Origin: Bacillota bacterium
GTDB lineage: Bacteria; Bacillota; Sulfobacillia; Sulfobacillales; Sulfobacillaceae
Direction: 5' to 3'
Assembly: GCA_023511625.1 (NCBI GenBank)
Contig: JAIMBD010000002.1
Span: 1-64,000 of the forward strand
DNA: 64,000 nucleotides
Shown here piece by piece: positions 1-64,000 of this stretch (position 1 is its first letter; each line of letters begins with the position of its first letter). The notes under the pieces are model-generated. The model was given only the letters and a program-made list of their open reading frames with translations, was not told the origin of the DNA and made no database searches. A program made the position numbers and the translations under genes.

Positions 1-370
1 CCCGGCGGCTAGCCCTCCCCCGGTTTCCGCGCCTGACCCTGCGGCACCGGCTGCCGAGCCCCCTGAAGCAGCGGGCGAGCCCTCACCGACCGCCGGCGAG
101 CCCGCGGAGGCCACCGGGTCCCTCGACCCGGCGCTAAAACGGTTTTCGCACTTGACGTTGACGCTGACGGCGAGCGTCGGCACGGCCACCCTGACGGTGC
201 GCGACTGGCTAAACGTAGGGATAGGAAGCCGGATCTTGCTGACCAGCCTCCGCCACCAGCGGGTGACCATCAAGCTCAACGGTGTGCCGGTGGGTGTCGG
301 GCGGGTGGTACTGGTCAACAACACCTTGGGGGTGGAGGTCGAAGCCTGGGGAGCCCGGCCTGGACCCTAA
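1..370 (+). CDS. fliN: FliN/FliY-type flagellar motor switch protein, C-terminal part (5' end outside window)
   Basis: The frame is open from the first base to TAA at 368-370. It encodes about 50 residues of Pro/Ala/Glu-rich linker followed by a SpoA (surface presentation of antigens) domain with the pattern LTVRDWLNVGIGSRI...VTIKLNGVPVG...GVEVEAW. SpoA domains of FliN and the FliY C-terminus build the lower C-ring of the flagellar switch. The Pro-rich linker fits FliY, whose N-terminal part is FliM/CheC-like, better than a short FliN. It converges on the ogt gene with a 37-bp gap, and the chemotaxis operon beyond supports a flagellar role. A type III secretion SpoA protein is a less likely alternative. 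Confidence 0.8.
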   Translation, partial: PAASPPPVSAPDPAAPAAEPPEAAGEPSPTAGEPAEATGSLDPALKRFSHLTLTLTASVGTATLTVRDWLNVGIGSRILLTSLRHQRVTIKLNGVPVGVGRVVLVNNTLGVEVEAWGARPGP

Positions 371-407
371 CCGGTCGGCGATCCCGGTGCCGGCAGCGTG
401 CCGCAGG

Positions 408-929
408 TCAGCGCCACCCGTGGACGCCCTCTAGGGCCAGCAGGCGCCGTTTTAGCGCCGTGCCCCCGCGGTATCCGCCGAGCACTCCCCGGGCGCCCAC
501 CACCCGATGGCAGGGCACCACCAAGGCCAGAGGGTTCTCCGCCACGGCTTGGCCCACGGCCCGAGCCGCGCGAGGGCTCCCAATCCGCTCCGCCACAGCC
601 CCGTACGTCCACACCATTCCGTAGGGGATGGCCCGCAGGGCCTCCCACACGCGGAGCTGAAAAGGCGTGCCCCGAATCGTCCACGCTACTGGCACGGTGC
701 GGGTCTCGCCCGTCAAATACCCATCGAGTGCCCTCGCCAGCCATGCCGGCAGCGCAGGCGCCGCCTGCCAGCACACCATGCCAAAGTACCGCCCCAAATA
801 GGCGGCGCGAGCCTCCTCGCCATCGGCCCCGAGGTAGCACAAGCCTTCTCGGGTCCAGGCCAGATGCCATCGCCACCCTTCGAAATCGCGGGCGGCGAGC
901 CAACCGATGCCGTAGGGGTCTTGAAGCAT
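408..929 (-). CDS. ogt: Methylated-DNA--protein-cysteine methyltransferase (Ogt type)
   Basis: This is a suicide repair protein that transfers the O6-methyl group of guanine to its own cysteine. The active-site signature PCHRVVG lies in the C-terminal half and is followed by GVLGGYRGG and a conserved KRRLLALEG tail. The helix-turn-helix stretch (FQLRVWEALRAIPYGMVWTY) precedes it. I chose the ATG at 929, giving about 173 residues, because an AGGGAAGGAAG ribosome site lies just upstream. A longer frame starts at 974, directly after the stop of the HD-GYP-like gene. It is the last gene of the chemotaxis operon on this strand, probably as a passenger. Confidence 0.9.
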   Translation of the reverse strand: MLQDPYGIGWLAARDFEGWRWHLAWTREGLCYLGADGEEARAAYLGRYFGMVCWQAAPALPAWLARALDGYLTGETRTVPVAWTIRGTPFQLRVWEALRAIPYGMVWTYGAVAERIGSPRAARAVGQAVAENPLALVVPCHRVVGARGVLGGYRGGTALKRRLLALEGVHGWR

Positions 930-974
930 AGGCGCTTCCTTCCCTAGCCCTCCTGCCCCCGTCCGGGGAGGCAT

Positions 975-1985
975 TCAGTACTCGCGCTCTTCGTAAAAAC
1001 CGGTGACGACACGCCCCCGTTCTTGGGGCGAAGCCAGGTGCACCTCGCGGCCGCGCTCAGGCCCGGTCAACAGCCGGATGCGTGGACGCGCCGGCCACTC
1101 CACGGTATTGGCCAAGACTACGGCCACCTCTGACCCCACCCGAATCACGGCCCCCACCGGATACGGTGCCAAGGTGTGCTGCAAGGCTTGCACCAGGTTT
1201 AGGGGGTATTCGAGGTCGGCGCCGCCCATGACCCATTCCAACGCCTCGTGCACCGGCACCGGTTCGGCATCGGTGCGAAACAGCAAATACGTCAACGCCT
1301 CGGCCAGGCCCACGATCAGCGCGCCCACGTAGATCTTGTTGCCTGCCAACGGCGGGTGGCCCGAGCCGTCCCACCGGGCGTGGTGCTGAATGAGACTGGC
1401 GATGGTGGTCGAGGCCACGGTGGGAAATTGGCGCAGCTTTTCCACCAACTCCACCACGTGGGCGGCGTCACTCTCCCGCACCTCGCCCCGCTGTCGATCG
1501 GGATAGGCCAACCCGAGCCACAGCGCAGCCAAGCCCACCTCCTCGGCCCGGCTTGGCGCCACCCGCTGCGCCAGTTGGATCGCCAGCCCCACCGTGTTGA
1601 TCCACGCCGTGAAGGCCGGGCTACCTCCCTGGTGGGGAGAGACCAGCTCAAAGGCCCGCCGGCGAGCAGCCGGAAGGTTGTCCATGACCTCTTGCACCAG
1701 CGCGCGCGCCTCTTGGGTGTCCTTGACCGAGAGCGCGCGCACCTCGCGCGCCATCCACCGTTGTAGCTCCGGCAAGAGCGACTCCGGAAGCCAAGGGTCC
1801 GGATCGATATCTTCAAACCCCGGCCATTCGACCGGCAGCACCTGCAGATGCCATCGCTCCAACTGCGCGAGCAAGCTTTCGGTCAAGATCGTCCCCGCGC
1901 GGAGCACCACGCGCCCATCGGCGTGACGAATGGTGTCGGCCACCACATCGCCCGGCCGACACTGCGCAATCGGTAACAGTCGCAT
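975..1985 (-). CDS. Degenerate HD-GYP domain protein
   Basis: The protein has 336 residues. The C-terminal half aligns with HD-GYP c-di-GMP phosphodiesterase domains: HHARWDGSGHPPLAGNKIYVGALIVGLAEALTYL keeps the HH...DGSG-P core. The upstream HD signature expected around residues 160-200 (H..R..., HDIGK) is replaced by INTVGLAIQLA and LAYPDRQ, so the metal site looks incomplete. It may bind c-di-GMP or protein partners rather than hydrolyse the nucleotide. The N-terminus (MRLLPIAQCRPGDVVADTI) resembles the entry segment seen before many HD-GYP domains. Start ATG 1985 is preceded by GGTAGGAG. It lies downstream of cheY in the chemotaxis operon, suggesting cross-talk between chemotaxis and c-di-GMP. 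Confidence 0.75.
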   Translation of the reverse strand: MRLLPIAQCRPGDVVADTIRHADGRVVLRAGTILTESLLAQLERWHLQVLPVEWPGFEDIDPDPWLPESLLPELQRWMAREVRALSVKDTQEARALVQEVMDNLPAARRRAFELVSPHQGGSPAFTAWINTVGLAIQLAQRVAPSRAEEVGLAALWLGLAYPDRQRGEVRESDAAHVVELVEKLRQFPTVASTTIASLIQHHARWDGSGHPPLAGNKIYVGALIVGLAEALTYLLFRTDAEPVPVHEALEWVMGGADLEYPLNLVQALQHTLAPYPVGAVIRVGSEVAVVLANTVEWPARPRIRLLTGPERGREVHLASPQERGRVVTGFYEEREY

Positions 1986-2074
1986 ACTCCTACCTTCGCT
2001 TTCTTCTCCGAGCTCGGCGGTCAAGGCCCGATCCGGCCAAAGCGCCCTGCATCCACTGGAGCAGGACCCGCTCC

Positions 2075-2434
2075 TCAGCCATGCCGTCCCCACTTGCTGA
2101 CGGCCGCCAGCACCCGGTCGGGTTGAAACGGCTTGACGATAAAGTCCTTGGCCCCGGCCTGAATCGCCGCCAGCACCATGGCCTGCTGCCCCAAGGCCGA
2201 CACCATCACCACCCGAGCCTCGGGGTCTTCGGCCGTCAAGGCCCGCACCGCTTCGATCCCGTCCATCTCCGGCATGGTGATGTCCATCAAGACCAGGTCG
2301 GGCCGCTCGGCCCGATACCGGTCCAGCGCTTCCCGTCCATTGCCGGCCTCCACCACCGTATGCCCTTGATCCTCTAACAGCTTTCGAAGCCGAAGGCGCA
2401 TGAAGGCAGCGTCGTCGACGACCAAGATCTTCAC
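2075..2434 (-). CDS. cheY: Chemotaxis response regulator CheY
   Basis: This is a single receiver domain of 119 residues. Visible residues are the acidic pair in VVDDAAF (about residues 7-8), the phospho-acceptor Asp in LVLMDITMPEMDG, the Thr/Ser position in MVSALG, and Lys in IVKPF. There is no output domain, so it should act by binding the flagellar switch. Bacillus-type PEMDGIEA wording is typical of CheY. The GTG start overlaps the TGA of cheC as GTGA, which indicates translational coupling. CheA upstream in the operon is the expected kinase and CheC the likely phosphatase. Confidence 0.92.
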   Translation of the reverse strand: MKILVVDDAAFMRLRLRKLLEDQGHTVVEAGNGREALDRYRAERPDLVLMDITMPEMDGIEAVRALTAEDPEARVVMVSALGQQAMVLAAIQAGAKDFIVKPFQPDRVLAAVSKWGRHG

Positions 2435-3048
2435 TGCGGTGCCCCCTTCTCGGCCGCCGAAGACGACCCATCCCGCCACGGCCGCGGCACCACCACCAAG
2501 TACCCCTCCATCACGGCCGGACCCACCCGCAAAAGGGCCTCGGACAATAGCACGGCATCCTGCGGTTTCCAATGGGGGAAGATCCGTGCCACTACCTCCG
2601 CAAACGGCCCCACGGTCACCTCGGGAGGCGTCGGCTCCCAAGGTTGTTGAAAGGTGTCGGCAAAGACGTTCAAGAAGGCCGTGCCCAGGATGTTTCCCAC
2701 CTCGGCCAAGGCCGAGGAGCCGAGTTCGTCGAGCTCGAACGGCTCCGAAGGCGGGCTTCCGGTGAGCACCGCCAACAATCGGGCCGCATCGGCCTGGGTG
2801 AAGACCAGAAGGATGTCGGCCGGAAACAATCCGAAGGCACCGAGATGGGTGGCATAAACCGGGTCGCGTTCTGGATTTTCCAGGTGAATCTTGCTCTCCA
2901 ACTCCGGCCACGCCACTGTGCGGGTGCCGACGCCGGTCAACTCCACCGGCTGCGCAGTCAGGTGCGACAGCGCCTCGCCGGCCCGCTTCAGAGCCGGTTG
3001 GGTCAATTTGTTCCAGATGCGCAGCGTATCGGGGTTCCAGGGGTTCAC
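2431..3048 (-). CDS. cheC: CheC-family CheY-P phosphatase / CheX-like protein
   Basis: The protein has 205 residues. One phosphatase signature of the CheC/CheX/FliY family is clear: SSALAEVGNILGTAFLNVFAD (helix with S/D-x3-E-x2-N). The second signature found in most CheC proteins is not evident in the C-terminal half, so this may be a one-site member. These proteins dephosphorylate CheY-P and, with CheD, tune receptor deamidation in Bacillus. No cheD is seen in the window. The GTG start overlaps the cheA TGA as GTGA, and its own TGA overlaps the cheY start in the same way. Confidence 0.8.
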   Translation of the reverse strand: MNPWNPDTLRIWNKLTQPALKRAGEALSHLTAQPVELTGVGTRTVAWPELESKIHLENPERDPVYATHLGAFGLFPADILLVFTQADAARLLAVLTGSPPSEPFELDELGSSALAEVGNILGTAFLNVFADTFQQPWEPTPPEVTVGPFAEVVARIFPHWKPQDAVLLSEALLRVGPAVMEGYLVVVPRPWRDGSSSAAEKGAPQ

Positions 3049-5741
3049 GCCGGCACCTCCTCCTTCGACGACAGATGCGAATCAGGCAACAACAGCCCGG
3101 CCACGGTCCGCGCCAACAGGGCGGGGTCGAACTTGGTCACGATGGCGTCCGCCTCCACTGTGGCCGAGCGCTGGGCGTGCCAGTGGCCCGAGAGCGAGGT
3201 GTGCAAAAGGACCGGGAGCGCCGCCGTCCTGGGATCGCGTTTGAGCCGATGGGTCAGGGTGTATCCGTCGAGTCGCGGCATCTCCACGTCCAGCACAAAC
3301 AGGTGCGGCAAAGGCTCGCCGGCCTCTACCGCTTCCCACACCGCCATACCGTCGGAGAAGGTCCGCACTTCCAGCCCCAACGGCTCGAGGGCCTTCTCCA
3401 CCTGGCGCACCGCCACCAGCGAATCGTCCGCCAGCCACACACGGCGCCCACGTCCGGCCCCTGTGGCCTCCGGAAGTGGGGGGAACGCCGGTGGCATCAC
3501 TTCGGCCAAGATCTGTTCGAAGTCGATGAGTTGGATGGGCCCCCACTGCGGATGGTCGATGAGTCCTGTCAGCCGGCGGCGGGCCGGGTCTCGGGTGCCG
3601 AGGATGGCTGGCAAGGGTTCGACCGCCTCCCAACTGACGCGGAGCATACGCTCCACCTCGGGGACGGGGAAGGCCTGCACGGTCTGATTGAATTCGGTGA
3701 TGATCATCAGGTCGGACGTCCCGCCGGGGACGCCCAGCGCTTGGGCCAGATCCACCACCGGGACGGTCTGGCCCCTCAGGCGCGCAAATCCTGCCAGCCA
3801 CGGGTGCTGGCCGGGCACGCGCGTGATCGGCGGCGCCACCACGACCTCGCGGGTCTTGTACACGTTGATGCCGTACCGCTGGCCATCGGCCAGACGGAAC
3901 ACCAACAGCTCCATCTGGTTGGATCCCGCCCGCAGCACATGGTCGTCCGCCACCTCGCGCCGCTCGACGCCGGTCTGGGGAACCAAACGGCGCACGTCCA
4001 ACATAAAGCTCAGGCGGCCGTCGCCCAACAGGGCCACCCCTGTCATCCACGGAGTCAACGTGGTCAAGGCCGCGATGGGCTTGACAACCACCTCCTGCTG
4101 CCCCAGCACCTGGTCTACGGCCAAGGCCGCGCGGGTGCGCCCGTCCCGTACCCGAACCAGGTATGCGCCACTGCTCCCCCCTGGGGCCTCGGGGTCCAAG
4201 AGCGCAGCCAATTCGTAACAAGCCACCGGTTCATCGCCCTCGGCCACTGCCGACTGCCCCAGCACGGTGCTCACGGCGGCAGCGCGCCGCTCTTCGATGC
4301 GCTCCACCACCCCGATGGGCAGGCCGACGGTGAAGGGGCCTGCCTCCACCAAAAGCGCGGTCAAAATCGCCATGGTCATCGGCAACTCCAGGTGAAACGT
4401 GGTTCCTTGTCCGGGAGTGCTCTCCACCGTCACCGTGCCGTGCACCTGATCCAAAAACGCGCGCACGGCATCGAGGCCGACTCCCCGCCCGGAGAGATCG
4501 GTGACCTGGGCTGCCGTGGACAATCCGGGCCGGAAGAGGAATTCCTGGAGGTCGGCAGGCGTGGCCTGGGTCGCGTCTTCCGGCCGAAGCCAACCGCGTT
4601 CCACCGCCTTTTCCCGCACTGCCTGCCAGTTGATGCCTCGCCCGTCGTCCCGGATGCGCAGGTGCACGTGGCCTTCCGCGGCGTAGGCCTCCAACCGGAT
4701 GACGCCGGTAGGGGACTTCCCTAGCGCCTGACGTTCCCCCGGAGATTCGATGCCGTGGTCACAGGCGTTGCGCAAAAGGTGAAGCAGCGGCTCGTGCAAC
4801 GAGTCCATCACCAGGCGGTCGAGTTCGGTCTCGCCCCCTACCGTCTCGAGACGGATGGTCTTACCGAGCTTGAGCGCCAAGTCATGCACAGCCCGCGGAT
4901 ACTGCCGAAACAAGCGGTCGAGCGGCAACATGCGGGCGCGCAGCGTGGTCTCCTGCACCTCCAGGGCCTTGCGCCGCAGATGGCTCAGGAGATTGCGGGT
5001 GGCGGCATCGACCTTGCCGGCCAGTTGGTGTTCCAGCTGGGCCTCATCGAGCAGCAGCTCCCCGATGGTCTCCAGCAGCCGCTCGATGGTCTCGACCCCG
5101 ATGCGCACGGTGTTCTCCCGCCCGGTAGGAGCCGCCGCCTCGCCGGCCTCGGTCGTCGCTTCTCCTTCGGGCCCCTCCACCCGTACCACGTCGTCGACCG
5201 TGGCCAAGGCGGCGCGCACGCGGGCAGGATCGACCGTAGCCGGCAGCCACAACCCTACCGGACGGTGGTCCCACTCCGCCAGCGCCTCAGGCGCCACCTC
5301 CAACTCCGCCTCCGGGGCCACTGCCGAGACGGCCTGAAAGGCTTGATAGGCGCGCACTCCCGGCATGGGGCAAGCGGGGTCGAGCACCAACACCCACCGC
5401 CGACGCTGTGCCGGAGCCGCCGGATTCCTGCTCCCTTGAAGCTCCGCCCGCAGGCGGTCCACCGTTTCCAATACCGCCGTCCGCACCGCTTCGTCGTACG
5501 ACCGCTCCCCGCGGCGCACGGCGTCGAGCACCTCCTCCAACGCGTGCGCCTGCGCCACCCATTGGTCAAGGCCCACCATTCCCCCCGATCCTTTTAGGGT
5601 GTGGGCAGCGCGAAACAAGGTGTCTACGGCAGGCCGTTCTGCCAAGGCCTCGGTTTCCAGCGCATCTAACAGTTCGCGGGCCTCCTCGACAAACAGGGCC
5701 CGCTCTTCCGGCCGCTCCCAGGTCACTTCTTCGAACCGCAT
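3045..5741 (-). CDS. cheA: CheA histidine kinase fused to a CheV module (CheA-CheW-CheW-REC)
   Basis: The protein has about 898 residues. Domains in order are Hpt 1-105 with phospho-His47 (AAHTLKGSGG), a CheY-binding-like segment about 115-190, a dimerisation helix pair about 212-265, and a HATPase 270-455 with the N box (LRNACDHGIE) and G boxes (DDGRGI, GRGVGLDAV). A first CheW-like domain spans 456-595, a second 605-755, and a receiver domain 767-888. The receiver keeps D772/D773 (LADDS), phospho-Asp about 818 (FVLDVEMPRLDG) and Lys about 870. CheW-REC is the architecture of CheV, so this is a CheA-CheV fusion. ATG 5741 is chosen because AGGAGG lies 7-8 nt upstream; a GTG at 5747 is too close to it. 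The intrinsic receiver could be an adaptation or phosphate-sink element. Confidence 0.9.
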   Translation of the reverse strand: MRFEEVTWERPEERALFVEEARELLDALETEALAERPAVDTLFRAAHTLKGSGGMVGLDQWVAQAHALEEVLDAVRRGERSYDEAVRTAVLETVDRLRAELQGSRNPAAPAQRRRWVLVLDPACPMPGVRAYQAFQAVSAVAPEAELEVAPEALAEWDHRPVGLWLPATVDPARVRAALATVDDVVRVEGPEGEATTEAGEAAAPTGRENTVRIGVETIERLLETIGELLLDEAQLEHQLAGKVDAATRNLLSHLRRKALEVQETTLRARMLPLDRLFRQYPRAVHDLALKLGKTIRLETVGGETELDRLVMDSLHEPLLHLLRNACDHGIESPGERQALGKSPTGVIRLEAYAAEGHVHLRIRDDGRGINWQAVREKAVERGWLRPEDATQATPADLQEFLFRPGLSTAAQVTDLSGRGVGLDAVRAFLDQVHGTVTVESTPGQGTTFHLELPMTMAILTALLVEAGPFTVGLPIGVVERIEERRAAAVSTVLGQSAVAEGDEPVACYELAALLDPEAPGGSSGAYLVRVRDGRTRAALAVDQVLGQQEVVVKPIAALTTLTPWMTGVALLGDGRLSFMLDVRRLVPQTGVERREVADDHVLRAGSNQMELLVFRLADGQRYGINVYKTREVVVAPPITRVPGQHPWLAGFARLRGQTVPVVDLAQALGVPGGTSDLMIITEFNQTVQAFPVPEVERMLRVSWEAVEPLPAILGTRDPARRRLTGLIDHPQWGPIQLIDFEQILAEVMPPAFPPLPEATGAGRGRRVWLADDSLVAVRQVEKALEPLGLEVRTFSDGMAVWEAVEAGEPLPHLFVLDVEMPRLDGYTLTHRLKRDPRTAALPVLLHTSLSGHWHAQRSATVEADAIVTKFDPALLARTVAGLLLPDSHLSSKEEVPA

Positions 5742-5765
5742 CGCCACCCCTCCTAGCCGCCCGAC

Positions 5766-6215
5766 CTACCCGCGCGCTCTCCCCCACGTCTCCGCCTCGG
5801 CCCTCAGGCGGATCGGCAGGTCTGGCTCAAAGGCCCACACCCAACCCGGCCCATATCGCCAGCCTGCCGATACCAGCGGCAAAATCCGCGGCGGCAGGAG
5901 TCCTTGCCACGCCTCCCGGGCCAAGGGCGGTCCCGGCTCCCACAGCGCGTCCACTCCGTCCACAGCCACCAGCACCACCTCGCCGCCCACCTCCCAGCGC
6001 AAGGCGAACCGGGCCGCAGTCGGGTCAAGGCCCAACAGCGGGCGCAGGGTCCAAAGCGCCAGCGGCTGCCCGCGGACTACGGCCACGCCCGAAACCAAGG
6101 GCGGCGTGCGCGGCACGCGCACCTCGGTGGGGCGGTCCAGAATCTCGGTCACCTGGGCGATGGGGGCCCCAAACCCATATGGTCCGATTTGGCAAACCAA
6201 GAGCGACTCGGCCAT
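5766..6215 (-). CDS. cheW: CheW-like chemotaxis coupling protein
   Basis: The protein has 149 residues and a single CheW fold. The N-terminus (LLVCQIGPYGFGAPIAQVTEIL) matches the usual first strand and VxEIL motif. It is followed by VSGVAVVRGQPLALWTLRPLLGL, the counterpart of the family motif around GvvnlRG...vidL. It should bridge the chemoreceptor and CheA. The ATG at 6215 overlaps the receptor stop as TGATG with GGAGGAGGT seven bases upstream. A GTG one codon earlier is spaced too tightly from the ribosome site. CheA follows after 24 bp. Confidence 0.85.
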   Translation of the reverse strand: MAESLLVCQIGPYGFGAPIAQVTEILDRPTEVRVPRTPPLVSGVAVVRGQPLALWTLRPLLGLDPTAARFALRWEVGGEVVLVAVDGVDALWEPGPPLAREAWQGLLPPRILPLVSAGWRYGPGWVWAFEPDLPIRLRAEAETWGRARG

Positions 6216-6985
6216 CACCGACCTCCTCCGGGGCTTGGCGCCCCTGCCTCAGAGTGGCCGTGGAGGACCTTTAATTGCTCCGACAAACCCGCGAGGGTAT
6301 CCTCGATGGTCTGGGCGGCGCGTTGCGACTCCTCCGACAGCTTCTTCACCTCTTCCGCCACCACCGCGAACCCGCGGCCTTGCTCTCCGGCTCGGGCGGC
6401 CTCGATGGCGGCGTTGAGCGCCAAGAGGTTGGTCTGCCGCGCGATGTCGCGAATCAAAACAGTCGCCGCCTGAATGGCTTCGGCCTGCCCGCCCAAGGCC
6501 TGCGTCACGGTAGCCAGACGCTGGTTCAACACCTCTTGATAGCGGGTCGAGACCGTGACCATATCCATCGTCAGCCGCTTCGACGCCGCTACAAATGCCC
6601 GCTGTCGCATCGCCGCCTCCTGGGGCCATTGCCGCTCCACCTGTTGCGCGACCCCTTCCCAGATCATGCGGTAGGCCAGAAGGTACCACTGCGAATCCAG
6701 TCCAATGCGCACGTGGGCAGCCACGATGGCCTCCAGGCGCGGCCGCAAGGTCGGGTCCTGGGGGCTCGTGCCGAGGTCGCCCAAATACTGCCGCAACGTC
6801 TCCGCCAACCGTTCGTACGTGGTGTGCGCCCGCACCAGCCGGTCCAACTCTGGAACCTCGCGGATGCGGGCATAAAAGCGCGGCGGCACCTCTTTCGCCA
6901 CCGCGTCCCAATCGATGCGCCGAAGCCACTCGCTGTCCTGGTCCCGCCACTCCAACAACCGATTGAGGTCTTGCCACTCGGTCAC
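6215..6985 (-). CDS. Globin-coupled soluble chemoreceptor (HemAT-like, minimal)
   Basis: The protein has 256 residues and no transmembrane segment. Residues 1-120 resemble the protoglobin sensor of Hem[19 protein letters not shown] at 91-107 matches the family H-x-x-IGL-x-x-x-WY segment, making His91 the candidate proximal heme ligand. Residues about 175-235 are an MCP signalling tip ([20 protein letters not shown], then [18 protein letters not shown]). The signalling part is far shorter than in ordinary receptors and seems to lack long methylation helices. The expected role is oxygen sensing and aerotaxis through CheW/CheA encoded next. GTG 6985 is chosen for its GGAGGAG site; an upstream GTG at 7075 has none. 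Confidence 0.82.
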
Positions 6986-7078
6986 GCTGCCCACTCCTCC
7001 GCCCCCACTGCCCCTGCCGGCGACATCGGGGGTCCATCTTTCGACAGCATAACCAGGCCGCGCCCCAGGATCCACTTT

Positions 7079-8716
7079 TTACTGGCGATTTTCCGGCCCT
7101 TCGCTCCCGTCAGAACGGTAGGGCAGACGCCTGTCACGCCGTGCGCCCTCATCGGACCAGGTTCCCTCCAGCCACTCCCAGACGACCTCGGGCGGCAGGG
7201 CCGGGCCAAAGAGAAAGCCTTGGCCGGCATGACAGCCCCACTCCAACAACGCCTCCACCTGCGCCGGACGTTCCACCCCTTCGGCCACCACCGTCACCCC
7301 CAGGGGGCGCGCCATGCCGATGATGGCCTGGATGATGGCCCGTGCCGTGGGTGAATCCCAGTCGCTGAGAAAGCTGCGGTCGACCTTCACGGCGTGGATA
7401 GGCAGGTAGTGCACATGCGCCAGGGAGCTGTAACCGGTGCCGAAATCATCGAGGCTCCACTGAAACCCGATCTGGGCCAAGCGCCCCATCACTTCCCGCG
7501 TGCGCTCGATATCCGTCAGTGCCGCCGACTCCAAGATTTCCAGATGGATGGCGGCCGCGTGCAGAAAGGGGTAGCCGGCCAGCAAGCTGAGAAGCCGGTG
7601 GGCCCAATCGGCGCGGTCGAGGTCGATGGGGGCCACGTTGACCGCCACATACCCAGGCCAGCCCCGGCGCCGCCACTCGGCGACCGCCGCCACCGCCTGC
7701 CACAGCACCACCTGGTCCAATTGGGCGAGGCGGCCCTCTCGGTCCAGCCAAGGCAGAAATTCGCCCGGCAGATGCACCTGTCCTTGGGGGTCCACATAGC
7801 GCGCCAACGCCTCAAACCCCTGCACCTCGCCGGTCGGCAGGTGAATGATGGGCTGAAAGTAGGCGCGGATGCCCTGGACGCCCTCCGGCGCTAAGAGTTC
7901 GCGCACCCACCACGGCGCGGCCAGGTCCCGGGGAGCGCCCCGCCTGCCGTGGCGGGCGAGTGCCCACTGGGCCTGATGCCACACCGCCTCGACGCTGTTG
8001 CCGTCGTGCGGAAACCGCGCCACGCCGACCCGAAGCGTGAGCCCCAAGCTTTGCGCCAACCGGCGCCACCGCCTGAAGGCGTGGAGCAGCGTTCGGCCAT
8101 CCCACGCCCCTACGAAGACGGCGGCCACCCGTCCCTCTTCCAGACTGACGCTCCACCCGGTGGCCCGCGCCGGCTCGGCGGCGGCCAGAAGGCGGCGCGC
8201 CGCTTCCTCGCCGGACAGCGCCTCCGCCGCCACCTCGAGGATCATCAGAACGGCGGGCTGCCGTTGAGCCACGGCCCGGGCCAGGCGCCGACTGGCATGG
8301 AGGGGCGCACCCGGGATTTCGGCCGCACAAGCGCGCTCTAGTCCCCCCACCCAGTCTAGCGCCGCGCGCTTGACAGCCGCCACGAGCTCCACCGGCGTGG
8401 CCCCCCGGCGCCGCGCTGCCGCCAACAGCTGCGGCAGCACGGTGCACCAACGGGCCAAGGCCTGGACGGGGTCGACGGGATCCAATGGCGGGCCCACCCA
8501 CGGCCTTCCGCCGGCTTCGGGATCCAGAGCCCGCACATACTCGACCAACCCGTCCGGCAACGCCGCCCGGGCCTGCCCGCGGGCCAGGTCCTCGGCCACC
8601 ACTGCCCAGTCGACGCGGTGAAGGAGGATGCGGTCGCGCGCAGTCCACTCCAACCCCTGGGGACGCGCCGCCTCGTCACCAGACACCTCTGCTCCCGCGC
8701 CGCGCTCCTGGTCCAT
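7079..8716 (-). CDS. Degenerate GGDEF-EAL c-di-GMP phosphodiesterase with globin-like N-terminus
   Basis: The protein has 545 residues. The EAL domain (about 280-520) has the key elements: GFEALARY, VAVNVAP, HLEILESAAL, LDDFGTGYSSL, VKVDRSF, VVAEGVE and GQGFLFGPALP, so it is probably an active c-di-GMP hydrolase. Residues about 150-260 are a GGDEF fold without the GGDEF motif (EEGRVAAVFV stands there), ending in RVGVARFPHDGNSVEAVWHQAQWAL. Residues 20-130 share a pattern with the adjacent receptor: LEW...VDWAVVAEDL against LEW...[10 protein letters not shown] with identical spacing. They later align over the heme-ligand helix with Arg in place of His. ATG 8716 follows a GAGGGGG site. It is the first gene of the chemotaxis operon. 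Confidence 0.85.
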   Translation of the reverse strand: MDQERGAGAEVSGDEAARPQGLEWTARDRILLHRVDWAVVAEDLARGQARAALPDGLVEYVRALDPEAGGRPWVGPPLDPVDPVQALARWCTVLPQLLAAARRRGATPVELVAAVKRAALDWVGGLERACAAEIPGAPLHASRRLARAVAQRQPAVLMILEVAAEALSGEEAARRLLAAAEPARATGWSVSLEEGRVAAVFVGAWDGRTLLHAFRRWRRLAQSLGLTLRVGVARFPHDGNSVEAVWHQAQWALARHGRRGAPRDLAAPWWVRELLAPEGVQGIRAYFQPIIHLPTGEVQGFEALARYVDPQGQVHLPGEFLPWLDREGRLAQLDQVVLWQAVAAVAEWRRRGWPGYVAVNVAPIDLDRADWAHRLLSLLAGYPFLHAAAIHLEILESAALTDIERTREVMGRLAQIGFQWSLDDFGTGYSSLAHVHYLPIHAVKVDRSFLSDWDSPTARAIIQAIIGMARPLGVTVVAEGVERPAQVEALLEWGCHAGQGFLFGPALPPEVVWEWLEGTWSDEGARRDRRLPYRSDGSEGPENRQ

Positions 8717-8898
8717 CCTTGGACGCCCCCTCGTCGACCGGGCGGGTGCGCGTCGACGGTCGCCTGACGCCCGGCCCGCTCGGCCTTGTCTTCGCGGCAT
8801 AGATTCGGGACGGTGGCGCGGGATCCTCTTTTGGGCACCCGATTTTTCCGCCCCCGACCTCCGCGTACGCCTGACCCCCCAAGCCCGGTCGAGGACGG

Positions 8899-8904
8899 TA
8901 TAAT
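8899..8904 (+). promoter_or_regulatory. Putative -10 element for the amidohydrolase gene
   Basis: A TATAAT hexamer lies 47 bp upstream of the ATG at 8951. No good -35 is found at 16-18 bp; the closest, CTGACC at 8871-8876, leaves 22 bp. The 8717-8950 stretch separates divergent genes and probably also holds the chemotaxis operon promoter, which I could not identify. Confidence 0.4.
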
Positions 8905-8950
8905 GAAAAAGCCCGGGGCGCGGATCCCCGGCAGCTGGGAGGGGAGCGAG

Positions 8951-9892
8951 ATGTACGACGTACATACCCACTTTGTGCCTGCTCCGGTGATGGAGTGGGT
9001 CCGCGCCGAAGCCGCTACCATCCGCGCGGTGTTCGAACGGCGCGACCCCACCAAGGCCGAGTTTCTGGTGGTCAACGGCAAATGGGGCTTTGAACTCAAA
9101 CCGACGTTTATCGACGCCGAGGGCTACCTCCAAGCCCAGGCGGCAGCAGGAGTCACCTATGCCCTGGTCTCCCCGATCCCCCAACTCTTCGCCTATGAGT
9201 TCGAACCGGCAGTGACCGAAGCGCTCGCGTCGGTGTACAACCAGGCCCTGGTCGAGTGGGTGGCACAGCACCCAGACCGGCTGGGGGCCCTGGCCACGGT
9301 GCCCCTCAACGCCCCCGAACGGGCGGCTACGCTGCTGGAGGCGGCGCTCGATCGCGGGCTTTTGGGAGCCATCGTGGCCCCCGGCATTGGTTCCCGCACC
9401 TTGACCGATGCCTCCTTTCTCCCGCTGTGGGAAGTCGCCGACCAACGGAGGGCGATTCTCTTCATTCACCCCCTCCTGAACGAGGACCCCCGAGTCCAGC
9501 GGCGGATGATGCCGAACCTCATCGGCGTCCCCTGGGAAACCACCCTCGCCGCCACCGACCTCATCCTGGCGGGCTATCTCGACCGATTCCCTCGGGTTCG
9601 GATCCTGCTCGCCCATGGCGGCGGCTTCCTACCGTATCAAGTGGGTCGTCTGACCCAGGGCTACGAAAAATGGAGCCCCGTGCGCGCCGTGCTCCAGGCT
9701 CCGCCCGAGGCCTACCTCCAGCGGCTGTGGTACGACGGCATCCTCTGGGACCAGCGCAGTCTAGCCCTGCTCGCGGCGGTCGTCGGAGAAGACCGCGTGT
9801 TGCCGGGTTCGGATTTTCCCTTTGACTTAAGCGTCTGGCCGCCCCGGGTCGGATCCGACGCCGGAGCCCGTCAATTCCTAGGCCGCAGCTGA
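8951..9892 (+). CDS. praH: Amidohydrolase-family decarboxylase (PraH / ACMSD-like)
   Basis: The protein has 313 residues of the metal-dependent amidohydrolase-2 family that includes 2-amino-3-carboxymuconate-6-semialdehyde decarboxylase and gamma-resorcylate decarboxylase. Metal-site motifs are DVHTHFVP at the N-terminus, FIHPLL, LAHGGGFLPY and GSDFPFD near the C-terminus. In the protocatechuate 2,3-cleavage pathway an enzyme of this family (PraH) removes CO2 from 5-carboxy-2-hydroxymuconate-6-semialdehyde, the dioxygenase product. The convergent neighbours supply every later step, which makes PraH the best assignment. Decarboxylation of a related amino- or hydroxymuconate is an alternative. 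A GGGAGGGGAG ribosome site precedes the ATG. Confidence 0.75.
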   Translation: MYDVHTHFVPAPVMEWVRAEAATIRAVFERRDPTKAEFLVVNGKWGFELKPTFIDAEGYLQAQAAAGVTYALVSPIPQLFAYEFEPAVTEALASVYNQALVEWVAQHPDRLGALATVPLNAPERAATLLEAALDRGLLGAIVAPGIGSRTLTDASFLPLWEVADQRRAILFIHPLLNEDPRVQRRMMPNLIGVPWETTLAATDLILAGYLDRFPRVRILLAHGGGFLPYQVGRLTQGYEKWSPVRAVLQAPPEAYLQRLWYDGILWDQRSLALLAAVVGEDRVLPGSDFPFDLSVWPPRVGSDAGARQFLGRS

Positions 9893-9916
9893 CCCGAGGG
9901 CCGGCACCGCGAGATA

Positions 9917-9950
9917 CAGCAGGGCAGGGCCTAAAAGCCCTGCCCTGCTG
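9917..9950. terminator. Perfect 14-bp hairpin between convergent genes
   Basis: CAGCAGGGCAGGGC at 9917-9930 and its exact complement at 9937-9950 enclose the loop CTAAAA. It lies between the stop of the amidohydrolase (9892) and the stop of the tautomerase (9954), so it can serve both strands. Neither strand has a T-run after it. Confidence 0.75.
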
Positions 9951-9953
9951 CGG

Positions 9954-10148
9954 TCACCGGCGCGTCAGTTCCGCCATCGGCACCCCACCGACGGCCCAGT
10001 GGGTCTTCGGCAGTTCGTACACCAACACCCGCACCGTTTCCGGCGCCGCGCCCAGTGTCCGACAGATGGCAGCCGTGACCTCTTCCATCAATTGCCGTTT
10101 CTGTTCCGGGCTGCGCCCTTCCAGAATGTGAATCTGCGCCAGCGGCAT
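9954..10148 (-). CDS. praC: 4-oxalocrotonate tautomerase (2-hydroxymuconate tautomerase)
   Basis: The protein has 64 residues including the initiator Met. After Met removal the chain starts with catalytic Pro1, and Arg11 (HILEGRS), Arg39 (ETVRVLV) and Trp50 (KTHWAVGG, where the archetype has Phe50) fall at the expected positions. The enzyme converts 2-hydroxymuconate to 2-oxo-3-hexenedioate as a homohexamer. It follows the decarboxylase gene by 27 bp and ends the ring-cleavage operon, just before the 14-bp hairpin. The match to known 4-OT sequences is close throughout. Confidence 0.95.
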   Translation of the reverse strand: MPLAQIHILEGRSPEQKRQLMEEVTAAICRTLGAAPETVRVLVYELPKTHWAVGGVPMAELTRR

Positions 10149-10175
10149 GCGCGATGCGCCCCCTTCCCCCGGCCT

Positions 10176-10952
10176 TCAAGTCACCACCCGCAACGGAATG
10201 GTGCCTAGCCCTTCGAAGCCAATGTCGACCCGGTCGCCGGCCGCAAGGTGCACCGCTTCGGTGATCCCTCCCGTCAGAACCACCATTCCCGCCTCGATCT
10301 GCGCCCCGATGCGGTCGAGCATCCGCACCAACGTCACCACCGACTGCACGGGGTGCCCCAAGACGGCGGCGCCGGCGCCGGTCTGCACCACCTCGCCGTT
10401 CTTGGTCACCACCACCCCCACCTCGTCCCATCGTGCGGCATAGGGCGCATACCCCTGGTCGCCGACGTAGAACCGACACCCCGAGGCGTTGTCGGCCACG
10501 ACGTCGATCAAGGTGAAGGAAAAGTTCTGGTACCGGCTGTCGATGATCTCAAACGCCGGGAGCACGCACTCAGTGGCCAGCCACACGTCGCGCGGCCGGA
10601 CCGACGGCCCCCCGAGGCTGCGCTTGAAAACAAACGCCAGTTCCGGCTCGACCCGCGGATGGATGGTCCCGGCCAGGTGCAGAACCGGTTCGCTAAGCTC
10701 CATGGCCGCCGTCAGCCGCCCATAAATCGGCTCGGCCACCCCCATCGACCGCTGCTTGGCGGCGCTGGTCAACCCCATCTTCCAGCCCACCACCCGGTCG
10801 CCGTCGGCCACCATGCGGTCGACCACCAATTCCTGGATGCGGTAGGCGTCCTCCACCGTCAGGCCAGGCCACCGGTCGGTGACCCGCCCCATTTCCTGGG
10901 CTTGGCGCTGGTGTTGAAAAATCCAGTCTGCGATCCGCCCGAGTTCCTCCAC
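10176..10952 (-). CDS. praD: 4-oxalocrotonate decarboxylase
   Basis: The protein has 258 residues of the hydratase/decarboxylase family (DmpH/XylI and DmpE/XylJ). Decarboxylase-type wording is seen at KMGLTSAAKQRSMGV, EPIYGRL, EIIDSRYQNFSF and GGITEAV, distinguishing it from the hydratase paralogue in the same operon. The family uses a divalent metal held by a Glu-rich site (PRVEPELAFV region). It converts 2-oxo-3-hexenedioate to 2-hydroxypenta-2,4-dienoate plus CO2 and normally complexes with the hydratase. The GTG start at 10952 is preceded by AAGGAG. Confidence 0.87.
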   Translation of the reverse strand: MEELGRIADWIFQHQRQAQEMGRVTDRWPGLTVEDAYRIQELVVDRMVADGDRVVGWKMGLTSAAKQRSMGVAEPIYGRLTAAMELSEPVLHLAGTIHPRVEPELAFVFKRSLGGPSVRPRDVWLATECVLPAFEIIDSRYQNFSFTLIDVVADNASGCRFYVGDQGYAPYAARWDEVGVVVTKNGEVVQTGAGAAVLGHPVQSVVTLVRMLDRIGAQIEAGMVVLTGGITEAVHLAAGDRVDIGFEGLGTIPLRVVT

Positions 10953-10969
10953 GCTCTTCGCTCCTTCGC

Positions 10970-12013
10970 CTACTGGGCCCCCTGCCCCGCCAGAACCTTC
11001 TTGCGATTGGCCAATTCGACCGCCACGTCGACGATCATGTCCTCCTGGCCACCCACGACCTTCCGCCGCCCGAGCTCCACCAAGATGTCGCGGGGATCGA
11101 CCCCAAACTGTTCGGCGGCGCGGTAGGCGTGCAATAGGAAGCTCGAGTACACCCCGGCGTAGCCCATGGTCAGGCTCGGCTTGTCGATGATCACCGGCCG
11201 CACCATCCGCGGGCGGACCACGTCCTCGGCGGCGTCCATGGCGGCATAAAGGTCTACACCGGTTTCGATACCCATCTTGTTGCACACCGCCACGAACACC
11301 TCAAGCGGCGTATTACCGGATCCTGCACCGAGCCCTGCTGCGCTGCAGTCGATGCGGGTGGCCCCTTCCTTGACGGCCGCCACCGAATTGGATACCGAAA
11401 GCCCGAGGTTGTTGTGGGCGTGAAATCCCACCTCCACCTCTGGCGCCAGAGCCGCGCGCAGGGCCGCCACCCGAGCGCGCACGTCGTCCTCTACCATGGC
11501 CCCGGCCGAATCGACCACGTACACCACCTGGGCGCCGTATGACTCCATCTTCTTGGCCTCTTCAACCAACTTCTCGGGAGGCACCATGTGGGCCATCATC
11601 AAGAAGCCGACCGTGAAGAGCCCCATCTTGCGGGCCACGCCGATATGCTGTTCCGAGATGTCGGCCTCGGTGCAGTGGGTGGCGATGCGGATGGCGCGGA
11701 TACCGTATTCCACGGCCCGCTTCATGTCCTCCACGGTCCCGATGCCCGGTAACAAGAGGGCCGCCACGGTCGAGTGCTGGACCGACTGGCACACCGCCTG
11801 GAGGTAGTCCGCCTCGGTCTCCTTGGCCATGCCGTATTGGACCGAACTGCCCCCGAGCCCGTCGCCGTGCGCCGCCTCGATCATCGCCACGCCGGTCTTA
11901 TCTAGCGCGGTGGCGATGGCGCGGGCGTCGTCGACCGTAAACTGGTGGCGCACTGCATGCATGCCGTCGCGCAGGGCGACGTCGGTGATTTTCACCTGGT
12001 ACTTGGCCGTCAT
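10970..12013 (-). CDS. praF: 4-hydroxy-2-oxovalerate aldolase
   Basis: The protein has 347 residues of the DmpG/MhpE family. The N-terminal LRDGMHAVRHQFT carries the catalytic Arg and metal-binding Asp, HGDGLGGSSVQYG follows, and VGFHAHNNLGLS with GLGAGSGNTPLEV completes the TIM-barrel active site. It splits 4-hydroxy-2-oxovalerate into pyruvate and acetaldehyde and channels the aldehyde to the partner dehydrogenase encoded immediately upstream. The ATG at 12013 has AAGGAGGG eight bases upstream. The downstream decarboxylase starts 17 bp after its stop. Confidence 0.95.
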   Translation of the reverse strand: MTAKYQVKITDVALRDGMHAVRHQFTVDDARAIATALDKTGVAMIEAAHGDGLGGSSVQYGMAKETEADYLQAVCQSVQHSTVAALLLPGIGTVEDMKRAVEYGIRAIRIATHCTEADISEQHIGVARKMGLFTVGFLMMAHMVPPEKLVEEAKKMESYGAQVVYVVDSAGAMVEDDVRARVAALRAALAPEVEVGFHAHNNLGLSVSNSVAAVKEGATRIDCSAAGLGAGSGNTPLEVFVAVCNKMGIETGVDLYAAMDAAEDVVRPRMVRPVIIDKPSLTMGYAGVYSSFLLHAYRAAEQFGVDPRDILVELGRRKVVGGQEDMIVDVAVELANRKKVLAGQGAQ

Positions 12014-12061
12014 GGACGCCCTCCTTCCTCTTCCCCGTCCCGCCTAAGCGCCGGTCGAGAC

Positions 12062-12949
12062 CTACTGCCCCACCGGGATGCGGTGTTTGGCGAACTCCTC
12101 CCCGACTTTGGTGGCCGCTGCCGTCATGATGTCGAGGTTGCCGGCGTAAACCGGCAGAAAGTCGCCGAGCCCTTCGACTTCGATCGAGATCGAGACCAAA
12201 TTGTCGCGGTAAATGGGATCTCGGTTGAGCCGATACCCCGGTACAAAGCTTTGCACGTGGCGCACCATGTCGCGAATGGACTGGTCGATGCGCTCGTAGA
12301 CGTCGTCGCCGGTCTCGTCGATCAGGCAGTAAATGGTGTCGCGCATCAAGATGGGCGGCTCTGCGGGATTGAGGATGATGATGGCCTTGCCGCGCCGGGC
12401 CCCGCCGATGACTTCGATGGCTTTGGCGGTGGTCTCGGTGAATTCGTCGATGTTCTGCCGCGTCCCCGGCCCCGCACTCTTGCTGGCGATGGTGGCCACG
12501 ATTTCCCCATAAGAGACGCCGACGACGCGCCGTACGGCGTAGACCATGGGGACTGTGGCCTGGCCGCCGCAGGTCACCATGTTCACGTTCAAGGCGTCTA
12601 AGTGGTCGCCCAGGTTGACCGCCGCGATGACGTAGGGGCCGCGCGCGGCCGGCGTCAGGTCAATGGCTTGAATCCCCGCCTCGCGCAAGAGCTTAGCGTG
12701 ACGGACGTGGGCCTTGGCCGAGGTGGCGTCAAAGACCAGATCCGGCCGCACCCCCCGTTCCAAGAGTTTCGGCAGGCCGTCGGCGTTCACCTCCAGGCCC
12801 AGCCTGGCGGCGCGCTTTAGGCCCTCCGACTCGGGATCGATGCCGACCATCCAACGCGGCTCCACCCACTGACTGCGCAGAAGCTTATACATTAAGTCGG
12901 TTCCGATGTTGCCCGATCCGACAATGGCCGCTTGCAACTTCGTGGCCAT
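12062..12949 (-). CDS. praG: Acetaldehyde dehydrogenase (acetylating)
   Basis: The protein has 295 residues of the DmpF/MhpF family. The N-terminal [10 protein letters not shown] is the NAD-binding loop and [15 protein letters not shown] holds the catalytic Cys. The tail ([16 protein letters not shown]) is typical. It oxidises acetaldehyde from the aldolase to acetyl-CoA within a channelling complex. The ATG at 12949 follows GGGAGGGCGT and starts only 2 bp after the hydratase stop, so the two are co-translated. Longer in-frame extensions upstream run over the hydratase gene and are not needed. Confidence 0.95.
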
Positions 12950-12951
12950 GG

Positions 12952-13743
12952 CTACGCCCTCCCTCCCGCAAACGCCGCTTCCACCGACCCAAGACGCCCA
13001 AAATGCGCCCGCACCGCATCGCCGGCGGCCACCGGCACGGCTGCGCTCACCGAACCCGACAACACCACGTGACCGGCACGCAGCACCGTGCCGAACTCCG
13101 CGAGCTTGTTGGCCAGCCACGCCACGCCCCAACCCGGGTGGCCTAACACGGCTGCGCCGGCGCCGGTTTCAACCACCTCGCCGTTCTTCCACAACACCAT
13201 TCCGACCGTACTCAGGTCCACCGCCCCCACAGGACTGGGTTGACCGCCTAAGACAAAACACCCGGCCGAGGCATTGTCGGCCACGGTATCAACCAGTTTA
13301 ATGCGCCAGGCGGCGATCCGGCTGTCGATGACCTCCAGCGCCGGCACCACGTACTCGGTCGCACTCAGCACATCGTGCAGCGTCACGCCGGGACCGGCAA
13401 GGTCGCGCCGCAGCACGAACGCAATCTCCGGCTCTACCCGGGGCTGGATCAGCTGGCGCTGGATCACCTGTCCCGAGGCGTACCACATCGAGCGAAACAG
13501 GTGGCCGTAATCCGGCTCCCCCACCCCCAACATGCGCTGCATCGGCTTGGAGGTCAACCCGATCTTGTGCCCGACCACCTCCTCGCCTTGCGCCACCTTA
13601 CGCTCCACCACCCCCAACTGAATGCGGTAGGCGTCGACCACCGTCAAGCTAGGGTCGGCCTCGGTCAAGGGGGCGATGGGCTGTCCGGTCCGTTCCGCCT
13701 CCCACAACCGGGTAGACCACTCGGCCAAGGGCTCCTGTGCCAT
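12952..13743 (-). CDS. praE: 2-hydroxypenta-2,4-dienoate (2-oxopent-4-enoate) hydratase
   Basis: The protein has 263 residues of the DmpE/MhpD family. The hydratase-type segments [45 protein letters not shown] and VVLSGSV separate it from the decarboxylase paralogue (KMGLTSAAKQ, PIYG, NFSF, TGGI). It adds water to 2-hydroxypenta-2,4-dienoate to give 4-hydroxy-2-oxovalerate, the aldolase substrate. The ATG at 13743 has GGAGG eight bases upstream. The gene follows the semialdehyde dehydrogenase after 14 bp. Confidence 0.9.
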
Positions 13744-13757
13744 GTTCCGCCTCCGAG

Positions 13758-15194
13758 TTACAGCTTGATGCACACGTTGGACAGCTCGGTGTAGAATTCG
13801 AAGCTGTGCATGCCGCCCTCGCGCCCGATCCCGCTTTGCTTCATCCCGCCAAACGGCGTACGCAGGTCGCGCAAGAACCAGGTGTTGACCCAAATCACCC
13901 CGGCCTCGATTTGCGCCGCCACCCGGTGCGCGCGCTTTAAGTTGGTGGTCCAGATGGTAGCCGACAGCCCGTAATGGGTGTCGTTCGCCATTGCCACCAC
14001 CTCGTCCTCGGTGTCGAACGGCTGCACCGTGACGACGGGTCCGAACACCTCCTGCTCAACGATCTCGCAGTGCGGCGCGACATCGACGATGATGGTGGGC
14101 TCGAGGTAGTAGCCGCGGGAAAGGTGGCTCGGGCGTTTACCCCCCACCAAGATGCGGGCCCCGTCGCGCACTGCGCGCTCGATGAACCCTTCCACCCGCA
14201 GCAGGTGCTCCTCGCTGATGAGCGCCCCCACGTCGGTCTTGGGATCAAAGGGGTCGCCCACCACCAGTTGCCGCGTGCGCGCTGCCAACCGGCTGACGAA
14301 CTCGTCGTACAAGGGGCGCTCCACATAGATCCGGGAACCGCACAGGCACACCTCGCCCTGGTTGGCAAAACTCGATCGGATGGTGGTCTCGATGCAGTCG
14401 TCGAGATCGGCATCGGCAAATACGATGTTGGGATTCTTCCCTCCCAGCTCAAACGACAACCGCTTGAGGGTCGGTGCAGCGGCCGCCATCACCGCTTTGC
14501 CGGTGGTGGTCTCGCCGGTCAGGGAGATGAGGTTGACATCCGGATGCTCCACCAAGGCCGCGCCGGCTGAATCCGGGCCGAACCCGTGCACCAAGTTCAG
14601 CACCCCATCGGGCAACCCTGCCTCCTTGGCCAGTTCGGCCAGTTTAGTGGCCGTGGTCGGCGTAAGTTCGGCAGGCTTCATGACGCAGGTGTTGCCCGCC
14701 GCCAGGCACGGCGCCACCTTCCAAGTCAGGAGCAACAGCGGCAGGTTCCAGGGAGAGATGAGACCGGCCACGCCCACCGGGTGGCGTACCGCGTAGTTCA
14801 GGGCGATGTCGTCAGTGGCGTAGGCTTCGGTCCCCAACCCTTTCACGTAGTCGGCGAAAAACCGAAAGTTGTAGGCCGCCCGCGGGATGTCGAGGCTCTT
14901 GGACAGGCTGAGCGGCTTGCCGGTGTCGAGCGTCTCCAGTCGGGCCAATTCGTCGAGATGCTGCTCGATGAGGTCCGCCAAGCGGTTGAGAATCTGCGAG
15001 CGCTTGGCCACTGGCATGCGGCCCCAGGTCTTGAAGGCCGCCCTCGCCGCGCGCACTGCGCGGTCCACCTCGGCGCGGCCGCCCTCCGCCACCAAGCTCA
15101 GCACCTCGCCGGTCGCCGGGTTGATGTTCTCAAAGAACCGCCCGTTCTCGGACGGCACAAACTCTCCGTTGATAAAATGCAGCAGTTTATCCAC
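13758..15194 (-). CDS. praB: 2-hydroxymuconate-6-semialdehyde dehydrogenase
   Basis: The protein has 478 residues of the aldehyde dehydrogenase superfamily. Catalytic Cys is in SSFANQGEVCLCGSR, the wording characteristic of hydroxy- and aminomuconic semialdehyde dehydrogenases, and the general base Glu is in FELGGKNP. The C-terminus (RDLRTPFGGMKQSGIGREGG) is also diagnostic. It oxidises the ring-fission semialdehyde to 2-hydroxymuconate with NAD. GTG 15194 is chosen, with GGAGG about ten bases upstream; an ATG nearby is out of frame. In another setting this family acts on 2-aminomuconate semialdehyde, so the exact substrate is inferred from the operon. Confidence 0.9.
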   Translation of the reverse strand: MDKLLHFINGEFVPSENGRFFENINPATGEVLSLVAEGGRAEVDRAVRAARAAFKTWGRMPVAKRSQILNRLADLIEQHLDELARLETLDTGKPLSLSKSLDIPRAAYNFRFFADYVKGLGTEAYATDDIALNYAVRHPVGVAGLISPWNLPLLLLTWKVAPCLAAGNTCVMKPAELTPTTATKLAELAKEAGLPDGVLNLVHGFGPDSAGAALVEHPDVNLISLTGETTTGKAVMAAAAPTLKRLSFELGGKNPNIVFADADLDDCIETTIRSSFANQGEVCLCGSRIYVERPLYDEFVSRLAARTRQLVVGDPFDPKTDVGALISEEHLLRVEGFIERAVRDGARILVGGKRPSHLSRGYYLEPTIIVDVAPHCEIVEQEVFGPVVTVQPFDTEDEVVAMANDTHYGLSATIWTTNLKRAHRVAAQIEAGVIWVNTWFLRDLRTPFGGMKQSGIGREGGMHSFEFYTELSNVCIKL

Positions 15195-15438
15195 CTGTAC
15201 ACGCCCTCCATTCGCCCGCCGACCCGACGAGCACCGATCCAACCCCTTCTGCTTCCCCAGAATACCCCCAGGGGCATTCCCGCAATGGCTTCGGACTGCG
15301 GTCGCGTCCACCGAGTCCAGCCGAGGCCTCTCGGGGAGGCTCTACGGCCTCAGTCTTTCCGTCGGCTGCCACATTGGGCTTGCCTTTCACTATACCCTAC
15401 TGCAGGGCCTGGCACCACCGCACCGGCGCACGCCGCGC

Positions 15439-15458
15439 CCCCCTGTGGCGACAGGGGG
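15439..15458 (-). terminator. Hairpin directly after the dioxygenase stop
   Basis: CCCCCTG at 15439-15445 pairs with CAGGGGG at 15452-15458 around a six-base loop, immediately beyond the stop at 15461. There is no T-run after it. It may end part of the transcript or protect the dioxygenase mRNA. The 15195-15438 stretch between the first two genes of the operon holds nothing else I can name. Confidence 0.45.
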
Positions 15459-15460
15459 TG

Positions 15461-16273
15461 TCAAGCCCCCTGGGGGTGCATGACGATGACCGGGTTGCCG
15501 CTGCCGGAGGACTGGCCCCACCCCAGGTACTCGCCCCGGAAGGCGGTATCGCCCATAACACCGAGCCAGGTCGCCACGTGGCGCCCGCCGGCTTCCACCC
15601 GCGCCAACTGGGAGAACTGAGGCAAGATGGCCCACGCCTGCGCCAGGTCGCCCTCCAGGACCAGCCGCACGAAGTGGTCCTCCATGCTCTGCTCCATGGG
15701 TGTGGGCTTGCGCTCGGGGCCGCGCAAAATGTTGTGCGCCAAGGCCCCAGAAGCGAGGAAGACCGCCCGCTTGGGCTGCTCGCGCAACACGCGGCCGATG
15801 ATCTGCCCCAACCGATAGGTTTCCTCTAAACTCGCGGTCAAACAAACCGTCATGTTGATGACCGGCAGGTCGGCCTTGGGCGTCAGGTAGCGCAACGGCA
15901 CCACCGACCCGTAATCCCAGACATAGGTGGGGTCCTCCACCGCGATGACCGGCAGGCCCTCTGCCCTGCCCGCCTCTACCAACGCGCGCGCCAAGGCGTT
16001 GTCACCGGGGTAGCGGTAGTGCAGGTTGGAGATGAGGTCCGGGCATTCCATAGCCGTCAGCACGCCTTCGTGTACCGGCGTGGCATCGATGTAGTGGTTA
16101 AAACTCGCCACCCAGTGGGTGGACACCAGGACCAGCACCTCCGGCCGCACCGCGTACAGGCGCTCCGAGGCGCGGTGCATGGCTGCTACCAGCTCTTTCT
16201 GAAACTCCGGCACCTTGTCCTCGTAGCACATACGGGGGGTGTGCGACCCCAAAATCGTCAATTCCAGACTCAC
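15461..16273 (-). CDS. praA: Class III (LigB-type) extradiol ring-cleavage dioxygenase, probable protocatechuate 2,3-dioxygenase
   Basis: The protein has 270 residues. LigB/HpcB-class features are ILGSHTPRM at the N-terminus (first iron-ligand His), VSTHW, the central DYGSVVPLRY, LASGALAHN and a C-terminal GQSSGSGN. The class holds homoprotocatechuate 2,3-dioxygenase, 2-aminophenol 1,6-dioxygenase and protocatechuate 2,3-dioxygenase (PraA). The downstream gene order equals praBEGFDC and a decarboxylase gene faces it, which favours PraA. 2-Aminophenol or catechol cleavage remains possible. The start is GTG with a weak AAGGGG site. It is the promoter-proximal gene of the operon. Confidence 0.8.
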   Translation of the reverse strand: MSLELTILGSHTPRMCYEDKVPEFQKELVAAMHRASERLYAVRPEVLVLVSTHWVASFNHYIDATPVHEGVLTAMECPDLISNLHYRYPGDNALARALVEAGRAEGLPVIAVEDPTYVWDYGSVVPLRYLTPKADLPVINMTVCLTASLEETYRLGQIIGRVLREQPKRAVFLASGALAHNILRGPERKPTPMEQSMEDHFVRLVLEGDLAQAWAILPQFSQLARVEAGGRHVATWLGVMGDTAFRGEYLGWGQSSGSGNPVIVMHPQGA

Positions 16274-16379
16274 CGTTTCGCCCCTTTCCGGGTTCCCCTA
16301 GATCCCTCATAAGCGACAGCCCGGCCGCCGGTACCGGCGCCATCCGACTGCACCTTGAACCGCCGAGGACCCTGTTTAC

Positions 16380-16407
16380 AATATAACTACCCCATGGGGT
16401 TTAGCAA
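16380..16407 (-). promoter_or_regulatory. Sigma-A promoter of the ring-cleavage operon
   Basis: On the minus strand TTGCTA (16407-16402) and TATATT (16385-16380) are separated by 16 bp. Transcription would start near 16373 and leave a leader of about 100 nt before the dioxygenase GTG at 16273. Confidence 0.6.
16389..16400. promoter_or_regulatory. Perfect palindrome in the promoter spacer, candidate operator
   Basis: ACCCCATGGGGT is a perfect 12-bp palindrome placed wholly between the -35 and -10 hexamers of the ring-cleavage operon promoter. A dimeric regulator bound there would block or remodel RNA polymerase. No regulator gene is adjacent. Confidence 0.45.
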
Positions 16408-16432
16408 GGGGGAGGGCGGCCGGGCGCGGTTG

Positions 16433-16441
16433 TGCTACAAT
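16433..16441 (+). promoter_or_regulatory. Extended -10 promoter for the esterase gene
   Basis: TGCTACAAT is an extended -10 (TG-n-TACAAT) on the plus strand, about 80 bp upstream of the GTG at 16524. No -35 match is seen, as is common for extended -10 promoters. It is divergent from the ring-cleavage operon promoter about 30 bp away. Confidence 0.45.
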
Positions 16442-16523
16442 CGCAGTAGCGCTCGATCCGGGCCGATCCGGGTGCCCGACCTAGACACCTTCGGGTCCGT
16501 GCCGACAAAGGAGCGAACTCGCC

Positions 16524-17531
16524 GTGCCTGCACCGTCTTACCGCGTTGAACGATTGGCCTTCCAAAGCCAGGCCTTGGCCGACAATCCCCTGGGCGACCC
16601 GAAAAACCGCGAGGTGTTGGTGGTGGTCCCAGACGGGTCAGAACCCGACCAACCTTTGCCGGCCGTTTGGATGTTGCCCGCCTATGCCTCCAACGGCGTC
16701 GCCTTTTTGAACCACAGCCCCTGGGGGGAGGCGTTGCCGGCCCGTCTCGAGCGCCTCGCGCGCACGCAAGGCCTTCCGCCGGCCCGTTACATCCTGCCCG
16801 ATGTCTTCACGGCCTTGGGCGGTGCCCAGTACTTGGATTCTCCGGCCGTGGGGCGTTACGCCACCTACCTCTGGGAAGAGCTTTTGCCGTTCCTGGAGAG
16901 CCAATACGCCACCACCCGCCGAGGACTGGTGGGGCGGTCTTCGGGGGGATTTGGGGCGCTTCTGACGGCCATGGAGCGGGTCGGCTGGTTTGACGCCGTG
17001 GCGTGCCACTCCGGCGACATGGGGTTTGAATGGTGCTACCTGCCGGATATGCCCACGTTGGCCCAGGTGGTGGCCCAGGCAGGAGGCCTGGAGGCGTTCT
17101 GGACGGCCTTTCAGGCGGCGCCGAAGAAACCGGGGGCGTGGGTGACGGCGATGAACCTCTTGGCCATGGCCGCCACCTACAGCCCGAATCCGCGTCGGCC
17201 CCCGCCCTTCGCGTGCGACTTGCCCGTCGACCCCGAGACTCTCGAGCTCGACGAGTCGGTCTGGCGCCGGTGGCTCGCGTGGGATCCCGTGCGCCGCATC
17301 GAAAAGGCCGAGGCGCAAGCCGGGCTAAGGGCCCTGAGCCTTTTGTTTCTCGACGCCGGCGAACGGGACGAGTACCGCCTGCAGTACGGCCTCAAGCGCT
17401 TTGCGCGACGGCTTTCGGCCTACCAGATCCCCCACCGCTGGGAGCTTTACCCCGACAACCACTTTCAAACCCATTACCGGTTCGACCGCTCCCTGCCACT
17501 GGTGGTGGCGGCCTTGACGGCTTCTCCCTGA
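16524..17531 (+). CDS. Alpha/beta-hydrolase esterase
   Basis: The protein has 335 residues with an alpha/beta-hydrolase fold of the esterase D / putative esterase group. The nucleophile elbow is GRSSGGFGAL (Ser139), the acid is likely Asp in FLDAGERDEY, and the His is in PDNHFQTHYRFD near the C-terminus. There is no signal peptide, so it should act in the cytoplasm on a carboxyl ester or thioester. The GTG start follows AAAGGAG. Its TGA overlaps the ATG of the radical-SAM gene as TGATG, so the two are coupled. The substrate is not deducible. Confidence 0.8.
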   Translation: MPAPSYRVERLAFQSQALADNPLGDPKNREVLVVVPDGSEPDQPLPAVWMLPAYASNGVAFLNHSPWGEALPARLERLARTQGLPPARYILPDVFTALGGAQYLDSPAVGRYATYLWEELLPFLESQYATTRRGLVGRSSGGFGALLTAMERVGWFDAVACHSGDMGFEWCYLPDMPTLAQVVAQAGGLEAFWTAFQAAPKKPGAWVTAMNLLAMAATYSPNPRRPPPFACDLPVDPETLELDESVWRRWLAWDPVRRIEKAEAQAGLRALSLLFLDAGERDEYRLQYGLKRFARRLSAYQIPHRWELYPDNHFQTHYRFDRSLPLVVAALTASP

Positions 17532-18469
17532 TGGGCACCGGAACGCGCACCCGACCCCGAACGCCCTCTCGGGTGGTCGAAGCGTGGGCGGCGCAGTCGG
17601 TGTTTACCCGTGCCCCCGAAGGCGCGCGCTTTGGCTTTCAGTACTCTGCCAACCCCTACCGCGGCTGTGCCCACGCCTGCCGCTACTGCTATGCCCGCAC
17701 CACCCATACTTATCTCGGCCTGCAACCGGGCCGCGACTTTGAAACCCACCTCTTCGTCAAGGTGGGCGTCGGCCGGCGCGCGCGGGCCGAATTGCGGCGC
17801 ATCCCCCAAGACGCTTCCATTGCCATCGGCACCGCCACCGATCCCTATCAGCCCCTGGAAGGGCGTCATCGCGTGACCCGCACGTTGATCGAGGCCTTGG
17901 CCGAGAGCGGTCACCCTTTCACCATCACCACCAAGTCGCCATTGGTCCTGCGCGACCTCGACCTTCTCGTGCCCTGCGCCCGCCGCCAACAGGTGGTGGT
18001 GCACATAAGCCTTATCGCGCTGGATCGGGCGTTGCTGTCCTGGCTGGAACCGGGAGCTCCCCCGCCGGCGGCGCGGCTCAAGACCATCGCCGCCCTAAGT
18101 CAAGCCGGCGTCCCGGTCACGCTCTTTCTGGCCCCCATTCTGCCCGCCCTGACCGACCAGCCCCCTGCCATGGCCGCGCTGTTGCAGGCGGCGCGCGCCG
18201 CCGGCGCCCAAGCAGTCATGGCCGGCCCGGGACGGTTGGAGGAACCGGTGCGCGAGTACCTGGTCGAGGCCCTGACGGTCCACCGGCCCGAGCTGGTCGC
18301 TTCCTATCGGCGCTGGTTTTGCACTCCCGGAGGAGCTCCCCCGTTGGCGTGGCGGCAGCAGGTGTTGGCGCAGGCCCAGGCCTCCGCCACTGAGGTTGGG
18401 CTTTCTTGGGGAGGTCCTAAGCCCCGCCCGGCGCCACCCGCAGCTCAACTCCGCTTCCCCTTCGCATAA
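17531..18469 (+). CDS. Radical SAM protein, SPL (spore photoproduct lyase-related) family
   Basis: The protein has 312 residues. The iron-sulfur motif CAHACRYCYAR (Cys46, Cys50, Cys53; CxxxCxxC) sits in NPYRGCAHAC, typical of the SPL/Rv2578c group of radical SAM proteins. Downstream are GTATDPYQPLEGRHRVTR and TITTKSPLVLRD, also group hallmarks, and a Pro-rich tail. True spore photoproduct lyase (SplB) has a different C-terminal part. This subgroup is widespread and of unknown function, with a DNA-repair or tRNA role only guessed. It is translated in overlap with the esterase gene. Confidence 0.85.
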   Translation: MGTGTRTRPRTPSRVVEAWAAQSVFTRAPEGARFGFQYSANPYRGCAHACRYCYARTTHTYLGLQPGRDFETHLFVKVGVGRRARAELRRIPQDASIAIGTATDPYQPLEGRHRVTRTLIEALAESGHPFTITTKSPLVLRDLDLLVPCARRQQVVVHISLIALDRALLSWLEPGAPPPAARLKTIAALSQAGVPVTLFLAPILPALTDQPPAMAALLQAARAAGAQAVMAGPGRLEEPVREYLVEALTVHRPELVASYRRWFCTPGGAPPLAWRQQVLAQAQASATEVGLSWGGPKPRPAPPAAQLRFPFA

Positions 18470-18471
18470 CC

Positions 18472-18485
18472 CCCTATTGGGGGGA
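18472..18485 (+). terminator. Short GC hairpin after the radical-SAM gene
   Basis: CCCCC (18472-18476) and GGGGG (18481-18485) flank the loop TATT, three bases after the TAA. There is no T-run, so this is a weak terminator candidate. Confidence 0.35.
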
Positions 18486-18521
18486 AATCGCGAGCTTTTG
18501 CAAGAAACATGTCGCATTCTG

Positions 18522-18550
18522 TAGACATTATAGGTTGTTCGGGGTAAAAT
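18522..18550 (+). promoter_or_regulatory. Sigma-A promoter for the small gene at 18586
   Basis: TAGACA (18522-18527) and TAAAAT (18545-18550) are separated by 17 bp. Transcription would begin near 18557, which excludes the in-frame start at 18535 and supports the GTG at 18586. Confidence 0.6.
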
Positions 18551-18585
18551 ACCCGCAAAAGGGGAAGAGGACGGGGGGATCCAGC

Positions 18586-18912
18586 GTGGCACGGGTCCAG
18601 CACCTCATCGGCCGCCATCTGTGGGTCAAGCGCGACCCGGCGTGGAACGCGGTGATGGAAACCATCGCGCTGCCCTTGTTTTCGGACCCAGAACGCGACG
18701 CCCTCTTGCAGTGGATCGACCTCGAGCGGCGACAGATCGACTGGGACGCCATCCACCGCACCGCCGAGCAGTTCAGCGAGGAGCAACGCATCCTTTTGCG
18801 CATCGCCCACGCCTTGTTCAACGAGGGCCCCTGCCAGCTGTGGGAACTCGGACGCATGTCGAGTCGAGGACGCTCGGCGGCCATGATGATCATCGGTCTG
18901 CGCTACCTATAA
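18586..18912 (+). CDS. Small hypothetical protein
   Basis: The protein has 108 residues and I do not recognise it. It is soluble, with no signal peptide or membrane segment, is rich in Arg/Leu/Trp, and looks mainly helical (for example ERDALLQWIDLERRQIDWDAI and AEQFSEEQRILLRIAHALF). It ends in a Met-rich segment (SAAMMIIGLRYL). It has its own promoter and a GGGGGG site upstream of the GTG. Codon use, with GC-rich third positions, looks like that of real genes. It is isolated: the next 1.2 kb hold only a decayed transposase. Confidence 0.65.
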   Translation: MARVQHLIGRHLWVKRDPAWNAVMETIALPLFSDPERDALLQWIDLERRQIDWDAIHRTAEQFSEEQRILLRIAHALFNEGPCQLWELGRMSSRGRSAAMMIIGLRYL

Positions 18913-19049
18913 GAACCGGTCAGGGTGCCCTGGCGGCCCCGGCGCCCTCGGTGGCTGCAGGCGTGTCTCTGACGGATCCCCCGTTAACCCCGCAAGTTGC
19001 TGGCCGCGAAGGAGTTCCCCCGTGAGCAGTAGCAGCCCGTGGCTGCCAC

Positions 19050-20000
19050 ACTAACAGGGCGTTCAGCGGCGGCGAAAACTCCCGCCAGGCGGACCAGCTC
19101 CCCTTCCAACCGACATGGGTGCCGTGCCGGACGCGATTGGCGCGCGGGCGGCGCGCCGAGCCCCTGTCCTTGGCCCGGTCGGCCCGGGCGAGAGGTCCTC
19201 CCCGAAGCCGCTACCCGCCTCGGTGATGGTTTTTGCGGTCCGTGACAGATTCCTCGATCTGGAACCGGCGCGCATCTTCGCGGATGGCCAGGTCGGTGGC
19301 GACGGCGTGGCGATGGGTGACGAAAACCCCTGGCGCTTGCTGCCTCTAGGCCCAGGTGGCGATCCCCCGGGTCACGAACCGGGCTTTCGGGATGGCGGCC
19401 CCGCGCCAATCCCTCCTGCAGACTCGGCGGGCTTATAGGTCGTGGAGGATCCCGGCGTCATCGGGCGGGTCCCCCCACCGGTCGCCGGTCAGCCCAATGC
19501 CGGACCGCGAGCCTCAGGCGTCGGCGGCCGCGCAGCCCGCGACCCGACCAAAGCCGCGGTCTGCCACCCAGATGGGCTGACAGCCGGGCGCAAAGCGCCG
19601 CCGCCCGCGCTCGAGGAACGTGCGGGCGATGACGTTTTGCCGCAAGGCCAGGTCAGCCTTTACCATCGGTTCGGCCAGGACCGAAAGAGCCCGGCGATGG
19701 CCCGTGGCGATCGCCGCCGCCCGGGTCTTATGGCCATCGGGGACACCCGTCCACTCGATACGGACCCGCACCCTGCCGGCCCATGACCACAAGCTGGATG
19801 CGAGCGCCACGGGCCGCATCCTGGGTGCCCATCGCGGATCCACCCCGCCATCCAGGCCAGGCAGGTCTTGGCCTGCGATCGTGGTAACGACCCCATCTGG
19901 GCGGTCCCCCATGCTTGCTCCGTTTGCTACCCTTCCCCCAGGCATTCCTGCGCTTTCCCCGCTTTCCCGATGATGGAATCTGGCCCAATCACTTCGGGTC
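19050..20000 (-). pseudogene. Decayed IS4-type (DDE) transposase remnant
   Basis: The 18913-20126 stretch has no intact gene. On the minus strand, fragments of one transposase appear in order across frames. First, near 19560, is the segment ending PIWVADRGFGRV, the usual second catalytic Asp context (DRGF) of IS4-type enzymes. Later, near 19230-19270, is FQIEESVTDRKNHHRGG, matching the conserved IEE-S-F-R-D-x-K helix with the catalytic Glu. Several frameshifts and stops separate them. I found no convincing terminal inverted repeats or target duplication, so the limits are approximate. It is an old, dead insertion. Confidence 0.65.
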
Positions 20001-20126
20001 AGCGAGGGGATGGCCTTTTTGCATGCCCCCGGCACTGCTCCAACACTGGGCAGGGGTCAGGGCGTGCCGGTCCAGACACGGTCCCAGAGGACATGGTAAG
20101 ATGGGAGAAAGAGAGGGGGACGAGTG

Positions 20127-21113
20127 ATGCCCATGGAACGGGTGCAGCTGGGATCCCAGGGATTGGAGGTCTCCCGCCTCGGACTGGGATGCATGGGGAT
20201 GTCGGATTTTTACAGTGGGCGGGATGAGCAGGCGGCCATCCGCACGTTGGAACGGGCCGTGGATGCCGGAATTACCCTGTTTGACACGGCAGACGTTTAC
20301 GGTCCTTTTACCAACGAGGAGCTGGTGGGTCGGGCCTTGCGCCCCTATCGGAAACAGGTGGTCATCGCCACCAAATTTGGGCAGGTTCGGGCTCCAGACG
20401 GGACCTTCCTCGGAATCAACGGCCGTCCGGAGTACGTGCGCGAGGCCTGCGACGCCTCGTTGCGCCGACTCGGCATCGAGGCCATCGACCTGTACTTTCT
20501 CCACCGGGTCGACCCGCAAGTACCCATCGAAGAGACGGTGGGAGCCATGGCGCGACTTGTCGAGGCCGGCAAGGTGCGCTATCTCGGTCTCTCCGAGGCG
20601 GCGCCCGAGACTATCCGGCGGGCTCATCGGGTACATCCGCTCACGGCGCTTCAAACCGAGTATTCCCTATGGAGCCGCGATCCCGAACCAGAAATTCTGC
20701 CCACTGTGCGCGCGCTCGGGATCGGCTTCGTGGCTTACAGTCCTTTGGGGCGCGGCTTTCTCACGGGGCGCTTCCGGTCGCCCGATGACCTGCCTCCTGA
20801 TGACGCACGGCGCCGCCACCCGCGGTTTCAAGGCGAGAATTTCGCCCGCAACCTCGAGTTGGTGCGGGCAGTAGAGGCGGTGGCCCAAGAGCTCGGCGCC
20901 ACCCCCGCGCAAGTAGCCCTGGCCTGGGTCCTGGCCCAGGGAAAGGACATCGTGCCCATTCCCGGCACCAAGCGCGTGGCCTATTTGGAGGAGAACCTCG
21001 GTGCGCTCGACCTGAACCTATCGGAGGCCGTGCGGGCTCGCCTGGAGGCCGCCTTCCCTCTGGATGCGGCCAAAGGGCTTCGGTATCCCGACATGCGCAG
21101 CGTCAATCGGTGA
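20127..21113 (+). CDS. Aldo/keto reductase
   Basis: The protein has 328 residues of the AKR fold, similar to the AKR13/YakC branch. The catalytic tetrad is visible: Asp and Tyr in FDTADVYG, Lys in VIATKFG, His in YFLHRVD. C-terminal [15 protein letters not shown] is the NADPH-binding segment. It should reduce an aldehyde or ketone with NADPH; the physiological substrate is not evident. ATG 20127 is preferred over GTG 20124 for its spacing from GAGGGGG. It lies at the edge of the decayed transposase region. Confidence 0.9.
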
Positions 21114-21119
21114 GGCGAC

Positions 21120-21815
21120 TTGTCGCAGAACACCGCTTCGGCTATCGTGGTAGGCGACCGTAGGCCCGGAAGGCCGCTGCCCTTCGGGCGCCCACACGCG
21201 CAACACCAAAGGGGTGGATTCAGGATTTCCGCCATCTTAACCCTCCCGCAATACGCCGAGTTCCTGCGCCGTCGGGCGACCCGGGTGCGGGCCATTCCCA
21301 CCCGCTCGGCTCCCGTGGTGCAATCCCTGCGCGACGCCTGGGAGACCGTTGCGGCATACGGCATCGCCGCCCCTCAGATTGGGGAGAGTGTCCGCATCTT
21401 TGTATACCGGCCGTACGAAGACGAACAGGCGCCGCCCATCGCCATCCTCAATCCCAAGATCGTGCGAGCCGAGGGGGAACTTAAGGACTACGACGGGTGC
21501 CTGAGCATTCCAGGCATCTATGGACCCACGCGGCGGGCAGCCCGGATCGAGGTCTTGGGGTACGACGAGCGCGGCGAGCGCCACCGTTGGCGCTTCGAGG
21601 GATTTACGGCCCGCATCATCCAACATGAGATCGACCATCTCGAGGGGGTCCTGTTCATCGACCGCATCGATGACCTGGACGAACTGTACACGCTGGTCCC
21701 CGCCCCGGACACGGCGGGCGATGCGGCTTGGCAGAAGGCCCCCTTGACTCCGGCCCAGCGCCACCTGGTGGAGGAAGAGCGGCGCCCCTTGCCGCCGTTC
21801 GCTTTGACGTGGTAA
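21120..21815 (+). CDS. def: Peptide deformylase
   Basis: The protein has up to 231 residues. The three deformylase motifs are AYGIAAPQIG (motif 1, with Ala for the first Gly of GxGxAAxQ), DGCLSIPG (motif 2, Asp for Glu, metal ligand Cys127) and QHEIDHLEG (motif 3, His169, Glu170, His173). It removes the formyl group from nascent N-terminal Met. A C-terminal extension of about 50 residues is longer than usual. The start is uncertain: TTG 21120 has GAGG upstream, but homology begins only near residue 36 (ISAILTLPQY). It sits 6 bp after the reductase gene and overlaps the next gene. Confidence 0.85.
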   Translation: MSQNTASAIVVGDRRPGRPLPFGRPHAQHQRGGFRISAILTLPQYAEFLRRRATRVRAIPTRSAPVVQSLRDAWETVAAYGIAAPQIGESVRIFVYRPYEDEQAPPIAILNPKIVRAEGELKDYDGCLSIPGIYGPTRRAARIEVLGYDERGERHRWRFEGFTARIIQHEIDHLEGVLFIDRIDDLDELYTLVPAPDTAGDAAWQKAPLTPAQRHLVEEERRPLPPFALTW

Positions 21816-23242
21816 ACCAACGCGCATCCGCGCCCAGGGTCTACGCCGTCGACGGCGTGCCGCCCGAAATCCTGGCCTACGCCCTGGCGCGCTACTCCCG
21901 CTCCCGCAAAAGTCTCATCGAACATCTTGAGGCGGTCTCACAGGCTCAGGCGGCCCAGTTTTTCAACACCTTCTACTACGCCTACGGCCACGCCTCGATC
22001 GCCGACCTGGCCCACGTGGCGCTGGCCATCGAGGAGATCTCGCTCCTGGCGGCGATGGAGGTAGTGGCCGAGCCATTGTGGGATGGACAAGAACGCTCCA
22101 CCCGGTATCAGGACTTCGGGCGCGATGGGTGGTGGCAACCAGAAGAGGCCGACCCCGCCTACGACGGCGCCATCGAACGGCTCTTGGGCGCCTACCGCCA
22201 AGCGGCGGAGACGGCGTGGCAGGAGTTGGCCACTCGTCATCCCAAGCCACCGTCGCTGTCGGTCGCCGAGTGGGAGCGCACGCTCAGAGCACGGGCCTTC
22301 GACCGCAGTCGCGGATTTTTGCCCTTGGCCATGAAGACGGCCCTCGGCCAGATCACCAGCGCGCGTTCCCTGGAGCGGCAAGTCGCGCGCCTGATGGCCT
22401 CTCCCTTTCCCGAAGTGCGTCAGGTGGCTTCGGCCATCCGCGAGGCGGCGACGGCCCGGCCAGCGTGGCGCCTGGACGGCCAAGGCCACGCCGCACCGAC
22501 CGGGCAGCCTGCGGTGCCCACCCTGCTCCGGCACGCCGAGCCGACTCCGTACTTGGCGGCCGTCGACGCCAGGCTGACTGAGTTGGTGGCGGAGGAGTTT
22601 CCCGGTGTCGACCCTCCTGACCCCCCGGTAGCGCTCTACCTGCCGCAGGACTGGGAGCTCCACCACCTTGCGGTGGCCATCTACCGCCACGCGCAGCGCT
22701 CGTACGGCACCATCGTCGAAAAGCTCGCCACCTGGCCGCGGGAGCGCCTGGCGCGGTGGTACGCCGTGCTTTGGGAGGCGCGCGGCCCCCACGACGCCTG
22801 GCCGACGTGGATGCAAAGCGGCCCCTTGGTGTTTGACCTGGTGGTCGACGTCGGCGCCTTTCGCGACTTCAACCGCCACCGGCGGCTGGCCAAGGCAGTG
22901 CAGCCCTTGCACGAAGCCCTCGGTTGGAGTCCAGAGGCGTTTGGCGACCCGCCGTCTTCGGTCGGCCAAAAGGTGCTGGCCCAACACTACCAGAACCTCC
23001 CGGCCCACCCCGAGCCGGTGCGCCCCTATCTCTTGCCGCTGGCCCACCGCCGGCGCCTGCTCTTAAGCATGGACTTGGCCGAAGCGGCCTACCTCATCGA
23101 ACTGCGCACCCGCCCTCAGGGCCATCCCAGTTACCGGCGGACCGCCTGGCGCATGTTCGAGGCCTTGTCCGCCCGCCTTCCGACCGTGGCGGCACACATC
23201 CGCGCCGTACCACCCGAGGTGGAGGACCCCTTCACCCGCTGA
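21809..23242 (+). CDS. Two-domain ThyX-like protein (flavin-dependent thymidylate synthase family)
   Basis: The protein has about 477 residues. The first half has HASIADLAHVALAIEEIS followed by WDGQERSTRYQDF, the counterpart of the ThyX H-x-S-x-x-E region and the S-x-RY end of its signature. The second half repeats the layout with DVGAFRDFNRHRRLAKAVQ, which contains an RHR element. ThyX proper is one about 220-residue domain forming a tetramer; here the family motif is split between two halves. The function is therefore uncertain: a pseudo-dimeric ThyX relative rather than a proven dTMP synthase. The start GTG 21809 overlaps the deformylase stop and lacks a clear ribosome site. Confidence 0.7.
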   Translation: MVNQRASAPRVYAVDGVPPEILAYALARYSRSRKSLIEHLEAVSQAQAAQFFNTFYYAYGHASIADLAHVALAIEEISLLAAMEVVAEPLWDGQERSTRYQDFGRDGWWQPEEADPAYDGAIERLLGAYRQAAETAWQELATRHPKPPSLSVAEWERTLRARAFDRSRGFLPLAMKTALGQITSARSLERQVARLMASPFPEVRQVASAIREAATARPAWRLDGQGHAAPTGQPAVPTLLRHAEPTPYLAAVDARLTELVAEEFPGVDPPDPPVALYLPQDWELHHLAVAIYRHAQRSYGTIVEKLATWPRERLARWYAVLWEARGPHDAWPTWMQSGPLVFDLVVDVGAFRDFNRHRRLAKAVQPLHEALGWSPEAFGDPPSSVGQKVLAQHYQNLPAHPEPVRPYLLPLAHRRRLLLSMDLAEAAYLIELRTRPQGHPSYRRTAWRMFEALSARLPTVAAHIRAVPPEVEDPFTR

Positions 23243-23903
23243 TGGGCCCCGTTCCGGGCTGGACGCGGACCACGGCCCCGTTCGCTGTCGGGTCTTCGGC
23301 CAGCCGGCGAATGGCCCGCGCCACCTCGCCGGGCTCAAGCCACCGCCCACCGGGCAGGCGGTGGGCCCACCACGCCTGCCGAGTGACCGGAAGGGTCTCG
23401 GCCCATCGCGTGCGTACCCAGCCAGGCGCTACCACGTTGCACCGCCACCGTCCGCCCCACGCCCGGGCCAGATGCTGGCTGTAGGCCGTGACGGCCGCCT
23501 TGGCCAGCCCGTAAAGTTGGGCCGACTCCGTCGGCGGAGCGCCGCGGTCGTCCCACCCTAGGTTAATGACTTGCCCGCCAGGACTAAGGTAGGTAGCGAC
23601 CAGCCGGCAGAGCCGCACGGTACCCAGCACGTCCACGGCCCACAGCGCCCGAAGCCGGTCCTCGAACGGCGCCTGCCCGAGAGGGGGGGACAAAATGTCG
23701 GCCCCCGCCAGGTTGATCCACACGTCAAACGGGGGGCGGGCCGCTTCGGCCACCACGGCTGCCATCCGTTCCGGTGGCCAGGTCAAGTCCAGAGCCCAGC
23801 CTCCCTGCCGGACAAAGCCCACCACCTCATGCCCGGCCGCCACAAGCTCTGGTAGCAGCGCCTGCCCGATCCCGCCCCGAGATCCCGTCACAGCCACCCG
23901 CAC
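23232..23903 (-). CDS. Short-chain dehydrogenase/reductase
   Basis: The protein has 223 residues. The Rossmann motif is TGSRGGIGQALL, then NLAGAD, and the catalytic Tyr-x3-Lys is YGLAKAA. The C-terminus (TANGAVVRVQPGTGPISG) resembles SDRs that close on a glycine-rich tail. The substrate is unknown and the cofactor is likely NADP. The GTG start has AGGAGG seven bases upstream. Its last 11 bp overlap the end of the ThyX-like gene tail to tail, so convergent transcription must interfere or stop late. Confidence 0.85.
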   Translation of the reverse strand: MRVAVTGSRGGIGQALLPELVAAGHEVVGFVRQGGWALDLTWPPERMAAVVAEAARPPFDVWINLAGADILSPPLGQAPFEDRLRALWAVDVLGTVRLCRLVATYLSPGGQVINLGWDDRGAPPTESAQLYGLAKAAVTAYSQHLARAWGGRWRCNVVAPGWVRTRWAETLPVTRQAWWAHRLPGGRWLEPGEVARAIRRLAEDPTANGAVVRVQPGTGPISG

Positions 23904-23948
23904 TGTGCCACCTCCTGCCGTCGGTTGTTCCGCCCTGGCGCCACCCTG

Positions 23949-25109
23949 TCAGCCGGGCGAGCTCGGGCGCCGTTCATGGAGCCGCCCCGTCCGCTTGGTG
24001 GCACCATCTCCGGCCGGTTCCTTGGGCAACACCACCCGTTCCCGCCAGACGCGCACTCCGGCCACCCACGCTGCCACTAAAATGCCGGCCGCCGGCACGG
24101 CGAACAAGGCGCCCAACACCCCCTTGAGGTCTGCCCCCACCACCAGCGCCACCGCAGACAACACCGGATGCAGTCCCACCTGCGAGCGAATGATGCGAGG
24201 CGCCAGTACCTGCGACTCTAGCAGGTGCACCAGGCCCAGAAGGGCCAGCACCTCGGGCACCTGCGCCCAAGGGTTCGGGCCCAAGAGCGCCATCGCCACC
24301 GGCAACACTGCCCCCAGCATCGGACCCAAGAGGGGGATGAGCTCCATGAAGGCCGCCACCACCCCCACCACAGCCGGAAAGGGAATGCCGATGAGGCGAG
24401 CGCCGACCCCAAAGGCCAGTCCTACCACCGCCGACAGCGCGATCTGCCCGCGGACGTATCCCCCCACCACCCGGCCGAGGGTGTGTTCTAAGGCCAACAA
24501 GCCCTCCCGCTGGCCCTGCGGCACCAGGCGGACGATAGAACGGTGAATCCGCTCGGCGTCGATTAAGAGGTAGACGGTGACAAACAGGGTCAAGGCCCCA
24601 TCGACCACGGTGTTGACCAAATGCGTCAAAATGTTGACGGTTTGGGTCACCAACAAGCTGGACAGCTGCCCGAGGCTGTTCAGCACGCGGCTTTCCAGGT
24701 CGGACAGGCTCAAGGTCACCCCGTAGGCCTCCAGCCATCGCAGAAGGCCCGGCGTACTGCTCGACCACTGGTTGACGTCCTGAAACAGCCGGCCTACCAA
24801 GGCCGCCATCTGGGTCGTGATGAGCGTGGTGAGCATCACCCCGCCGAACACCACCAACAGCACTGCTCCAGCCACCACGGCCAGGGTGGCAGCCGTCCGA
24901 CCCCAGTACCGCGCCAAGCGATCCACCGCAGGTCCCAACACGATTTCGAACACCAATGCCAAGGACAGGATCCACACCACATTGCCGACGCGGGACAGCG
25001 CCCAGATTACCGCCCCGACGATGACGCCGGCCCCGAGCAATATCAGCACCACGTCCCGCACCAAGCGGACACGCGTCGCCCAATCCATTCGGCTCCACTG
25101 GTCGGACAT
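23949..25109 (-). CDS. AI-2E family membrane transporter
   Basis: The protein has 386 residues with about 7-8 hydrophobic helices. The family hallmark is the C-terminal LIGIPFPAVVGVVAAFMELIPLLGP and SQVLAPRIIRSQVGLHPVLSAVALVVGADLKGVLGALFAVP. The N-terminal half holds two helix pairs and a soluble helical domain (about residues 90-160). Members export autoinducer-2 or act as ion antiporters; which applies here cannot be told. The ATG at 25109 follows GGAGGAAG. It is divergent from murJ. Confidence 0.88.
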   Translation of the reverse strand: MSDQWSRMDWATRVRLVRDVVLILLGAGVIVGAVIWALSRVGNVVWILSLALVFEIVLGPAVDRLARYWGRTAATLAVVAGAVLLVVFGGVMLTTLITTQMAALVGRLFQDVNQWSSSTPGLLRWLEAYGVTLSLSDLESRVLNSLGQLSSLLVTQTVNILTHLVNTVVDGALTLFVTVYLLIDAERIHRSIVRLVPQGQREGLLALEHTLGRVVGGYVRGQIALSAVVGLAFGVGARLIGIPFPAVVGVVAAFMELIPLLGPMLGAVLPVAMALLGPNPWAQVPEVLALLGLVHLLESQVLAPRIIRSQVGLHPVLSAVALVVGADLKGVLGALFAVPAAGILVAAWVAGVRVWRERVVLPKEPAGDGATKRTGRLHERRPSSPG

Positions 25110-25272
25110 CGCCGGTCTTCCTCCGCCTAAGGCTACTTCGTACCGCGTACCGCGCGATCGGTGTGGACTCTTCTCTTCTCCCATTCTACACGCTTTCCCC
25201 CCGACCCAACCGCCACAGCCCGCCCCCCAGCAATTCCCCAGGTTCGAGCCTCCTGAAGGCCGGCCAAGTCGA

Positions 25273-25278
25273 GTACAA
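25273..25278 (+). promoter_or_regulatory. Putative -10 element for murJ
   Basis: TACAAT lies about 60 bp upstream of the proposed murJ start in the divergent spacer. No -35 with proper spacing is visible, so this is tentative. Confidence 0.3.
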
Positions 25279-25338
25279 TTTGGACAGCAGTCGCCCGCGC
25301 CGAACGTGGGGGCAAGGGGCAGAAGGGGGAGTTGGGCT

Positions 25339-26913
25339 CTGAAGCAGGCGGCGTCGCAATCTCCACGCGGGGTCAGTCTTAGCCTGTCGGCGGGCGTCAT
25401 TTTCGCGGCCACCTTGGTGAGTCGGCTGACCGGGTTCTTCCGCGAAATCGTGATGGCGGCGTATTTCGGCACGTCCAGCCTCACCGACGCCTGGCTCATG
25501 GCCTCCGTTATCCCGAACCTTTTGTTCAGCTCGCTCAACGGGTCCATTACCACCACGGTGGTTCCCGTCATGACCGAAGCCGAGACCGCCTACCCCCGCC
25601 GCTCGGTGCAGCGTTTCGTGGAAGAGGTCTTCACCATCGGCGTGGTGCTGTCCCTAGGATTGGTGGCCCTCGGCGAAGGACTGGCTCCGTGGCTGATGCG
25701 CCTCATCGCTCCCGGCTTTCACACCGACCAAGAGTGGCACCTGGCGCTGGTCATGACCCGCTGGATGATCCCCACCGTGTTGTTCTGGACGCTGGCCGGC
25801 ATCCTCTCCGGCATCCTGCAGACGCGCGAGGTGTACCTGTATCCGGCCCTGACCCCGGCCCTGGTCAACGTGGTGCGCATCGCCACGATCATCGTCTTAG
25901 GCCACTGGTTGGGCATCGTCGGGGTCGCCATCGGCTTCACCATCGCCGTCATCAGCCAGCTGTTTCTGATCATCCCGGCGCTCGGCCGCACCGGCTACAC
26001 CCTGCGCTTTCGCTGGCGCTGGTCGCACCCGCTGCTTGGCCGCTTGGTGGAGATGGCCATCCCCTTCTTCATCTCTACGTCGGTGGGAACCATCGGCGTG
26101 GTGGTAGACCGCATCTTGGCCAGCTTTCTCGCCACCGGATCCATTGCGGCCCTGAACTACTCTTACGTGCTGGTCCAAGTCCCGATCGGCCTGGTGGTCT
26201 CCTCCCTGGCGACTCCCGTCTACACGCGGCTCGCTCAGCATCACAGCCAAGACGATCGGGAGACCTTCCAGCGCCTGGCGATGCGCGGTTTTCGTCTCGT
26301 GGTGCTGATCATCGTGCCCATGACCGTCTGGTTCCTCCTCCTGCGCGTACCCCTGCTCAGGCTTTTATACCAACACGGCGCCTTCTCCAGTCAGTCGACG
26401 GCGCTGACTCAAGGCACGCTCTTCTGCTTCGCCTGGGGACTGCCGGGCTTCGCCCTCTCCTTCTACCTCCAGCGGCTCTTTTTCTCGCGCCAGGATTCCA
26501 AGACACCGGCCCGGTTCAGCATTCTCACCATCCTCGTCAACATCGCTGGGGACCTGGCGCTGATTCATCCCCTCAAGGCCGACGGGCTGGCCCTGGCCAC
26601 GGGAGGCGCCAGTTGGGTCAATGCTGCTCTGCTGACGTACCGGGCACTTGGGCTGGGACGCCGACCCGCGCTATCCCGGCTGATCCGGATGCTCATCCCG
26701 GTACTGTTCTCTGGCGGCGTCATGGCTGCCACCACCTGGGGCCTTGCGCGCCTCTTGCACCTCGCGACCCTCGGGGGGATTCTCCCCTTGGCCGCGGCCT
26801 TGGTGGCCGTGGCCCTCCTCTCCCTCGTCCCCTACGGCGCCATCTTGGCCTGGCTTCGATTTCCAGAGGTCAAAGAGGGCATCGCCCGGCTGGCTGTTGC
26901 CCGTCACCGGTAG
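25339..26913 (+). CDS. murJ: Lipid II flippase MurJ (MviN family)
   Basis: The protein has 524 residues with about 14 hydrophobic helices, the usual MurJ length. N-terminal features SRLTGFFREIVMAAYFGTSSLTDAW and PNLLFSSLNGSITTTVVPV are family signatures. VSSLATPVYTRL and QHGAFSSQST follow in the middle. MurJ flips lipid-linked peptidoglycan precursor across the membrane. No ATG, GTG or TTG fits the homology start; a CTG at 25339 has an AAGGGGGAG site at good distance, and a GTG at 25306 has none. It is divergent from the AI-2E gene. Confidence 0.9.
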   Translation: MKQAASQSPRGVSLSLSAGVIFAATLVSRLTGFFREIVMAAYFGTSSLTDAWLMASVIPNLLFSSLNGSITTTVVPVMTEAETAYPRRSVQRFVEEVFTIGVVLSLGLVALGEGLAPWLMRLIAPGFHTDQEWHLALVMTRWMIPTVLFWTLAGILSGILQTREVYLYPALTPALVNVVRIATIIVLGHWLGIVGVAIGFTIAVISQLFLIIPALGRTGYTLRFRWRWSHPLLGRLVEMAIPFFISTSVGTIGVVVDRILASFLATGSIAALNYSYVLVQVPIGLVVSSLATPVYTRLAQHHSQDDRETFQRLAMRGFRLVVLIIVPMTVWFLLLRVPLLRLLYQHGAFSSQSTALTQGTLFCFAWGLPGFALSFYLQRLFFSRQDSKTPARFSILTILVNIAGDLALIHPLKADGLALATGGASWVNAALLTYRALGLGRRPALSRLIRMLIPVLFSGGVMAATTWGLARLLHLATLGGILPLAAALVAVALLSLVPYGAILAWLRFPEVKEGIARLAVARHR

Positions 26914-27066
26914 GCATAACTGACGGTCCCGGCGCATATATTGTAGCGTTTACGGCGAAAAGCCCCCCTGCCCGCAAGAACGCTAGGACAAGCCTGTGGG
27001 TAGGAGAGCACGCCGGGGGAAGGAGGAACGGGCGCGGGACGGCCTTCCGGTTCCCGGCCCAAGACC

Positions 27067-27339
27067 ATGTCGACCTCGCATTGGGCACACGATACCGACG
27101 ACGCGGCGCCGACCTCACCGCTGCGCGCGCGGCGGCGCCCCCGCCGGCGGCGGTGGTGGCTATGGGTCGGGCTCTTGGCCATCTTGGTGGGATGGCAGCT
27201 GCCAGTGGCCGTCGAAGTCCTGCGCGTCCTCGCCAACCTCTTGGCGTCGTTGGAGGTGCCGCGGGCCTGGCTTTTAGTCTGGCTCCACCACCTCTCCCAC
27301 CAAGCCTGGGGGGCGCTTGCGCGCGCCGCCCAACGCTAA
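27067..27339 (+). CDS. Small single-pass membrane protein, unknown
   Basis: The predicted protein has 90 residues. An Arg-rich cytoplasmic stretch (RARRRPRRRRWW) precedes one hydrophobic helix (LWVGLLAILVGWQLPVAV), then an amphipathic Leu/Trp-rich tail. GC-rich third codon positions favour a real gene. Against it, the ATG lacks a ribosome site, and a strong AAGGAGG 45 bases upstream has no start codon at proper distance. No family is recognised. Confidence 0.4.
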   Translation: MSTSHWAHDTDDAAPTSPLRARRRPRRRRWWLWVGLLAILVGWQLPVAVEVLRVLANLLASLEVPRAWLLVWLHHLSHQAWGALARAAQR

Positions 27340-27343
27340 AGCC

Positions 27344-27370
27344 GCCCCCAACCCGCCATGGGGTGGGGGC
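27344..27370. terminator. GC-rich hairpin between convergent genes
   Basis: GCCCCCA and TGGGGGC, with ACCC/GGGG inside, form an imperfect stem around a short loop between the small plus-strand gene (stop 27339) and the Bax-inhibitor gene (stop 27386). No T-run is present on either strand. Confidence 0.5.
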
Positions 27371-27385
27371 GCTGCCTCGAGCCCT

Positions 27386-28051
27386 TTACCGTCGGCGGCC
27401 CAGCATCAGCAGGAACAAAAACAGGTTGACGACGTCGACCAAGATGGCCGTCGCCATCAGGACGGCGGCGCCGTTGCCGGTGTAGACGAGCCCCCGGTAC
27501 TTCAGCAGCGAAAAGTCCACCAACAAGTACCCGGTGAAAATGCCGACCCCCAGGAGGTTGTAGGCCGGCGACAGAGTCCACCCGGTAAGATGAGGAATCA
27601 GCCAGGAGAGCATCCCGGCCATGACCAACAACAACAGACCCACCATCAACAGCGGGGCCAGGCGGCTAAAATCCCACGGGATCCAGGCCACGGCAAAGGC
27701 TGCGAGCGCGACCGCCAACACCAAAGAGACCAAAGCCGACACCACCAGGTGCGGGTCCGTCAAGGCCGACACCCAGATGACCGGCCCGACCAAGATACCC
27801 ATGCCGGCACTGACCGCGATCCCCCAGGGCAAGGCGTTACCGCCGCGGGCCACGGCGCGGTTGACCAGCAAGGTGCCGCCAAACACCGCCACGATCCCGA
27901 CCCACAGCCCTGCCGTGCCGAGCCCTACCCCTACCAGGGTCGCCACCGAAAAAACGGCCAGGAACCCCGCCAGGTAGCCGAGCGTCTGCCCCATCAGGCT
28001 GCCGCTTACCACGCGGCTTGTACTGCCTCGGGACCAGGGCGTGTTGTACAT
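27386..28051 (-). CDS. Bax inhibitor-1 / YccA family membrane protein
   Basis: The protein has 221 residues with seven predicted hydrophobic helices, the size and layout of bacterial BI-1 (YccA/YetJ) proteins. The end (GYLLVDFSLLKYRGLVYTGNGAAVLMATAILVDVVNLFLFLLMLG) matches the family's last two helices, including the conserved Asp residues of the pH-sensing pair. YetJ is a calcium leak channel; a similar role is possible. The ATG at 28051 has GGGGAG upstream. It has its own promoter and a leader with a hairpin. Confidence 0.88.
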   Translation of the reverse strand: MYNTPWSRGSTSRVVSGSLMGQTLGYLAGFLAVFSVATLVGVGLGTAGLWVGIVAVFGGTLLVNRAVARGGNALPWGIAVSAGMGILVGPVIWVSALTDPHLVVSALVSLVLAVALAAFAVAWIPWDFSRLAPLLMVGLLLLVMAGMLSWLIPHLTGWTLSPAYNLLGVGIFTGYLLVDFSLLKYRGLVYTGNGAAVLMATAILVDVVNLFLFLLMLGRRR

Positions 28052-28110
28052 CCTACTCCCCTTCTTTCTTTCCCTGACCAAAAATCTTGAACCCCAAGCC
28101 AACCGCTTTG

Positions 28111-28132
28111 GGCGACCCCGTGCCGGGTCGCC
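28111..28132 (-). promoter_or_regulatory. Perfect hairpin in the 5' leader of the Bax-inhibitor gene
   Basis: GGCGACCC (28111-28118) pairs with GGGTCGCC (28125-28132) around CGTGCC. It lies within the leader of about 95 nt between the promoter at 28154-28182 and the ATG at 28051. It could be an attenuator or a stability element. Confidence 0.45.
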
Positions 28133-28153
28133 TCAATCCTCACTGCCAACCCA

Positions 28154-28182
28154 TATATATCTCCAACCGGCGCGACTGTCAA
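28154..28182 (-). promoter_or_regulatory. Consensus sigma-A promoter for the Bax-inhibitor gene
   Basis: On the minus strand TTGACA (28182-28177) and TATATA (28159-28154) are separated by exactly 17 bp. This is the best consensus promoter in the window, and transcription should start near 28147. Confidence 0.75.
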
Positions 28183-28213
28183 AACCGCGCCGACACCTTC
28201 CCCTCGGCCCCGA

Positions 28214-29746
28214 CTACCCCTCCGCCATCTGCGCCAGGTACCGCTCGCGCGCCAGTCGGCGCAGGACCTTCCCCGAGGGACCGATGGGGAGTTCTGGCAC
28301 CACGTGGATGCGCCACGGCCGCTTGTAATCGGCCAGGCGCTCGGCCACCCAGCTGCGCAAGGCCTCGGGCGTAGTGGTCGCACCTGGGCGCAGCACCACC
28401 TCTGCCACCAAGCGCTCTCCCCGCCGGGGGTCCGGCACCCCGAAGACCACCGCCAACGCCACGGCGGGGTGACTGTGGAAGACCTCCTCCACCTCGGCCG
28501 GAAAGACGTTCTCCCCCGCGACGATGGCCATGTCCTCCTTGCGGTCGACCAGATACAGACGTCCTTGGGCGTCGAGGTAGCCGAGGTCTCCGACCGTGAG
28601 AAATCCCTCGGCGTCAAACGCGGTGCGGGTTCGTTCGGGATCTTGAAAGTACTCGGTCATCAGCGAAGGGCCTTGGACCCAAATCTCGCCAATGGTTCCT
28701 GGCGGCACCGGTTGGTGCTGGGCGTCCAGGATGCGGACGCGCTGCCCTAAGGCAGGAAATCCCACCGACCCCGACGGGCTGGCCTCCCCTTGGCGGTACT
28801 CCATAAACGTCACCGCCCCGTATTCGGTGGCTCCGTAGATGTCCACCAAGGTCAGCCGGGGAAAGGCCGCCAAAAGCCGTGCCGTCAAGCTCGGACCGAG
28901 CGGTGCCGAAGCCGTCATCATTACGCGCAGAGAGTCCGGTTGCAGTTGGCCCCGCTCGGCCGCGTCCACCAAGTAGGTCAACAGGCTCGGCACAAACATG
29001 CTGTACGTGACGCGATGGCGGTTTAAGGCTTCCACCACGGCTGCCGGCGTGATGGTCCGGTGCGGATAGATGACGGTCGTGGCCCCGATGACCAAGGACA
29101 GCGTCACGAACCACATCGAATTGACGTGAAACATCGGCAACAGCGCCAACCCCACATCGCCGTGATGAATGCCGAGTTCCGCCGCCAAGCTCATGGCGAT
29201 GACCAGATTGCTGAAGTGCGAACGCACGGCGCCCTTGGGCCGACCGGTGGTGCCCGAAGTGTAGACGATGACGGAGGGGGTTTCGGGGCGCACTGCCACC
29301 GGTTCGGGCTCTCCCGCCACCTGGGCCAATTCCGCCTCCCAGGCCGGTTGGGCCCCGCGGCCGGTGAAAAACCGGCGCCCAGGAGCTCCGGGGACTTCGG
29401 CCAACAGCGGTGCCAGTTGGGCGTCGGCGATCACCGCTTGGACCTCGGCGTGCTGCAACACGTAGCCTATCTCCGGCGGTGCCCAACGCAGGTTGATGGG
29501 CACCCCCACCACGCCGGCCCGGGCCAACCCGAAATACGCCTCGGCCATCTCCAAGCCGTTTGGCAGCAGCAGCGCCACCCGGTCTTGAGGTCGGATACCC
29601 TGGCGCGCCAACGCCTCGGCCCAGCAACCGGTCCGGTGCCAGAACTCCGCGTACGTCCACCGCCGCTCGCCGAAGACTAGCGCCACTTTGTCTGACCGCC
29701 GCCGCACCGACGCCTCCAGTGCCTCTCCCAAGGTCAGCACCGCCAT
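28214..29746 (-). CDS. Long/medium-chain acyl-CoA synthetase (AMP-forming)
   Basis: The protein has 510 residues of the ANL superfamily. Motifs in order are YTSGTTGRPKGA (P-loop), IYGATEYG, VGDLGYLDAQGRLYLVDRKEDM (hinge) and PSGKVLRR with the catalytic Lys. It activates a carboxylic acid to its CoA ester through an acyl-adenylate. Chain length or aromatic preference cannot be read from the sequence. The ATG at 29746 follows the flippase gene by 10 bp, so it probably shares that transcript. A role in fatty or aromatic acid use fits the paa and pra genes in the window. Confidence 0.9.
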   Translation of the reverse strand: MAVLTLGEALEASVRRRSDKVALVFGERRWTYAEFWHRTGCWAEALARQGIRPQDRVALLLPNGLEMAEAYFGLARAGVVGVPINLRWAPPEIGYVLQHAEVQAVIADAQLAPLLAEVPGAPGRRFFTGRGAQPAWEAELAQVAGEPEPVAVRPETPSVIVYTSGTTGRPKGAVRSHFSNLVIAMSLAAELGIHHGDVGLALLPMFHVNSMWFVTLSLVIGATTVIYPHRTITPAAVVEALNRHRVTYSMFVPSLLTYLVDAAERGQLQPDSLRVMMTASAPLGPSLTARLLAAFPRLTLVDIYGATEYGAVTFMEYRQGEASPSGSVGFPALGQRVRILDAQHQPVPPGTIGEIWVQGPSLMTEYFQDPERTRTAFDAEGFLTVGDLGYLDAQGRLYLVDRKEDMAIVAGENVFPAEVEEVFHSHPAVALAVVFGVPDPRRGERLVAEVVLRPGATTTPEALRSWVAERLADYKRPWRIHVVPELPIGPSGKVLRRLARERYLAQMAEG

Positions 29747-29755
29747 CTGCCTCCT

Positions 29756-30964
29756 TCACCGCACCGGCGCCCGGTTTACCCATCTCCGGCGCCAAGCACT
29801 GGCTGCCATCCACGCCGCTGATCCTGCCCAGGTGGCGACCAGCACCGCCGTCGATCGCCCGACAAACGCCGACAGCGTATCGGTGCGCCACAGGACTGCC
29901 ACCCAAATCGCCATCCCGCCCGCCGCCGGGAGAAGGACCGACCACTGGTCCACGGCCACGGCATAAAGCAGGATCAGGTTCAAAAATCCTAAGGCGATCA
30001 TTCCCCACCCATAATACACGAGGAAGGATGCTACCGGGAGAAAATGCGGGCTCAAGATGAGCCGCACCACCGTGGGCGCCCATCCGGCCACGAGGGCAAA
30101 AAAGCATGCCGCCACGGCCGCGTACACGCCCAGGCTGGCGGTAAAGAAGCGCACGCGCTGGCTGGGGCGGGCCAAGATATTGGTCATCATCACCACCCCG
30201 AGGCTGCCGGACACGTACTGTACACTGTGACCGATGGTGGCAAGGCCGTTGTACAACCCTGCGGCATGGGCCCCCAGGGCGTGCTTGGCCAGCAAGCCGT
30301 CCAAAAGTGCCCAGAGCGCCGTCAGCGTCCCCACTACGGCCGTGCCGGCCACCGTCGCCGGCCCCGACTCCCCTTGGTGGGGCCCAAGGCGCGCCACTGC
30401 CCAGGCGCTGAGTCCCCAGGCGCACCATGCTGCGACCCCCTCGAGGACGCCGAGGGCGGCCAGGCGCAGGCCTGCCCACGCCGCTCCGGCCGCCGCCACC
30501 ACGCGAAAACCGTTGTTGAGGAGCATCACGGCCCCTACCCACTCGAATCGCCGGGCGCGCTGCAGCGCCCCCTGATTGGCTGCCAAGGCGAGACTCGGGA
30601 CCACCTCGAGGGTAAACAGCACAAACAGCAAGGCCGAAACGTGGAGCAGGCGCACGAGGGGCTCCGCCACGGCCCACACCAGCCCCCACAGCACCACGCC
30701 GCTGCCCCACAGAACCCCGGTCTCCACCCGCCCGGCGCGCCCCTGGCGCCGCCCGATGCGGGTGTACACCAGCGTCACCACCGGCCCGGGCAACAGCCAC
30801 AACCACGTGACATTGAGCAATGCCGCCAGATCGCCGTACTGGGCCGGGCCGAGGACGCGCGCCAAGACCACATGATACAGGTAGTTAAACACCCCGGCTC
30901 CAAACGAGGCCGCTCCGTAGATGAGGTTGTCGCGCCAAAATCCCGCCGCTCGCGATCCCGACAC
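29756..30964 (-). CDS. Polysaccharide/lipid-linked oligosaccharide flippase-like membrane protein
   Basis: The protein has about 402 residues with 10-12 hydrophobic helices. The N-terminal NLIYGAASFGAGVFNYLYHVVLARVLGPAQYGDLAAL matches the MATE/Wzx-like polysaccharide transporter opening (family Y-G...LARxLGPxxYG). It would move lipid-linked sugars across the membrane for cell-surface polymer. The GTG start is supported only by a poor GAAGCGGGG site. It lies in an envelope-related stretch with the LCP and GH18 genes. Confidence 0.78.
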   Translation of the reverse strand: MSGSRAAGFWRDNLIYGAASFGAGVFNYLYHVVLARVLGPAQYGDLAALLNVTWLWLLPGPVVTLVYTRIGRRQGRAGRVETGVLWGSGVVLWGLVWAVAEPLVRLLHVSALLFVLFTLEVVPSLALAANQGALQRARRFEWVGAVMLLNNGFRVVAAAGAAWAGLRLAALGVLEGVAAWCAWGLSAWAVARLGPHQGESGPATVAGTAVVGTLTALWALLDGLLAKHALGAHAAGLYNGLATIGHSVQYVSGSLGVVMMTNILARPSQRVRFFTASLGVYAAVAACFFALVAGWAPTVVRLILSPHFLPVASFLVYYGWGMIALGFLNLILLYAVAVDQWSVLLPAAGGMAIWVAVLWRTDTLSAFVGRSTAVLVATWAGSAAWMAASAWRRRWVNRAPVR

Positions 30965-31033
30965 CCCGCTTCGCCGCCACGCGGCACCTGTTCATGGGAT
31001 CAGATGTCCAGGGACGGCCGGGATCATCCGCAG

Positions 31034-31068
31034 AAAAAACCAATTCGTCCAGGCCTTTCGGCCTGGAC
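31034..31068 (-). terminator. Rho-independent terminator-like hairpin after the GH18 gene
   Basis: GTCCAGGCC (31047-31055) pairs perfectly with GGCCTGGAC (31060-31068) around TTTC. On the minus strand it is followed, after seven bases, by six T residues (31039-31034). It lies 130 bp after the GH18 stop. The rest of 30965-31195 shows no clear promoter for the flippase gene. Confidence 0.6.
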
Positions 31069-31195
31069 GCGCACCTCAGGAATCGGCGGTTCATTCGGAT
31101 TAATGTTTGCCTTGGTTTTGGAGGAGAAGAATTCGACACCCGCGGGAAAATTCCTACCGCAGCCGGCTTGGCCCGGCAAATTTTTTCCCGGGGGA

Positions 31196-32194
31196 TTACC
31201 GCTGGGGCCCAATCTGGTGCAGTAACAGCTGCACGACTGCCTCGGTCTGATATCCGAGGCGCCACAGCGCTACTCCCGCCAGATGGTCGCGACGGGCCAG
31301 TTGGATCTTCTCGTTGATGCCCTGCAGGCTTTCCCACCACGCCACGTATGGCGTGCCGCCGCTCGTGAACCGGGCCTCGGTCTCGTCGTAACGGCCATTC
31401 CACTGGGCGTGCGCGGTCATCGCCGGCGTAACCGCCGAGTAGGGGATCGTAGCGGCGTGGGTCGAGCCCACCGGCCACACGTAGCCGTATAGCGGAATGC
31501 CGAGGTAAATCTGGCGCGCCGGGACCAAGGCCAACAGCCGATGGAGGACGTTCTCCACCCACGGCACGGGCGCTACCGGTCCCGCCGGGGAGCCGTCGTC
31601 GTGAAGGTCGTAACTCATGAGGACGAATTGGTTGACCTCGCGTTTCAATTTGGCAAAATCGTACGCCCCGCCGGAGTTGGGCACGATCGACAAGGTGATG
31701 GTGTCCCGGCGCGGCAGCATGTCCCTAAGGTCGATGAGAAAGGCCACCAACTGCTCCCGGTCTCGGTTGACCGGTGGCTCAAAATCGATGTTCACCCCCT
31801 GAAAGTGTTCGGTGCCCACGATGTCGGCGATGTTGCGAGCGGTTTCGAACCGTGTCCACGGTGAATTCAAAAACGCCTGGCGTGCGGTCCCGTCGTTGAC
31901 CAACGGGGTGATGGGGATCCCGGCGCGCCGGACCTCCGCCAACACCTGGGGATCGAGGTGAGATTTGAGGCTGCCATTGGCTTCAACCGAGTACCAGAAC
32001 GGCACGAAGACGCCAATGGACTGAGGATGGCGCAAGACCGCCGACAGGTCGACGTGGTCGCCAGCCGCATAAAACCCCATCACCGACAACCGGCCGTTCG
32101 GCGGCGAAGCGGCCGCGCCGGCATGTGGCGCCGCTCCACATCCGACCAGGCCCAACGCCGCTGCTCCAAGGCCTCCCCAAAGCGCTCTATGCAT
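31196..32194 (-). CDS. GH18-like glycosidase lipoprotein
   Basis: The protein has 332 residues. The N-terminus is a lipoprotein signal (MHRALWGGLGAAALGLVGCG) with lipobox LVGC and acylated Cys20. The catalytic segment GVNIDFEPP matches the GH18 DxxDxDxE pattern in the relaxed form of spore-cortex and YaaH-like hydrolases. VLMSYDLHDDGSPAGP and YLGIPLYGYVWPV are further GH18 strands. It should be anchored outside the membrane and act on peptidoglycan or another amino-sugar polymer. The ATG at 32194 has a GGGGGTGG site. It follows the LCP gene. Confidence 0.85.
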   Translation of the reverse strand: MHRALWGGLGAAALGLVGCGAAPHAGAAASPPNGRLSVMGFYAAGDHVDLSAVLRHPQSIGVFVPFWYSVEANGSLKSHLDPQVLAEVRRAGIPITPLVNDGTARQAFLNSPWTRFETARNIADIVGTEHFQGVNIDFEPPVNRDREQLVAFLIDLRDMLPRRDTITLSIVPNSGGAYDFAKLKREVNQFVLMSYDLHDDGSPAGPVAPVPWVENVLHRLLALVPARQIYLGIPLYGYVWPVGSTHAATIPYSAVTPAMTAHAQWNGRYDETEARFTSGGTPYVAWWESLQGINEKIQLARRDHLAGVALWRLGYQTEAVVQLLLHQIGPQR

Positions 32195-32258
32195 GGCACC
32201 ACCCCCGCAAGGGGTAGTATGGGCACCAAGCGGCGCGGCCATGCCGGACCTAGGCTCC

Positions 32259-33509
32259 TTATGCGTGTGCCTGGGAATTGAGTTTGAGGTCTTGCCCCAC
32301 GGTGATGGTCATATCGACGCCCGGCACGTCGTGGTAGGGGCTCTCTACCACAGTGGTGTCCGGACCCAGAGCCTGCGCGATGCGGTGGGCCAGGTACTTA
32401 TCCCCGGTGAAGTCGAGCACCGTGCTGGCCGTATGGTGGTGATGGTTCGCCCACACCACGGCGCTGACGGTAAAGCCTTGGCTCCGCAGCCAATCGGCTA
32501 CAGCTTGGGCAGGCTGAAGGCTTTGGGTGCCAGACCGCACCACGATGTGGACCGTCTGCCGGTCGGCGGCCGTCAACGGTCGGTCCAGCAACACCTCGTC
32601 CACCAAAAGCGGGATCAGCCGCTGGTCGGCCACCCAGTAATCCAAGGTCTGATGCATGTAGGGATCGACCCGCTGCACCGGATGGCCGGGGATGGTGGCG
32701 TAGCGGACGGTCTTGAGGTTGAGGTTGCGCGCCATCAGGCCTAGGTCGATCATCTGGGCCGTGGTCAAGTTGGTATACACGATGTCTTTCCGCAACATGC
32801 GGATGACGGTCGGAAGCTGGGGAATCTCGGAGGGGCGGAGCATCTTTTGGAGGATGAGCTTGACGATGTACTGCTGCTGCTGGATGCGCCCGATGTCCCC
32901 CAAAGGCTCGGCCCGGAACCGCACGTATTCCAGCACCTGTTGCCCGTCAAGATGTTGCACTCCCGGTTTGAGGTGGATGTCCAGAAAGTTACCGGTGCCC
33001 CCGTAGTTCATCGGCTGCGTGACGTCGACCGTCAATCCGCCGATGGTGTCGATGATCTTGGCGAAGTTCCACATCGTGGTTTCCATGTAGTAGTCTACCG
33101 GGACGTGCAGCGTTTGTTCCACCAGTTGGACCGCCAGCTTGGGGCCTCCGAAGTAATTGGCCTCATTGATCTTGGTTTCCCCGTGGGCCTGGGGAATATA
33201 GACCAACGTATCGCGGGGAATGGATAACACGCCCGCCTGGTGGGTCTTGAGATTGTAGCTCACCAGCATCATGGTGTCGGTGCGATCGCGGACGTACGGA
33301 TTGGTCACATCCTGGTTGTTGATGATGGACAGGGCGTTGCCCAGCAACAGGATAGTGACCGCGTTGTGAAAGGGTCCCGGATTGGTGTGGACCTTGACGG
33401 TTTCCGCCACCGCCGCCGAATGCAAATACCAGTACCCGACGCCGGCTCCGCTCACCACCAGGGCTCCCAGTGCGGCCGCGGCCCAGCGTACCCAACCCCA
33501 CCGGCGCAC
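32259..33509 (-). CDS. LytR-CpsA-Psr (LCP) family wall-polymer ligase
   Basis: The protein has about 416 residues: one N-terminal membrane anchor (WVRWAAAALGALVVSGAGVG), then an extracellular LCP domain. Phosphate and Arg-binding motifs are DRTDTMML, LSIPRDT and KINEANYFGG. A LytR C-terminal domain ends VPGVDMTITVGQDL. LCP enzymes transfer wall polymers from lipid carrier to peptidoglycan. The upstream ATG (33536) coincides with a TATAAT that is probably the -10, so I favour the GTG at 33509, which has GGGGGG five bases upstream. Confidence 0.88.
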   Translation of the reverse strand: MRRWGWVRWAAAALGALVVSGAGVGYWYLHSAAVAETVKVHTNPGPFHNAVTILLLGNALSIINNQDVTNPYVRDRTDTMMLVSYNLKTHQAGVLSIPRDTLVYIPQAHGETKINEANYFGGPKLAVQLVEQTLHVPVDYYMETTMWNFAKIIDTIGGLTVDVTQPMNYGGTGNFLDIHLKPGVQHLDGQQVLEYVRFRAEPLGDIGRIQQQQYIVKLILQKMLRPSEIPQLPTVIRMLRKDIVYTNLTTAQMIDLGLMARNLNLKTVRYATIPGHPVQRVDPYMHQTLDYWVADQRLIPLLVDEVLLDRPLTAADRQTVHIVVRSGTQSLQPAQAVADWLRSQGFTVSAVVWANHHHHTASTVLDFTGDKYLAHRIAQALGPDTTVVESPYHDVPGVDMTITVGQDLKLNSQAHA

Positions 33510-33534
33510 GGCATCCCCCCCTTTTCTCGTGCCC

Positions 33535-33540
33535 ATTATA
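33535..33540 (-). promoter_or_regulatory. -10 element of the LCP gene
   Basis: TATAAT on the minus strand overlaps the ATG that opens the longest frame of the LCP gene. No strong -35 is found. If used, transcription starts inside the long frame and translation begins at the GTG at 33509. Confidence 0.45.
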
Positions 33541-33547
33541 CCGAAAT

Positions 33548-33585
33548 CGACCGGGCCTCGACGGATTCGACGTCTGGCCCGGTCG
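33548..33585 (-). terminator. Hairpin after the PEP carboxylase gene
   Basis: CGACCGGGCC (33548-33557) pairs perfectly with GGCCCGGTCG (33576-33585) around an 18-base loop. It starts six bases beyond the PEP carboxylase stop and abuts the LCP -10. Only a short T-rich stretch follows on the minus strand. Confidence 0.55.
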
Positions 33586-33590
33586 TCTCT

Positions 33591-36017
33591 TCATCCGACG
33601 TTGCGCAATCCGGCAGCGATGCCGTGCATGGTCAACGCCAAGGGCTCGAGCCACGCTTCCTCAGGATGCTGGCGATGCCGCGCCAAAAGCCAGATCTGCG
33701 CCCGGTGAATGGGGTCGATTTGCGGATTGCGCCAGCGGATGGCCGCCTGTAAGGTGGCGTGACCGTCCAACAACTGGCGATGGCCGGTGATGGCCAGCAC
33801 CACCTCCACCGTTCGCTGCCACTCGGCCTCGATGGCCTCCCAGAACGGATCCGGGTCACTGGCCAGTCGTTGATACCGGCGCGCCACTCCGAGATCGGCC
33901 TTGGCCAGGGCCAGCTCCAAGTTATGGATGAGGGTGCGGAAATAAGGCCAGTCGCGGTACCACCGACGCAGGCGGCCGAGATCAGCGGCCGACCCAATCA
34001 GCGCCGAAAGTCCAGTGCCTGAGCCGTACCACCCCGGAAGCAGCATGCGGTTTTGGGTCCACGAGAACACCCAGGGGATGGCTCGGAGATCCTGCCAGCT
34101 GAAGGTCTCGCGGTAGGTAGGACGCGAACCCCAGTTGAGGAGCGCCATCTCCCGAATCGGGGTCACCTCGGTAAAGTAGGTCCAAAAGCCAGGCCGGTCG
34201 ATGAGCGCCCGGTAGGCCCGCCGCGCGGCGTCGGCGGCTTCGTTGAGCCGTTCGGCCCCCTCCGGCTCAGCCGCGGGAGCCTGGCGATGGGTGAGCACAG
34301 CCGTGAGAATCAGCTCCAGCGAGCGATATCCGATGTCCGGCAACAAAAACTTCTGCGACAGCACCTCGCCCTGGTGCGTGATGCGCAGTTCCTGGCCGCT
34401 CGTGGCCGGAGGCTGCGCCACGATGGCGTAGGAGGTGGGTCCGCCGCCACGCCCGAGTGCGCCGCCGCGTCCGTGGAAGAGGCGCAATTGGATGTCGCGC
34501 CTGCGCGCCCAGGCCGAAAGGTTGGCCGCCGCCCGGTACAACGCCCAGGAAGCAGCCAGGTACCCCCCGTCCTTGGTGCTGTCGGAATAGCCGAGCATCA
34601 CCTCTTGCCGACGGCCGCGCCGCTCCAGATGACACCGGTAGCGAGGGTCTTCCACCAGCCGGTCCATGATGGTCACTGCCCGGTCGAGGTCGTCCAGCGT
34701 CTCAAACAGCGGCACCACGTCCACCACCAGGTCGGGGTCCACCGTCTCGGCCATCCTTAAGGGCCGCAGGAGATCCTCCACCTCGTGCGCCATGCTTACG
34801 AGGTAGCGATGGCAACCCTCGGGTCCCCAGCGCCGCTGATACTCGGCCAACATCGCGAAGGTCTGCCAGACCGGGTGGTCCTTGGGCCAGGTGCCTTCCC
34901 GCACTGCCTCCTCCGCCTCCCGAAGCCGGGCCGAATGCTCGCGCAGGTCGAGGCTCATGGCGTGAAACCCAAACTGGCGCACCCGCAACAGCGCCAACTG
35001 CAAGGGGCGTGGCAACGTGCCTGCAGGCCCTTGCAACCGTTCGGCCACTGCTTGAAGGTCGCGCGCAAACTCCTCCGGGCTCGGGTACCCGTCGGGTTGC
35101 TCGAGGCGCGTGGCCAAAAGCCGCGCGGCGATGGTTTGGAACGTCTGGCGCAACTCGCGGCGCTCCTCGCTGGTTCCTGCCCCGGGTCCAGGCGCCAACA
35201 GGCCCTGCAGCTCCTCCACCATGGCTTCGTAGCGGCGCAACACCACCTCGCGGTGACGCATCAAGGTCTCGGCGGTCACCTCTGCCGTCACCTCGGGATG
35301 GCCGTCCCGGTCCCCCCCGATCCAGGAGTCGACCCCCAAGAGGTCGGCCCACCACTGCCAATCGCCGGACTGACCGGCCAACCGACTGGCGGTATAGAAA
35401 TCCCACAACAGGTCGGGAAGAACCTGCCAGATGGTTTCCTGCCAGAAGAACAGCCCCTGTTCCACTTCGTCTAAAACCGACGGCCGTCGCTCGTAGCGGG
35501 CCCCGGCGCGCCACAGCTGCCGCACGATTTCCGTAATCTCTTCCCGCAGCAACTCCGACCGCGGAGGATACGGTTCTTCGGGCACTTGCACCAAGCGGTC
35601 GCCCAAGTGGCGCAGCAGTCGGAGAACGTCGGGCCGCGTGCTCTCGGTTGGATGCGCCGTAAAGACCAAGCGACAGCCGCCGGGTGGACCCAAATCGGAG
35701 CCCCATCGCTGGCCCCGCGCCCACAGCTCCAGGGAACCGCGCGCCGGCAGCGGCTGCTGGCGGTGGGCCAGCCAGCGCTCGCGCCGAGTCAAGTCCTCCG
35801 CCAGGTTGATCAATTGCAAGTTGAGGAGGAAATAGTGCATCAGGTCCCGCGAGGGCGCCGCCGGCCGGGACGGCGGAGACGTGGCCTCGCGCAGAAGTCG
35901 CCTGACCTGGGCCGCGGCAATCGCCCGCTGGGCCTCGTCCACGACACTCGGGGAGGCCTCTTCGCTCACCACCCGGTCGAGAATCTCTTTAAGGTATCCT
36001 TGATAGTCAAATGGCAA
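33591..36017 (-). CDS. ppc: Phosphoenolpyruvate carboxylase
   Basis: The protein has about 808 residues. Catalytic signatures are VFTAHPTEST (active-site His), WIGGDRDGHPEV, VMLGYSDSTKDGGYLAASW and FHGRGGALGRGGGPT. It forms oxaloacetate from PEP and bicarbonate to refill the TCA cycle. It is shorter than typical bacterial enzymes (about 880-930), and its last residues are RNVG where the family usually ends QNTG. The TTG start at 36017 has AAGGAG about ten bases upstream and avoids overlap with the S9 gene. Growth on compounds entering as acetyl-CoA would also need a glyoxylate-type route. Confidence 0.93.
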   Translation of the reverse strand: MPFDYQGYLKEILDRVVSEEASPSVVDEAQRAIAAAQVRRLLREATSPPSRPAAPSRDLMHYFLLNLQLINLAEDLTRRERWLAHRQQPLPARGSLELWARGQRWGSDLGPPGGCRLVFTAHPTESTRPDVLRLLRHLGDRLVQVPEEPYPPRSELLREEITEIVRQLWRAGARYERRPSVLDEVEQGLFFWQETIWQVLPDLLWDFYTASRLAGQSGDWQWWADLLGVDSWIGGDRDGHPEVTAEVTAETLMRHREVVLRRYEAMVEELQGLLAPGPGAGTSEERRELRQTFQTIAARLLATRLEQPDGYPSPEEFARDLQAVAERLQGPAGTLPRPLQLALLRVRQFGFHAMSLDLREHSARLREAEEAVREGTWPKDHPVWQTFAMLAEYQRRWGPEGCHRYLVSMAHEVEDLLRPLRMAETVDPDLVVDVVPLFETLDDLDRAVTIMDRLVEDPRYRCHLERRGRRQEVMLGYSDSTKDGGYLAASWALYRAAANLSAWARRRDIQLRLFHGRGGALGRGGGPTSYAIVAQPPATSGQELRITHQGEVLSQKFLLPDIGYRSLELILTAVLTHRQAPAAEPEGAERLNEAADAARRAYRALIDRPGFWTYFTEVTPIREMALLNWGSRPTYRETFSWQDLRAIPWVFSWTQNRMLLPGWYGSGTGLSALIGSAADLGRLRRWYRDWPYFRTLIHNLELALAKADLGVARRYQRLASDPDPFWEAIEAEWQRTVEVVLAITGHRQLLDGHATLQAAIRWRNPQIDPIHRAQIWLLARHRQHPEEAWLEPLALTMHGIAAGLRNVG

Positions 36018-36033
36018 GGGCGTCTGGCTCCTT

Positions 36034-37851
36034 TCACATCTGCACGGCGATCCCGAGATGGCGGCCGAGAAAATCGGCCACCAGCTCAAACGCCCGCAAT
36101 TGGTTCTCCCGACGGAGAAACCCATGCCCTTCGTCGTCGAAGCGATGATACTCCACCGGGGTCCCCCGCTGCTTGAGATAGGCCACCAGTTGCTCCGACT
36201 CGGCCGGAACCACCCGGACGTCCCGCGCGCCTTGCAAGACCAGGACCGGGCAACGGATCTGGTCGGCCCAGGTCATCGGCGAGCGCGCTCGCAAGCGTTC
36301 GGCGTCGGCTTCGGGATCCCCCACCCACCGCTGCATAAACCGGCGCCAACTCGGAGGGACGCGCTGCACAAACTGCACCAAGTCGGTGGGCCCGAACAGG
36401 TCGACGGCCGCCCTCCACTGGGCGGGTCGGCGCGCGGCCAGCGTCAACACCGCGAACCCGCCGTAACTCGCGCCGAACAGGGCCATACGCCCAGGGTCCA
36501 CCCGGGGATGGCGAGCCAGCCAGTCCGCGACCGTCTCCAAGTCCCCGATCTCCGCGCCTCCCCAATCGCGGTAGATGCGGCGCTGAAAGCTCCGCCCGAA
36601 GCCGGTGCTGCCGCGAAAGTTGGGCGCGACCACGTGCACCCCGACATGGGCCAGGTACTGGTACCACGCCTGGTAACCGGGCCGCTCTTGGCTTTCGGGT
36701 CCCCCATGGATGGCCAACACGGCCGGGGCCGGGCCCGTCACGCGGGCAGGGTAAAACCACCCCGAGAACGCCAACCCATCGGGGCTCCTCCATTGTATCA
36801 GTTCCGGCACCGCCAGTGCCTCCGACGGGATCCCGCCGAACCAGCCCTCCGTCAACGCGGACCCGGTTTCGCGGTCGAGGTCGTAACGCCAAATCTCGGG
36901 CGGGTGGGTGGCTTGGCTGAGGATGACGACCAGGCCGGAATCGGGCGCTAGCGTGGCCGCCTGGACCGTGCCCTGGGGCCATCCCGGCGCAGGGCGCGCC
37001 GCCTGCACGCGTCCCCCCGCCCATTCGGCCCGCCACAACCGGCTCGCGCCGGCTTCGTTGGCGATCCACACCAAGGTCCGCCGGCGCGGGTCCCACGCTG
37101 CCCACTCCACCTCCCAGGGTCCCCGCCAGACCCACTCCACCTGCCCCGGCTGCTTCCAGTCGACCACCGCAATCCCCGTGGCCTCGGACTCCCAATTGGT
37201 CAAAACCAACAGCCCCTCGCCGTCAGGAGAAGGCTCCAGGGGGTTGAAGACCGCCTCACCGGGTGGCGTCAACCGGAGGACGTCGTGACCGGGAAACGCA
37301 AAGGCCCAGAGCGTGTTTTCTACATTGGCCAAGGCCTGAGCTCCCACCGCCCACAGCTGCCCCCTCACCTCGACCCACAAGGCAGGTTGCCAGTAACCGC
37401 CCTCGGCCAACGGGGTCACCACGTTCCCGGTGTCGGCCTCGAGGACTACAAGGTCGAGGTCTTGGGGTTGGCGCCGGTTGCTGGCAGCCAGAAGCCAGTG
37501 CCGGTCAGGACTGACCGACCGCGGACTGAGCTGGAGACGTGCCGGTGGCGCCCACCACCACCGGCGCGGCCAGCCGCGTCCCGCGGGCCGCACAAAGACG
37601 CCCCAGGCCTCACTCCCCCCGACGTCGGCTTGGATCCAGAGTCCTTGGCCCGCCGGATCGGCGCACAACAGCCGCGCGTGTTCTTCGCGAAACGCCGTCA
37701 GTTGCTCCGGCCATCCGCCGGACAGCGGCATGCGCCAGACATCAAAGCGCCCCGTGAAGTCGGCGATAAAATAGAGCCACGGCGGCTTTACGACTAAATT
37801 CCCGGCGTATCGCCGATAGGCGAAAAAGCGCTCCAGGGCAAACTCGGCCAC
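36034..37851 (-). CDS. S9-family prolyl oligopeptidase / acylaminoacyl peptidase-like
   Basis: The protein has about 605 residues. The N-terminal about 340 residues are a beta-propeller with repeated WRMPLSGG, SPDRHWL and SPDGEGLLVL blades. The C-terminal alpha/beta-hydrolase has Ser in FGASYGGFAVL, Asp in LQGARDVRVVP and His in DDEGHGF. IHGGPESQ and FRGSTGFGRSF are family markers. It should cleave short peptides in the cytoplasm. The start is not sure: GTG 37851 is used, without a strong ribosome site, and TTG 37857 is an alternative. It lies between paaC and ppc on the same strand. Confidence 0.88.
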   Translation of the reverse strand: MAEFALERFFAYRRYAGNLVVKPPWLYFIADFTGRFDVWRMPLSGGWPEQLTAFREEHARLLCADPAGQGLWIQADVGGSEAWGVFVRPAGRGWPRRWWWAPPARLQLSPRSVSPDRHWLLAASNRRQPQDLDLVVLEADTGNVVTPLAEGGYWQPALWVEVRGQLWAVGAQALANVENTLWAFAFPGHDVLRLTPPGEAVFNPLEPSPDGEGLLVLTNWESEATGIAVVDWKQPGQVEWVWRGPWEVEWAAWDPRRRTLVWIANEAGASRLWRAEWAGGRVQAARPAPGWPQGTVQAATLAPDSGLVVILSQATHPPEIWRYDLDRETGSALTEGWFGGIPSEALAVPELIQWRSPDGLAFSGWFYPARVTGPAPAVLAIHGGPESQERPGYQAWYQYLAHVGVHVVAPNFRGSTGFGRSFQRRIYRDWGGAEIGDLETVADWLARHPRVDPGRMALFGASYGGFAVLTLAARRPAQWRAAVDLFGPTDLVQFVQRVPPSWRRFMQRWVGDPEADAERLRARSPMTWADQIRCPVLVLQGARDVRVVPAESEQLVAYLKQRGTPVEYHRFDDEGHGFLRRENQLRAFELVADFLGRHLGIAVQM

Positions 37852-37921
37852 AGACAAAGGCCGCCGGCGCCTTTTGCTGCCAGCGGCGACTCCCTCCTCC
37901 CTCCCGCGCCTTGTGCGGGAC

Positions 37922-38731
37922 TCACCATCCGGCCGTGGGGTCCTGGCGGTACACCTCCGACAGCACCGCCAAGGCTTGAGCCAAGTGCGGGGTGTGCCGA
38001 CCGGCGCGCCCGTTGCCTGGGCATCCCCACGGGGGGACAGTGACGCCGTAGCGCGCCCAAAACTCGGTGACTGCCTGGTGCCAGCGGTCTCTGGCCGCTC
38101 GCGCGCCAGGCCACCAGCCGCTGGACTCCCACAGGTCGGTCCAAGGATCGGTCTCGGCCAAATCTCCGGCCAGCCCCGCCGCCAGAGCCAAGGCAGCTTC
38201 CACCCGCTGGCGCGCTTCGCCGCCCTGCCGCCACAGGCGGTCGATCCACAGCTCTTGATGGTCCCGGTGGTATGCCTTCTCGCCGAGGATGGCCGCCGCC
38301 GTCTCTGCCAACGGGCTGTAGTGGCTGTGGACCAACCCCTCGAGCCGGATGATCTCAAACACATCATAGAGGTGGTGGCGTACCAAGGTGAAGGCCCAGT
38401 CGTAGCGCGGCGCCTCAAAATACTGTCCCTCGCCGTTGGGCCATTCCAGCAGCACGCTGTTGCGACGGCTTTCCGGGGGCCTCAAGTGGGCGAGGTCATC
38501 GGCCCGCCCGAGGCCGAGCCCTTCCAGGAGCCCGTAGTACCGCTGGGCATGACCGACCTCATCCTGGGCGATGGAGGCAAAGGCGATGTCCTCTTCGATG
38601 TGTACTCCCAACCCCAACCACTCGCTGGCCCGAAATCCCACCAAAAGGTCGTCGTCTGCCAGTTGCCACAACAGCTCTTGCAACGCCGCCTGCGCCTTCT
38701 CTTCGGAAACTGCCGACTGTGCGTCCGCCAT
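37922..38731 (-). CDS. paaC: Phenylacetyl-CoA epoxidase structural subunit PaaC
   Basis: The protein has 269 residues. The ferritin-like fold shows ASEWLGLGVHIEEDIAFASIAQDEVGHAQRYY early and HLYDVFEIIRLEGLVHSHYSPLA later, both typical of PaaC. PaaC is the structural partner of PaaA in the PaaABCE multicomponent monooxygenase and does not itself hold a working diiron centre. The ATG at 38731 has GGGGGGAGAGG upstream. It follows paaB by 23 bp. No paaD or paaE follows; the next gene is a peptidase. Confidence 0.9.
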   Translation of the reverse strand: MADAQSAVSEEKAQAALQELLWQLADDDLLVGFRASEWLGLGVHIEEDIAFASIAQDEVGHAQRYYGLLEGLGLGRADDLAHLRPPESRRNSVLLEWPNGEGQYFEAPRYDWAFTLVRHHLYDVFEIIRLEGLVHSHYSPLAETAAAILGEKAYHRDHQELWIDRLWRQGGEARQRVEAALALAAGLAGDLAETDPWTDLWESSGWWPGARAARDRWHQAVTEFWARYGVTVPPWGCPGNGRAGRHTPHLAQALAVLSEVYRQDPTAGW

Positions 38732-38754
38732 GGCCCTCTCCCCCCTCGATGTCC

Positions 38755-39078
38755 TTACACCATGGTCTCCGGCGTCATGGGAGCTTGGCGGTATCGGCGC
38801 CACTTATCGGCCAGATAGCGGTAGTCTTCGGTCAGCCGGTAGGATTTCTTCAACCGGTAAAACCGCTCCCGCTCCTTCGGCCCGCTCTTGACGATCTGGT
38901 CGCGCCGCACGACCCAGATGCTGTAGATCTCCCGCCGGCGCAGGAAGTTTTCCTGCGCCAACGCCATCGCCATCTCGGGCGAGGAGGCCAAGAGGCTGAA
39001 TTGATGTTGATGCGGCCCTAAAGGGTCGGTCTGCGCAAACACCTCGTACACGTCAAAGGTCAGCCGCTCGCCATCCAC
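38755..39078 (-). CDS. paaB: Phenylacetyl-CoA epoxidase subunit PaaB
   Basis: The protein has 107 residues. The compact PaaB pattern is complete: VYEVFAQTDPLGPHQHQFSLLA, AQENFLRRREIYSIWVVRRDQI and YRLTEDYRYLADKWRRYR. PaaB bridges PaaAC heterodimers. The GTG start at 39078 has GGAGG about nine bases upstream; an ATG four bases on is out of frame. It lies 18 bp after paaA. Confidence 0.92.
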   Translation of the reverse strand: MDGERLTFDVYEVFAQTDPLGPHQHQFSLLASSPEMAMALAQENFLRRREIYSIWVVRRDQIVKSGPKERERFYRLKKSYRLTEDYRYLADKWRRYRQAPMTPETMV

Positions 39079-39096
39079 CGTCGTCGTCCTCCCCCA

Positions 39097-40035
39097 TCAG
39101 CGACCTTGAGCCAGGGCCGCCCGGGCCCAACGCCCCTCTTCGTACGTCAAGCGCTTGAGGGTCAATCGGGCGGAAGACGCCGGACCCTGCCCGTTGATGA
39201 TGCGCCGAAACCACTCCCAGTCCGGCTGTTGGTAGATCCACCGCCCCTGCTCGGCGTCGTAGTGCAGGGTGGGATCCGGGGGCACCAGTCCTAACGACCG
39301 GATCCGCGGGACGTATTTGGTCAAGAATCGTTGGCGCAACTCCTCGTTGGTTTTGGTGCGAATCCGGTATCGCAGGTTGGCCTTCTGGTGGCTTGAGGGG
39401 TGGTCGGCCTCGTTGGGGCCGAAGAACATCATCAAGGCCGGCCACCACCGCTCCAAGGCCGCCTGCAAACTGTGGCGCTGGCTCGCCGACCCTTCGGCCA
39501 GGGCCATGCAGATGCTCTCCCCGTGCTGGATGTGGAACCCCTCTTCCTCCACAATGCGCTGCAGCGCCCGCACGTAAGGGGCGTAGGAAGACGACAGCGA
39601 CATTCCCTGAGTGATGATGGCCGCGCCGTCCACGAGCCACGCGATGATCCCCGCGTCGGCCCAGGTGGGCGCCGGCATGTGGAACACGTTATGGAACTTG
39701 AGCCGACCGGAGAACAAGTCGTCCAACAGGTCCTCGCGCGTCTTGCCCAAGGGGGCCACCAAGTCCTCGGCCACTCGCATCAACAGTTGCCCGTGCCCGA
39801 TCTCGTCCTGCACCTTGGCCATGATGGCCAACTTCCGGTACAGGGTGGGCGCCTTGGGCACCCATTCCTTTTCAGGCAACGCCCCCATGATTTCGCTCAC
39901 GGCGTGCATGGCGATCAGCCGAATCAACTGCTGCCGATAGTCGTCGGGCATCCAGTCGTCGGCCTCGATGCGCTCTCCCCGGTCGATCCGCGCCAGGAAT
40001 GCTTCCAGCCGGTCCGGGTCTTCTCTCGTGGTCAT
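39097..40035 (-). CDS. paaA: Phenylacetyl-CoA epoxidase catalytic subunit PaaA
   Basis: The protein has 312 residues. The diiron site is supplied by Glu and His residues in ALPEKEWVPKAPTLYRKL, KVQDEIGHGQLL, RIVEEEGFHIQHGE and FFGPNEADH. It inserts one oxygen atom into phenylacetyl-CoA to give the ring 1,2-epoxide. The ATG at 40035 follows GGAGGAGGAAG. It leads the paaABC operon, with a TTGACA-type promoter and an inverted repeat upstream. No electron-transfer subunit PaaE is encoded nearby. Confidence 0.93.
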   Translation of the reverse strand: MTTREDPDRLEAFLARIDRGERIEADDWMPDDYRQQLIRLIAMHAVSEIMGALPEKEWVPKAPTLYRKLAIMAKVQDEIGHGQLLMRVAEDLVAPLGKTREDLLDDLFSGRLKFHNVFHMPAPTWADAGIIAWLVDGAAIITQGMSLSSSYAPYVRALQRIVEEEGFHIQHGESICMALAEGSASQRHSLQAALERWWPALMMFFGPNEADHPSSHQKANLRYRIRTKTNEELRQRFLTKYVPRIRSLGLVPPDPTLHYDAEQGRWIYQQPDWEWFRRIINGQGPASSARLTLKRLTYEEGRWARAALAQGR

Positions 40036-40074
40036 GCCCTTCCTCCTCCGCCGCGCGTTGGCCGCACTCAAAGT

Positions 40075-40101
40075 GAGCAATTGCTATCTTTCAATGTGCT
40101 C
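40075..40101. promoter_or_regulatory. Inverted repeat upstream of paaA, candidate TetR operator
   Basis: GAGCAATTG (40075-40083) and CAATGTGCTC (40092-40101) form an imperfect inverted repeat. AGCAATTGCT at 40076-40085 is itself a perfect palindrome. It lies just downstream of the expected paa transcription start and near the TetR gene, so it could be the repressor site. Confidence 0.5.
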
Positions 40102-40104
40102 CCA

Positions 40105-40133
40105 GCCTAGCGCGAATGGCCCTCGGCTGTCAA
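40105..40133 (-). promoter_or_regulatory. Putative promoter of paaABC
   Basis: On the minus strand TTGACA (40133-40128, overlapping the tetR stop) is followed after 17 bp by CTAGGC (40110-40105). An 18-bp spacing gives TAGGCT. The -35 is perfect and the -10 is poor, as expected for a regulated promoter. Confidence 0.45.
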
Positions 40134-40723
40134 TCCCTGCTCTCCCCCTCCGGACCCTTCAGCACCCGCAAGATCCAGGTGGCGTAATGGTCGGCGACGA
40201 CTTCCAACGGCAGACGCCCCTCCGGGCGGTACCACCGGTTGACCGCGTTCAAGCAAGACAGCACGAAGATCCGGGCCAGCGACAAATCTTCTACGCCAAA
40301 ACTTCCCCGGTCCGCCCCTTCCTGCAAAATTGCTCCCCACAGCTGCTCGTAGCGGTTGCGCAGGCTCTGCACGGCTTCGCGGCGCGGCCGAGAGAGGGCC
40401 TGCCATTCATCGAGAAAGACGCGCGAGCGCGCCCGCGAGCGCGCCACCACCTCTAGATGGGCCCGAACCGCTTGGCGCACCTTGGTCTCCGGCGAGTCGG
40501 GCCCCGCTACGATGGGCGCCAAGGCCGCCTCGAACTCCTCGGCGGCCGCCCCTACGATCTCCACCAAAAGGTCTTCCTTGGTGGCGATGTGGGCGTACAG
40601 GCCCCCCGAGACCAGGCCGGCCTGTTCTGCGATGTCGCGGACGGTCGTGGCGCGAAAACCCTTGCGGCTAAAAAGGTCTGCGGCGGCCTCCAAGATGCGG
40701 GGTTTGTTGCTCGGCCTCGGCAT
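40130..40723 (-). CDS. TetR-family regulator, probable PaaR
   Basis: The protein has 197 residues. The N-terminal helix-turn-helix is standard: ILEAAADLFSRKGFRATTVR then DIAEQAGLVSGGLYAHIATKEDLL. The C-terminal ligand domain is helical and unassigned. Its position directly upstream of paaABC suggests it senses phenylacetyl-CoA or a related CoA ester, as TetR-type PaaR proteins do elsewhere. The ATG at 40723 follows GGAGGAGGG. It is preceded by the MFS gene and a short tandem repeat. Confidence 0.85.
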   Translation of the reverse strand: MPRPSNKPRILEAAADLFSRKGFRATTVRDIAEQAGLVSGGLYAHIATKEDLLVEIVGAAAEEFEAALAPIVAGPDSPETKVRQAVRAHLEVVARSRARSRVFLDEWQALSRPRREAVQSLRNRYEQLWGAILQEGADRGSFGVEDLSLARIFVLSCLNAVNRWYRPEGRLPLEVVADHYATWILRVLKGPEGESRD

Positions 40724-40749
40724 CGGCGCCCTCCTCCTTCCCGACCGGT

Positions 40750-40771
40750 CCCGGGTCTTACCCGGGTCTTA
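40750..40771. repeat. Tandem 11-bp repeat (two units)
   Basis: CCCGGGTCTTA is repeated twice without spacer (40750-40760, 40761-40771), directly after the MFS stop. The CCCGGG cores can also pair with each other to form a small hairpin. Confidence 0.6.
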
Positions 40772-42013
40772 TTAGGCCGGCGTGGGACGCCAGTCTTGGG
40801 TACCGTAGATCCAGGCGCCGGCCAGATAGGTGGCGGCGATAACCAGGAACAGCCAGGTGAAGCCCCACCGGCTGAGTACCACGCCCAACACGAGCGGCCA
40901 GAAGGCACTCGCTCCGAAGGTCAAGCCGTAGAACAAGCTGTAGGCCTGCTCGGGAAGCTGAGCCTCGGTCAGGTCGCCCAAGATGGCCTGTTCCACCGGG
41001 CCGTAGGCGTGCACCACCATGCCCATGGCCACCACCAGCGCCACTGCGGCAACGGTGCCGCTGCGGAAGCCTAAGGCCAGCGCCACCGTCAAGACGAAGC
41101 TGACGGCGAGCAGGACGCTGAGAAACTTCGGACGGTCAAACCGATCGGACAGGCGGCCGAGTAACAGGGGCCCTACCACGCTGGTGGCCGTAAAGGCTGT
41201 AAACCAGAACCCCGTGGCCACCGTCCCGAGGTGCAGGGCCCGCACGAACAACAGAGGAACAAACGTCTGCAACACGCCGAGTCCTTTCCCGCCGGCCGTG
41301 ACGATCCCGGTGGCGATCAGGCGCCGCACCTTGGCGTCGCGCAAGGGCTGGCACAGCTCCCCGAGTTGGCGCCACCGCCCGCGCTCGGTCCGGCCTGATC
41401 CTTGCGCCACCTCTCCCGGCAGGCGCCACCACACCAGTCCGGCGACCACTACGCCGGGGATCATAAAGAGGTCCAGCGTCGTCTGCCAACTCAATCGGGT
41501 CAGTAACAGGGTGGCAACCAGCGGGCTCAACACCGTGGCGAAGTTTCCCCCGGCAAAGTGGACCGACAAGGCGTGCCCGCGCCCGGACTTCCCGAACCAG
41601 CGGCTCAAGAGAGAGCTCGCGATCGGGTGATGGGGACTCGCCGCCACCTGGCCGAACGTCACTGCGCCGGTCAACTCTGGCAAGTTGTGGGAGACACCGA
41701 CCATGCCGATGCCGAGGCTTACGCCCAGGTTTTCTAGAGCAATCAGGACCTTTCCGGGAACGCGCTGGGCAATAGGGCCCCAAATTCCCTGCAAAAGGCC
41801 GCCAAACAAGCGAGTAATCGACAACATCAGGCCGAGCTGGGCGTAACCAAACCCCATCTGCCGCATCAGCACGGGATACAACAACGGCAAGAGGCTGCCC
41901 CGCATGTGGGTGACGGCGTGAGCCGTGGTGAGGATCCCGAGGCGCGCCCGCAGGTCCCAAGGCCGCTCCTCCTTCGGCTTCGCCGCCATCACCACGCCGG
42001 GTACCGGATCCAT
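40772..42013 (-). CDS. Major facilitator superfamily transporter
   Basis: The protein has 413 residues with about 12 hydrophobic helices. The loop GRLSDRFDRPKFLS matches the MFS motif A (G-x-L-x-D-R-x-x-R), and SLLSRWFGKSGRGHALSVHFAGGNF fits the helix 4-5 region. The family member and substrate are not identified. The position beside the paa regulator suggests uptake or export of an aromatic acid. The ATG at 42013 is preferred over 42019 because GGGAGG then lies six bases away. It follows moeA across a hairpin. Confidence 0.85.
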   Translation of the reverse strand: MDPVPGVVMAAKPKEERPWDLRARLGILTTAHAVTHMRGSLLPLLYPVLMRQMGFGYAQLGLMLSITRLFGGLLQGIWGPIAQRVPGKVLIALENLGVSLGIGMVGVSHNLPELTGAVTFGQVAASPHHPIASSLLSRWFGKSGRGHALSVHFAGGNFATVLSPLVATLLLTRLSWQTTLDLFMIPGVVVAGLVWWRLPGEVAQGSGRTERGRWRQLGELCQPLRDAKVRRLIATGIVTAGGKGLGVLQTFVPLLFVRALHLGTVATGFWFTAFTATSVVGPLLLGRLSDRFDRPKFLSVLLAVSFVLTVALALGFRSGTVAAVALVVAMGMVVHAYGPVEQAILGDLTEAQLPEQAYSLFYGLTFGASAFWPLVLGVVLSRWGFTWLFLVIAATYLAGAWIYGTQDWRPTPA

Positions 42014-42030
42014 GGCCATCCTCCCTTCGG

Positions 42031-42058
42031 CCAGCGTCAGTCGTTCGCCCGACGCTGG
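42031..42058 (-). terminator. Hairpin between moeA and the MFS gene
   Basis: CCAGCGTC (42031-42038) pairs with GACGCTGG (42051-42058) directly after the moeA stop codon (42059). There is no T-run, and the MFS ribosome site lies only a few bases on. It may reduce readthrough or set mRNA ends. Confidence 0.55.
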
Positions 42059-43336
42059 TTACTCCACCCCTCCACGGCCCAGGCCTTTCGGCAACAGCCA
42101 CGCCTCCAGCGGGGTTTCCGCCGGCAGTGGGCCCGACCCCCTTGGGACAATGGCCAAGGCGTCGGCGGCGCTCCAAGACCGCAGCACATCGGAGCTTTGG
42201 TCCAACGACCAGTCAAACCATAGACCCCCGGGGTCAGACTCGATCCGGACCCGCAGGTAGCGCGTTTCCCGCGTCGGCTTGGGAAAGGGGTGCCGCAACC
42301 GCCCCCAGACCGAATGCGGTCGCGCCTGCCCTCCCTGCAGACGCGCCAGGAGCGGTACCGCCAAGAGCGTAAAACCCATCAACGCCGCAGCGGGATTACC
42401 CGAGAGCGCCAGCACCGGCCTTCCCCCCACGGCACCCGCCGCCACCGCCTTGCCAGGGTGCATGTCAAGTCGCCAGAACCACACCTCTCCCATGCGCTCG
42501 ACCACATGCACCATCCAGTCCCGGTCGCCCACCGACACGCCGCCGGTAGTCAGCACCAAATCGACCGGAATACGCCGAGCCTGATTGAAAAGGTGGGCCA
42601 GCGCCCGCGGGCGGTCTGGGACATAGAACGGCCCTATCGGCACCGCCCCCGCCTGTTCGAGCAGAGCCCGCAGCAAGGGGCCGTTACTGTCGAAAATCTG
42701 GGCCCGCCCGATACCGGAAAGCCCCGAGGGCACCACCTCGTCCCCGGTGACCGCCAACAGCACCTGCGGTCGGCGCACGACCCAGGCCCCGAGCTCGCCG
42801 ATCCCTGCGAGGAGCCCCACGTCAACGGCCGTCAACCGCTGGCCAGCCTCCAGCACCGTCGTGCCGGGGGCCACCTCCCCCCCGCGGCGAGCGATGTTGC
42901 GCCCCGGCCCATAGGCCTGTGCGACGGTCACAAACCGACCGACGGCGCTATCCTCCACCGTCACCTGCTCTTGTTCCACCACCGTGTCGGCGCCCACCGG
43001 CAAGGGCGCTCCGGTCAAGACACGGGCCGCCTGCCCAGGCCCCACGGTAGCCGGCGGCTCGCCCGCCGCCCCGGTGGCGATGACGGCCAAGCGCCCGGGA
43101 AGGTCTTGGGCTCGCACGGCGTATCCGTCCATAGCGGCACGGTCAAAGCGCGGCAAGGCGGACCGGGCCGTCACCGGCAGGGCCAAGGTGCGGCCGGGAA
43201 GCCCTGCGAGCGCTTGCCACTCTACCTCGGTCAAGGGCTTTACGCGCTGTGCAAAGACCGCCCACGCCTCCGGCACCGTCAGGTACGGCGAGCTGTTGGC
43301 CGGCCGGTTGGATTGCCAATGCCCCCTTCCACTCAT
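42059..43336 (-). CDS. moeA: Molybdopterin molybdenumtransferase MoeA
   Basis: The protein has 425 residues. Domain markers are DRAAMDGYAVRA, TGAPLPVGADTVVEQE, LAVTGDEVVP, SNGPLLRALLE, TTGGVSVGDRDW and LSGNPAAALMGF. MoeA inserts molybdate into adenylylated molybdopterin. The ATG at 43336 follows GAGG. It completes a mobA-mobB-moeA run that continues the liv transporter operon. The presence of these genes implies at least one molybdoenzyme elsewhere in the genome. Confidence 0.95.
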   Translation of the reverse strand: MSGRGHWQSNRPANSSPYLTVPEAWAVFAQRVKPLTEVEWQALAGLPGRTLALPVTARSALPRFDRAAMDGYAVRAQDLPGRLAVIATGAAGEPPATVGPGQAARVLTGAPLPVGADTVVEQEQVTVEDSAVGRFVTVAQAYGPGRNIARRGGEVAPGTTVLEAGQRLTAVDVGLLAGIGELGAWVVRRPQVLLAVTGDEVVPSGLSGIGRAQIFDSNGPLLRALLEQAGAVPIGPFYVPDRPRALAHLFNQARRIPVDLVLTTGGVSVGDRDWMVHVVERMGEVWFWRLDMHPGKAVAAGAVGGRPVLALSGNPAAALMGFTLLAVPLLARLQGGQARPHSVWGRLRHPFPKPTRETRYLRVRIESDPGGLWFDWSLDQSSDVLRSWSAADALAIVPRGSGPLPAETPLEAWLLPKGLGRGGVE

Positions 43337-43355
43337 GGCCTCAGTGTAGCACAGT

Positions 43356-43868
43356 CTATCCTGCGCCGACTCCGTCCGGCGGAGGAAAGGTGAAATGGGA
43401 CCAGTGGCGGAGGAGGTAGTCGGCCACGGCTTCTGCCGATGGCGGGTCGAGGGGGAGCGGATGGCATAGCCACGGGACCGGACGGGGCGGCGGCAGCGGC
43501 CCCACCCACAGGGCCACCGGCGCCCTGGGCCCGTCGCGCTCAGCCAAGACCACCTTCGGAACGGGCAGCGACTTGCCGCCTTCCACGAGACAGCAGCCTC
43601 CGTCAGGGAAGGCGTCCGCCACCATCCGGTACCAAGCCCACCACGGCAAGGCCCCAAAGGCCGTTGCGCCCTCCTTGCCCGCCAAGATGGCGACGCGGGC
43701 CCCTCGGCCAAGCCTGGCGGTATCGGACCCCGGCCGCTCGGCCGTCACGGCATGGTGGGTCCACTTTACCACTGCCACCGGGTGCACCCGCTGAGCCACG
43801 GCCTCCAGCAACAAGGTCTTCCCGCTCCCAGACCACCCGGCCACCTGTAAAAACCGCAACTCAGCCAT
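43356..43868 (-). CDS. mobB: Molybdopterin-guanine dinucleotide biosynthesis protein MobB
   Basis: The protein has 170 residues. The Walker A loop is AGWSGSGKTLLLEAVA, followed by VVKWTHHAV (family K-H-x-H region) and a GGCCLVEGGKSLPVPKVVL segment matching the MobB ExxK end of the substrate loop. MobB is a GTP-binding helper of MobA. Its ATG (43868) lies inside the end of mobA, overlapping by eight bases, so translation is coupled. The C-terminus is short and Pro-rich. Confidence 0.88.
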   Translation of the reverse strand: MAELRFLQVAGWSGSGKTLLLEAVAQRVHPVAVVKWTHHAVTAERPGSDTARLGRGARVAILAGKEGATAFGALPWWAWYRMVADAFPDGGCCLVEGGKSLPVPKVVLAERDGPRAPVALWVGPLPPPRPVPWLCHPLPLDPPSAEAVADYLLRHWSHFTFPPPDGVGAG

Positions 43869-44451
43869 CGCTGGTAATGCGCTCCTGCCACCGTCGCCAA
43901 TCTTGCGGCGTGTTGAGGTTGTCCAACCGCACCCCTGCCGGCATGGCCACTGCCCAGGCGCCCTGGGCGCGCGCATACTCCCCCACCCGCCGACCGCCGG
44001 CTTCGAGATAACGCCGCAAGGACTCGGCCAGGTTCCGCGGCCACAGCCCCACCAGGGGTTGTAGGACCCCGTCCTCGGTTTTGGCCACGGCAAACTCCAC
44101 CCCTGCCGCATCCAGCACCCAAAACGCTTCCGGCGCCGCGCCCGGCAGGTCTACCGCCAGAACCGCCACCCGCCGCGCTCGGGTGCGTTCCAAGGCTGCC
44201 AGAATCCCGGCCAAGGGCCCCCCTTCCACGATAGGGTCGGGCAACTCCTCGGGGTGTTGATGCGGTCGCGCCCAGGCTCCGCGCGCCACCCACACCGCAC
44301 CTGCCACAGCGGAGGCCAGCCGGCGCACCTGAAAGGCGCCGAGCGTGGGGCCGCCGGGCCACGGCAGTCGGTATTTGTCTTCCCCCATGCGCCGCGACCG
44401 CCCGCCGGCCAGCACCACGCCGTCGCAGTCGACCAGCCGTTGCCGACTCAT
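43861..44451 (-). CDS. mobA: Molybdenum cofactor guanylyltransferase MobA
   Basis: The protein has 196 residues. The nucleotide-binding opening VVLAGGRSRRMGEDK is the MobA signature, followed by LAVDLPGAAP (metal-binding Asp) and VRLDNLNTPQDW near the end. It attaches GMP to Mo-molybdopterin. Its ATG overlaps the livF stop as ATGA, so MobA synthesis is coupled to the ABC transporter ATPase. This genetic link between liv and Mo-cofactor genes is unusual. Confidence 0.93.
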   Translation of the reverse strand: MSRQRLVDCDGVVLAGGRSRRMGEDKYRLPWPGGPTLGAFQVRRLASAVAGAVWVARGAWARPHQHPEELPDPIVEGGPLAGILAALERTRARRVAVLAVDLPGAAPEAFWVLDAAGVEFAVAKTEDGVLQPLVGLWPRNLAESLRRYLEAGGRRVGEYARAQGAWAVAMPAGVRLDNLNTPQDWRRWQERITSDG

Positions 44452-45230
44452 CGTCCAAGCGCTCGGCGCAGCCGTTCCGCCAGCGCCTGAGGTCTAGGCC
44501 CGTCGTCCAAAGGGCTGCCCACCCCGAGGTACCGTTCCACGACCGTTTGGTTGGCTAAGAGTTCCGCCCCTGTGCCGCTCACGGTGATGACCCCCTTCTC
44601 TAGCAGGTGCGCGCGGTCCGCCACCGCCAAGGCGAGGCGCCCGTTTTGTTCGACCAACAGGATCCCCACCCCCCGGTCTCTTAGGCGTCCAATGACGGCA
44701 AAGATGGTCTCGGTCACCTGGGGGGCCAGCCCTAGCGAGGGTTCGTCCAACAGCAGGTAGCGCGGCTGCGACATCAAGCCGCGGCCAATGGCCAACATCT
44801 GCTGTTGCCCTCCAGACAGCGATCCGGCCAGAACCCCGAGCTTCGGGCCGAGGTCGGGGAAGATGGCCAGCACCTCTTCAACCCGTTCCTGGCGCTGGCG
44901 CGGGCCTAACCGAGCCAAGGCGCTGAAGGCCCCGAGGAGCAGGTTGTCGGCCACAGTCAGATTGGCGAACACCTGGCGTCCCTCTGGTACGTGCGCCACC
45001 CCCGCGCGCACCCAATCCGCCGGGGGACGGCCAGTCAGCTCGCGCCCGTCCACGGCGATGCGGCCGCGCTGCGGGCGAAGAAGGCCAGACAGGGTTTTGA
45101 GCACTGTGGACTTGCCCGCCCCGTTGGCGCCCACCAAGGCCACCACGGTCCCCGGCTCAAGGGTGAGGCTTACGCCCTGTAGCACCGTGGACGGACCGTA
45201 CCCTGCCCACACATCCTGCACGGTTAGCAT
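44448..45230 (-). CDS. livF: Branched-chain amino acid-type ABC transporter ATPase LivF
   Basis: The protein has 260 residues. Walker A is VGANGAGKSTVLKTL, the signature is LSGGQQQMLAIGRGL, and Walker B is RYLLLDEPSLGLAP. The LivF subtype is indicated by the VPEGRQVFANLTVADNLLLGA segment. It pairs with LivG on the fused permease. Its ATG follows the livG TAG with no spacer, and its own stop overlaps the mobA start. The extended C-terminus (LDDGPRPQALAERLRR) goes beyond the usual end. Confidence 0.93.
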   Translation of the reverse strand: MLTVQDVWAGYGPSTVLQGVSLTLEPGTVVALVGANGAGKSTVLKTLSGLLRPQRGRIAVDGRELTGRPPADWVRAGVAHVPEGRQVFANLTVADNLLLGAFSALARLGPRQRQERVEEVLAIFPDLGPKLGVLAGSLSGGQQQMLAIGRGLMSQPRYLLLDEPSLGLAPQVTETIFAVIGRLRDRGVGILLVEQNGRLALAVADRAHLLEKGVITVSGTGAELLANQTVVERYLGVGSPLDDGPRPQALAERLRRALGR

Positions 45231-46004
45231 CTAGGCTCTCCCCGCTTTGCCGAAGTAGGCGGCGATGACGGTGGGGTCGCGCTGCACCGCCTCCGGCACC
45301 CCGTCGGCGATCACGCGGCCGGCGTCCATGACCACCACCTGCTGGGCGATGCCCATGACCAGCGACAGGTTGTGCTCCACCACCACCACCGTGCGCCCAG
45401 TCTCCTGCACGGCGCGCAAGAACTGGGCCAGCTCCAAGGTTTCGGCGTCGTTCATGCCTGCCGCCGGTTCGTCCAACAGCAGCACCTCGGCCTCGGACAT
45501 CAAGGCGCGGGCCAACTCTAGATACTTCTGCCCGGCCAGTGGCAGGACCTCCGCCGGATCGCGGGCGCGGTGACTCAAGCCAAAGACCTCCAGCAAGGCA
45601 AAGGCCCGCGCGCGCATCGCCGCCTCTTCGCTGCGGGTGCGCCCCATGCCCAGCATTTGCTCGATCAAACCGGCTCGCGACCAGCGGTGTGCCCCCACCA
45701 TAACGTTGTCCAGCACCGTCATGTGGGGAAAGACCCGCGAGGTTTGGAAGGTCCGGAAGATGCCGAGTTGGGCCACCTGCCACGGCCGAAGACCAGTGAT
45801 GCGCTGCCCGCGGAGAAACACCGCTCCTCGGTCTGGCGGGTACAGGTTGGTCAAGAGGTTGAACAGGGTAGACTTGCCGGCGCCGTTCGGGCCGATCACG
45901 GCGCAAATGCTTCCCGCCGCCACCGAAAAGGTGACCTCCTGCACCGCCTGCACGCCCCCAAAAGCCTTGGAGAGCGACTCGACCCGCAAGACCGGCCCCT
46001 TCAT
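45231..46004 (-). CDS. livG: Branched-chain amino acid-type ABC transporter ATPase LivG
   Basis: The protein has 257 residues. Walker A is IGPNGAGKSTLFNLL, Q-loop region LGIFRTFQTSRVFPHMTV, and Walker B VLLLDEPAAGMNDAET. The signature motif is VLPLAGQKYLELARAL rather than the common LSxGxQ, as in many LivG proteins where it is relaxed. Its ATG overlaps the stop of the permease gene as ATGA. It works with LivF and the fused LivHM. Confidence 0.93.
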   Translation of the reverse strand: MKGPVLRVESLSKAFGGVQAVQEVTFSVAAGSICAVIGPNGAGKSTLFNLLTNLYPPDRGAVFLRGQRITGLRPWQVAQLGIFRTFQTSRVFPHMTVLDNVMVGAHRWSRAGLIEQMLGMGRTRSEEAAMRARAFALLEVFGLSHRARDPAEVLPLAGQKYLELARALMSEAEVLLLDEPAAGMNDAETLELAQFLRAVQETGRTVVVVEHNLSLVMGIAQQVVVMDAGRVIADGVPEAVQRDPTVIAAYFGKAGRA

Positions 46005-47923
46005 GCGTCCGCCTCCTTATCCAGCCGGGTCGGGTCGGTCCACGCCCGAGAGGCCCGCCACCACCGCCAGGAGGCCGCTGACACCCCTTGGAGGACGGTT
46101 CCCCAAAGCCCACCGGGCAGGTAGCGCAAGAAGACCACCAGCATCAGCCCTTCCGCCAACAGCTTAAAACTGGCCAGGGATTGCGAAACCTGGGGCAGAA
46201 ACGTCAACAACACCACGCCCAACAGCGGGCCCACCCCAGTGCCTATGCCGCCCACCACCAACATCGTCATCAAGTCCAACGAGGTTTGGCTGCCCACCAT
46301 CGCCGGCGAAAGGTACTGGAACGAAAAGGCATAGAGACTGCCGGCGATCGAAGCCAGTACGGCGCTGAAGACAAAGGCCTGGATCTTGTAGCGCACCGTG
46401 TTCACGCCCAACGCCTCGGCGCCTGCCTGGTCGATGTGCATGGCTCTCAGCGCTCGCCCCCGATGGGACCGGATCAGGTTCAACGCCGCAAACAGGGCCA
46501 CCACCACCAAGCCCCAGATAAGGTAATAGAGCGCAGTCTCCGAGGCAAAGACGTACCCGCCGAGGGAAAAATTGGGGATACCCAGCAAACCTGCCGGTCC
46601 GTTGGTGATGGACAAGCCGTTACCCAACGATTCCACTAGGATACCAAAAGCCAAGGTAGAAATGGCCAGATACATCCCGCGTACTCGGACCGAGGCCAAC
46701 CCCAACAGCAGCGCCACCGCCACCGACAGCGCCACGCCGGCCAACGTCCCCGCCCAGGGCGCCACGTGGGCGCGCACGGCTAAAATCCCCGCCGTGTACC
46801 CGCCGATGGCCATGAACCCGGCCTGACCCAGGCTGACCTGGCCGGCGATGCCCGTCAAAAGATCGAGGCCGATCACGGCCAGGCAGAAGATCCCGGTGAT
46901 GTTCACGGCCCGTAACAGCCCAGTGCCTTGAAGCCAGTGCGGCAGCAGCGCAAGCCCCACCAGGGCCACCAAGGCAGCCCCGCGCCCGATCCGGGGATCG
47001 ATGGCCGGAGCCAAGAACCCGCGCCCGATCCCGCGTTCGGCCACGTCTAACCGACTGCCGCGCACTGTGCCCAAGATCCCCTCGGGACGAAAGATCAAGA
47101 TCAGGAGCAGGACCACCAGACTCAAGGCGGTGGAAAGCAGGGAGGAGACGTAAACCGAGAGGAACTGCTCCACCACGCCCAGGGTCACCCCCCCGACCAC
47201 CGAACCGAAAAAGTTCCCGATGCCGCCCACCGTGACCGCGATTAAGCCCTGATTGGTGTAGTCGGCCATGGTCCCGAAATCGAGCGACGTCAACGGCAGG
47301 ATCACCGCGCCCGCCAACACTCCGAGCGCTGCGGCGAGACTAAACGAGACCAACACCATGCGCGGCACCGGAATGCCCATGAGTTCGGCCGCCATGGGGT
47401 TCTCAGAACACGCGCGCATGGCCTTGCCGAAGGTGGTGCGACTCAACCCGTACCACAGGCCCACCACGACGACCAGCACGGTTCCCAACACCCAAAACGC
47501 CTGCGTCGGCACCTTAAGGCCACCGACCGCCACCGGTTGAGCGCCGGTAAAGGGTGGCAAGGTATAGGGATTGCTGCCCCACAACAGGAAGGCTCCGCCT
47601 TCATAGAGGATTAGAAACCCTCCCATCAACATCAGGAGGTTGGTGTAGGAAATCTGACCCAGAGCCGGACGGATGACGAGCCATTCCATGACCGCCGCCC
47701 ACGCCGTCAGGATTCCCAAGGCGCCGAGCAATGCCAAGGGCAGCGACCAGTGGGCTTGCGTGACCAAACTGTAGAACACCAAGGCGCCCAGCGTGACAAA
47801 CGATCCCTGGGCCAGGTTCAAGATGCCGCTGACACTGAAAACCAGGGTGAAGCCCACCGCCAAGAGTGCGTAAATCCCGCCCGTGACCAGTCCGGTGAGC
47901 GCGACATTACCTGCCTCCCACAC
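46001..47923 (-). CDS. Fused LivH-LivM permease of a liv-type ABC transporter
   Basis: The protein has 640 residues with two permease domains that are normally separate. Residues about 1-290 are LivH-like (GGIYALLAVGFTLVFSVSGILNLAQGSF; RACSENPMAAELMGI; VGGIGNFFGSVVGG). Residues about 320-625 are LivM-like (TGIAGQVSLGQAGFMAIGGYTAGI; INGPAGLLGIPNF-type loop; LRAMHIDQAGAEALGVN; VVGGIGTGVGPLLG). GTG 47923 has AAGGGGG eight bases upstream. No substrate-binding protein (LivJ/K) is in the window, so the ligand could be an amino acid, urea or an aromatic acid. Confidence 0.9.
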   Translation of the reverse strand: MWEAGNVALTGLVTGGIYALLAVGFTLVFSVSGILNLAQGSFVTLGALVFYSLVTQAHWSLPLALLGALGILTAWAAVMEWLVIRPALGQISYTNLLMLMGGFLILYEGGAFLLWGSNPYTLPPFTGAQPVAVGGLKVPTQAFWVLGTVLVVVVGLWYGLSRTTFGKAMRACSENPMAAELMGIPVPRMVLVSFSLAAALGVLAGAVILPLTSLDFGTMADYTNQGLIAVTVGGIGNFFGSVVGGVTLGVVEQFLSVYVSSLLSTALSLVVLLLILIFRPEGILGTVRGSRLDVAERGIGRGFLAPAIDPRIGRGAALVALVGLALLPHWLQGTGLLRAVNITGIFCLAVIGLDLLTGIAGQVSLGQAGFMAIGGYTAGILAVRAHVAPWAGTLAGVALSVAVALLLGLASVRVRGMYLAISTLAFGILVESLGNGLSITNGPAGLLGIPNFSLGGYVFASETALYYLIWGLVVVALFAALNLIRSHRGRALRAMHIDQAGAEALGVNTVRYKIQAFVFSAVLASIAGSLYAFSFQYLSPAMVGSQTSLDLMTMLVVGGIGTGVGPLLGVVLLTFLPQVSQSLASFKLLAEGLMLVVFLRYLPGGLWGTVLQGVSAASWRWWRASRAWTDPTRLDKEADA

Positions 47924-48043
47924 CGCCTTGGCCCCCTTTGCCGTAGCCGCACGGCCCGCCGGCGCCCCATTGCAGGCGGACCGCCTCGGCGGCTTGTAGC
48001 CGGCAGACCGGTTGTGAATGCCGCCGCAATTGAAATTTGGGTC

Positions 48044-48073
48044 ATTATAGCGAGGATTTTCGCTGCCGGTCAA
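48044..48073 (-). promoter_or_regulatory. Sigma-A promoter of the liv-mob-moeA operon
   Basis: On the minus strand TTGACC (48073-48068) and TATAAT (48049-48044) are separated by 18 bp. It leaves a leader of about 115 nt before the GTG at 47923. The leader begins with an AT-rich stretch (CAAATTTCAATTG) that weakly recalls CodY sites. Confidence 0.7.
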
Positions 48074-48141
48074 CTCAGTCTGGCTGGATCCGCCTCCAGC
48101 CGGAGCGAGGTGCCTCCAAACCCTGCCGCCCCTTTTTACGG

Positions 48142-48177
48142 CGAAGGGCCGCCCCCCTTGCCGGGAGCGGCCCTTCG
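48142..48177 (-). terminator. Hairpin after codY
   Basis: CGAAGGGCCGC (48142-48152) pairs perfectly with GCGGCCCTTCG (48167-48177) around 14 bases, starting 10 bases after the codY stop. There is no T-run on the minus strand. It separates codY from the liv promoter. Confidence 0.65.
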
Positions 48178-48187
48178 GGCCCGGTGA

Positions 48188-48973
48188 TCACTTGCGCACC
48201 AACTTCTTCAACTCGGGCAACAAGCGGTCGTTCAGCACGCGGATGTGGGTACCTTTCATCCCCAGCGAACGCGACTCGATCACCCCGGCCGACTCAAACT
48301 TCCGCAGCGCGTTGACGATGACCGACCGCGTGATTCCCACTCGGTCGGCGATCTTGGAGGCGACCAGGAGGCCCTCCTCGCCGCCCAGCTCCTCGAAGAT
48401 GTGTTGGACCGCCTCTAGCTCCGAGTAGGACAAGGTATCGATGGCCACCTGCACGGCCGTCTTCTTGCGCGCCTCTTCCTCAAGCTCATCCGACTTGGAC
48501 CGCAAGATCTCCATCGCCACCACCGTGGCGCCGTACTCGGCCAGCAACAGGTCCTCGTCGTTGAAGTCGCGCCCGAAACGAGAGATGACCAACGTCCCCA
48601 ATCGGTCGCCGCCGCCGTTGACCGGGACCAATGTCGTAATCTTATTCTCGTAAATGCAGGGCCGGTCCGGGAAGAACACGCACTTGCGCGCCTGCTGGGA
48701 GACGTTGGGATAAGTCTCATCGACCTTGAGCAGCCCTTGGTTGAACTTTTGAGGGAACTGCTCCTTGGCCAACACCTCTTGGATCATGATGTCGCACTCG
48801 AACGAGTCGAGCAGCGCGTAGCCCAGCACCTTGCCCCGCCGGCTGACCACGTAGACGTTGGCCTGAATGAGCTCGCTCAACATCTTGGCCATCTCTTCGA
48901 AGTTGACCGGATGACCTGCCGTCCGCTGCAACAAGCGGTTGATGCGCCGGGTTTTTTCAAGCAACTCCTGCAC
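48188..48973 (-). CDS. codY: Global transcriptional regulator CodY
   Basis: The protein has 261 residues. The N-terminal GAF domain ([47 protein letters not shown]) binds branched-chain amino acids in the family. The C-terminal winged helix includes [20 protein letters not shown] and [20 protein letters not shown], almost the family consensus. CodY reports isoleucine/valine and GTP levels and represses nutrient genes. The GTG start has AGGAGGAG upstream. It has its own promoter after xerC-hslV-hslU, the Bacillus cod order, and lies next to a liv-type transporter operon. Confidence 0.96.
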
Positions 48974-48990
48974 CGAATCTCCTCCTCTCG

Positions 48991-49006
48991 CCTGCGCGGG
49001 CGCAGG
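48991..49006 (-). promoter_or_regulatory. Hairpin in the codY leader
   Basis: CCTGCG (48991-48996) and CGCAGG (49001-49006) form a stem around CGGG, just upstream of the codY ribosome site in a leader of about 65 nt. Confidence 0.35.
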
Positions 49007-49043
49007 CCAGGGCCTCAGAATCTTCCGAATCGATCACTCCCTA

Positions 49044-49071
49044 AGTATAACACAAATCCCGGCGCGCGCAA
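49044..49071 (-). promoter_or_regulatory. Promoter of codY with extended -10
   Basis: On the minus strand TTGCGC (49071-49066) and TATACT (49049-49044) are separated by 16 bp. The -10 is preceded by TGT, giving an extended element. It is downstream of hslU, so codY can be expressed apart from hslVU. Confidence 0.65.
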
Positions 49072-49088
49072 GAGACCCAAGATACAAT

Positions 49089-50516
49089 TCAGAGTATATA
49101 TCGATTCACATCAATCCGGCGAGCCACTTCTGCCAACCGTTCCTCTACGTACGGTGCCGTAATCCGAATGGTCTGCCCCGCCAGCTCCGGAGCGCTGAAA
49201 TTGAGTTCTTCCAGCACCCGCTCCACGATGGTGTGCAACCGGCGGGCCCCGATGTTTTCGGTGTCGCGGTTGACCTCATAGGCGTAGCGCGCCATGGCGC
49301 GCAAGGCCTCGTCGTCGAATTCCACCTTCACCCCTTCCGCTTCCAACAGGGCTTGGTATTGGCGGATAAGCGAATGGCGCGGCTCGGTCAAAATCCGGTA
49401 GAAGTCCTCCTCGCCCAACGCGCCCAACTCCACCCGGATGGGGAACCGTCCTTGGAGTTCCGGAATGAGGTCGCTGGGCTTAGAGACGTGAAACGCTCCG
49501 GCAGCGATGAAGAGGATGTGGTCGGTGCGCACCGGCCCGTACTTGGTGTTGACGGTCGACCCTTCGACGATGGGGAGGATGTCGCGCTGAACCCCCTCCC
49601 GCGACACATCGGGCCCGACGCCGCGCCCCTCCCCGCCCGACGCGATCTTGTCGAACTCGTCGATGAAGATGATGCCCTGCTGTTCCGCCCGCCAGACCGC
49701 CTCGGCGTGCACCGCCTCGAGGTCGATCAATTTCTGGGCCTCTTCTTGCGCCAAAACTCGGCGGGCTTGGGCCACCGTCATCTTGCGGCGTTTGGTCCGC
49801 TTGGGCAAGATGCCTTGGAACATCTCCCCGAGGTTCATCTGCATCTCTTCGCTTCCGGGGAAGGTACCGACCATGGGGATGACCGGGCCGCTGTCCTCCA
49901 CCTCGATCTCCACCCATTCGTTCTCCAGCTGCCGCGCCTTCAGTTGCTCCCGCACCCGCTGGCGACGTTCCTCCAGTCGGCTGCGCTCCGCCGGATCGAG
50001 CGGCGCCTCACTGGTGGCCTCCCGCCCCAGCGCTCCTTGAAAGAGCGCCTCTAGGGGATTGCGAAAGGAGGGAGCAGCCTTCGGCGCCGGCACCAACGCC
50101 TCCACCAAGCGCTCCTCCGCCATCCGCTCGGCCCGGTCGCGGACGGCCTCGGTGCGCTCCTCCTTGACCATGCGCACCGCCACCTCGACCAAGTCCCGCA
50201 CCATCGAGTCGACGTCACGGCCCACGTAGCCGACCTCGGTAAACTTGGTGGCCTCCACCTTGACGAACGGCACTCGGAGCAACTTGGCCAGGCGCCGCGC
50301 GATCTCGGTCTTCCCCACGCCTGTGGGTCCAATCATCAAGATGTTTTTCGGCGTGACCTCTTCTTGCATTTCCGGGTCCAACCGGCTGCGTTGCCAGCGA
50401 TGGCGCAAGGCCACGGCTACGGCTCGCTTGGCCTCGCGTTGCCCAACGATGTACCGGTCGAGCTCTTCCACGATGCGCCTGGGGGTCATGCTCCCTTCGT
50501 CTACGCCCGGCGCCAT
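49089..50516 (-). CDS. hslU: HslU (ClpY) ATPase of the HslVU protease
   Basis: The protein has 475 residues. Walker A is [19 protein letters not shown], Walker B is [11 protein letters not shown], and the pore loop is in [16 protein letters not shown]. The intermediate domain spans about 110-230 and the sensor region includes [11 protein letters not shown]. The C-terminus RYIL is the family's HslV-activating tail. It unfolds substrates and feeds HslV. The ATG at 50516 follows GGAGG. It is encoded just after hslV. Confidence 0.96.
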
Positions 50517-50588
50517 TGGCTCGCCTCCTTCGGTTCTGGCCTGCCACCCGAAGCAGGGCCCAACGCCTCTTAGGCCCCGCCCTCGGCT

Positions 50589-51131
50589 TTACAGTTCCTC
50601 GATGGTCAGGTGGTGATTGGTGTATACGCACAGGTCGGCCGCGATGTGCAGCGACTGCTCCACCACAGCCCTCAGGTCTTGCGGGGCCCCGACCGATAAA
50701 AAGGCCCGCGCCGCTGCCAACGCGTACCCTCCGCCGGAACCGACCGCGAGCAGGCCATCATCCGGTTCGATGACCTCTCCGCTTCCCGAAAGCAGCAGGA
50801 GGCGTTCTCGATCGGCCACCAGCAACAGCGCCTCCAACTTGCCCAACATGCGGTCGGTGCGCCAGTCCCGGCTTAAGGCCACCGCCGCCCGCATGAGGTT
50901 GCCGTGAAACTCCTCCAGCTTGCCCTCAAAACGCTCGAAGAGGGTCAAGGCGTCGGCTACGGCCCCGGCAAACCCCGCCAATACGCTGTCGTGGTACAGT
51001 CGGCGGATCTTGGTGGCCGAGTGTTTGAGGATGAGGTTTTGGGCCAGCGTCACCTGGCCATCGCCTCCCAGGACTGCGCGCCCCCCGCGGACCACTCCCA
51101 AGACGGTGGTCCCGTGCACCGCTTCGTGCAT
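50589..51131 (-). CDS. hslV: HslV (ClpQ) peptidase of the HslVU protease
   Basis: The protein has 180 residues. [25 protein letters not shown] is the N-terminal proteasome-like active-site region. Thr8 is the likely catalytic residue after removal of [30 protein letters not shown] and [17 protein letters not shown] follow as in HslV. The prepeptide is longer than in E. coli, closer to Firmicute forms. The ATG at 51131 has GAGGAGGAG upstream. It lies between xerC and hslU. Confidence 0.95.
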
Positions 51132-51161
51132 GGCTCCTCCTCCTCGTTGGCCGCGTCGGAC

Positions 51162-52049
51162 TTAGGCCCGGGGATGCGCGGCCTGGTACACCCGCGTCAG
51201 GTCGGCCAAGGACACGTGGGTATATACCTGGGTCGTAGACAGGCGCCGATGGCCCAAAAGCTCCTGCACCAGGCGCAAGTCGGCCCCGTTCATCAGGAGA
51301 TGGGTGGCAAAGCTGTGACGCAGCCAATGGGGGCTGACCTTGCCCGACATCCCGGCTGCCGAAGCCGCCACTTTGACCGCCCGACCCACCGCCCGCACCG
51401 AAAGCCGCTGCCCTCGGCGGTTGAGGAACAGCGCCGGCGGGGATTGCGCCGTGGCCAATTTAGGCCGCCCCTTGGCAAGATAGCAGCGCAGGGCGCGGAC
51501 GGCATACCGCCCCACCGGCACCTCTCGCGGTCTGCGTCCCTTGCCGGAACGAACCCGGATCCACCCACTGGGGTCGTAATCGCCCTGGTCGAGGTCGACC
51601 ACCTCCTGCGCCCGCAACCCTGCGGCGTATAACACTTCCAACAGTGCCCAGTCCCGCAGAGCCAATACCGCGTCGGCCCGCATCCCGCCACCGGCCGCCT
51701 CCATCAACGCCGCGGCTTGGTCCACCGTCAACACGCGCGGTAGCCCGCGCCGGTAACGGGGCGTCACCAAGGCCCGAGCGGGATTGTCAGCGCGGGCGCC
51801 CATTCGCACCAAAAACCGGTAGAACCCCCGCCACACTGCCACCTTGCGCGCCAGGGAGCGAGCGCCCACCCCCCGCCGGGCTAAATCCCACAGGTGGCGC
51901 CGCAACGCGGCCGTGTCGGCCTGAACCAGGTCAATGCCTGATGCCTCTAACGCCTCCAGATCGGCGGCGTAGGCGCGCAGGGTGTGGGCCGAGGCAAGCG
52001 GTCCGAGACTGGCGAGAAACCGCGCGCGCCAGGTTTGGTTATCCGACAC
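51162..52049 (-). CDS. xerC: Tyrosine recombinase XerC (CodV)
   Basis: The protein has 295 residues. Catalytic residues are Arg in YAAGLRAQEVVDL, Lys in SGKGRRPREV, His-x-x-Arg in SPHWLRHSFATHLL, His in LLGHRRLSTT and the nucleophile Tyr in TQVYTHVS. The N-terminal SAM-like core-binding domain is at 1-95. It resolves chromosome dimers, and its place before hslV mirrors Bacillus codV. The GTG start overlaps the trmFO end by 11 bp with GGAGG eight bases upstream. Confidence 0.95.
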   Translation of the reverse strand: MSDNQTWRARFLASLGPLASAHTLRAYAADLEALEASGIDLVQADTAALRRHLWDLARRGVGARSLARKVAVWRGFYRFLVRMGARADNPARALVTPRYRRGLPRVLTVDQAAALMEAAGGGMRADAVLALRDWALLEVLYAAGLRAQEVVDLDQGDYDPSGWIRVRSGKGRRPREVPVGRYAVRALRCYLAKGRPKLATAQSPPALFLNRRGQRLSVRAVGRAVKVAASAAGMSGKVSPHWLRHSFATHLLMNGADLRLVQELLGHRRLSTTQVYTHVSLADLTRVYQAAHPRA

Positions 52050-53394
52050 AGGCCATCTCCTCCCCTAATGCCGCCTCCAGGCGTTCCAAGGCGCGCTGGC
52101 GCAACCGCTCCCGACGTTCCTGCTTGCTCCCCGGAGCCGGCCACGCCTCCGGCCAAGGCAAAAGCCCGTAATTGGCATTCATGGGTTGGAAGTGGTCGGG
52201 GTCGGCGTGGGTGATGTAATAGACCAACGCGCCCCACATGGTCTCCCGGGGCGGCACCCAGGCGGGCAGCCCCCGCCGCCAGCGGGCCGCGTTGATGCCG
52301 GCCAAAAGGCCCATAGCGCTCGACTCCACGTAGCCCTCCACGCCCGTGATCTGCCCCGCAATCCACAGATCGCGCCGCTTGTGGGCCGAAAGGTCCGGGC
52401 TCAGAATGCGCGGGGAACACAGATAGGTGTTGCGGTGCATCACCCCGTAGCGCACGAACTCGGCGTGGGCCAAGGCCGGAATCAAGCTGAAGACTCGCTT
52501 CTGTTCGCCCCAGCGCAAGTTGGTCTGAAAGCCCACCAGATTGAGTAGGGAACCGGTGGCATTGTCCTTGCGCAACTGAACCACGGCGTACGGCCGACGC
52601 CCACCTTCCAGGGGGTTTTTGAGCCCCACCGGCTTCATGGGCCCAAACAAGGGCGTCTTCTTGCCGCGGCGGGCCAGCTCCTCAATCGGCAGGCAGCCCT
52701 CGAAAAAGGCCACATCCTGCTCGAAGTCGTGGCGGGGGTGCTGTTCCGCCGTAATCAGCGCCTCGTAAAATCGCTCGTACTCCTCTTTGGTCAAGGGGCA
52801 GTTCAAGTAATCGGCTCGATCCTCTCCTTCTCGCGACCCCCAGAAGGCCCGGCTCATGTCGACGGATTCCGCCGTCACGATAGGCGCGGCGGCGTCGAAG
52901 AAGGCCAGATTGCGCTCACCCAAAAACTCGGCCAGGTGCTGGCTCAAGGCGGCGTGGGTCAAGGGCCCGGTCGCGACCACCACCGGCCCCGGCGGCAATG
53001 CCGTCACCGGCTCGCGCACCACCTCGATGCCGGGATGTTCCAAGATGCGCCGGGTCACCTCGGCACTGAAGCGCTCGCGGTCGACCGCCAGCGCGCCGCC
53101 GGCTTCCACCCGGCTGACTTCTGCCGCCGCCAGGATCAAAGACCCGGCGCGCCGTAGCTCGTCCTTCAACAGCGCGGCCGGGCTCAGCCCCCCGTCGCCG
53201 CCCAAGGAGTTCGAGCAGACCAACTCGGCCAGGTTGCCGGTCACATGCGCCGGCGTCATCACCGTCGGCCGCATCTCGTACAGGCGGACCGGCACGCCTC
53301 GGCGGGCGATCTGCCACGCCGCCTCGGACCCGGCCAATCCCCCGCCGATCACCGTCACGCTGCGGTCGGCCTCAAAGGGCCCGGTCTTCGGCAT
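52039..53394 (-). CDS. trmFO: Methylenetetrahydrofolate--tRNA-(uracil-5-)-methyltransferase TrmFO
   Basis: The protein has 451 residues. The FAD-binding opening is VTVIGGGLAGSEAAWQIAR, then LVCSNSLGGD (catalytic Cys region), FEGCLPIEELARRG, GQITGVEGYVESSAMGLLAG and PMNANYGLLP, all GidA/TrmFO hallmarks. It makes m5U54 in tRNA using methylenetetrahydrofolate and FAD. ATG 53394 is preferred over GTG 53400 for ribosome-site spacing. The start overlaps the topA end by 23 bp. Confidence 0.95.
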   Translation of the reverse strand: MPKTGPFEADRSVTVIGGGLAGSEAAWQIARRGVPVRLYEMRPTVMTPAHVTGNLAELVCSNSLGGDGGLSPAALLKDELRRAGSLILAAAEVSRVEAGGALAVDRERFSAEVTRRILEHPGIEVVREPVTALPPGPVVVATGPLTHAALSQHLAEFLGERNLAFFDAAAPIVTAESVDMSRAFWGSREGEDRADYLNCPLTKEEYERFYEALITAEQHPRHDFEQDVAFFEGCLPIEELARRGKKTPLFGPMKPVGLKNPLEGGRRPYAVVQLRKDNATGSLLNLVGFQTNLRWGEQKRVFSLIPALAHAEFVRYGVMHRNTYLCSPRILSPDLSAHKRRDLWIAGQITGVEGYVESSAMGLLAGINAARWRRGLPAWVPPRETMWGALVYYITHADPDHFQPMNANYGLLPWPEAWPAPGSKQERRERLRQRALERLEAALGEEMACVG

Positions 53395-55459
53395 AGCCAC
53401 ATCCCTCCTTTAGGCACACCAGACTTTCTTGCTGGCCCCGCCGGCGCCAAGCCATGCTGCTGTGACACCGAGGGCACCGCTGATCGCTTGGCCGATACCA
53501 GGTGACGAAGTCGCACTCCGGAAACCGGCTACACCCGTAAAACTGCCGTCCCTTTCGCGTCCGGCGCACCACCAGCGGCGCCTGGCACTTGGGGCAAAAG
53601 GCCCCGGTTTTTTCCAGATACGGTTTGGTGAAGGTGCACTCCGGATATCCGGTACAAGCCAAGAACCGGCCAAAGCGCCCGTGCTTGACCGTCATCGGCC
53701 GCCCGCACCGCTCGCAGATCTCGTCGGTGGTCTCCTCGGGGAGATCGACCCGCCCAATGTCCTCTTCGGCCACCGCCAGCTCGGCGCGGAACGGTTCGTA
53801 AAATCGCCGCAGGATCTCCTGCCACTCCATCTGAGCCGCCTCAACCTGATCCAGTTGCGACTCGATCTCGGCGGTGAAATTCACGTCGACGATCTCGGGA
53901 AAATACCGGCGCAAAAGGTCCACCACCACCCGCCCGAGTTCGGTGGGGATAAGGCGGCGCTGATCCCGGACTGCGTACTCGCGGGCCAACAAGGTCTCGA
54001 TGGTAGGGGCATAGGTCGATGGGCGCCCGATCCCCAATTCCTCCAGGGTTTTGACCAGGCTGGCCTCAGTGTAGCGCGGCGGCGGTTCCGTGAAGTGCTG
54101 CTCGGCCTCGACCGCCTGCACCGGCACCGTCTCCCCTTCCTCCACCGGCGGCAAAGTGGCCGAGGCCGGTTCCTCGTTGGCGCCTTCCTCGCTGCTCTCC
54201 TCGTAGACCTCGCGATACCCGGCGAAAGTCAACACAGAGGCCGTCGCGCGAAAGCGATGGCTGCCCACCGCCAAATCCACGCTCTTCACCCGCCAGACTG
54301 CGGGAGCCATTTGACTGGCCACAAACCGCTCCCAAATCAGCCGGTACAGGCGCAGTTGGTCGCGGTTGAGGCTATCCTTCAACCGGTCTGGGTGGCGCCA
54401 CACCGAGGTCGGGCGAATGGCCTCGTGGGCATCCTGCACGCCCGGTCGCCCCTTTTCGACCGGCACTCCTCCGCTGCCGGCGGCTTCGGGGCCGTAGCGT
54501 TCCACGATCCACGCCCGCGCCTCCTGCCGCGCACTCTCCGCCACCCGCGTGGAGTCCGTGCGGATGTAGGTGATGAGCCCCACCGTCCCTTCTCCGGCCA
54601 CATCGAGGCCCTCATACAGCTGCTGGGCCAAGGTCATGGTCCGGCGCACGGTAAACCCCAGGCGGCGCGCGGCCTCCTGTTGCAAGGTCGAGGTGGTAAA
54701 GGGCTTGGGCGGATGGCGGCGCCGGTCGCGTTCGCGAACTGCCAGCACCTGTGCCACGGCCCCGGTCACGGCAGCCCGCACCGTCTCGGCTTCACCGCGG
54801 GCCAACTGTCCATGGTGGCCTAAGGGTCCCACGTACCCGGCCGTCCACGACCCTTGGGGATGGCCAAGGACCAGGCGCACGGTGAAATACTCTTGGGGCT
54901 CGAAGGCCGCGATGGCGTCTTCGCGCTCCACCAGAAGCCTCAGAGCCGTCGATTGCACGCGACCGGCTGACAGTCCCGGGCGCACCTTGCGCCATAAGAG
55001 CGGTGACAGCTGATACCCCACCACGCGATCCAAGATGCGCCGCGCCTGCTGGGCATTGACCAGATGCATGTTGATCGGCCGGGCGTGTTTTAAGGCGTTG
55101 GTCACGGCATCCTTGGTAATCTCGTGAAATTCAATCCGGCGCGCCTGGGCGGGGTCTAACCCCAATAACTCTGCCAAGTGCCAAGAGATGGCCTCGCCCT
55201 CGCGGTCCGGGTCGGTCGCCAGGTACACTTTGTCGGTCTTGCGAGCGGCCTCGCGCAACTCCTTTAGCAAGGGCCCTTTGCCGCGAATGGTGATATAGTG
55301 GGGCCGAAAACCGTTATCGATGTCTACGCCGAACTGGCTCTTAGGCAGGTCGCGCACGTGGCCGAGGGATGCCTTGACCTGGTAGCGACTGCCCAAAAAG
55401 CGACTGATGGTCTTGGCTTTGGCCGGGGACTCCACGATGATCAGCGGCTTCGACGCCAC
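53372..55459 (-). CDS. topA: DNA topoisomerase I
   Basis: The protein has 695 residues. The Toprim domain shows LIIVESPAKAKTI and LATDPDREGEAISWHL. The catalytic Tyr is in GLITYIRTDSTRV. The C-terminus carries three Cys4 zinc ribbons (CERCG...CTGYPEC, CPKCQ...CSRFPEC, CPRCH...CLKEGC). It relaxes negative supercoils. The GTG start follows GAGGAGGG. An extended -10 lies upstream of it, so topA and the genes after it can be transcribed apart from rnhB. Confidence 0.96.
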   Translation of the reverse strand: MASKPLIIVESPAKAKTISRFLGSRYQVKASLGHVRDLPKSQFGVDIDNGFRPHYITIRGKGPLLKELREAARKTDKVYLATDPDREGEAISWHLAELLGLDPAQARRIEFHEITKDAVTNALKHARPINMHLVNAQQARRILDRVVGYQLSPLLWRKVRPGLSAGRVQSTALRLLVEREDAIAAFEPQEYFTVRLVLGHPQGSWTAGYVGPLGHHGQLARGEAETVRAAVTGAVAQVLAVRERDRRRHPPKPFTTSTLQQEAARRLGFTVRRTMTLAQQLYEGLDVAGEGTVGLITYIRTDSTRVAESARQEARAWIVERYGPEAAGSGGVPVEKGRPGVQDAHEAIRPTSVWRHPDRLKDSLNRDQLRLYRLIWERFVASQMAPAVWRVKSVDLAVGSHRFRATASVLTFAGYREVYEESSEEGANEEPASATLPPVEEGETVPVQAVEAEQHFTEPPPRYTEASLVKTLEELGIGRPSTYAPTIETLLAREYAVRDQRRLIPTELGRVVVDLLRRYFPEIVDVNFTAEIESQLDQVEAAQMEWQEILRRFYEPFRAELAVAEEDIGRVDLPEETTDEICERCGRPMTVKHGRFGRFLACTGYPECTFTKPYLEKTGAFCPKCQAPLVVRRTRKGRQFYGCSRFPECDFVTWYRPSDQRCPRCHSSMAWRRRGQQESLVCLKEGCGYAEDRAL

Positions 55460-55492
55460 CAGCGGACCCTCCTCTCTGCCTCAAGTTGTTCC

Positions 55493-55501
55493 ATTATACC
55501 A
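55493..55501 (-). promoter_or_regulatory. Extended -10 promoter of topA
   Basis: On the minus strand TGGTATAAT lies about 34 bases upstream of the topA GTG. It is a perfect -10 with the TG-n extension. No -35 is recognisable. Confidence 0.55.
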
Positions 55502-55532
55502 AATCGCCTGGCGGCGGACCCCGGGAGCCACC

Positions 55533-56141
55533 TCAGGTCCCACGCCAGCCGCGCCGGTGGGCCTCGCACGGTCCATAGCGGCGCAAGGCCTCCAGATGTT
55601 CCGGCGTCCCATAGCCCTTGTGGCGCGCAAAGCGGTAGACGGGGAACTGCCGGTCCAAGGCCACCATGTATCGATCGCGCACCACCTTCGCCACCACCGA
55701 GGCCGCCGCTACGCTCACCGAACGCCCATCGGCCCTCAAGAGCGCCCACTCGCGCCACGGTCCCCCGAGCGGCGCCGCGTCGGTCAGCACCACCCCAGGC
55801 TGGGGATCAAGCTCGGCCAGAGCCAGGCGCATAGCCACCCGCGTCGCCTCCAAGATGTTCAACCGCTCGATCTCCCGCGGCCCCACCATGCCCACGCCCA
55901 CGGCCACGGCCTGCTCCAAGATCATCGCCAAAAGCGCCTCGCGCCGCTCCGGGGACAAGGTCTTAGAATCGCCCACTCCGTGAAGGGGGCGTGTCGGATC
56001 CAAGATCACTGCCGCCGCCACAACCGGGCCAGCCAGCGGCCCACGGCCTGCCTCGTCCACTCCAGCCACGGTGAAGCCGCGACCCCAAAATTCCCGCTCC
56101 CATTGTGTCCCTGCGTCCCATTCCAGACCAACCGGCCGCAT
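55533..56141 (-). CDS. rnhB: Ribonuclease HII
   Basis: The protein has 202 residues. Active-site acids are in GVDEAGRGPLAGPVVAAAV (Asp, Glu) and VLTDAAPLG (Asp), with GDSKTLSPERRE and SVVAKVVRDRYM as family motifs. It cleaves RNA in RNA-DNA hybrids and at single ribonucleotides. The ATG at 56141 has GGAGGAG upstream and overlaps the rbgA stop region. In Bacillus dprA lies between rnhB and topA; it is absent here. Confidence 0.95.
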   Translation of the reverse strand: MRPVGLEWDAGTQWEREFWGRGFTVAGVDEAGRGPLAGPVVAAAVILDPTRPLHGVGDSKTLSPERREALLAMILEQAVAVGVGMVGPREIERLNILEATRVAMRLALAELDPQPGVVLTDAAPLGGPWREWALLRADGRSVSVAAASVVAKVVRDRYMVALDRQFPVYRFARHKGYGTPEHLEALRRYGPCEAHRRGWRGT

Positions 56142-56146
56142 GGCCC

Positions 56147-56929
56147 TCACTCCTCCGGGGCCTCCAGGCTGACGGGACCCCATTGGCCCTGCTGAAAGCC
56201 GGACAGGAAGGCGTCGGCCGTTCGCTGCTCGTCAAGCGCGCCCCCACTGCGCAGAAATCCCCGCCGGCGCCCCCACTGCCACAGCGCCTCGGCCCCGCCC
56301 ATGCCCGGTTGCCAGCCGGGCACCAAATGCGGCACGGCATCGGCCAGGGCCAAGGCCGTATCGACGCTGGTCTCGCCGGTCCCCGACGCCACTCCTAGCG
56401 CCTTCAGCCGCCAGTCCCGCGATTGTGAGGGGGCTAGTGTTCCCGGCAAGTCGAGCCACTCCCATCCTGGTTGGGTACGCACCCACTGCGGCCCCCGGGT
56501 CACGCCAGGTCGCGCGCCCACCCGCACCGTGTGCCGCCCCACCATGGTGTTCAACAACGTAGACTTGCCGACATTGGGGGCACCCACCACGGCCAGCCGA
56601 TAAGGGGGCGGATGCACCGCCGCGATCTGGGCGCCGAGCTTCTCCCGGGTCTCGGGGGCACGCGCCGACAGCGCCACCGCAGCCGCCACCTCGCCGCGCC
56701 CTAAAAACCACCGCAGCCAGTGCTCGGTGATGACGGGATCCGCGAGGTCGGCCTTGTTTAGCACCAACACCACGGGACGTCCTCCGACCCAGCGGCTCAG
56801 GGCAGGATGTCGGGTCAACCGAGGCGCCCGCGCATCGACCACTTCCACCACTGCCGTCAAGTACCGGCCAACGGAGCGCAAGGTGTCCCGGGTCCACAAC
56901 ATATGACCCGGATACCACGACTGCACCAC
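56147..56929 (-). CDS. rbgA: Ribosome biogenesis GTPase RbgA (YlqF)
   Basis: The protein has 260 residues. It is a circularly permuted GTPase: G4 (LNKADLAD) precedes G1 (GAPNVGKSTLLN) and G3 (DLPGTL). The N-terminus WYPGHMLWTRDTL matches the family W-x-PGHM. RbgA completes 50S subunit assembly. GTG 56929 is chosen, followed by a second GTG; the ribosome site is a G-run. It follows lepB by 20 bp. Confidence 0.93.
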   Translation of the reverse strand: MVQSWYPGHMLWTRDTLRSVGRYLTAVVEVVDARAPRLTRHPALSRWVGGRPVVLVLNKADLADPVITEHWLRWFLGRGEVAAAVALSARAPETREKLGAQIAAVHPPPYRLAVVGAPNVGKSTLLNTMVGRHTVRVGARPGVTRGPQWVRTQPGWEWLDLPGTLAPSQSRDWRLKALGVASGTGETSVDTALALADAVPHLVPGWQPGMGGAEALWQWGRRRGFLRSGGALDEQRTADAFLSGFQQGQWGPVSLEAPEE

Positions 56930-56949
56930 CCTCGCCCCCCCAACTGCCC

Positions 56950-57483
56950 CTAGCTTAACCAGCGGATGGCGTTGGGCGGCCACCACACCAAAAAGGCCTG
57001 ACCCTTGACGTCCTTCATGGGCAAAAGCCCGAACATCCGACTGTCGAAGCTCTTGGGCCGATTGTCGCCCTCGACCCAGAGGTAGCCAGGCGGCACGTAC
57101 GTCTTCGCGACGTTCACCGACTGCGGGTACTTCACGAAGGGTTCCGCGTAGGGCTTGCCGTTGATGTACACCACGTTGTTGCGCACCATCACCGTGTCGC
57201 CCGGCACTCCGATCACCCGCTTGATCCAATCTTGACTAGGAATGACCGGAGATTGAAAGACCACGATCTGCCCCGTCTGAGGGGCCCCCAGGCGATAGGC
57301 CAACTTGTTGACCAGCACCCGGTCTCCGCTTTGCAGCGTAGGCAACATCGAGGTGCCCTCGACTTCGAAGGACTCGAGGACGAAGGAGCGGATCAAAAAG
57401 GCCAAGACCAAGGCCAAAAGCAGGGTGCGAACGACTTCGGCCACCCCGCTGCGGCTCGCTCTGTTCTCGCCATGTGCCGACAT
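56950..57483 (-). CDS. lepB: Signal peptidase I
   Basis: The protein has 177 residues. An N-terminal helix (VVRTLLLALVLAFLIRSFVL) anchors it. The catalytic Ser is in EGTSMLPTL and the Lys in DWIKRVIGVPGD, with GDNRPKSFDSRMFG as the last box. It removes signal peptides from exported proteins. The size is that of the single-helix Gram-positive SipS type. The ATG at 57483 follows the rplS hairpin. Confidence 0.96.
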   Translation of the reverse strand: MSAHGENRASRSGVAEVVRTLLLALVLAFLIRSFVLESFEVEGTSMLPTLQSGDRVLVNKLAYRLGAPQTGQIVVFQSPVIPSQDWIKRVIGVPGDTVMVRNNVVYINGKPYAEPFVKYPQSVNVAKTYVPPGYLWVEGDNRPKSFDSRMFGLLPMKDVKGQAFLVWWPPNAIRWLS

Positions 57484-57509
57484 CGGCGGCCCCCTTTACC
57501 AGTGGGATG

Positions 57510-57529
57510 GGCGCGCCTAGCGGCGCGCC
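57510..57529 (-). terminator. Hairpin of two GGCGCGCC copies between rplS and lepB
   Basis: GGCGCGCC at 57510-57517 and again at 57522-57529 form a perfect eight-base-pair stem around TAGC, seven bases after the rplS stop. There is no T-run, so partial termination or mRNA protection is likely. Confidence 0.5.
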
Positions 57530-57536
57530 GGGCGGC

Positions 57537-57878
57537 CTACCGCCGCTCCTTGATGCGCGCCGCCTTGCCCTTGAGGTTGCGCAGGTAGTACAGTCGGGCG
57601 CGCCGTACCTTGCCCCGCCGCAACACCTCGATGCGCTCGACCAAGGGGGAATGCAAGGGAAAGGTCCGCTCGACCCCTACCCCGTAGCTGACCCGGCGGA
57701 CGGTAAACGTCTTGGAAAGCCCTTCGCCGCGCTTGCGCAGCACGATGCCCTCGAACTGCTGGATACGCTCGCGGTTTCCCTCGCGCACGCGCAGATGGAC
57801 CCGCACCGTGTCCCCCGGTCGAAACTCCGGCAGGTCTCGGCGCATCTGCTCTTCTTCAATCAGGCGAATCAGATCCAT
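57537..57878 (-). CDS. rplS: 50S ribosomal protein L19
   Basis: The protein has 113 residues. The L19 pattern is complete: [64 protein letters not shown] and [20 protein letters not shown]. It sits at the 30S-50S interface. ATG 57878 is chosen, with GGAGGAG about nine bases upstream. The start lies within the end of trmD (23-bp overlap). Confidence 0.97.
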
Positions 57879-58629
57879 CGTCTTTACTCCTCCCCTCACG
57901 GCCGCCGGATGTGCCCGCCTCCGCTGTAAGGCCCCTTGCGGTACAGCGCGCCGCCAAATCCGGTCGCCGCTCCACAGTCCTCTGCCACCCCGCCTCGCGC
58001 CGCCATGCGGCGATACGAGCGTGGTGTCCCGACAACAGCACCTCGGGCACCCTAAGCCCCCGATACTCGACGGGCCGCGTGTACTGCGGGCCCTCTAACC
58101 ACGGACACTCGGGGCCGAACGAATCGTGCGCAGCACTCGCCGCATCTCCCAGCACGCCGGGAATCAGGCGGGCCACGGCATCGAGAATGACCATGGCCGG
58201 AAGCTCGCCGCCCGTCAAGACGTAATCCCCAATCGAAACCTCCTCGCCGCCCAACAGGTCGAACGCGCGCTGGTCGATCCCTTCGTAATGGCCTGCCACG
58301 ATGATCAACCGCGGGCGCAGCGCCAACTCCCGGCACCACTGTTGGTCCAGCCGCCGCCCCTGGGGCGAGGTCCACAACAGCGTAGCCTGCGCCGGATCTT
58401 GAGCCAACGCCCACTCCACTGCCGGAACCACTACGTCGACGCGCAACACCATGCCGGGTCCACCGCCGAAGGGGTAATCGTCGCATTGATGATGGCGCCC
58501 GATGCCAAACGGCCTGAGGTCAATCACCTCGACCCGGAGCAGGCCGCGCGCCTGGGCGCGTTTTAAAATGCTAGCGCCCAAGACCCCGGAAAACATCTCC
58601 GGAAACAAGGTTAGCACCTGAACCAACAT
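57856..58629 (-). CDS. trmD: tRNA (guanine-N1-)-methyltransferase TrmD
   Basis: The protein has 257 residues. It opens [21 protein letters not shown], then [23 protein letters not shown], and [32 protein letters not shown], which form the trefoil-knot SAM site. It makes m1G37 in tRNA. ATG 58629 overlaps the rimM stop as TGATG; a GTG one codon earlier is closer to GAGG. A C-terminal tail of about 25 residues runs over the rplS start. Confidence 0.96.
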
Positions 58630-59153
58630 CACGACAAATCCTCAAGTCCCGGCGGTAGCTCCACCTCCACCCGGCGCTGCTCGAGGTCAACCCGCCGGAC
58701 CATCTGGCGCAGGGCGGGAATCAACAAGGGAGGACGCCCGCTGCGCTCGACTTCTAACAAATCATGGGCGCCGGTCCGCAGCACGCGCGCCACGCGCCCC
58801 AACATCCGCCCCGACGCGCCTTCGACCACTGTAAGCCCCGTCAGTTGAAACCAGTAGTACTCGCCGGCAGGCAGAGGCGGCAAACTCTGGCGCGGCACCC
58901 ACAGCACGGTGCCGCGAAGGCGCTCGGCCGCCGTCCGATCCGACACGGTGCGAAACCGCATCACCACCAGGCGCCCGTGGGGACGTACGGCCACAACCTC
59001 TTGGGGGTCCCCCTGCAAGGTGCCCCACCAGACGGCGCGAAGGCGCAACAGGCGCTCGGGAAAATCGGTGGTGGGCAGCACCCGGACCGACCCGTCTAAC
59101 CCCTGCGCCCCTACAACCTGGCCGACGGCCACCCCTTCATCCTTGGGATTCAT
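58629..59153 (-). CDS. rimM: 16S rRNA processing protein RimM
   Basis: The protein has 174 residues. The N-terminal domain has [28 protein letters not shown] and the PRC-barrel half has [34 protein letters not shown] and [10 protein letters not shown]. It assists assembly of the 30S head by binding S19. It overlaps rpsP by 17 bp. The ylqC/khpA and ylqD genes that usually lie between rpsP and rimM in Firmicutes are absent. Confidence 0.95.
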
Positions 59154-59424
59154 GCGGGGCCGACCGCTTCAGTTCATGCAATTGGCGCAAGACGCCAGCC
59201 TGGCGCAACAGCGACCGGGCGGTGTCGGTAGGTTGCGCACCGTGTTGAATCCAGCGAATGGCCTTCTCGGCGTCGATTTTGACCACTGCCGGGTCGCGGG
59301 TGGGATCGTAGTAGCCAATTTCGTCCAAAAACTTGCCGTCCCGCGGAGCCCGAGAATCGGCAACCACGACCCGGTAAAAGGGGCGCTTTTTGGCGCCCAT
59401 ACGGCGCAATCGAATTTTGACCAT
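59137..59424 (-). CDS. rpsP: 30S ribosomal protein S16
   Basis: The protein has 95 residues. [40 protein letters not shown] and [19 protein letters not shown] cover the S16 family end to end. The ATG at 59424 has GAGGAGGAA upstream. It follows ffh by 39 bp and is followed directly by rimM. Confidence 0.97.
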
Positions 59425-59463
59425 CGCTTGGTTCCTCCTCACGCACAATATCTTCACGATATC

Positions 59464-60807
59464 TTACAGATTGGGAAACGGAGGCAGGGGAAACCGCGGC
59501 GCCTTGGCGTTCCGCTTCTTCATCCCTTTCCATTGGCGCATCAGCTTGCGCATTTCCTCGTACTGGCGCAACAGGCGATTGACCTCCTGGACAGTCGTCC
59601 CGCTGCCAAGCGCGATGCGCCGCCGCCGGCTGCCGTTGATGATGTCCGGTCGGCGGAGCTCGGCCCGAGTCATCGAGTTGAGGATGGCCTCTACCCGCAC
59701 AAGACTACGGTCGTCGATCTGCCCCTTGACTTTCTGGAGCGGCCCCATCTGGGGCAACAGGTCGACCAGCTTGGACAGCGGCCCCATGCGCTTGACCTGA
59801 GCAATCAAGGCCTTGAATTCCTCCAGGGTAAAATCGCCCGCGTCGAGCCTTTGCGCCAAGCGCTCGCTGTCCTGCCGATCGAGGGCAGCCTCGGCCCGTT
59901 CGATGAGCGACAACACGTCGCCCATACCAAGGATGCGCGATGCCAGCCGGTCGGGCTGAAACACCTCCAACGCGTCCAGCTTTTCTCCGGTGGCCATAAA
60001 CTTCACCGGCAATCCCGTGACTGCCCGGATCGACAGCGCGGCTCCCCCCCGCGCATCCCCGTCCAGCTTGGTCAGGACGAACCCGGTCAGGGGCACAGCT
60101 TGGGCAAAGGTTTCCGCCACCCGCACGGCATCTTGGCCTGTCATGGCATCGACCACCAACAGCCGCTCATGCGCTGGCAGAACCGCCTCCATGCGCCGTA
60201 GCTCCTCCATTAACGCCGGATCGATGTGCAAGCGTCCCGCCGTATCTACGACGATGACGTCAGCCGCTACTTGGCGACTGCGCTGGTAGGCGCCGCGCAC
60301 CACCTCCACGGCAGGGGATTCAGGCTGGCTCCAGACTGCTACTCCGATGGTTTGAGCCAACCGCTGGAGCTGGTCGACGGCTGCCGGACGGGTCACATCG
60401 GCGGCCACCAATAAGGGGCGGTGTCCTTGGTTCACGAGCCATCGGGCCACTTTGGCAGCGGTGGTGGTCTTGCCAGAACCTTGCAGGCCCACCAGGTAGA
60501 TCACCGTAGGCGGAGTCGCGGCCAGCTTGAGCCGTTCGGGGCGCTCGCCCAACAACGCGATGAGCTCATCGCGCACGGCCCGGATCACCTCTTGTTCCGG
60601 GGTCAGGCTGGCCAGCACCTCCTGGCCCACGGCCCGCGCCTCTACCCGGGCCAGAAAGTCCTTGACCACCTTAAAATTGACGTCGGCTTCAAGCAGTGCC
60701 ATGCGCACATCGCGCAAGGCCTCGCGGACGTCGGCCTCGGTCAGCCGCCCGCGGCTACGCAGCCGGCGAAAGGTGGCCTGCAGCTTCTCGGTGAGTGCTT
60801 CAAACAT
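59464..60807 (-). CDS. ffh: Signal recognition particle protein Ffh
   Basis: The protein has 447 residues. The NG domain has GLQGSGKTTTAAKVARWL, DTAGRLHIDPALMEEL and TKLDGDARGGAALSI. The M domain has GSGTTVQEVNRLLRQYEEMRKLMRQ, which binds SRP RNA, and ends in a short Lys/Pro tail. It targets membrane proteins with FtsY. Its ATG overlaps the ylxM end by eight bases. Confidence 0.97.
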   Translation of the reverse strand: MFEALTEKLQATFRRLRSRGRLTEADVREALRDVRMALLEADVNFKVVKDFLARVEARAVGQEVLASLTPEQEVIRAVRDELIALLGERPERLKLAATPPTVIYLVGLQGSGKTTTAAKVARWLVNQGHRPLLVAADVTRPAAVDQLQRLAQTIGVAVWSQPESPAVEVVRGAYQRSRQVAADVIVVDTAGRLHIDPALMEELRRMEAVLPAHERLLVVDAMTGQDAVRVAETFAQAVPLTGFVLTKLDGDARGGAALSIRAVTGLPVKFMATGEKLDALEVFQPDRLASRILGMGDVLSLIERAEAALDRQDSERLAQRLDAGDFTLEEFKALIAQVKRMGPLSKLVDLLPQMGPLQKVKGQIDDRSLVRVEAILNSMTRAELRRPDIINGSRRRRIALGSGTTVQEVNRLLRQYEEMRKLMRQWKGMKKRNAKAPRFPLPPFPNL

Positions 60808-61183
60808 TGTAGCCTCCGCCTTCCAACCCCTCTTCCCGGGCCAGCTGCTCCCAAGCCTGCCAGGCCTCAGTACGGCCCGGCCAATCCGCTGGAGCTCGGC
60901 CGAGCGCCGCGGCCAGTCGCTCGAGCGCCGCCACCCGCCGCTGGTGCTCGGATGCCATTCCCAAGCGGGTTTCGTACCACTGCAAAAGCTGCCAGGCCCG
61001 CTCCAGCGTGTCGTGGACCGCAGCCCGGCTGACGCCTACCGCCTCGCTGATCTCCCCCAACGACCAGTCTTCGTGCCAGTACAGGCTCCACACTTGCCGC
61101 TGCCGCTCCGTCAGGAGCGGCCCGTAAAGGTCGAAGAGGAGTGACCGGTCTACCCGTTGCGCCACCGCTCGCTGCGTGCCCAT
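60800..61183 (-). CDS. ylxM: YlxM / P13-family helix-turn-helix protein
   Basis: The protein has 127 residues. LFDLYGPLLTERQRQVWSLYWHEDWSLGEI and EAVGVSRAAVHDTLERAWQLL form a sigma-70 region 4-like helix-turn-helix, the YlxM (UPF0122) hallmark. In streptococci YlxM modulates SRP. The ATG at 61183 follows a GGGGGG site. The 87 bp between it and ftsY show no convincing promoter. Confidence 0.92.
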   Translation of the reverse strand: MGTQRAVAQRVDRSLLFDLYGPLLTERQRQVWSLYWHEDWSLGEISEAVGVSRAAVHDTLERAWQLLQWYETRLGMASEHQRRVAALERLAAALGRAPADWPGRTEAWQAWEQLAREEGLEGGGYNV

Positions 61184-61270
61184 GCCTTGCCCCCCTGCTG
61201 CGGCTTAGCTCTCCGTCAAGGCCCTGCACTTGACAGACCCTCGCGATAATACCCCGTTTGCGTCTCGGTG

Positions 61271-62203
61271 TCAAACCCATTCGCCAGGACCAGACCGCCC
61301 GAGGATGGCGGCCACATACCGGTCAGGGTCAAACGGCAGCAAGTCCTCTGGCCCTTCCCCCACTCCGACCAGTTCCACCGGCACCCCCAAGGTCTCGTAG
61401 ATGGCCAGCGCCACTCCCCCCTTGGCGGTTCCATCGAGTTTGGTCAACACGATGCCGTCGACTGCCACCGCCTCGGTAAAGACGCGGGCTTGAGCCAAGC
61501 CGTTCTGGCCGGTGGTGGCGTCCAGCACCAGCCAGACGCGATGGGGGGCCCCTGCCACGGCCTTGCCCACCACCCGGGCCACTTTTTTCAGCTCCTCCAT
61601 CAACTGAGCCTTGTTGTGGAGCCGGCCTGCGGTGTCGATAATGGCGGCGTGCAGCCCCCGGGCAGCCGCGGCTTGGGCGGTATCAAACGCCACTGCGGCC
61701 GGATCGGCTCCGCTGCCCTGGCGGATGACCTCCACGCCCAACCGTTGTCCCCACACCTCCAGTTGCTCCACTGCCGCCGCGCGAAAGGTGTCGGCGGCCC
61801 CCAGGCAAACGGTGCGGCCCTGCTGGCGCAGGGCATACGCCATCTTGGCGGCCGTAGTGGTCTTGCCGGTCCCGTTGACCCCCACCACCAGCCACACGGC
61901 AGGCGGCGTAGGGGGAAGGCGCCACGGATCGCGCGGCGAGGGGAGATGGGCAACCAAGATTTGGTACACCGCCTGCAACACCTCATCGGCCCCCCCACGG
62001 GCGCCGCCGCCTACCGTCCGGCGAAGTTCGGACAACACCGCCTCCACCAACTGTGGTCCCAAATCGGCCTCGTAGAGAACCGCCTCGAGGTCGTCGAAAA
62101 GGGCGGCCCCCTCTTTGCCTCCTGTCCACAGCGTCCGGATGCGGTCCCCCAACCCTTGTCGCGTGCGGCGCAACCCCTCACGCAGGCGATCCCACAAGGC
62201 CAT
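61271..62203 (-). CDS. ftsY: Signal recognition particle receptor FtsY
   Basis: The protein has 310 residues. The N-domain is DRLREGLRRTRQGLGDRIRTLW and the GTPase motifs are VVGVNGTGKTTTAAKMAY, GAADTFRAAAVEQLEVW, DTAGRLHNKAQLMEELKKV and TKLDGTAKGG. The acidic A-domain of E. coli FtsY is lacking, as usual in Firmicutes. It docks SRP at the membrane. Its ATG lies inside the smc end (26-bp overlap), so the two are coupled. Confidence 0.97.
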   Translation of the reverse strand: MALWDRLREGLRRTRQGLGDRIRTLWTGGKEGAALFDDLEAVLYEADLGPQLVEAVLSELRRTVGGGARGGADEVLQAVYQILVAHLPSPRDPWRLPPTPPAVWLVVGVNGTGKTTTAAKMAYALRQQGRTVCLGAADTFRAAAVEQLEVWGQRLGVEVIRQGSGADPAAVAFDTAQAAAARGLHAAIIDTAGRLHNKAQLMEELKKVARVVGKAVAGAPHRVWLVLDATTGQNGLAQARVFTEAVAVDGIVLTKLDGTAKGGVALAIYETLGVPVELVGVGEGPEDLLPFDPDRYVAAILGRSGPGEWV

Positions 62204-64000
62204 GCCCCGGTCCCCCTTCCGCTTCGTCTGCGCCCTCCGGCTGTAGACGTACCGCCACGACGCTGGTGGCGCCGCGCCGCTGCTGAGAAAACCCCCACAG
62301 GACGTCCGCTGCCCCCATCGTCGCGCGATGGTGTGTCACCACGATGTATTGTGCCTGGTGCTTGCGCTCCGCCAAAAACCGCGCAAACCGGTGCACGTTG
62401 GCTTCGTCCAGCGCCGCCTCGACCTCGTCGAGGATCACGAAGGGTGCCGGGTGCACATCGATCAGTGCGAAGAGCCAGGCAATGCCTGACAGCGCCCGCT
62501 CTCCTCCCGACAGGCGGGCCAGCGCCACCCGCGCCTTGCCCGCCGGCTCCACCCACAGTTCGATGCCACCCTCCTCGCCCGAGACCCATTCGAGGCCGCC
62601 ACGCCCATCGAGAAGTGCCCCACAGGCGCGGTTGAACGCGTCCTCTACGGCCCGAGCGGCGTGGGCCAGCCGACGCGCTACCTCGCGATCCAGGTCGTGG
62701 ACAACAGCCTCCAACTCTCTTTTCGCCTTGGTCACGTCGCTTGCCTCCGCCTCAAGCTGGGCCCGGCGCGCATCCAGCTGCCGCCACCACGCAAGGCTGC
62801 CGGCTTCAATCGGCCCCATCGCCGCCAAGGCCTGCTCCACAGCCTGCAGTCGCGCCTGCCCCGCCTCCGCCTCGGCCGGATCTCGCCACGGTTCGACCCC
62901 GGGAGGCGGCACGTAGTCGGACCACGCAGCCCGTAGCTCCCCCACGCGCCGCTCGGTTTCGGTGAAGGACTGCCACCACTGCTGTTCGGCGGCCTCCACG
63001 CGCCCGAGGGCCTCTTCCACCGCTTGGCGGCGGGCCCGGTTTTGGCGCAAGGCTTCGGCCACCCGCTCCGACTCGGCCGAAGCCGCGTCCCACTGCCGGC
63101 GCCATTCAGCGGCCTCCCTCGCCTTGGCCTCGGCCTGTTGCTGATGCTCAGCCAAGACGGTCTCCACCTGGGCCAGGCGCTGGCGCAAGTCTTGGGCGTC
63201 TTGAGCACGGCGAGTCAGCCACTGGCGGCGCCGAGCCTCCATTTCGGCCACCATGCGCTCTTGCCACTGCAGTTCGCCCAGTGCCGCCTCCTTTTCGCGC
63301 AGCTCGGATTCGGCGGCGGCCAGGCGCTGGGTCACGGCCTCCCACGCAGCCTCTTGATGCCGAGCCGCTGCTTCTGCCTCCGCCAGCGCCGCTCGCACCG
63401 ACGCCCGCTCCTGAGCCAGGACCTCCGGATCCGGCAGATGCTGGAGACGTTGGGCCAATGCCAGGCGGGTCTGCCAGCGGTGTCGGTCTTCGCTGAGCTT
63501 CTCCCGCAACCCTTCGATCCGAACCTCCAGGGCCGCCAATTCCTGTCGCGAGCCGGTCAGGAGCTCGCGCTGGGCCGCAAGATAGGCATCTCCCTCGCGG
63601 ACGCGCCGCTCCAGCTCTTCCATTTCCACCCGCCGGGCCGTGACACCATGGCGGTCGTCGCTCGATCCCCCCGTGATGGCGCCCCCTGGTTGAACCACCT
63701 GTCCATCCAGCGTCACGGTGCGGTAGCGAAAACGATGGCGACGGCCGATCGTCACGGCCGCCTCCAAGGTGGTCGCAACCAACACGCGGCCTAAGACCTG
63801 CAGCACGGCCGGTCGGATTCCCGGCGGGTAGCGAACCAGATCTGCCATCCACCCCACAGCCCCCGGCTGGCGGCCCAACCCCAAATCCCCCGGGGGAACC
63901 GGATTCGGCTGCAAGATGTCTAAGGGCAGAAACGTCGCCCGTCCGGCCCCGTGGGCCTGCAGCCACTCCACTGCCTCCCGCGCCTCGGCGGCCGACTGGA
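62178..64000 (-). CDS. smc: Chromosome segregation protein SMC, C-terminal half (5' end outside window)
   Basis: The frame is open to the window edge and gives about 606 residues. The first part is the end of the hinge (GRATFLPLDILQPNPV; RYRTVTLDGQVVQPGGAITGG). A long coiled coil rich in Ala/Glu/Arg/Gln follows, then the C-terminal ATPase lobe with the signature RLSGGERALSGIAWLFAL and Walker B FVILDEVEAALDEANV, then IVVTHHRATM. SMC condenses chromosomes with ScpAB. The N-terminal Walker A half and rnc, its usual neighbour, lie beyond 64000. Confidence 0.96.
   Translation of the reverse strand, partial: QSAAEAREAVEWLQAHGAGRATFLPLDILQPNPVPPGDLGLGRQPGAVGWMADLVRYPPGIRPAVLQVLGRVLVATTLEAAVTIGRRHRFRYRTVTLDGQVVQPGGAITGGSSDDRHGVTARRVEMEELERRVREGDAYLAAQRELLTGSRQELAALEVRIEGLREKLSEDRHRWQTRLALAQRLQHLPDPEVLAQERASVRAALAEAEAAARHQEAAWEAVTQRLAAAESELREKEAALGELQWQERMVAEMEARRRQWLTRRAQDAQDLRQRLAQVETVLAEHQQQAEAKAREAAEWRRQWDAASAESERVAEALRQNRARRQAVEEALGRVEAAEQQWWQSFTETERRVGELRAAWSDYVPPPGVEPWRDPAEAEAGQARLQAVEQALAAMGPIEAGSLAWWRQLDARRAQLEAEASDVTKAKRELEAVVHDLDREVARRLAHAARAVEDAFNRACGALLDGRGGLEWVSGEEGGIELWVEPAGKARVALARLSGGERALSGIAWLFALIDVHPAPFVILDEVEAALDEANVHRFARFLAERKHQAQYIVVTHHRATMGAADVLWGFSQQRRGATSVVAVRLQPEGADEAEGGPGHGLVGSPA

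Follow-up and report, generated by a model that had tools for sequence, protein, structure and literature searches.

Protoglobins in general bind heme. They precede c-di-GMP domains in globin-coupled enzymes such as DosC/YddV, BpeGReg and PccGCS, and further globin-coupled relatives include the protoglobin phosphodiesterase Chp1 and the GCS-HD-GYP protein of Vibrio fluvialis. Globin-derived sensors without heme are also known: the RsbR N-terminal and Bacillus anthracis sporulation-inhibitory sensors retain the whole globin fold. In the MabR type, a non-heme globin is combined with a GGDEF-like domain and an HTH (PMC11617747). In globin-coupled sensors (GCS), helices B, C, E and F make up the heme pocket, and the bundle at the dimer interface consists of G and H (PMC12805357).

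The stretch of DNA analysed here (the window) comprised positions 1-64000 of contig C8, in a genome of 2.59 Mb in 40 contigs. It contains a chemotaxis cluster that begins with an EAL protein, P0001. The features of P0001 and of the cluster are as follows:

7079..8716, minus strand: EAL protein P0001, 545 aa (ATG at 8716, stop at 7079)
8582..8653, minus strand: retained Z-helix, residues 22-45, LEWTARDRILLHRVDWAVVAEDLA (31.6 bits with the family protoglobin profile)
8408..8473, minus strand: helix-G remnant, residues 82-103 (best G-helix position, only 4.3 bits)
8327..8398, minus strand: helix-H remnant, residues 107-130, with VKRAALDW (best H-helix position, 5.2 bits)
7931..8275, minus strand: degenerate GGDEF-like domain, about residues 148-262 (EEGRV instead of GGDEF)
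7202..7870, minus strand: EAL phosphodiesterase domain, residues 283-505 (Pfam PF00563, 8.9e-61)
6215..6985, minus strand: protoglobin chemoreceptor P0002 (Protoglobin 8.5e-18, MCPsignal 1.6e-27)
5766..6218, minus strand: CheW (PF01584, 5.8e-11)
3045..5747, minus strand: CheA, carrying two CheW-like domains plus a receiver at its C-terminus
2431..3048, minus strand: CheC-like protein (PF04509, 0.00066, slightly below the curated cut-off)
2075..2443, minus strand: CheY-like receiver (PF00072, 2e-33)
about 975..1985, minus strand: degenerate HD-GYP-like protein, last gene of the cluster (PDB 4r8z match)

Like the globin-coupled c-di-GMP enzymes, P0001 has protoglobin-derived Z, G and H helices before its c-di-GMP domains, and the heme His of these enzymes is still present in its paralogues within this genome. 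Unlike them, P0001 itself has a deleted heme pocket, a degenerate GGDEF domain, an EAL domain that appears active by sequence, and a location in a chemotaxis cluster. As in MabR, a globin without heme is followed by a GGDEF fold lacking the catalytic motifs; however, MabR keeps its globin fold and has a DNA-binding end, whereas the globin of P0001 is shortened and its C-terminus is an EAL enzyme. With the RsbR and B. anthracis sensors it has in common a globin-derived sensor without heme, but its proximal-helix region is gone. The adjoining receptor P0002 is a HemAT-type chemoreceptor whose Z-helix signature recurs in P0001, which, unlike this type, has neither an MCP domain nor a heme site.

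All genes of the cluster, from the EAL to the HD-GYP-like gene, are co-directional on the minus strand, the EAL and receptor genes being separated by about 93 bases. Their order (EAL, protoglobin-MCP, CheW, CheA, CheC-like, CheY, HD-like) is identical in the sister-species genome G001, the only other genome of the genus, where the orthologue of P0001 (L021; 49% identical over residues 18-520) is kept within the matching cluster. The HD-GYP-like protein, which carries HHARWDGSGHPP, matched the c-di-GMP phosphodiesterase of PDB 4r8z (1.8e-5, covering residues 225-294 of the frame used as query), and thus c-di-GMP-related genes lie at both ends of the cluster. No CheR gene was found within the cluster, which is therefore probably an additional chemotaxis set; flagellins and a CheR are encoded elsewhere in the genome. 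Rfam search gave no match in the 64,000-nt window. P0002 has both a heme His and a distal Tyr. Its MCP hairpin is very short (256 aa for the total protein; Pfam model positions 20-101 of 172). Considering that its orthologue, of 251 aa, has the same end point and that other members of the phylum encode several protoglobin ORFs of similar size (about 250-290 aa), P0002 seems to be a genuine short receptor type.

In the GGDEF-like domain of P0001, EEGRV stands at the motif and the metal-binding Asp, FGH and GD segments are gone; both the GG(D/E)EF motif and the metal-binding residues of a diguanylate cyclase are lacking. By contrast, all metal-binding and catalytic residues of the EAL domain (E302, N360, E396, D423, D424, K444, E479 and Q499) are present, so that P0001 is apparently a c-di-GMP phosphodiesterase, as predicted from its sequence. 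An earlier note on this DNA had described both domains in these terms.

Descent of the P0001 N-terminus

The same note had observed that the N-termini of P0001 and P0002 share LEW-(10)-(V/I)DW-xx-VA, and had regarded that of P0001 as a duplicated sensor domain, related to that of its neighbour, which has lost heme. The motif was indeed exact and equally spaced (residues 22-41 with VDW in P0001, IDW in P0002), and in a BLASTP comparison of the two proteins the Z-helix stretch alone was matched (10/23 identical, E 0.007). It should be noted that the shared 'DW' is not conserved in the sister-species orthologue of P0001 (LFW...IPW). With a family profile of 19 heme-ligating protoglobin domains, the Z-helix reached 31.6 bits against -0.6 for the runner-up position within residues 1-160, and the P0001 N-terminus 15.3 bits, with none of 200 shuffles scoring above 3.3; when 842 ORFs were searched with the profile, the whole frame reached only E 0.006. 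Two Trp residues of this helix were found in 18 of 19 family globins (the first in 19/19, the second in 18/19) and in none of 30 protoglobins sampled from other families of the phylum, which have L/I/F/Y and F/I/V/M/L at these positions. Being limited to the lineage in this sample, the Trp-Trp pair is a marker of descent rather than a general helix pattern.

In the profile-profile comparison that the note had proposed, the entire N-terminus aligned with heme globins above controls. A profile of P0001 and its orthologue gave HHalign scores of 36.7 (E 1e-5) against the heme members and 39.5 (E 4e-6 to 9e-6; 3.7e-6 for the globin part alone) against P0002 and its orthologue, compared with maxima of 23.0 and 19.2, respectively, for 60 column-shuffled profiles each and with 12.4 and 10.4 for reversed profiles. 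The bulk of this signal comes from the 24-residue Z-helix. After its removal, the score of the remainder against the heme set (16.8) fell inside the shuffles (maximum 19.1) and was not significant alone; when the 16 remaining distinct members of the family served as the target, the score was weak but higher than in all 100 shuffles (18.8; shuffle maximum, 18.4). The Z-less stretch, from QALARWC to DWVGG, aligned to helices G and H of the family. Pfam search of P0001 gave no protoglobin (PF11563) match at E <= 1, and a solved-structure search with the heme-less profiles found no globin above noise, whereas the heme profile detected HemAT 1or4 at 1.9e-13. Single-sequence AlphaFold prediction (no alignment) reached a pLDDT of 47 for P0001 and only 57 for the control, the bona fide globin of P0002. 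On the basis of the controlled profile comparison, the co-linear architecture and the lineage-specific Z-helix signature, we conclude that the P0001 N-terminus shares descent with protoglobins.

The direct source of this domain is another matter. Three further protoglobins are encoded in the genome, two of them fused to GGDEF-EAL, and, apart from its orthologue, the closest relative of P0001 was a protoglobin-GGDEF-EAL gene on contig C20; a copy of the P0002 domain was thus rejected. This gene and its counterpart in the sister species (the C20/G001C8 pair) are 51-53% identical to P0001 over residues 224 on, and in a tree of EAL domains only, this heme-binding pair was sister to P0001 and its orthologue (support 89/89). 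Together with the gene order in G001, these relationships indicate that the gene was duplicated in the ancestor of the genus and that the copy then decayed. Hence the note was right about globin-coupled-sensor origin and heme loss, but not about copying from the neighbour. No orthologue of P0001 outside the genus was found among 34 family genomes or among 398 of the phylum; the exact P0001-type gene occurs in two species only. A scan of the genome contigs showed one distant EAL.

The missing heme pocket and heme loss across the family

The note had placed RRRGAT of P0001 opposite HVRIGL of the receptor and read a His-to-Arg change in the proximal helix. This register was wrong: both MAFFT and HHalign put a gap of P0001 opposite AHVRIGLDS, and RRRGAT falls between helices G and H. 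Only in the ungapped register does it lie opposite HVRIGL, where the F-helix segment scored -5.5 bits and ranked 24 of 144 positions, and the substitution was rejected. The proximal heme His of helix F faces a gap in P0001 and its orthologue, the segment with the distal tyrosine is also lost from P0001, and about 35 to 50 residues are absent from the Z-to-H stretch of both proteins (about 100 residues in P0001 vs about 130 for an intact globin). With the proximal-His helix missing, the N-terminus is probably a truncated remnant rather than an intact non-heme globin of the RsbR type, to which the note had likened it. HHalign places QALARWC on the G helix, and the helix-H remnant fits the KRxxxD pattern of the family; when the orthologue is taken alone, another H position outscores the assigned one.

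A profile search of the 34 family genomes identified 19 proteins above 450 bits, with ordinary GGDEF-EAL proteins at or below 365 bits. The proximal His is kept in 7 of the 19 members and absent from 12, all of which retain the Z-helix. The tree requires at least three changes of heme state, and a single ancestral loss, with the 12 His-less members held together, was rejected (p-AU 5e-5; 1e-4 without a long-branched pair). Heme binding was taken as ancestral because protoglobins generally bind heme, as do 30 of 30 sampled elsewhere in the phylum. Judged from these sequences, heme loss in the family happened at least twice, and three times on the best tree. The Z-helix W, D and W and a helix-H R are invariant across ten distinct heme-less members. 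The heme-less group matched the heme members with an HHalign E of 1.7e-15, and still with 4.5e-10 after exclusion of the Z-helix and of P0001 and its orthologue.

Several individual members deserve mention. Five proteins (L023, L046, L096, L102 and L103, from G020, G041, G042 and G043) are nearly full-length globin-GGDEF-EAL proteins with an intact GGDEF and no proximal His, and are possible candidates for non-heme or altered-ligand sensors. In G020a, a Tyr is aligned to the proximal His (RYAR vs RHVR). One heme-type member, L024 (G018), has LDNFGTG in its EAL domain instead of LDDFGTG, so that one catalytic Asp is altered.

Possible role of P0001 beside the O2 receptor

We consider it probable that P0001 is a phosphodiesterase derived from a duplicated protoglobin-GGDEF-EAL sensor which lost its heme pocket, kept the Z-helix (helices G and H with weaker signal) and works as a dimer, O2 being sensed by the receptor. 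After duplication in the genus ancestor, the proximal-His helix and the distal-Tyr segment would have been lost and the GGDEF domain would have decayed, leaving helices B, C, E and F mostly gone and Z and apparently G and H in place. The remaining helices may still build the GCS dimer bundle, in which case the EAL domains would work as a dimer that is either constitutively active or under some other control. Since heme is absent, O2 control of c-di-GMP turnover by P0001 itself is unlikely; O2 at this locus would be detected by P0002, with its heme His and distal Tyr, and c-di-GMP might be lowered in parallel because the genes would be expressed together. Thus, P0001 is most likely an O2-blind phosphodiesterase dimer produced alongside an O2-sensing receptor, and a link between O2 sensing and c-di-GMP turnover via the operon is plausible. 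Other family members would have lost heme independently in the same pattern.

A different view is that the N-terminus is functionless and decaying, with selection acting on the EAL domain alone. Between the two species, the P0001 pair is 33% identical in the globin part, 33% in the GGDEF and 72% in the EAL domain, the corresponding values for the intact heme paralogue pair being 46%, 68% and 79%, and such a contrast between the N-terminal parts and the EAL domain is what decay would produce. However, the four invariant Z- and H-helix residues of the ten heme-less members argue against it, and the segment is still in frame, having been dropped in 0 of 12 heme-less members. We regard this explanation as unlikely.

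Less probable still is an intact globin of RsbR or sporulation-inhibitor type, which would keep its fold and hold another ligand in the former heme cavity. Such sensors have precedents, including that of MabR on a degenerate GGDEF (PMC11617747), and the relatives G020a/b, G042 and G043 are almost full length though without His; but the shortened Z-to-H stretch and the gap opposite helix F in P0001 and its orthologue do not fit, and the solved-structure search with their profile gave no RsbR match.

Sensing in trans was also considered, whereby the Z/G/H remnant would bundle with P0002, whose bound O2 would control the phosphodiesterase. The adjacency of the two genes is conserved in two species, 10 of 23 Z-helix residues are common to both proteins, and G and H mediate pairing of GCS globins (PMC12805357). 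On the other hand, the closer Z-helix likeness to P0002 is lost in the orthologue, and the C20 gene, not P0002, is the parent of P0001. This model seems very doubtful, and we would offer only as speculation the related idea that the Trp-Trp motif with G and H is a heme-independent docking device that outlasted heme and pairs the phosphodiesterase with P0002 for O2 switching. Finally, an unrelated helical domain with a fortuitous W-x12-W match, for which low overall identity and the lack of a Pfam globin match could be cited, is hardly credible given the lower-scoring shuffle and reversal controls, the architecture co-linear with globin-GGDEF-EAL paralogues and the lineage-specific Trp-Trp signature.

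Non-heme globin sensors as such are known, but in the present family heme was repeatedly lost beside heme-keeping relatives. Such close relatives provide matched pairs for studying the role of the non-heme parts of globin-coupled sensors. To our knowledge, little function has been assigned to the Z-helix to date; this helix and one helix-H Arg are what stays invariant once heme is lost. In addition, the putative operon joins an apparently active, predicted c-di-GMP phosphodiesterase to an O2 chemoreceptor, so that a possible connection of aerotaxis with c-di-GMP is open to direct testing.

Behind the chemotaxis cluster, at 10000-16300 of the window, lie genes that resemble an aromatic meta-cleavage pathway in appearance (putative semialdehyde dehydrogenase, oxalocrotonate decarboxylase, acetaldehyde dehydrogenase and aldolase), several of which also adjoin the cluster in the sister genome.
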